Assembly: GCA_020216985.1 (NCBI GenBank)
Contig: JAIWOH010000040.1
Span: forward strand, 1-10,000
DNA from: Nitrospira sp.
Lineage (GTDB): Bacteria; Nitrospirota; Nitrospiria; Nitrospirales; Nitrospiraceae
Direction of reading: 5' to 3'
Length of the DNA stretch: 10,000 nucleotides
Positions within the stretch are counted from its first letter, which is position 1, and every line of letters begins with the position of its first letter. The notes under the pieces are model-generated. The model was not told the DNA's origin and did not search any database. It saw nothing but the letters and a program-made list of their open reading frames with translations. Below are positions 1-10,000 of this stretch, one piece after another. A program made the position numbers and the translations under genes.

Positions 1-199
1 CGCCGATTTTCGTTTTGTACATCGAATAGTCTTGGGGCATCGCTTTCGGCGCCGCCGACTGAGTTTCGGACGTCACGGATTTCGCAAGTTCTTTGAGCTT
101 GCTCGCCTTGTACGACTCATAGACCAGCATGCCGATCAGTCCAAAAAACGACGCAAAGACAAAAATGATCGATCCATACAACACGCCTCTATTTTCCAC
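1..199 (-). CDS. Single-helix membrane protein, 3' end outside the window
   Basis: This is the last visible gene of the minus-strand operon and it runs off the left edge after 66 codons. The start is a GTG at 199-197, preceded by a GGCGGGGGA purine-rich Shine-Dalgarno stretch about 7 nt upstream. It lies 17 nt after the stop of the previous gene. An ATG at 204-202 is in another frame. The translation has a short polar N-terminus, one hydrophobic helix at about residues 7-27 (YGSIIFVFASFFGLIGMLVY), then a basic, helix-prone stretch (KASKLKELAK) and a Ser/Thr/Ala/Pro-rich tail. This resembles a small membrane-anchored subunit or assembly factor with a cytoplasmic tail. I do not recognise a family. 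Position and spacing suggest co-expression with the bd-like oxidase; any link to that enzyme is inference. Confidence 0.6.
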   Translation of the reverse strand, partial: MENRGVLYGSIIFVFASFFGLIGMLVYESYKASKLKELAKSVTSETQSAAPKAMPQDYSMYKTKIG

Positions 200-216
200 G
201 CCATTTCCCCCGCCGT

Positions 217-618
217 TTACGGTTGCGGCACCGACGGCTCGGTACGATCCGACGAAGCCTTCCTGGCCGCACGAAAATCCAGCAGCATCGACACTTGGAC
301 ACCGAGGAATCCGCCCATCGCGGCGCCCGCGCCCGCGCCCACCCAAATCCTCTCAACGCCCGCTACCAACCATGCCAACGCTCCTCCCAGTAGCGTTCCC
401 GTCATAATGCTCACAAGAAACCGGCGCCCGCCCAAAAAGCCGACGACACCGCCCAGCAACAACCCCACCAGAATGGCGACGGGCAACGCTCCCCACCCCA
501 TGACCATCCCGATCAGAGTTCCGACGGTCCCCATCACCGCCATTCCCAAAAGAATGTCCAGGACTTTCCCCATCGGCATCGCTCGGACTCGTTGACTCAT
601 CGATCTTGACTCGCTCAT
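217..618 (-). CDS. Gly-rich four-helix membrane protein of unknown function
   Basis: The gene encodes 133 aa. Its ATG follows directly on the TAA of the DUF3047 gene (TAAATG), so the two are probably translationally coupled. A second ATG at residue 7 is an alternative start. After a basic N-terminus (about residues 1-18) come four hydrophobic segments at about 19-41, 45-62, 67-86 and 92-113. They are unusually rich in small residues, with GxxxG-like spacing such as [14 protein letters not shown] at 93-106, which favours tight helix packing. The C-terminal 20 residues are polar. Glycine-zipper-like membrane proteins occur in many unrelated families and I cannot name this one. It lies downstream of the bd-like oxidase gene in the same transcription direction. 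A structural or assembly role in that complex is possible but unproven. Confidence 0.75.
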
Positions 619-1299
619 TTATTTTCCCGGAAGCGCCATCAGCGGACCGATATCAATCTCGACACCGGGTCCCGCCACAATCGAGATCCCCCATGCCTTT
701 GCCGCAGGTTCATGCCCATGAATCTTCTTGAAATCTTCGTACACGTTCACGCGCTCCTCGAACCACTGTCCCAGCATCGCGGTCCCGCTTTGGACCACGA
801 GTTCGGACCCGCTGAACATTCCTCCCTCGGTGAGCGTCCCTTCTGGCTTCGAGGGGCTCCAGACGTATTTCGTGAAGACCGGAATAAACAGAAGATCAGT
901 ATCAAGCGAAGCATAGACGGCGGCGAGAGGTTCGGTTCCCGTCGGCGCCTTCAATAATCGCCATCGCCAGGTCAAGACCGGATAGGCTTTGGGGTCCCAA
1001 TCGATCTTCTTTTTTTTGATCCGTTGCCCCGCGTCCTTCGCCGACAAAAAGACGTCGCCGTTCTCCGATTGAACTTTGTAGGCCTCGCGACCTTTTGCTT
1101 TGCTCCGTTGGTTTTCGTGTTCCCAATGCGAAGGAAACCCGTCGGCATCTTTCGCTTTGAAATCTTCCAAGATCAGGACTTGACCTTCCGCCAGACCGAA
1201 GCCGGGCCAGGAGGTAAATCCGATCACCACAAGTGTGATGACCATGGTTCGAATCGGCACGTTCCATCGCATCAGCTTGCCCCTCTCCGTCTTTTTCAT
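619..1299 (-). CDS. Exported DUF3047 family protein
   Basis: The gene encodes 226 aa. Its ATG overlaps the stop of the oxidase gene by one base (TAATG), the usual sign of coupled translation. The N-terminus carries a signal sequence: basic n-region, hydrophobic core at about 18-30, and a likely cleavage after GLA at residue 37. A second in-frame ATG at 1272 (residue 10) has its own GAGAGGGG ribosome-binding stretch and would give a more standard 28-residue signal peptide, so the start is uncertain. The mature part has the DUF3047 pattern as I know it: an early F-x-x-x-D-A-D-G-F-P-S-x-W segment, the YPVLTWRWRL block at 106-115, VYASLD at 128-133, KYVW at 144-147 and ERVNVYEDF at 182-190. The family's usual C-terminal Asp-rich DxDNT-type segment is not evident; VAGPGVEIDIG stands there instead. 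The fold is thought to be a beta-sandwich of unknown role, acting in the periplasm. Confidence 0.85.
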   Translation of the reverse strand: MKKTERGKLMRWNVPIRTMVITLVVIGFTSWPGFGLAEGQVLILEDFKAKDADGFPSHWEHENQRSKAKGREAYKVQSENGDVFLSAKDAGQRIKKKKIDWDPKAYPVLTWRWRLLKAPTGTEPLAAVYASLDTDLLFIPVFTKYVWSPSKPEGTLTEGGMFSGSELVVQSGTAMLGQWFEERVNVYEDFKKIHGHEPAAKAWGISIVAGPGVEIDIGPLMALPGK

Positions 1300-3179
1300 T
1301 AGGCTTCCGGCGAAGAGACCGGCGACAACAGCGGCGCATTCGTATTATGACGCTCTTCGCCCATCACCGGTCGCCGACCCCATTGACACATCCAAAAAAG
1401 AACCAGCACCGCTCCCCAAAAGACCACCATGTTCAACGTCACCATTTTCGCGGCGAACGCCAGGTCCGGAGTGAACGCCCAGGGCGACACGTCGGCCATC
1501 ACTTCGCTCACGTGCCACGCCAACCGTCCGGATGAGCGAATATAGCCCATCAGCCCCATCACCCAACTGAAAGCCGCCGCCATGGCGAACAGCACGACCA
1601 TGCCCCGCGCCGGAATCTTGCCCCATTGGATTGGCCCATGAACGATCGACCCCTTCAGCATGGCGCGATTGATCAACAATCCGACGACGATGACCGTAAA
1701 AGTCGTGAGCGCTTGCGGCGCCGACAATCCCACGCGAACGTTCGCCGGCAAGTAGAAGCCGTAAATCGACAGCCCCACGACGTTCACGAGACCGACCCCG
1801 AACAACACGGCAATGATGATATTGCCCGTCGTCACCCACGGCACCGTCATGGTTCGATTCGCCCGTCGCATGTACAAGAAGCTGAGGGCGGTGCAGAGCA
1901 GAATGACGTTGATGGCTCCGTTCTTGGACGACATGACTCCATAGTTTCCGATGACCGGATGCTGCGCGCCGCCCATCGCCTTCACCTCTCCCGCCGACAC
2001 AAGAAGCGTATGCGGAGTCAGCCAAATAAACAGCGCCAACAGGAGCCCCCCGAACACCAATTGATAATAGGGTTGATACCGCTCCGCTCCCTTCAGCCGC
2101 GCCATGCCTTGCCAGATGTAATAATTGATGCCCAAAAAGAGAGCTCCGATCAGCAACGCCTGCACGACAAACATCCACGTCAGGAGCCCCCCCATCATAG
2201 TCACGCCCATGGTCTGCCGAAACGCGAAGACCGACCGCATCAGCCAATACCCGGCGATCGGCATGGGCAACAACGCACACACAGTCACGAAGAGAAAAAC
2301 GTACCCCACCCAATCGAAATAGGCCCGTTCCTCGGTCGTCTTTGCGGTAAAGAACCGGTAGCAGGCGTACGCCAACACGACCGCTCCGCCGGACATGATG
2401 TCGGCCAGAAACCGATGCACGTTGAGCGGATTCCAGAGGACGGAATGCAGCAAATGCCACCCGTTCCCAAGAAATCGGCCTTGAGCATCCACGCCGGCCG
2501 GCGCCATCATGAACGCCGACCAGGCATTCGCCAGCAGCAACAGAGCGGTCCCCACGACGTTCGTCGCCACCCCGATGGCCGCGTGCACCCATTTCATGCC
2601 CCGCTCGGTCATCCGGTCCCAACTATAATAATAAAGGATCAGGAGCACAGACTCGACCACGAACACGGCGGCATACGCTGGCATAAACGATTTGAAGGTT
2701 CCACCCATATAGGTCATGAAACTCGGATACAGCCCGATAAACATCGCGAGCATCAGACTTCCGATGACGGCGGTCACGGAGAGCGCCAACACCGCCACTT
2801 TCGCCAAATCCCTCGCCAAGCCGTCATATCTGAGCGACAGCGCCGGTTTGGAGGTCATCAATCCCAGAAATTCCAGCAAGGCGCAAAAGAGCGGCAACGC
2901 CAACACAAACCCGCCGAAATACGTGTGTTGCTGAGTCACAAACCACACCAGCGCCCGGCTGTCGAAGGAGCCGATCTGCGGGTACGCCGTTTCATGAGGC
3001 GCAGGCGCGGCGGGACCTTGCGGCACGCCGGGCGTGTTGAAATAGACGTCCAGCGCCCCCTCGGCCAAGGAAGCCCCTTCCATGCAGACGAACCCCAGCA
3101 AGGCGACCAGTGTCGCAACGACTCCTATCAGCTCGAGCGCCACCCGTTTCTCTCGTCGCAAACGATCCCGAACAACCAT
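1299..3179 (-). CDS. Divergent cytochrome bd-like oxidase, CydA-related subunit
   Basis: This 626-aa membrane protein has about 14 predicted helices, against about 9 and 450-520 aa in standard CydA. Homology shows in H85 (FVTQQHTYFGG), which matches the E. coli His19 heme ligand; in E176 within ESVLLILYYYSWDRM, which matches Glu107 and the FGWDR motif; in ANAWSAFMMAPAG, which matches VANGWMQNPIA; in NPLNVHRF; and in GRLAWHVSEVM at 551-561, which matches GRQPWAIGEVL. By hand alignment three key residues differ. Glu99 is replaced by Ala168, the low-spin heme ligand His186 by Ala259 (with H255 one helical turn earlier), and Glu445 by Leu543. Further His residues (242, 245, 390, 407, 514, 556) are potential new ligands. 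It lacks CxxCH, so no c-type heme. The start has an AAAGGTG ribosome-binding site and lies 2 nt after the previous stop. It is presumably an inner-membrane terminal oxidase or related electron carrier. Nitrospira genomes are known to encode such bd-like proteins; which subfamily this is I cannot tell. Confidence 0.85.
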   Translation of the reverse strand: MVVRDRLRREKRVALELIGVVATLVALLGFVCMEGASLAEGALDVYFNTPGVPQGPAAPAPHETAYPQIGSFDSRALVWFVTQQHTYFGGFVLALPLFCALLEFLGLMTSKPALSLRYDGLARDLAKVAVLALSVTAVIGSLMLAMFIGLYPSFMTYMGGTFKSFMPAYAAVFVVESVLLILYYYSWDRMTERGMKWVHAAIGVATNVVGTALLLLANAWSAFMMAPAGVDAQGRFLGNGWHLLHSVLWNPLNVHRFLADIMSGGAVVLAYACYRFFTAKTTEERAYFDWVGYVFLFVTVCALLPMPIAGYWLMRSVFAFRQTMGVTMMGGLLTWMFVVQALLIGALFLGINYYIWQGMARLKGAERYQPYYQLVFGGLLLALFIWLTPHTLLVSAGEVKAMGGAQHPVIGNYGVMSSKNGAINVILLCTALSFLYMRRANRTMTVPWVTTGNIIIAVLFGVGLVNVVGLSIYGFYLPANVRVGLSAPQALTTFTVIVVGLLINRAMLKGSIVHGPIQWGKIPARGMVVLFAMAAAFSWVMGLMGYIRSSGRLAWHVSEVMADVSPWAFTPDLAFAAKMVTLNMVVFWGAVLVLFWMCQWGRRPVMGEERHNTNAPLLSPVSSPEA

Positions 3180-3180
3180 G

Positions 3181-4233
3181 CTACACCTTTGATCCAGGAG
3201 CAGTCGGCATCGGCGTGCTCACATGTTTTGCTTTTCCAAGAATGCCCATCACAAAAGGACACCGGAGCAGGGCTTCATCGATTCTTTGCCCCTGCTGCTC
3301 TTCCACGTGCCGGCGATGTCCCAAATAGTATCCGTAGAGCGCCATCATTCCGCCCACGAATCCTCCGCCGGCGACGGAAAAACCGGGGGCCATGGTCGGC
3401 CATTGCACGACAAACAGGCCGACGCCCGTCGCGACCAAATAATAGGTGGACGAAAAAGCAAGCCCCGGCCACCACCAATACTTGAAGAGTTCGGATACGC
3501 TTGTCGCGGAGAATCGCGCCGTCCATGAGGCGCGTCCGTTCATACCGCCGAAATAGGCGCACAAGGTGATCGCACCTCCCAGCAACGCGACGGCGAGCAA
3601 TTGCACGATGATCGCCTGCTGTCCCATGACCACGTGATCGAGGGACGCGGCCGCCGCGCCGATCACCGATCCGGCCGCCACCCAGAGACCGACCTGAACC
3701 GCGCGGCTCCTTATCATGTCTCGCAACGGCGCTCCGTCGGGGAACGTGGGAAACGGTCTCCCCATCGCGGCCATCCGGCGCACATGGCCGATCTCAAACG
3801 CATCCCGCGCCACCGACGTGCAAGCGACCATGATCGCCATCATGGCGGGACCATCCGGATGTTGCAGATAGTCGTAGCCCACCATCCACAACAGCGCCAA
3901 CACCAGCAGCGAGAGCTGCGCGCCGTAGACCGCTCCGATCCAGAAAGCCATCCACGCGAGAACACGTCCGCCGTCTTGGCGGGCAATCACCCCCCAAGAG
4001 GCGGATCGCCCGATCCGATAAGCGAACAGGGCCGTTGCCATTGCGATCAGACTGCTCAACAAGAGCAATGTCAGCGGCTCCGCAATCGACACCAGGTGTT
4101 TGGCCACACGATACACCGCGAAGGCGACCAAGCCCGGCACAAGCATGATCAGCCGTTTCCGTTTTCGGACGGACTCCTCCGTCACAGCCAGGCTTAAGCT
4201 GGGAAGCACTCGCAAGGCCATCCGATGCAACAT
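3181..4233 (-). CDS. Polytopic membrane protein of unknown family in the oxidase operon
   Basis: The gene encodes 350 aa from ATG 4233, preceded by a GGCGGGGGAAAG ribosome-binding stretch. The open frame extends upstream to 4482, but that part overlaps the coding sequence of the PCP_red gene and reads as low-complexity Gly/Arg/Asp, so I reject it. After a basic N-terminus (VRKRKR at 22-27) there are seven or eight hydrophobic segments, at about 28-45, 53-74, 91-120, 127-141, 180-198, 205-228, 252-278 and 285-305. Between them is a conserved-looking polar block, ARDAFEIGHVRRM (142-154), followed by a Pro-rich loop GRPFPTFPDGAP. The C-terminus is polar and basic. Its stop is separated by one base from the ATG of the bd-like oxidase gene, so the two proteins are probably made together. 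No family is recognised. Its size is close to CydB, but I see no CydB signature; a partner or quinone-handling subunit is a guess. Confidence 0.75.
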   Translation of the reverse strand: MLHRMALRVLPSLSLAVTEESVRKRKRLIMLVPGLVAFAVYRVAKHLVSIAEPLTLLLLSSLIAMATALFAYRIGRSASWGVIARQDGGRVLAWMAFWIGAVYGAQLSLLVLALLWMVGYDYLQHPDGPAMMAIMVACTSVARDAFEIGHVRRMAAMGRPFPTFPDGAPLRDMIRSRAVQVGLWVAAGSVIGAAAASLDHVVMGQQAIIVQLLAVALLGGAITLCAYFGGMNGRASWTARFSATSVSELFKYWWWPGLAFSSTYYLVATGVGLFVVQWPTMAPGFSVAGGGFVGGMMALYGYYLGHRRHVEEQQGQRIDEALLRCPFVMGILGKAKHVSTPMPTAPGSKV

Positions 4234-4310
4234 CTTTCCCCCGCCGAACGTGACGCTTGAGGAGAGAAGCGGACCATGAGTCGCACATTTCTGCGCAACG
4301 TCTCCGCTTC

Positions 4311-4805
4311 CTACGTCCGCTGAGCTCCCATTCCAAAATACTTCGCCTTGACCTCTTCCATCAGCGACACGGTCACGACATTCATCCCTCGCTCGACCGC
4401 CGTCCGTTCCAGCTCGACCTTCGCCATCGCCCGCACGGCGGCCGGCACTTTTCCCAATCGTCGTTCCGCTTCCGGCTCCCATTCGATCCGCTCTTCGGAC
4501 GACGGGTTGAGCAGCCAGTCATAAGTAATAACCCTTGCTTCTCGGGCTCTGGCCCGCTCTTCCGCTTCCCGCCGAACGAGTGGCGCCAGGTACGGCGGCA
4601 TTCGGTCCAACCGATGCAGCGCCTCGTCCGTCCACATCAATCGATCGACCAATCCGCCGATGTTACCCGCCGGCACGTCAACGCCCACCTTCAGTCCGCA
4701 CCCGCGACATTCGGATCGAATAAACCACTGGGCAGCTCCATCTTCGCAAGCCCGCTCCTCAATCCCCTCCGTGTGCATCCACCGCCCACAGCCGCAGGTC
4801 AACAT
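4311..4805 (-). CDS. Cys-cluster protein with two PCP_red-like repeats
   Basis: This is a soluble 164-aa protein. The N-terminus has cysteines at 4, 6, 20, 33 and 36 (CGC, then ECRGC), in a zinc-ribbon-like or metal-binding arrangement. The C-terminal part (about 109-158, starting WEPEAERRLGKVPAAVR and continuing to the VVTVSLMEEVK segment) matches the PCP_red domain (Pfam PF08369). That domain is known from the C-terminus of the light-independent protochlorophyllide reductase B subunit and also occurs in small stand-alone proteins of non-phototrophs. A second, diverged copy appears to precede it at about 58-100 (WTDEALHRLDRMPPYLAP, then VITYDWL); aligned without gaps the two copies share about 12 of 42 positions. 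The ATG has little Shine-Dalgarno and overlaps the end of a short upstream ORF by 7 nt. No chlorophyll genes are in the window, so a redox or assembly role for the membrane complex is more likely than pigment synthesis. The function is unknown. Confidence 0.8.
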   Translation of the reverse strand: MLTCGCGRWMHTEGIEERACEDGAAQWFIRSECRGCGLKVGVDVPAGNIGGLVDRLMWTDEALHRLDRMPPYLAPLVRREAEERARAREARVITYDWLLNPSSEERIEWEPEAERRLGKVPAAVRAMAKVELERTAVERGMNVVTVSLMEEVKAKYFGMGAQRT

Positions 4806-4918
4806 CGTCCGGTATCCGCCGTTTGCTTTCGAAGCAACGACCGCAAGACTCGACTCGCAGTCGAACCCCCAACTCGCTCAACGGCCCTGCGCCGTCGCTT
4901 CGCCGCAATGCTTCTCAT
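4799..4918 (-). CDS. Possible 39-aa Arg-rich small protein bridging two operon genes
   Basis: A short open frame of 39 codons fills the space between the DUF420 and PCP_red genes. Its ATG overlaps the DUF420 stop as ATGA, with a GGGAAA purine stretch about 7 nt upstream, and its TGA lies 7 nt inside the start of the PCP_red gene. The peptide begins MRSIAAKRRRRAVERV and ends KQTADTGRC. It has about ten arginines, no hydrophobic segment and no recognised motif. The neat overlaps at both ends suggest translation, either to make a small basic protein or simply to carry ribosomes to the poorly equipped start of the next gene. A chance open frame of this length is also quite possible. Confidence 0.4.
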   Translation of the reverse strand: MRSIAAKRRRRAVERVGGSTASRVLRSLLRKQTADTGRC

Positions 4919-5628
4919 CCGATTTTCCCGGGATAGAGAATGTACAACATCGTGTAGGTGAAGCTCCCGGTCACGAACAACACGCAGTAGATTACCATGG
5001 TGAACCGGCCGAGCGCCCGATGTCGCTGAGCTCCGTCCGGCCATATCCGTTGAATCGCCATCTCCATCAGCAAAACCACCGTAAAGATGAGCATGAACGC
5101 GATCCAGACACTGGACCTCCGCATTGAAAGGCGGTCTGTCAGGTGCAGATAGAGAAGATACGTTCCTATCAAGCCGCCGACGGCGGTCCACAGCTTGGCG
5201 ATCGCACCCCATGAAGCTTGCCTGGGGCCGGCTTTCAGCCGCCGTTTTCCGCCGACAAACGTTTGGACTCGAAAGCCGAGGACAATGAGATACACCGCCA
5301 TGATAAGACCGACAATGACGAGGGTAATATGAAGAATCAGCACGGGGACAAACACGCGGTCGTACAGTTCCTGAGAACCGCCGAACCCTTCTTTCCCCTC
5401 GAACGCCAAGACGCCGAGCTGGCGAAACAGATAATAGACCACAAAGAAACCGGCCATGGAGATCATGCCGCCCAACATCAACCAGTGGTGCGCATCGGTG
5501 TGTTGCTTGCGAGCCTGCACCCATCCGACGATGAACAAAACGGTAAAGAGCGTCGCCATCAATTGGCTCAAGTCCGCCCCCACCGTGGCATGTGTGCCAA
5601 AAAATCCAGACTCCCGCAGCCAATCCAT
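4915..5628 (-). CDS. DUF420 family membrane protein
   Basis: The gene encodes 237 aa with about six hydrophobic segments, at roughly 20-38, 50-70, 93-117, 146-163, 173-195 and 208-232. The DUF420 pattern is clear: KQHTDAHHWLMLGG at 41-54 followed by GFFVVYYLFRQ, a helix carrying LILHITLVIVG (H100), and the C-terminal RHRALGRFTMVIYCVLFVTG block (H203) ending in an aromatic-rich helix. The histidines at 43, 47, 48, 100 and 203 are of the type conserved in the family and could bind heme or metal. DUF420 proteins, including the CtaM group, are linked in several bacteria to terminal oxidase assembly, which fits its place in this operon. It is longer than the usual 130-190 aa; the extra part is the loop after helix two (FEGKEGFGG) and the basic linker at 119-140. 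The ATG has an AGAGAG purine stretch upstream. Its stop overlaps the next small ORF. Confidence 0.85.
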   Translation of the reverse strand: MDWLRESGFFGTHATVGADLSQLMATLFTVLFIVGWVQARKQHTDAHHWLMLGGMISMAGFFVVYYLFRQLGVLAFEGKEGFGGSQELYDRVFVPVLILHITLVIVGLIMAVYLIVLGFRVQTFVGGKRRLKAGPRQASWGAIAKLWTAVGGLIGTYLLYLHLTDRLSMRRSSVWIAFMLIFTVVLLMEMAIQRIWPDGAQRHRALGRFTMVIYCVLFVTGSFTYTMLYILYPGKIG

Positions 5629-5713
5629 CGTCGGCTCTCTCTCGTCAGATCGTTCGCCGCCTGCTTCGGTTCAAAGCACCAGGCTTATTCGTTGCCGCGT
5701 CGCATGCCATACG

Positions 5714-6703
5714 TCAGATCGCCCGACTCTTGACGCCCTGGACGACAGCCGTTTTTTCCAACTCCGTGATATCGGCAAACCCGGCCTTCGTCATCCATCT
5801 CACCGCATCACTGCATCGATAACAACTCCCGGCCTGAGTGTTCACCAGGATGTGCACGGCGAACGCCGTCGTCCATGCGGGACCGGTTCCGGCTTCATTA
5901 AGGAAACGATCCTTGATGACCAATCGCCCTTGGGGGGCGAGGTGCGCAAATGCTTTTTCGACCAACGCTTCGTTCGCTTCATCGGTCTGGTAATGCAACA
6001 CGTCGGACATCAACACGACGTCGTAGGGGCCGCCGAGAGGGTCCCGGTTAAAATCGCCGGGAAGCAGGGCAATCCGCGAGGCCAACCCTCTTTCTTTTAC
6101 CGTCTTCTCAGTCAGTCGGAGCGTGGTCGGAAGGTCGAACACCGTCGCGGTCAAATCAGGATACACTTCGCAAAACGCGATCGCGTTCGTTCCGGCCCCT
6201 CCCCCCAAATCCAACAGACGAACAGGCCCGCTCAATCCAAGGCGTCTCGCCAATTCCGGGCCGCTCTGCTGGCCGATTCGATCCAATACGGCCAAGACGT
6301 TGCCGCCTAATTCCGGATCGGTCTCGAACACGTGTCGATCGACCGCCCGCCTCCCCGTGCGAACGGTTTCTTCCAACTTGCCCCAATTGTTCCATTCCGC
6401 GTCATGAAGCAGCAGCAAGTGCCCCACATAGTGGGGCGACCCTGTAACAAGATGCTTGTCCGCGACCGACGAATTGCCATATCGATCGCCTTCTTTGGTG
6501 AGTAATTTCATGGCCACAAGGGCGTTCAGCAAAAGGCGGAGCGTCGGTTCATGGGCGCCGATCAGGCCTGCGACTTCACCGGCGGTTTTGGGCGTGCCGT
6601 CCAGTGCGGAAAACACGTTCAACGTCACCGCGGTCAATAAAATTTTCGTTTCCCAGTAGTAGCCGAGTTGAAAAATCTCGGCGAGCGAAAGCTCTCGCGA
6701 CAC
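5714..6703 (-). CDS. SAM-dependent O-methyltransferase-like protein (COMT/hydroxyneurosporene type)
   Basis: The gene encodes 329 aa, the usual length for the small-molecule O-methyltransferase family that includes caffeate, acetylserotonin and hydroxyneurosporene methyltransferases. The N-terminal half (about 8-95) is a helical, winged-helix-like dimerisation domain with TAGEVAGLIGAHEPTLRLLLNAL. The C-terminal Rossmann domain has the SAM motif LLDLGGGAGT at 163-172, the acidic VFDLP at 188-192, PGDF at 215-218 and SDVLHYQTDE at 233-242. H237 there aligns with the catalytic histidine of plant O-methyltransferases. The start is a GTG at 6703 with a strong GGGGAG ribosome-binding site 4 nt upstream. 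This is the first gene of the candidate operon; 85 nt separate it from DUF420. The substrate is not visible from sequence. A quinone, heme or other membrane cofactor is an attractive guess given the neighbours, but only a guess. Confidence 0.82.
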   Translation of the reverse strand: MSRELSLAEIFQLGYYWETKILLTAVTLNVFSALDGTPKTAGEVAGLIGAHEPTLRLLLNALVAMKLLTKEGDRYGNSSVADKHLVTGSPHYVGHLLLLHDAEWNNWGKLEETVRTGRRAVDRHVFETDPELGGNVLAVLDRIGQQSGPELARRLGLSGPVRLLDLGGGAGTNAIAFCEVYPDLTATVFDLPTTLRLTEKTVKERGLASRIALLPGDFNRDPLGGPYDVVLMSDVLHYQTDEANEALVEKAFAHLAPQGRLVIKDRFLNEAGTGPAWTTAFAVHILVNTQAGSCYRCSDAVRWMTKAGFADITELEKTAVVQGVKSRAI

Positions 6704-6741
6704 ACGTCTCCCCTGTCACCAGAATGCCGGAGAAAGAAAGG

Positions 6742-6771
6742 ATCTTACCGAGATCGGAAATCGAAAGGCAA
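6742..6771 (-). promoter_or_regulatory. Candidate sigma70-type promoter of the methyltransferase-oxidase operon
   Basis: On the minus strand a TTGCCT box (6771-6766, 4 of 6 matches to -35) and a TAAGAT box (6747-6742, 4 of 6 to -10) are separated by 18 bp. Transcription would start near 6735, giving a leader of about 32 nt before the GTG. The position is sensible, between the terminator of the upstream gene and the first gene of the operon. The match is modest, so this is a prediction only. Confidence 0.35.
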
Positions 6772-6796
6772 GGAGCGAGGGGACCCGATTTCCCGC

Positions 6797-6834
6797 AAAA
6801 ACACGAAAGGCAGCGGACCAACCGCTGCCTTTCG
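6797..6834 (-). terminator. Intrinsic terminator of the cupredoxin-like gene
   Basis: The inverted repeat CGAAAGGCAGCGG / CCGCTGCCTTTCG (6804-6816 and 6822-6834) is perfect over 13 bp with a 5-nt loop. Read on the minus strand it is followed after two bases by five T residues (6801-6797). It starts 27 nt after the stop codon of the cupredoxin-like gene, so transcription from that gene should end here, separating it from the operon that follows. Confidence 0.9.
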
Positions 6835-6861
6835 ACGAGACCCGTGATTGAGAGAAGTCGT

Positions 6862-7656
6862 TTACTTGATCTCGGCCTTGAGGTTGGCCGTTCCACCATC
6901 CGTCACGTCGACCTCAAACTCGATCTTCTTGGCCTTCCCGGCGAACGGATGCCAAGCCACCACCTTATGTTTACCGGCCGGAACATCCTTGATCTCGAAC
7001 GAACCGTCTTCCTTCGCCACCGCGTAGTACGGATTGTTCACCGGAAGAAAGAAGGACTGCATGAACTCATGCTGATCGCACTGCAAACGGAAATAGCCCT
7101 CTTTCTCCGCGCCGCCGCGGAACACCACCGGCTTTTCCAATTTGTCGCCCTTCTTGGCAAGACCGATGTTGAAGCCGGTCGCGGAAGTCGCTCCCTTCAC
7201 CACAAAACTATGCGGGTTATGAAGCACGCCTGCCACCGATTTGGGATCGTCCGGATCGGCATCGAAATTTTCGACCTTAAACGGCCGATTGTTGACGACA
7301 ATGCCACTGAACGGCTGGAAATCACAGAACTCCGCCTTAACCTCAGTGCCGGCATAGCCGTCCATGAATGCTTTGTCTTCGATATCCACCACCGCAACGA
7401 TCGCGTTCTTCAAACCGCCGTCCTTACCCACTTCGATCGTCCTGATGAACCGCTTATCCCCTTCCGCCAAGCCCTTGGTCGGGATCTTGTTACAGAAATT
7501 CGGGTTGGGGAATTTGGAGAAGAGAAACTCCTTCTGCTCGGACTTTCCGGCATAGGTGACTTTGCCGGAAATCGTCCCGCCTGCAAACGACGCGACAGGC
7601 GCCGCCACCACGGCGACGGCTACCACGCCCAACATGATCGATAACGAACGCTTCAT
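6862..7656 (-). CDS. Exported cupredoxin-like protein with carboxypeptidase-regulatory-like domain
   Basis: The gene encodes 264 aa from the ATG at 7656, chosen because a strong AAGGAGG lies 7 nt upstream; an open frame reaching 7737 lacks such a site. The N-terminus is a clear signal peptide (hydrophobic core 8-22, likely cleavage after SFA at 25). A beta-rich region follows, with GTISGKVTY at 27-35, the CDFQPF segment at 111-116, LHNPHSF at 145-151 and LQCDQHEFM at 191-199. The Cys193, His196 and Met199 set, plus His146 or His149, resembles a type-I copper ligand set with short C-x2-H-x2-M spacing. The last part, from NPYYAVAKEDGSFEIKDVP at 208-226 through WHPFAG, is typical of carboxypeptidase-regulatory-like beta domains often fused to such proteins. 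It probably binds copper or carries electrons in the periplasm. Its own promoter and terminator mark it as a single-gene unit. Copper binding is inferred from motifs only. Confidence 0.82.
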   Translation of the reverse strand: MKRSLSIMLGVVAVAVVAAPVASFAGGTISGKVTYAGKSEQKEFLFSKFPNPNFCNKIPTKGLAEGDKRFIRTIEVGKDGGLKNAIVAVVDIEDKAFMDGYAGTEVKAEFCDFQPFSGIVVNNRPFKVENFDADPDDPKSVAGVLHNPHSFVVKGATSATGFNIGLAKKGDKLEKPVVFRGGAEKEGYFRLQCDQHEFMQSFFLPVNNPYYAVAKEDGSFEIKDVPAGKHKVVAWHPFAGKAKKIEFEVDVTDGGTANLKAEIK

Positions 7657-7818
7657 AACATTGCCTCCTTGTGATGGACTTAGGGGTCCCATTGCGTCCC
7701 TAGGGAGTCCTCTCCCGGATCCCCCCGATCGACACACGGGAACAGCCTACGCTGGATTGTGTCTCGACGATCGGCACCGTGCCGGAAAGACTGGCCTAGG
7801 ACTCGTTGACTTGGAGGG
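7657..7818 (-). other. Predicted long 5' leader of the cupredoxin-like gene
   Basis: No gene is supported here. If the promoter at 7819-7847 is used, this stretch is a leader of about 155 nt. It is GC-rich with several short inverted repeats: CGGCAC-C-GTGCCG (7772-7784), a GACACA/TGTGTC pair (7731-7736 and 7758-7763) flanked by CGATCG copies, and GGGAG/CTCCC near 7703-7716. These could be operator half-sites or RNA structure. I recognise no riboswitch. Confidence 0.3.
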
Positions 7819-7847
7819 ATATTACCGCACCCCGCCTTTGCAAACAA
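7819..7847 (-). promoter_or_regulatory. Candidate sigma70-type promoter of the cupredoxin-like gene
   Basis: On the minus strand TTGTTT (7847-7842) and TAATAT (7824-7819) are spaced exactly 17 bp apart. The -35 box matches consensus at 3 of 6 positions and the -10 box at 4 of 6. It is the best sigma70-like pair I found in the divergent intergenic region. This is a weak prediction. Confidence 0.3.
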
Positions 7848-7953
7848 GACCAAAAATTTCGGTAGAACTGCACGCATGGAATTTCTTTCAGGTTCGCTCT
7901 TCTTGAAGACGGCTCTCACTCCCAATCACAAATTCCCGCATGGCGCATGACAT

Positions 7954-8049
7954 GATTCGCCGTCGAACACCCGACCTGATAAAAAATGAATGGCGAATCG
8001 GCCGGCAACCTGCTAAAGTGCAGTCGATTCGTTGCCGGTTTTCTTTTTT
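7954..8049 (+). promoter_or_regulatory. Attenuator-like leader with intrinsic terminator ahead of the desaturase gene
   Basis: On the plus strand CCGGCAAC (8002-8009) pairs with GTTGCCGG (8031-8038), an inner CTGC/GCAG stem extends the hairpin, and TTTTCTTTTTT (8039-8049) follows: a good intrinsic terminator. No plus-strand gene lies upstream that it could terminate. Two further elements fit attenuation. GATTCGCC (7954-7961) can pair with GGCGAATC (7992-7999), while GAATCG (7995-8000) can instead pair with CGATTC (8025-8030) inside the terminator hairpin. These pairings exclude each other. The structure ends 34 nt before the desaturase ATG, so it could gate that gene; alternatively it is the 3' end of a small RNA. 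No known riboswitch class is recognised, and I found no convincing plus-strand promoter upstream. Confidence 0.5.
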
Positions 8050-8083
8050 GCGCCAAAGGGAATCCAGAGTCCGATTCACCTGC

Positions 8084-9034
8084 ATGGTTCACGCATCAAA
8101 TTGTTCCAAAGCCTCTTCACCATCCGGTCCTTTTTTCTCAGGGCTTTCCGATCAAGCTTCGACCGGTCCACGGCGTGCCTATCCTCAGTTTGCAACGGTG
8201 TTTCTCTTCTGTCTGATCGTGGCCGCGACGGTCATTGGCGTCCCCCTCTTCGGATATCTCTACGGGTACAGTCGGCTTGACTGGACGATGTTCGGTCTAT
8301 TGTACGTGGTCACCGGGCTGGGCATTACCGTCGGCTACCATCGTTTGATTTCGCACCGCAGCTTTGCCTGTCCCGGTTGGGTCAAGGCGGTGTTGTTGAT
8401 CGCCGGCGGATGGGCGCTCCAAAACTCGGCGCTGAAGTGGGGAGCCGACCATATCCGGCACCATGCGGCCTGTGATCAAGAAGCCGACCCTTACAACGCG
8501 ACGCGCGGATTTTGGTACAGCCACTGCGGGTGGCTCTTGGTGGGACAACGGTACACCGATGAAAAATACGCGGTGCGACTCCGGCAGGATCCGATCGTCA
8601 TGTGGCAACATCGGTACTACGTTCCGATCGTGTTGTCGGGCCTGGCGCTGCCGTTTCTGGCGGGATTGCTGTACGGGGGGTGGCGCGGGGGGCTGAGCTG
8701 TTTCATGCTGGCGGGCATCGGCCGAACGTTCGCCGTCCTCAATTCCACATTTTGCATCAATTCGATCTGCCACATCTGGGGACGCCAGCCGCACAGCCAA
8801 ACTGACTCGAGCCGCGACAGTTGGCTGGTATCATTGTTGACGTTCGGCGAGGGGTATCACAATTATCACCACACCTACCCGAGCGACTATCGCAACGGCC
8901 CGCGGTGGTACAACTTCGACCCATCCAAATGGCTAATCGCCACGCTTTCATTCCTGGGGCTGGCCTGGTCACTCCGAACCGCCGGCGATCCCACGGCAAA
9001 GGGTTCCGGGCTTCGGACTGTGTCCGGCGGATGA
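8084..9034 (+). CDS. Membrane fatty-acid desaturase (delta-9 acyl desaturase type)
   Basis: The gene encodes 316 aa from the ATG at 8084. It inserts a cis double bond into acyl chains using a di-iron centre and O2, adjusting membrane fluidity. The three histidine boxes are complete: HRLISH (86-91), HIRHH (123-127, in WGADHIRHH) and HNYHH (259-263, in GEGYHNYHH). H230 in NSICHIWG is the extra ligand position typical of the acyl-CoA desaturase family. Hydrophobic pairs at about 36-62, 68-85, 99-113, 180-200 and 202-222 fit the family's membrane topology. The start is the first ATG downstream of a terminator-like element and shows no Shine-Dalgarno. The frame is open upstream to 7940, but that would run coding sequence through the hairpin, so the shorter form is preferred. 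It ends 23 nt from the convergent ureD gene. Whether the substrate is acyl-CoA, acyl-ACP or lipid is not decided by sequence. Confidence 0.9.
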   Translation: MVHASNCSKASSPSGPFFSGLSDQASTGPRRAYPQFATVFLFCLIVAATVIGVPLFGYLYGYSRLDWTMFGLLYVVTGLGITVGYHRLISHRSFACPGWVKAVLLIAGGWALQNSALKWGADHIRHHAACDQEADPYNATRGFWYSHCGWLLVGQRYTDEKYAVRLRQDPIVMWQHRYYVPIVLSGLALPFLAGLLYGGWRGGLSCFMLAGIGRTFAVLNSTFCINSICHIWGRQPHSQTDSSRDSWLVSLLTFGEGYHNYHHTYPSDYRNGPRWYNFDPSKWLIATLSFLGLAWSLRTAGDPTAKGSGLRTVSGG

Positions 9035-9057
9035 TGCCAAGCCTTGGGGGCAGCGGC

Positions 9058-9999
9058 TTAATACTTTCGCAAGGACACGGCGGGGAGATTCCATAATTCC
9101 AGACGCACAGCCGCCCACAGCGCGTCGAAGATTCGGTTCAAGTCCGGAGCCGCCTTGGCCAAGAGTTTGACGGCAAGACCGGGCGCGGCCGGTGTCGAGA
9201 CTCCCCCCAGCACCTGCCCCGGCCGTTCATCCAGTAGAGACGCCGCTTTCGATTCCAGCCGATTCCAGGCCTCCGGTGGAATCGAGTCACCGACCACGTA
9301 GAGCGACGCAACGTAATTCCATGCTTCCGCCAGCCCGACTTGTCCCAAGTCCGTCGCGGGGTCAAGCCTATATCGTTCCAGAAGCCCCCCCCCAGAAGTC
9401 GTCGTAATGTGAACGTCATTCTCCAGAGCGGCAAACGCCCACCGCTCTCCCCGAGCGATTCGTCCCGCAGCGACAACATCCCACAACATAATCGTCGCAC
9501 CAGGCTCCAATTGCACGCGAATGATCTGACGAAACCGTGATCCGGCAAATGGAATGGTCTGTTCGGGCAGCCACTCCAGAATCGCACCCGATCCGACCGT
9601 AATCGTGACAATCTGCTCCGACGGTTTCTCTTCCGATCGATAGACACGGTTGGCGGACGGAGTGGAAATAAGGACGTGTGCCCCCTTATCCAGGTTCAGT
9701 TCAATGGAGAGACGGTCACCCCCCACCAACCCACCGGAGGGGTTGACCAGCTGCGTGTAGGCCGCGCCCGTGTCATCAAGGTACGCGGGAGGAAGCACAT
9801 GCCAGGGAGTCGTGCAATGCGAACGCGTCAGGATTGTCCGACCGTCGCGAACACCAAAGGCAAGCCGCAACGCACCGACACGGCCGACCGCTTCGATTCC
9901 ATCAAGGCCAAAGTGAGTACGCGATCGTTTCCGTGTCACAAGCGGGGGTATGCCGTTCACACCGACCGGTTCTTGGCGGGGATGCGCTGCTCGACCCAA
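9058..9999 (-). CDS. ureD: Urease accessory protein UreD (UreH), 5' end at the window edge
   Basis: At least 313 aa are visible. UreD works with UreF and UreG as a chaperone that delivers nickel into the urease active site in the cytoplasm. Family features are present in order: the GRVGALRLAFGVRDGRT strand region at about 39-55, TTPWHVLPPAY (63-73), the signature NPSGGLVGGDRL (86-97), EWLPEQTIPFAGSRF (141-155), the LWDVVAAGRIARGERW segment (172-187), and a C-terminal Ala/Leu-rich helix ending in a short aromatic tail. The length matches the family's usual 270-310 aa. The most upstream possible start in the window is a TTG at 9999, one base from the edge; GTG codons at 9960 and 9939 are alternatives, and the gene could also continue outside. 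The other ure genes would lie beyond 10000, making ureD the distal gene of its operon. Confidence 0.9.
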   Translation of the reverse strand: MGRAAHPRQEPVGVNGIPPLVTRKRSRTHFGLDGIEAVGRVGALRLAFGVRDGRTILTRSHCTTPWHVLPPAYLDDTGAAYTQLVNPSGGLVGGDRLSIELNLDKGAHVLISTPSANRVYRSEEKPSEQIVTITVGSGAILEWLPEQTIPFAGSRFRQIIRVQLEPGATIMLWDVVAAGRIARGERWAFAALENDVHITTTSGGGLLERYRLDPATDLGQVGLAEAWNYVASLYVVGDSIPPEAWNRLESKAASLLDERPGQVLGGVSTPAAPGLAVKLLAKAAPDLNRIFDALWAAVRLELWNLPAVSLRKY

Positions 10000-10000
10000 T

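Follow-up and report, generated by a model that had tools for sequence, protein, structure and literature searches.

The 626-aa protein encoded at 1299..3179 on the reverse strand of the window (the whole 10 000-nt stretch of Nitrospira sp. DNA analysed here) is a known, uncharacterised Nitrospira relative of cytochrome bd: an orthologue of bd-like_4, a CydA-like protein of the OR-N type. As judged from the alignments, its altered ligand pattern is a family-wide signature and is not peculiar to bd-like_4. The protein is real and ordinary in kind, and it was partly misread in an earlier hand alignment. We take it to be a Nitrospirales OR-N paralogue whose most likely role is that of a second CydA-type subunit (CydA′) in a complex with bd-like_3; our confidence in this reading is about even.

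Identity and class of the protein

The window corresponds to contig C98 in a 2.26-Mb MAG (G000; 222 contigs, 87% complete). The sequence-only reading, in which the protein was aligned by hand to E. coli CydA, had the open reading frame, its strand and its length right. The top named database match was a 'cytochrome ubiquinol oxidase subunit I' of Nitrospira sp. (94%) and, among the matches listed, the two nearest genomes carry bd-like_4 orthologues at 98% and 97%. The NG86 dN/dS ratio was 0.06-0.13 in seven of eight pairs, with dS >1 in six of these seven; for the eighth pair it was not computable. A 619-aa ORF runs antisense to the gene (window 1626-3485, forward strand) and is most likely a mechanical shadow.

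The Pfam scan gave a match to Cyt_bd_oxida_I (PF01654) at residues 74-329 (E-value 1.7e-16); by its CydA fold and PF01654 domain the protein belongs to the cytochrome bd superfamily. Foldseek and VIA rows other than bd and ACIII were disregarded as common helical arrangements. Canonical CydA has 9 helices; 14 long helices were predicted in bd-like_4, which supports the earlier estimate of about five extra ones. Identity as a heme-copper oxidase was rejected, as only PF01654 was reported at E ≤ 0.01, with no match to PF00115. The OR-C type, which has a fused cytochrome c (CxxCH), does not apply either: there is no CxxCH in the 626 aa.

With canonical subunit I (E. coli CydA, 6rx4_A/6rko_A) bd-like_4 has in common the core fold, H19, E107, W441 and R448, as well as H186 by most alignments. 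It differs in that additional helices replace the Q-loop, with a further one at the N-terminus, and in lacking several residues. K252 and E257 of the quinol site correspond to M324 and M329 (MAFFT and hhalign); the Met393 position, where the alignment is weak, is taken by P478 (MAFFT) or G484 (local reading by eye), neither of them Met. CydB (PF02322) had no match in the ten scanned window proteins or in the 87%-complete MAG. Together these observations bear out the earlier view that the protein is not a classical quinol oxidase. Glu99 and Glu445, characteristic of the canonical quinol bd oxidase (qOR), are also absent, Y169 and L543 being found instead. Aligned with the superfamily, bd-like_4 falls into the OR-N type, with His kept at the His19 position and, by most alignments, at that of His186, and Glu at neither the Glu99 nor the Glu445 position; it is a bd-like protein of the Nitrospirota/Nitrospinota kind that lacks a quinol site and has additional helices where the Q-loop would be. 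Divergent bd-like proteins of Nitrospira, which the sequence-only reading had mentioned, are classed in print as OR-N (PMC12342949).

Residues at the heme-ligand positions

Two overlapping MAFFT alignments, of 53 and 153 rows, were built from representative sequences rather than from every orthologue. The larger one holds 35 orthologues, 112 other OR-N-type (non-canonical) rows and 6 canonical rows; the 112 comprise 10 bd-like_3, 86 wider relatives, 2 distant Nitrospirota, 6 bd1 and 8 bd2, where the labels bd1 and bd2 (OR-N1-like and OR-N2-like) are inferred from identity and gene order.

The heme ligand His19 of E. coli corresponds to H85 (MAFFT and hhalign), which is kept in 34 of the 35 orthologues, the remaining one having X; two truncated rows of wider relatives are gapped there. 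For His186 the hand alignment had given Ala259, and this was not borne out. Both MAFFT sets, hhalign and two of the three hmmsearch alignments (to 7ose_A and 9r2g_A) set H255 on the canonical His, while the best-scoring one (5doq_A) places H255 one residue ahead of it. The position holds His in every row (35/35 orthologues, 112/112 other OR-N-type, 6/6 canonical). Ala259 had been reached because the hand alignment was anchored on Asn-Pro without a gap; a single-sequence phmmer alignment to 5doq_A uses the same anchor and ends there. Loss of His186 was rejected as most likely an ungapped offset, and the ligand is probably retained as H255. With the equivalents of His19 and probably of His186 in place, two heme sites are plausible in bd-like_4.

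Glu99 is absent, as had been claimed, but its equivalent is Tyr169 and not Ala168 (MAFFT, hhalign). This position is Tyr in 35/35 orthologues and in the other non-canonical rows save one gap and one Phe; the spacing of seven residues from Tyr169 to E176 (Glu107, kept in 33/35 orthologues) is equal in two canonical Nitrospirales CydAs (L043 and L048). The replacement of Glu445 by Leu543 was confirmed by both programs. Leu543 sits in Met-Gly-Leu-Met-Gly (Met-Thr-Leu-Met-Gly in the bd1 row shown), where M541 and M544 are each Met in all non-canonical rows but one; M541, M544 and H556 are each retained in 35/35 orthologues, and R548, H556 and D563 are invariant across all 147 non-canonical rows. 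Uniqueness of the Glu99/Glu445 loss to this protein was rejected, the loss being family-wide.

The histidines described earlier as new vary widely in occurrence, from H556 to H514, which is present in 31/35 orthologues and in no other rows; H514, cytoplasmic by the assumed topology, was rejected as a ligand. H407 is found in 35/35 orthologues and in all non-canonical rows except the 8 bd2 and 2 others, and H242/H245 mainly in bd-like_4 orthologues and bd-like_3. H390 is His in 35/35 orthologues, 10/10 bd-like_3, 6/6 bd1 and 57/86 wider relatives, with Arg or Asn in the remaining 29, and was rejected as an obligatory ligand; its occurrence in bd2 is alignment-dependent (0/8 by MAFFT, while hhalign matches the bd2 TPH motif to it). 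A different cofactor set in bd-like_4 is possible.

Other changes are specific to the bd-like_4 clade. Residue 260 is Asp in 35/35 orthologues and Asn in 112/112 other OR-N-type rows; residue 316 is Ser in 34/35 orthologues (one Ala) and Glu in 112/112 other rows, bd1 and bd2 included. L86T, next to the ligand H85, L306M and Y528V are nearly fixed in the orthologues, the exceptions among other rows being mainly bd2. T86, D260, M306, S316 and V528 are present in the six orthologues of family f2 that were read (one truncated before residue 528), in which M291V and Q527M do not hold. Given the N260 and E316 changes, redox function could have been lost in bd-like_4.

Gene order, distribution and phylogeny

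All genes of the block lie on the reverse strand. Directly upstream of bd-like_4 is a membrane protein without Pfam match (3181..4233), for which the mechanical ORF starts at 4482 and the likely start is 4233 (MLHRMALRV, as in orthologues). It is preceded by a 164-aa PCP_red-domain protein (PF08369; 4311..4805), a DUF420 membrane protein (PF04238; 4915..5628), an O-methyltransferase (PF00891; 5714..6703; best NCBIfam model BchU, 79 bits against a cut-off of 276) and a protein with a signal-like start and a C-x2-H-x2-M motif (6862..7737), cupredoxin-like by eye only, with weak, fn3-type Pfam matches. Downstream are a DUF3047 protein (PF11249; 619..1299), directly adjacent, and a 133-aa membrane protein (217..618). 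A fatty acid desaturase (7940-9034, forward strand) and the urease accessory protein UreD (9058-9999, reverse strand) adjoin the block. The PCP_red domain occurs also in a protochlorophyllide reductase subunit; the PCP_red and methyltransferase genes adjoin a heme-protein gene and are kept in loci of three families, and a function of the pair in tetrapyrrole or quinone modification is possible.

In relatives the order is C-x2-H-x2-M protein, methyltransferase, DUF420, PCP_red, membrane protein, bd-like_4, DUF3047, 133-aa membrane protein, two FGE-sulfatase-like proteins, bd-like_3, two cytochromes c and alternative NxrC; the part from the FGE genes onward is not on the window contig. This order was read within the fetched stretches of families f1 (L035-L037, L080, L179), f2 (L164, L165 with L166, L167-L169, L173 with L174) and f3 (L038, L039). 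In L036 the two FGE-sulfatase-like (PF03781) genes are at 11063-11980 and 11935-12930 (forward strand).

According to Mundinger et al. (2019, PMC6606698), N. moscoviensis has four bd-like genes. Of these, bd-like_3 is grouped with two cytochromes c and alt_NxrC_2, while bd-like_4 is its duplicate, separated from it by a small number of genes in every Nitrospira genome. By gene order the window gene fits bd-like_4 and, compared by this published description, it shows no difference from the N. moscoviensis pair.

Counted from the matches listed, a bd-like_4 orthologue is present in at least 52 of 59 Nitrospirales genomes (f1 33/35, f2 7/8, f3 12/12, f4 0/4); those outside f4 with none among these matches are G015, G028 and G041 (54, 88 and 90% complete). 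By PF01654, the four f4 genomes have bd2-like proteins (4/4) and bd-like_3 (3/4), with no bd1 or bd-like_4. Two f4 loci (L170, L171) contain FGE2, bd-like_3, the cytochromes and alternative NxrC, with the upstream block absent; a third, L172, starts at bd-like_3 at a contig end. Our own MAG showed neither bd-like_3 nor a full-length alternative NxrC among the matches listed. A query recognised as NXR subunit A by 7b04_B had NxrA matches in 43/59 genomes at E ≤ 1e-30 (f4 0/4); sub-cut-off matches of a TIGR03479 search, seen in all 59 genomes, were excluded from the counts. The tie between bd-like_4 and NxrA is imperfect: 10 of the 52 genomes listed have bd-like_4 and no NxrA, and G041 shows the converse. 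Among the ten is G022, a 99%-complete, single-contig genome of the genus Nitrospira that carries the entire cluster (stretch L036). The UBA2166 clade is described as the sole Nitrospirales clade without NXR (PMC12342949), and f4 is probably this family.

A search with the OR-N-type alignment confirmed at least 579 further loci. In the best 80 of these (L084-L163; many phyla by record title; neighbours matched at E ≤ 1e-8 in flanks of up to 7 kb) a same-strand cytochrome c accompanied 78 and an NxrC-like gene 75; matches to DUF3047, DUF420, the methyltransferase, both membrane proteins and FGE1 were found in none, to FGE2 in one and to PCP_red in 14. In a FastTree phylogeny of 72 selected sequences, from which bd-like ORFs <380 aa were left out (<480 aa in another ORF set), bd-like_4 formed a clade with support 1.0 and bd-like_3, f4 included, one with 0.99; the two join at 0.979. 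Beside them stands a clade (0.991) that contains, by title, proteins of other Nitrospirota, Nitrospinae and two Deltaproteobacteria. A duplication at the base of Nitrospirales followed by loss in f4 fits the tree, alongside other possible histories.

Proposed role and alternatives

From gene order, the one basis for the pairing, we infer a bd-like_3/bd-like_4 heterodimer. The gene of the partner, bd-like_3, would lie ~3.5 kb downstream, next to those of two c-type cytochromes and the alternative NxrC. On the periplasmic side, these cytochromes would bring in the electrons released by nitrite oxidation, which would then reach hemes on H85 and H255, with Y169, M541/M544 and H556 putatively occupying the places of bd Glu99 and Glu445. 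The OR-N1/OR-N2 CydAA′ enzymes (Murali et al. 2021, via PMC12342949 and PMC10839748) show the same ligand pattern and likewise have two CydA-type genes near cytochrome c and NxrC-like genes; among the matches listed, bd-like_4 is ~36-40% identical to bd1 and 32-38% to bd2. OR-N enzymes likely use cytochrome c, experimental confirmation being described as lacking (PMC10839748); the literature text available to us contained neither biochemical nor complexome data on the bd-like proteins of Nitrospira, the Kuenenia complexome paper appearing there only as a reference.

For the role itself, we regard O2 reduction as about evenly balanced, electron transfer to quinone (reverse transport) as possible but less probable, and a non-redox structural role as improbable. 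COX1 had a match in 18/59 relatives and CydB in 23/59 (E ≤ 0.001, weak ones counted); neither matched in 27/59, of which 13 are ≥95% complete and two are single-contig (G039, G052). The oxidase candidates found in these 27 genomes are OR-N-type proteins, so the loss of Glu99 and Glu445 alone cannot exclude O2 reduction in the family. Against O2 reduction as the general role of the cassette (CydA-like protein, cytochrome c, NxrC-like protein) is its presence on a contig of the anammox bacterium Candidatus Scalindua (L103). The CydA′ reading is opposed by the one profile alignment of three in which H255 and the canonical His are offset by one residue, and the pairing by our own MAG, in which bd-like_3 was not seen; moreover, bd-like_3 can exist alone, since three of the four f4 genomes have it and none has bd-like_4. 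The fuller version, in which a specialised CydA′ is confined to nitrite-oxidising Nitrospirales families, is inherited together with a block of some nine genes and joins bd-like_3 in a second OR-N complex, with an invariant Tyr and Met-Gly-Leu-Met-Gly replacing both glutamates at the heme site of the complex and E316S/N260D modifying bd-like_4 further, is doubtful.

A rather unlikely alternative is that the bd-like_3/bd-like_4 complex works in the manner of ACIII and moves nitrite-derived cytochrome electrons to the (methyl-plasto)quinone pool. Luecker et al. (2013, PMC3578206) proposed reverse transport for the bd-like oxidase; in their account the bd-like protein encoded in the NXR cluster has 14 helices, conserved heme b ligands and no quinol residues, with an enigmatic, possibly ACIII-like function. 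The Nitrospina gracilis and Kuenenia proteins of that paper share with bd-like_4 these features, a CydA-like N-terminal part and an alternative NxrC and cytochromes nearby, with one conspicuous bd-like gene by the published description. However, a common fold alone shows no function, bd-like_4 lacks those canonical residues of the quinol site that were tested, and no alternative quinone site was identified. That catalysis was lost after duplication, leaving bd-like_4 to scaffold the complex as CydB does CydA, would explain E316S and N260D where all 112 other OR-N-type rows have Glu and Asn, as well as L86T beside H85, and Y528V; but the low dN/dS and the conservation of H85, Y169, E176, H255, M541, M544 and H556 in nearly all orthologues make it improbable. 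Copper or a wholly new heme arrangement unique to bd-like_4, along the lines of the sequence-only reading, is the least probable of all, and very much so: H390, H407 and H556 are constant in the orthologues, Glu99 and Glu445 are missing and heme b and copper sites were suggested for bd-like_2 (Luecker 2010, per Mundinger et al., PMC6606698), yet the pattern is common to the OR-N-type set, no heme-copper Pfam family matched and the H390 position varies among wider relatives.

Nitrospira are major nitrite oxidisers, and it is unsettled how they reduce O2 and send electrons in reverse to quinone, because many of them are without a classical oxidase. With the reading of His186 corrected, the residues compiled here provide the OR-N-type group with a specific set of ligands that can be tested. 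Within this group bd-like_4 stands out through E316S/N260D and in being absent from all four genomes of the NXR-lacking family, and it is these changes and this restricted distribution that make it of interest for follow-up.
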